A stretch of 6,700 nt of DNA from Promethearchaeota archaeon. Lineage in GTDB: Archaea; Asgardarchaeota; Lokiarchaeia; Sigynarchaeales; SOKP01. Position 1 is the first letter of the stretch; each line of letters opens with the position of its first letter. Made by a program: the position numbers and the translations under genes. The notes beneath the pieces were generated by a model, which had not been told where the DNA came from, searched no databases, and saw only the letters and a list, made by a program, of their open reading frames with translations. The stretch lies in the NCBI GenBank assembly GCA_016839845.1, contig JAEOTL010000079.1:1-6700 (forward strand), given 5' to 3'. Positions 1 to 6,700 of this stretch are shown here, in pieces.

Positions 1-990
1 ATATCTTCTTAAATGATGCGCTTCATCAAATATTACAATATCCCATGATATGCTTGATAATAATTCGATATAATTTTTATTTCGAGCAAACTGAAGTGAA
101 CAAATAATTAAATTATCATAATAGAAAGGATTCTGGAGTATATCTGGATGTTTATAACTGCCTTTCCGTTTTAATTCTTTAACTTTCTTGCCATCATAAA
201 TAGTAAATTCGAGATTGAATTTGTTACTCATTTCAAAGGCCCATTGTTTCACAAGCGAAGCAGGGACGATGATTAAAATACGTTCTGCCAAATCTCTTGC
301 TATCATCTCCTTAATATAAATACCTGCTTCAATTGTTTTTCCAAGGCCAACCTCATCTGCTAAAATAATTCTTGGAAAAAACTCTTCTGCTAACCTATGT
401 GTTACATTTATCTGATGTGGCATTAAAGTTAAACGTGAATTAGTAATACATTTAATCTGATACGATTTGTAATAAGAATAGAATAAATTTGCCCAATATT
501 TAATTAAAAAATTTGTTGGAGAGTCTATATTCTGTTTTGAAATCAGCGTTTTTATCGGTGTTTCATATTTAGAATAAATTTCATTTTCAAAAATTTGAGA
601 TTTTTTACCATCCTCTTTTAAAAATTCATAAGATATTACACCATCCTGAAATAGGAAATCTTTTGTATTTATATATCCAATTCCATGTTTAGTAACTATT
701 TTATCATTTAGCTCATAAACATAGTGAATAAGATCAATCGAGTGGATTATTTTAATGATATTATTTTTAAATGAGACTTTGTATTTACATACAATATTCG
801 TATCTTCATCATCTAAGGCTTTTGATGTTGGGATTTCTAACTTTCTTATTACACGTCCTACTCCTAAATCTGGATTTAACCTATATATAACTAAATTCCC
901 GACATTGAACTTTTGTCCTTGACAATAAATATTAAAACATTTAGAAAATCTTGATTTTAATTCCTTACTACAGAAGGGACATGCAAACAT
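1..990 (-). CDS. SNF2/RapA-type helicase with N-terminal zinc-ribbon-like motif (N-terminal 330 residues; 3' end beyond left edge)
   Basis: The minus-strand frame is open from ATG at 990 to the left edge. A TGA lies directly upstream at 993-991, so this is the only ATG start available. The protein begins with cysteines C4, C7, C18 and C23, a CPFC-type zinc-ribbon-like motif. Next comes a beta-rich stretch (about 28-150) with two glycine turns (NPDLGVGRV at 39-47, HGIGY at 102-106) reminiscent of the Tudor/KOW-like modules at the start of RapA. The ATPase core starts near 185: an MPHQ element (Q193), Walker A ADEVGLGKT at 211-219 (K218), motif Ia with VPASLVKQW at 242-250, and motif II DEAH at 322-325. 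The ADEVGLGKTIEAG signature is typical of RapA/HepA-like SNF2 ATPases, which translocate on double-stranded DNA to remodel or displace bound proteins. Motifs III-VI and the C-terminus lie outside the window. RNA polymerase recycling, repair and defence (DrmD-like) roles are all possible; nothing nearby decides between them. Confidence 0.88.
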   Translation of the reverse strand, partial: MFACPFCSKELKSRFSKCFNIYCQGQKFNVGNLVIYRLNPDLGVGRVIRKLEIPTSKALDDEDTNIVCKYKVSFKNNIIKIIHSIDLIHYVYELNDKIVTKHGIGYINTKDFLFQDGVISYEFLKEDGKKSQIFENEIYSKYETPIKTLISKQNIDSPTNFLIKYWANLFYSYYKSYQIKCITNSRLTLMPHQINVTHRLAEEFFPRIILADEVGLGKTIEAGIYIKEMIARDLAERILIIVPASLVKQWAFEMSNKFNLEFTIYDGKKVKELKRKGSYKHPDILQNPFYYDNLIICSLQFARNKNYIELLSSISWDIVIFDEAHHLRRY

Positions 991-1016
991 TCAGATTAAT
1001 CTTTAAAACCATTATC

Positions 1017-1023
1017 TTTATAT
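1017..1023 (-). promoter_or_regulatory. TATA-like box for the helicase gene
   Basis: Read on the minus strand this is AATATAAA-like. It lies about 27-33 bases upstream of the helicase ATG at 990. With archaeal spacing of about 25 bases from TATA to transcription start, the transcript would begin within a few bases of the start codon, giving a nearly leaderless mRNA. No Shine-Dalgarno sequence precedes the ATG, which agrees. In such AT-rich DNA the match could be chance. Confidence 0.35.
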
Positions 1024-1027
1024 TGTA

Positions 1028-1036
1028 TTTAATATA
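1028..1036 (+). promoter_or_regulatory. TATA-like box for the QueG-like gene
   Basis: TTTAATATA lies about 46-54 bases before the ATG at 1082. Initiation about 25 bases downstream would leave a leader of some 20-25 bases, enough to include the SD-like GTGAT at 1072-1076. It sits almost back to back with the minus-strand TATA-like box, so the two divergent genes would share a very compact promoter region. Assigned by composition and spacing only. Confidence 0.35.
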
Positions 1037-1071
1037 GAAACAAGTAAAAATTTTAGTATTTTGAATTAAAA

Positions 1072-1076
1072 GTGAT
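1072..1076 (+). promoter_or_regulatory. Possible Shine-Dalgarno sequence (GTGAT)
   Basis: GTGAT is complementary to part of the conserved 16S rRNA 3' end (ATCACCTCC) and lies five bases before the ATG at 1082, a normal archaeal spacing. It supports 1082 as the start rather than the next in-frame ATG at 1163. It is only a five-base match. Confidence 0.35.
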
Positions 1077-1081
1077 AGAAA

Positions 1082-1942
1082 ATGTCAGATGCTGGGATTG
1101 AACCCACTTATATTGGTAAAAATAAAAATCTTGTTTTTATTGTTCCTAAAGAATTATTTAACATGAGTTTAGGTCCTGCAGAAGTCTTAGATCGTGAATC
1201 TGCTAAAATGTTTAGTAAATACATCAGAGGAACGTTTAAAGGTTTCCAACAAGCAAGGAAAACGAAATATGGTAATGAAAATAATACTAAAACAGATATA
1301 AGTCCCGATTTTTGGGAGAAATTCGAAAAAAAAGCTAAAGAACTTGATGTTGATATCATAGGATATACGCCTGTTAATGAAAATTATATTTTTAAGGATC
1401 TTAAAGTCTATGGACGCAATTGTATCATTCTCGGAATGGAAATGAAATGGGATAAAATCAAGGAAGCTCCAAGCGCAATTTGTGAGATAGAAGTATTTCG
1501 AGTTTACAAAGTTTTAGGTGATGTTACCATTGAATTAGCAGAATATATGAAAGAACAAGGTTATAAAAGTGAAGCACACCACCCCTTTGGTGGAAAACTT
1601 CTATATGGACCTCACGCTACCGCAGCTAATTTAGGCATTATGGGTAGAAATGGATTAATACTAACGCCTGAATTTGGTCCTCGGCAACGATGGGGCATTA
1701 TTACTACTGATGCAGATATTCCTGAAACAAAAAAACGAGATTTTAATGAGCTAAAAGACTTCTGTGAAAAATGTGGTGCTTGTGTGAGAGAGTGTAAAGG
1801 AGGTTCTGTTTTTGAAACCCCAATCGAGAAAGAAAATGGTGTAATCACACACATAGATCGATCCAAATGTATACAAAGCATATTAGACAATAACTATTGT
1901 TCTTTTTGTCTTAAAATATGTTTACCTTCAAGAACCTCCTAA
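1082..1942 (+). CDS. Double [4Fe-4S] protein, QueG / reductive-dehalogenase-like superfamily
   Basis: This 286-residue protein has no signal peptide, Tat motif or membrane segment and should be cytosolic. The middle carries the superfamily signature: a histidine/glycine-rich HHPFGG at 166-171, then ATAANLGIMGRNG at 179-191 and LTPEFGPRQRWG at 194-205, followed by TTDADIP. This GLG-x-x-GR-x-G / PE-x-GP-x-R pattern is shared by epoxyqueuosine reductase (QueG, COG1600) and reductive dehalogenases, whose catalytic members bind cobalamin. The C-terminus has two cluster motifs: C228-x2-C231-x2-C234-x3-C238, and C263 with C273-x2-C276-x3-C280. The proline that usually follows the last cysteine is K239 in the first motif and L281 in the second, and the protein stops six residues after C280. 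It is shorter than canonical QueG, so a true tRNA-queuosine role is unlikely. It most resembles uncharacterised archaeal relatives. The same-strand redox flavoprotein 90 bases downstream could be its electron partner (inference). Substrate and cobalamin binding are unproven. Confidence 0.85.
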   Translation: MSDAGIEPTYIGKNKNLVFIVPKELFNMSLGPAEVLDRESAKMFSKYIRGTFKGFQQARKTKYGNENNTKTDISPDFWEKFEKKAKELDVDIIGYTPVNENYIFKDLKVYGRNCIILGMEMKWDKIKEAPSAICEIEVFRVYKVLGDVTIELAEYMKEQGYKSEAHHPFGGKLLYGPHATAANLGIMGRNGLILTPEFGPRQRWGIITTDADIPETKKRDFNELKDFCEKCGACVRECKGGSVFETPIEKENGVITHIDRSKCIQSILDNNYCSFCLKICLPSRTS

Positions 1943-1958
1943 CCAATTTCTGATATCC

Positions 1959-1970
1959 CTATTATAATAG
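1959..1970. repeat. Perfect 12-base palindrome in the intergenic gap
   Basis: CTATTATAATAG equals its own reverse complement. It starts 17 bases after the stop of the QueG-like gene and ends 62 bases before the ATG of the flavoprotein gene. It also contains a TATAAT core. It could be a TATA element or a dimeric regulator site for the downstream gene. Its all-A/T centre makes chance occurrence quite possible. Confidence 0.3.
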
Positions 1971-1992
1971 TTATATTCAAATTAAAACAAAA

Positions 1993-2002
1993 TTTTTAAT
2001 AA
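1993..2002 (+). promoter_or_regulatory. Candidate TATA-like element or T-run before the flavoprotein gene
   Basis: TTTTTAATAA lies about 31-40 bases before the ATG at 2033. It can be read as a TATA-like element giving a short leader, or as a weak T-run ending the upstream transcript. A partial SD-like GAG sits at 2025-2027, five bases before the ATG. The 90-base gap makes an independent promoter possible, but read-through from the upstream gene is equally compatible. Confidence 0.25.
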
Positions 2003-2032
2003 ACAATAATAAACCTACTTTCTTGAGATAAA

Positions 2033-4795
2033 ATGACAGTGTCTAATGATAAAGTTGCCAGAGATAAAATCAAGGGAACAGCTTCAATAGAGTTGCTTAA
2101 AAAAGTAAATACTGCTGCAAATTATTGTTACTCATGTAACAAATGCAATAATGTATGTCCAACTGCTTTTCTTGACATCTTTTATCCACGTAGTTTAATT
2201 ACAGATTTAACTTTTCTAACACCAGAAGAAGCATTGCAGAACAATGATATTTGGAAGTGTCTTACCTGTGGGTTATGTTCAATCTATTGTCCCATGACTA
2301 AGGAAGAAACTGGAGTAAATTTCACACAGATTATTAAGGATCTTCGTTCTCTTGCTTCAGAGTATAGGCCATTACAAGATGGATTAATAAGTTGTAATCA
2401 TGAGAGGGTATATTCAAGTCTACCGAAATTAATGGCTGAAGATAAAATTAAATTTACTAACAAAATAGGGTTCCTTGATGGAACTGGATTAAAAACAACT
2501 GATAAGGGAGAGATAGGCTATTTTATGGGATGCGTTTCCTTTTTGACGGGTTCTGCTCCATGTGTCGTTGGATGTCCCGCAGGAGTAGACGTTCAAGGCT
2601 ATGTATCACTTATCGCAGAAGGAAAATACCAAGAAGCTCTCGATCTTATTAGAGAAACCAATCCATTACCCTATTTATGTGGGAGGATTTGCACAGCTCA
2701 ATGTGCTTTAAATTGTAACCGTGAACATTTTGATGATCCAGTAGCTATTCGCGAACTTAAAAGGTTTGTTTGTGATTGGGAAACTGAACATCCTAACCAA
2801 AGTAAAATAAAACCTGTACCACAAACTAAAGAAAAAGTCGCCATTATTGGTGCAGGGCCGGGTGGTTTATCAGCAGCTTACTTTCTCGCAAGAATGGGAT
2901 ATAAACCAACTATTTTTGAGAAAGGAGATAAAACTGGGGGAGTAGTAAGATATGGTGTTCCACAATACAGACTTTCTGATGAAGCTCTTGACCATGATAT
3001 AGAGTTTATAAAAAATATGGGAGTCGAAATCGTTTTAAACAAAGAATTTGGTCCAGATTTCACAATAGAAGATATTTGGAAACAAGGTTTTAAAGCAATA
3101 TTTATTGCTGTCGGCTTATATGTGCCCAAAACTCTTAGACTTGAGGGAGAAGATTTACCTAACGTGGATGTAGCAATTGACTTCCTTTTAGAGCGGAAAT
3201 ATAAATGTGTGGAAAATCCAGAAGAGTTTAAAGGTAAGACTTTTGGAATCATTGGAGGGGGTGCAGTAGCGGTTGATGTTGGTGAAACAGCAATTCGATT
3301 AGGAGCAATAAAGGCTGATCTTGTCGATATTTTAACTGAAGAGGCTTTAAAGAATGTGCTTAAGGATTTACATGAAGCTGAGAGAGAAGTTATGGAATAC
3401 CATTTTGAGACTTCAACTGCAAACATCACCCAAGAACCTGATGGAAAATTAGCATTAAATTGCTATAAAATTGAATGGGGTACTCCTGATCCCAAAACAG
3501 GAAGGAGACCATTAAATAAAATTGAAGGATCAGAATTCAAGATTGTTGTTGATCATATTGTTATAGCTATTGGTCAAGGACTTGATGCAGAACCTATTAA
3601 TGCTGCTACAGAAAATCAGCTAAAAATTGAAAGGGGGAAAATTGTAGTAGATGACTTAACTTATGAGACTGGCATCCCAGGGGTTTTTGCGGGTGGTGAT
3701 ATAATTTATAATTCTCTGATGTGTGCTGTTGATGCCATAGGAGATGGTAGAGAAGCGTCTTACACAATTGATCGATATCTCCGAGGTCTTGATTTAAAAG
3801 AAAGTAGAATTAGAAAGAATGACTTAAAACGATCTACTATTCCTAAAAAATATATTCAAACCCAGATGTGTCAGGATATGAATTTTATGCCTGGATCAGA
3901 GAGATTAGTTTGCTTTGACGAAATGGAATTAGGTTTCACAGAGGAACAAGCTAAGAAAGAGGCAAATCGATGTTTGAACTGCAATTGTTGTTGTAATTCT
4001 GATCAAATCCCTGAAGATTTTGAAAAAGCACTAAATGAATCAGGTGTTATGATTTGCGATTATGGGAGTCAAGATATTTGGCCTTCGATTAATGCACCTA
4101 ATTATTATCAGATTCCCAAAAGTGTAATTGGTATCTTAAATCAAAATGATATAACTCCAGTTGTTTTACCAGAAGAGAAATGTTGCGGGCATGATAGTCT
4201 TTGGCGGGGAGATGTTGAAACCTTTAAAAAACTAGCCGAGTATAACGTAAAATTGTTTAAAGAAGCAGGAGTTAAAACGTTAATCTTTAGCTGCGCTGAA
4301 GGATACTATACTTGGAAAAATGAATATAAAAAGCTATTTAAAGGCAGTGATGTCTTCGATTTTGATATTTATCACATTACAGAATATATTCTTAAAGAAA
4401 AGCTACTAGAAGAGATAACATTTCCCGGTTTTGACAAAATTAAAATTACATACCATGACCCATGTAGGCTTGGGAGAATGAGTAATGTTTTTGATGCCCC
4501 TCGTGAAGTTTTGAAACTCATCCCATCTGTTGAATTGGTAGAAATGGAGGATTCTATGGAAAACGCAGATTGCTGTGGTGTCTCTGCATATGTGTCATGC
4601 AATCAAGATTCAAAAAAATTGCAGGAAAAAAAGATTTTGCAAGCCATAGAGACGGGAGCAGATTACCTTATTACTGCATGCCCTAAATGTATTGCTCACC
4701 TAAATTGTTATCTAAATGAGAACCGAGAATTAAAAGATAAAATAAAGGTTATCGATCTCGTAAGTTTTCTCGGAAAATTACTCTTTCTACTTTAG
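2033..4795 (+). CDS. HdrD-like protein with an internal GltD/NfnB/DsrL-like FAD-NAD(P)H oxidoreductase
   Basis: A 920-residue cytosolic redox protein. The N-terminus is an HdrC-type double ferredoxin: C32, C35, C38, C42-P and C76, C79, C82, C86-P. A CCG domain then begins with YFMGC (C167). Right after it comes a full oxidoreductase module: APC177VVGC181P, C216-x3-C220-x3-C224-x3-C228, an FAD Rossmann motif G273-x-G275-x2-G278 with E296 at the end of the second strand, GVPQYRL at 308-314, a pyridine-nucleotide motif G408-x-G410-x2-A413, AGGD at 553-556, and a C-terminal cysteine motif with C647, C650 and C652-C654. The CCG domain then resumes (about 686-760) with C717-C718-G and C754AEG. A second, complete CCG domain follows: C811, C847-C848-G, C883-x2-C886. 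In HdrD, CCG domains hold noncubane [4Fe-4S] clusters that reduce heterodisulfides; GltD-type modules exchange electrons with NAD(P)H. The likely job is electron transfer between a pyridine nucleotide and a disulfide, quinone or protein partner. The usual NADPH-binding YRR is absent after the second Rossmann fold. Substrate and direction are unknown. Confidence 0.88.
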   Translation: MTVSNDKVARDKIKGTASIELLKKVNTAANYCYSCNKCNNVCPTAFLDIFYPRSLITDLTFLTPEEALQNNDIWKCLTCGLCSIYCPMTKEETGVNFTQIIKDLRSLASEYRPLQDGLISCNHERVYSSLPKLMAEDKIKFTNKIGFLDGTGLKTTDKGEIGYFMGCVSFLTGSAPCVVGCPAGVDVQGYVSLIAEGKYQEALDLIRETNPLPYLCGRICTAQCALNCNREHFDDPVAIRELKRFVCDWETEHPNQSKIKPVPQTKEKVAIIGAGPGGLSAAYFLARMGYKPTIFEKGDKTGGVVRYGVPQYRLSDEALDHDIEFIKNMGVEIVLNKEFGPDFTIEDIWKQGFKAIFIAVGLYVPKTLRLEGEDLPNVDVAIDFLLERKYKCVENPEEFKGKTFGIIGGGAVAVDVGETAIRLGAIKADLVDILTEEALKNVLKDLHEAEREVMEYHFETSTANITQEPDGKLALNCYKIEWGTPDPKTGRRPLNKIEGSEFKIVVDHIVIAIGQGLDAEPINAATENQLKIERGKIVVDDLTYETGIPGVFAGGDIIYNSLMCAVDAIGDGREASYTIDRYLRGLDLKESRIRKNDLKRSTIPKKYIQTQMCQDMNFMPGSERLVCFDEMELGFTEEQAKKEANRCLNCNCCCNSDQIPEDFEKALNESGVMICDYGSQDIWPSINAPNYYQIPKSVIGILNQNDITPVVLPEEKCCGHDSLWRGDVETFKKLAEYNVKLFKEAGVKTLIFSCAEGYYTWKNEYKKLFKGSDVFDFDIYHITEYILKEKLLEEITFPGFDKIKITYHDPCRLGRMSNVFDAPREVLKLIPSVELVEMEDSMENADCCGVSAYVSCNQDSKKLQEKKILQAIETGADYLITACPKCIAHLNCYLNENRELKDKIKVIDLVSFLGKLLFLL

Positions 4796-4796
4796 A

Positions 4797-4821
4797 ATAT
4801 TTTTATATATCTATTTTTTTT
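4797..4821 (+). terminator. T-rich transcription terminator
   Basis: Immediately after the flavoprotein stop codon the plus strand is almost pure A/T and ends in eight consecutive T residues at 4814-4821. There is no clear hairpin. Oligo-T tracts just downstream of a stop are the usual intrinsic terminator in archaea, which fits the new promoter-like sequence that follows. Confidence 0.5.
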
Positions 4822-4840
4822 AAATGTTATTTGATCCTTG

Positions 4841-4858
4841 AAGTTTGCGTATAAACTT
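4841..4858. repeat. Inverted repeat overlapping a TATA-like box upstream of pepF
   Basis: AAGTTT and AAACTT form perfect 6-base arms around the 6-base spacer GCGTAT. The second half contains TATAAA (4851-4856, counting the spacer's last TA), about 70 bases before the pepF ATG. A palindrome over a TATA element would suit a repressor operator for the peptidase gene. A short hairpin belonging to the upstream terminator is an alternative, although it follows the T-run rather than preceding it. Confidence 0.35.
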
Positions 4859-4923
4859 AAAAAGAATAATCTCTTACAAAAAAGCAATGGGCATTTTTCA
4901 AATTAACATTAAAATTGAATATT

Positions 4924-6700
4924 ATGAGTGAAAAAGAAATCGCGTGGGATTTACGCGAAATGTTTTCTGGATGTAATGATCCAAAAATCTCAAAAAATAT
5001 GGATGCTCTTTTGAAGGATTCGGATGGGATAGTTAAGGAATATAAAGGAAAAATTAACACTTCTACTTTTACTACTCAAAATTTACTTAACCTCTTAAAA
5101 AAACAAGAAAAAATTCTTGCAGATGTGGAAGAATTAAAGGTTTTTTCAGAAAATTCATTCAATGCAAATATGACACTTCCAGAAACCAAAAATCTTTTTA
5201 ACAAATTTAAGGATTTTCATAGTACTATTTTAAAAAAATTAGCATTTCTAGAAATTGAAATTGGAAAACTTATCAATCAAAACCCACAGTTAATAAATGA
5301 TGAGTCTCTTATTAATTATAAAAATTATCTTGTAAAAATAAAGAGGAAATTTCCTTTTAATCTATCAGAGTCTGAAGAAAAGTTAATTCTAGCAAAAGAC
5401 CAATATGGGGCAATCGCATGGCAGCAATTAAAAGAGTCTTGGTTAAGTTCGAAAAAGTTTAAAGTTACTATAGAAGGGCAAGAAAAAATTGTCTCGCATA
5501 GTGAAGCAAACTTATTAAGATGGCATCCTCATAGAGAAACGAGGATATCTGCAACAAAATCAGTTTTTGGTTCAATTGAAAAAGAGATTGAAATATATTC
5601 TTCCGCATTACGTAATATTTCTGGTAATTGGGTGAAAGTTTCGAATCATAGAGGTTACAATAATCCATTCCTTCAAAGCCTTATTGATAATGAAATTACT
5701 CAAGAGACCATAGATAATATGATAAGAGCAATAGAAGAAAATATCGGAGTATATCATAGATTCTTGAAAATTAAAACAAAATTGTTAAATCTACCAAAAT
5801 TAGGAGGTGTTGATACTTGGGCATACCTTCCTTTTGAAAAAAAGTATACATGGGATGAAACCAAAAATCTAATCCTCCAAATATATGACAACTTTGATAA
5901 TTTATTCGGGGACATTATACGTGATCTATTCAAGAAAAGTCATATTGATGCTAGATCAAGAGAAGGTAAACTTGGTGCCGGTTATTGTTTTCCTTGGTAT
6001 AATGGAAAATCTGCACATATTCTAATGTCATTTAATGGATTATTAAACAACATTGCTATTCTTGCTCATGAATTAGGGCATGCTGTTCATTACTGTTTAT
6101 CATCTCAAGATCAAACATTCTTTAATTATATGCCAGGTCTAATTGTAGATGAGATTGGGGGCATTTTTGGAGAATTATTAATGAATAATTTTTTACTCAA
6201 AACATTTGAATCTACTAATGAAAAAATAATATTATTAACTAATCGATTAACTGGTGAAGGGGGTGCGATCTTTTCAACGTGTTCGTGGATGTGGTTTGAA
6301 CAAAATCTTTATGAAGCAATCGAAAATGGGGAATATTTAGATAGTAGTACAATCTCTAAATATTGGTGTGCTGCGAGAGATAAGATTTATGGAAATTCTG
6401 TTGAGTGGTTTGACGAGATGAAATATAATTGGGCGGTTATACCGCATTTCTATTTTCCTACCGATCGCTTTTATAATTATCCATATATATACGCTCAGCT
6501 CTTTGTTTATGCTTTATATCAATCTTATAAAAAGGAAGGGGAAAATTTTGTATCGAAATTTAAGAAATTTTTAGGCGCTGGTAGCAGCGTATCTCCAGAA
6601 GAGCTAGGTAACATTGTAGATTTGGACATAACCAATCCTAAATTTTGGCAACTTGGAATGAGACAATATGAGAAATGGGTAGTTGAGTTAGAAAAACTCA
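4924..6700 (+). CDS. pepF: Oligoendopeptidase F, M3B zinc metallopeptidase (last few residues beyond right edge)
   Basis: The frame stays open for 592 codons from ATG 4924 to the window end. An in-frame TAA at 4867 bounds it upstream; a TTG at 4915 is a less likely start. Cytosolic M3 peptidases of this family cleave short peptides, typically in peptide turnover. The N-terminus (WDLREMF at 8-14) is the usual PepF opening. Family landmarks follow: REGKLGAGYC at 346-355, then the zinc site H382-E383-L384-G385-H386 with E383 as catalytic base and E410, 28 residues after H382, as the expected third zinc ligand (in DEIGGIFGE). The C-terminal region PHFYFPTDRFYNYPY (507-521) supplies the His/Tyr residues that stabilise the transition state in this family. 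The closing LGAGSSVSPEEL and FWQLGM segments match PepF C-termini, so probably only a few residues are missing. There is no signal peptide. It has its own upstream spacer and likely its own promoter, and no evident functional link to the redox genes. Confidence 0.93.
   Translation, partial: MSEKEIAWDLREMFSGCNDPKISKNMDALLKDSDGIVKEYKGKINTSTFTTQNLLNLLKKQEKILADVEELKVFSENSFNANMTLPETKNLFNKFKDFHSTILKKLAFLEIEIGKLINQNPQLINDESLINYKNYLVKIKRKFPFNLSESEEKLILAKDQYGAIAWQQLKESWLSSKKFKVTIEGQEKIVSHSEANLLRWHPHRETRISATKSVFGSIEKEIEIYSSALRNISGNWVKVSNHRGYNNPFLQSLIDNEITQETIDNMIRAIEENIGVYHRFLKIKTKLLNLPKLGGVDTWAYLPFEKKYTWDETKNLILQIYDNFDNLFGDIIRDLFKKSHIDARSREGKLGAGYCFPWYNGKSAHILMSFNGLLNNIAILAHELGHAVHYCLSSQDQTFFNYMPGLIVDEIGGIFGELLMNNFLLKTFESTNEKIILLTNRLTGEGGAIFSTCSWMWFEQNLYEAIENGEYLDSSTISKYWCAARDKIYGNSVEWFDEMKYNWAVIPHFYFPTDRFYNYPYIYAQLFVYALYQSYKKEGENFVSKFKKFLGAGSSVSPEELGNIVDLDITNPKFWQLGMRQYEKWVVELEKL

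Follow-up and report, generated by a model that had tools for sequence, protein, structure and literature searches.

A circularly permuted GltD-type flavoprotein nested in CCG domain 1 of an HdrD-type protein family of Lokiarchaeia

Nested architecture of the protein

The window, the whole stretch of 6,700 nucleotides analysed here (contig JAEOTL010000079.1), contains an intact gene for a 920-aa protein in which a GltD/NfnB-type flavoprotein cassette lies inside the first CCG domain of an HdrD-type host. Judged from sequence alignments, the cassette is a circularly permuted GltD and not a GltD in standard order. The features of the protein and of its upstream neighbour are collected in Table 1.

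Table 1. Features identified in the window (nucleotide positions of the window; residue numbers of the 920-aa protein)
Feature	Position	Strand	Basis
Neighbour: reductive-dehalogenase-like Fe-S protein, 286 aa	1082..1942	+	TIGR02486, 66.5 bits, below cut-off 160.35
Nested HdrD / permuted-GltD protein, 920 aa	2033..4795	+	intact ORF
HdrC-like ferredoxin part, residues 29-88; C32, C35, C38, C42, C76, C79, C82, C86	2117..2296	+	Fer4_8
CCG domain 1, first part, residues 155-171; YFMGC with C167	2495..2545	+	CCG1 profile columns 1-17
Flavoprotein cassette insert, residues ~172-689	2546..4099	+	gap between two insert-free HdrD profile matches
Main Fer4_20 match, residues 174-253 (profile 29-111); C177, C181, C216, C220, C224, C228, K243	2552..2791	+	
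FAD and NAD(P) domains (268-572), YRR replaced by VDI	2834..3748	+	Pyr_redox_2
Segment 624-650 with CxxC (C647, C650), the relocated N-terminus	3902..3982	+	profile and structure-sequence alignments
CCG domain 1, remainder, residues 690-763; C717, C718, C754; Gly at 757	4100..4321	+	profile matches
CCG domain 2, residues 805-890; C811, C847, C848, C883, C886	4445..4702	+	Pfam CCG best stretch

The Pfam matches follow each other in the order Fer4_8 (29-88), Fer4_20 (174-253), Pyr_redox_2 (268-572) and CCG (two stretches, the best at 805-890). The best NCBIfam matches are GltD-like families at about 168-658 and TfrB, LdhH and GlpC at about 690-915, all those shown being below their curated cut-offs. 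The host is called HdrD-type on architecture alone: within a single chain, an HdrC-like dicluster ferredoxin precedes two CCG domains, the first of them interrupted. HdrD-type proteins handle disulfide-type electron chemistry. The cassette comprises the Fer4_20, FAD and NAD(P) domains of the GltD/NfnB family with the cysteines of a distal and a proximal cluster. Pfam identified no HdrE among the four window proteins scanned. Nor does any ferredoxin family have its best stretch in the interval from the cassette to CCG domain 1, unlike DsrL with its C-terminal dicluster ferredoxin domain.

A profile of insert-free HdrD proteins (n=105) matched the window protein in two pieces, 6-171 on the N-side (profile 6-169, 187.7 bits) and 690-919 on the C-side (profile 179-412, 333.3 bits), the insert at ~172-689 standing in place of 9 profile columns. 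The set is formed by the 105 rows with both seam motifs among 108 examined; P0177, a fragment of a nested protein, was excluded. The spacing from FxGC to KCCGH is 42 in all 105 insert-free rows with both motifs; of the 105 nested rows, 101 have 540-555 and four carry RCCGH instead. When the two flanks were joined and used as the query, the insert-free relatives were 46-54% identical across 93-100% of that query; the 105 in which both seam motifs occur are 387-418 aa long, and the named sources are nearly all Asgard MAGs. A profile of CCG domain 1 scored 111.8 bits on the C-side of the full protein, 127.0 once the true N-side was joined and 113.8 when another stretch was joined as chance control; the N-side by itself is weak (6.4-9.0 bits). 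Since the HdrD profile skips 9 columns and the joined flanks score higher, CCG domain 1 is, in these alignments, interrupted in the loop directly after the YFxGC motif. Nesting, and not end-to-end fusion, is shown at this level by the insert-free relatives and the profile match. End-to-end fusion holds for the ANME proteins described below and was rejected for the nested HdrD proteins.

The initial annotation, made from the letters of the DNA and their translations, had proposed an HdrD-type protein with CCG domain 1 split by a flavoprotein, its modules nested rather than joined end to end, and both statements agree with the profile match and the insert-free relatives. Its motif places (YFMGC 163-167, YYQIPKSV 691-698, CCGHD 717-721) are correct in the alignment, its ferredoxin clusters at 32-86 coincide with Fer4_8, its second whole CCG domain was recovered with five cysteines, and its estimate of about 408 residues without the insert, close to stand-alone HdrD, falls within the length range of the insert-free relatives. 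The two classes of homologue to which it looked, nested (at least 105 of 890-935 aa) and insert-free (105 with both seam motifs), were both found.

The eight cysteines of the ferredoxin part (C32-C86) do not vary in any of the 106 nested rows, and the same holds for C167, C177, C228, C647, C650, C717, C718, C754 and K243. The cysteines of CCG domain 2 are conserved as well, C811 in 105 of 106 rows (one gap). CCG domains usually carry a motif of five cysteines, which is complete in domain 2 and incomplete in domain 1, where G757 occupies the fifth place in 106/106. This CxEG form of domain 1 is shared by 104 of the 105 insert-free relatives. Because the fifth cysteine is glycine, in these relatives too, CCG domain 1 may serve solely as an electron relay. 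A further reading makes domain 1 vestigial, with the YFMGC stub not folded with 690-763 and domain 2 working alone; the invariant glycine and the gap of 549 residues from C167 to C717 would suit it. It is nevertheless distinctly unlikely: none of C167, C717, C718 and C754 varies, the two halves once joined score like a single domain, and the glycine, being present in insert-free relatives, is not caused by the insert.

Occurrence of the nested family

Among the best 120 of 907 matches, at least 105 homologues of 890-935 aa share the nesting (rows P0001-P0113, those of the 113 outside this length being left out). The contig scan comprises 80 loci, and the 46 titled Lokiarchaeota or Lokiarchaeia (L001-L046) match the nested protein, some of them cut at contig ends. 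Within the phylum of genome G001, 57 of 227 genomes yielded matches with E values no higher than 1e-100, and 33 of the 227 contain a near full-length copy (start by residue 20, end after 910); the other matching genomes hold fragments or different GltD proteins. MAG-derived data leave room for an assembly or annotation artefact, but this explanation has a negligible probability: the full-length homologues, at least 105, come from many assemblies, and one nested locus (L008) sits in a 3.34-Mb chromosome record. An assembly chimera was rejected on these same two observations.

Circular permutation of the cassette

In GltD/NfnB proteins of standard order the N-terminal segment ends in RCxxC directly before CxxxCP. 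In the window protein this segment was identified behind the module, where residues 624-650 score 32.8 bits (domain E 7e-11 among 30 proteins) with a profile built from 22 N-termini of standard order. Residues 16-42 and 45-461 of 4ylf_B align with window residues 624-650 and 175-585, and residues 17-46 and 50-470 of 5jca_L with 622-651 and 175-583. The short rear pieces are weak alone (8.6 bits for 4ylf_B and 6.1 bits for 5jca_L), and both directly precede the main match. StnC (8oh5_C) aligns with window residues 175-653 as a single piece and thus shares the permuted order. The initial reading of the insert as a GltD-like flavoprotein stands, and the circular permutation is an addition to it.

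All 106 nested HdrD proteins have the motif behind the module, as do 6/6 FrhB-nested proteins, 26/29 linear ANME proteins and 86 of the 88 other proteins with GltD (P0270-P0357, host not checked for each). The motif lies in front in 25 of the 29 standard-order GltD-like frames of L094-L123, a result partly built in because frames of this set also trained the N-terminus profile; the other 4 are without a recognisable CxxxCP, and the 29 include 6 frames of 853-938 aa, possible fusions by length. None of 302 GltD-like rows combines a front CxxC with a rear tail; for this exclusivity the front class comprises 2 of 29 60%-representatives (Fisher p 0.037). Where the front Fer4_20 match is truncated (39 frames), its first columns were found behind the module in 21, with no rear piece at E 1e-3 in 18.

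Alternatively, the rear EAxRCLxC could be a separate C-terminal ferredoxin motif and the module an ordinary GltD minus its front CxxC. A C-terminal ferredoxin domain is reported for DsrL, a relative described as having no Cys39 equivalent (PMC7596348), and further cysteines follow the rear tail here (C652 in 60/106 and C653 in 106/106 nested rows). However, the rear match spans 27 residues, more than a CxxC, and both the relocated Fer4_20 columns and the mutual exclusion of front and rear forms speak against this alternative, which is very unlikely. Because C653 is also invariant, the ligand set at the end of the permuted cassette could differ.

The insert ends at 175 and 650 fall on residues 45 and 42 of 4ylf_B, three residues apart, and therefore should lie close together in the folded module, as loop insertion needs. 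The distal cluster of T. maritima NfnB is ligated by Cys39, 42, 47 and 100 (PMC7596348), whose counterparts, mapped by order, would be C647, C650, C177 and C228. C177 is only ten residues in sequence past C167, the first cysteine of CCG domain 1, and both insert ends probably share one [4Fe-4S] cluster near C167. Permutation alone is not the cause of nesting, since StnC and stand-alone-length proteins of 549-550 aa (P0334, P0337, P0342 and P0349) are also permuted.

Nucleotide and proximal cluster

The YRR motif is a mark of NADP use in the GltD/NfnB family (PMC7596348). Among nested rows VDI replaces it in 69/105, YRR is retained in 35/105 and neither was identified in one. VDI is also present in 5 of 6 FrhB cassettes, the shorter P0116 (682 aa) being negative within the fixed interval used. 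The window protein belongs to the VDI clade, having lost the NADP-type YRR, so that NADH appears a likelier partner than NADP.

In StnC, whose GltD-like region is placed at 102-565, the path is linear, FAD-C7-C6-C5 with Lys170 on C7, and the flavin is said to be non-bifurcating (PMC10482914). In the alignment K243 falls on Lys170 of StnC, R313 on Arg239 and C650 on position 565; C177, C228, C647 and C650 correspond to StnC C104, C155, C562 and C565. A flavin that bifurcates as in NfnB, dividing NADH electrons between the CCG clusters and ferredoxin, would be in line with the NfnB-type fold of the cassette, with R313, invariant in nested rows and aligned with R239 of StnC, itself equivalent to R201 in NfnB, and with the NfnA and NfnB genes near 14 of 46 nested loci. 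Bifurcation is, however, unlikely: K243 (106/106 nested rows) takes the place of the Glu that ligates the proximal cluster in bifurcating NfnB, a feature shared with StnC, which does not bifurcate (PMC10482914, PMC7596348), no NfnA gene was identified in the window, and the neighbouring NfnB genes are separate genes.

Cassettes in other hosts

Two other hosts were identified. In the FrhB host (L089) the FrhB_FdhB_C match is split: 4-42 precedes the cassette (22.1 bits, just below the cut-off of 23.3) and 94-148 follows it (50.7 bits). PRK09325 is likewise divided into 8-137 ahead of the cassette and 191-260 behind it, neither part reaching the whole-protein cut-off. The HdrA host is a 1648-aa protein of L053, equivalent to the 1171-aa HdrA of L055 plus ~470 residues near position 166; it adjoins an insert-free HdrD.

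In the cassette trees (74 and 37 rows) the FrhB cassettes fall among the HdrD cassettes, and in the 37-row tree they are joined to the clade of the window with support 100/100, a long branch (0.71) leading to both. A single origin of all HdrD cassettes was rejected by the AU test, with p 6e-8 for the cassette and p 0.010 when the comparison was limited to its first 215 residues, which exclude the NAD part; the tested group was named after viewing the quick 74-row tree, and P0086, P0092 and P0270 are absent from the test sets (start motif not found). Because the FrhB cassettes group inside the HdrD cassettes and the AU test rejected a single origin, the cassette probably changed host while remaining nested. 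In the scaffold tree (49/106 nested rows, 35/105 insert-free rows, 4 ANME and 4 Dehalococcoidia) one change between nested and insert-free suffices; the support of the nested group is 0 owing to the long row P0113, and the remaining 48 rows hold at 84.

We give an even chance to the broader proposal that the permuted GltD cassette is an archaeal host-hopping NAD(P)H plug. With its ends at one [4Fe-4S] cluster, it would be insertable beside a host cluster (in the HdrA ferredoxin domain, the FrhB C-terminal domain or the HdrD CCG domain) with the host fold intact, and would have moved between nested hosts within Lokiarchaeia.

Gene neighbourhood

A gene for aldehyde:ferredoxin oxidoreductase (AOR), named from AFOR_N and AFOR_C in L001, was identified near 26 of the 46 nested loci and near none of 18 insert-free loci. 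It is present in 17 of the 22 nested loci with more than 5 kb of flank on both sides and absent in the other 5; the 20 of 46 without AOR are so in the available sequence, many loci being short. Other genes near the 46 nested loci were a ferredoxin-like AOR partner (22), a reductive-dehalogenase-like gene (22), NfnA (14) and NfnB (14), and all five families are absent (0/18) from the insert-free Lokiarchaeal loci. The latter were hand-picked from L047-L079, excluding L054 and L078, and three loci with no long nested match (L039, L042 and L044) were counted as lacking the neighbours. An HdrA-type N-terminal piece is found near 13 of the 18 insert-free HdrD genes.

No AOR gene was identified in the window, where a peptidase gene comes next after the nested gene. 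In L006 and L009 a peptidase homologue lies between the nested gene and AOR. The upstream protein of the window (1082..1942) has no Pfam match, and its name, reductive-dehalogenase-like, is a weak one (66.5 against 160.35 bits).

Relation to known systems

A related published arrangement is that of type III HdrA and ANME-1 HdrA9-11, with a GltD/NfnB module of ~500 aa inserted as proposed entry of NAD(P)H electrons (PMC12054007, PMC9012536). Common to both is a GltD/NfnB module inside another Hdr protein; the site there is the ferredoxin domain of HdrA and here CCG domain 1 of an HdrD-type protein, and the available text of both papers does not mention a permutation. The GltD-HdrD fusions of ANME-1 and Syntropharchaeia (L058, L059, L063, L064, L072 and L075; P0241-P0269) contain the same modules (37-38% identity in the best segment), but with GltD first and HdrD next, end to end, in contrast to the nesting described here. 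In the 74-row tree their cassette clusters with those from other hosts, and this placement in another part of the tree suggests that the fusions arose separately.

In the Stn transhydrogenase, StnC (8oh5_C; entries 8OH5 and 8OH9) also has a GltD module in permuted order, which occupies 102-568 and is flanked by other Fe-S parts; Lys170 is at the place of K243, and the path from FAD is linear (PMC10482914). The StnC module is joined to NuoG/FdhF-like parts, with no CCG domains reported, whereas the host here is a CCG protein; in the alignment StnC retains YRR, replaced by VDI in the window protein. The best NCBIfam match of the cassette is the NAD(P)-binding protein PRK12771 (NF009410), where residues 168-658 correspond to 41-519 of 566 model positions, including the rear tail. 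The score of 406.9 bits falls short of the cut-off (516), so the cassette is not a member by this model, and PRK12771 is without an HdrD host. The insert-free Asgard HdrD proteins (for example P0125, L053 and L055) have the same scaffold without the insert.

Among the open-licence PMC papers listed, none was found with HdrD or FrhB as host of the cassette (the search was not specific for FrhB), nor one calling this GltD order a circular permutation. The initial annotation knew of no characterised enzyme with such an arrangement; this holds, as far as found, for the HdrD host, whereas GltD/NfnB in HdrA is in print. Already known are thus the insertion of GltD in HdrA and the permuted order itself (StnC and stand-alone proteins). 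Additions to that annotation are the permutation, the FrhB and HdrA hosts with the probable change of host, the loss of YRR and the association with AOR.

Proposed function and significance

We favour, with somewhat better than even confidence, the reading of this protein as a soluble HdrD-type electron-transfer protein with its own NADH-linked flavin module in the loop of CCG domain 1, including a full electron route. The distal [4Fe-4S] cluster would be held by C177 and C228 from the start of the insert together with C647 and C650 from its end, so that the insert ends would meet next to the cluster of CCG domain 1 (C167, C717, C718 and C754). Electrons would pass from NADH to FAD, the proximal cluster (K243 taking the role of the StnC lysine), the distal cluster, CCG domain 1 and CCG domain 2. 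The HdrC-like ferredoxin domain would be a third port, which the gene neighbourhood suggests may exchange electrons with AOR through the Fe-S protein of the latter. The protein would then form a junction where NAD(H), the oxidation of aldehydes and a disulfide-like site of the CCG type come together.

The permutation, by setting both ends of the module at its wiring point, would give a physical reason why one flavoprotein module recurs inside redox proteins. With two cysteine pairs predicted to form one cluster, the modular evolution of anaerobic electron-transfer enzymes becomes directly testable. Lokiarchaea gain a candidate enzyme connecting aldehyde oxidation, NADH and CCG chemistry.

Gene neighbourhoods of the nested HdrD

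The SNF2-type helicase gene upstream of the nested gene (the HdrD-type gene split by a flavoprotein) was present in 21 of the 46 nested loci in the neighbourhood count. In close relatives the reductive-dehalogenase-like/QueG-like gene adjoins the nested gene; in others it lies a few kb away on the opposite strand. The surroundings of the nested gene repeatedly include an AOR-family gene together with the gene for its Fe-S protein, as well as HdrA-like and FrhB-like genes, a combination that may resemble the gene sets of class II benzoyl-CoA reductase (Bam). In the contig scan the match spans of L038 (3-4120) and L044 (1-3478) exceed the length required by the matched residues, split genes or neighbouring copies being the candidate causes.

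Coordinates of flanking, neighbouring and related features
Feature	Location	Strand	Relative to nested gene
SNF2-type helicase gene	window 1-990	-	upstream
Small reductive-dehalogenase-like/QueG-like Fe-S protein, 286 aa	window 1082-1942	+	
M3-family peptidase gene	window 4915-6699	+	downstream
AOR-family/Fe-S protein/HdrA-like/FrhB-like neighbourhood	L001:13202-17961; L016:302-7677		
FrhB protein with nested permuted GltD cassette	L089:883-3357; P0115-P0120		
Lokiarchaeal HdrA, 1648 aa	L053:9333-14279; also L047, L048		
FrhB-type/standard-order NfnB fusion, 912 aa	L026:14546-17284		

Other hosts and end-to-end fusions

The same permuted GltD cassette sits within the C-terminal domain of an FrhB protein, followed in L089 by weak winged-helix-type matches in the profile search (TFIIE_alpha and HVO_A0114, both below cut-off). 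In L053 the long Lokiarchaeal HdrA has also been shown to carry it; an HdrD without the cassette lies immediately upstream of this HdrA.

GltD-HdrD end-to-end fusions of 906-926 aa are encoded in L058, L059, L063, L064, L072 and L075, whose contig titles name Methanophagales, Methanosarcinales or Methanomicrobia. In the L026 fusion the FrhB-type part comes first and NfnB second; with its adjoining NfnA-like gene, it is possibly an F420/NADPH/ferredoxin enzyme.
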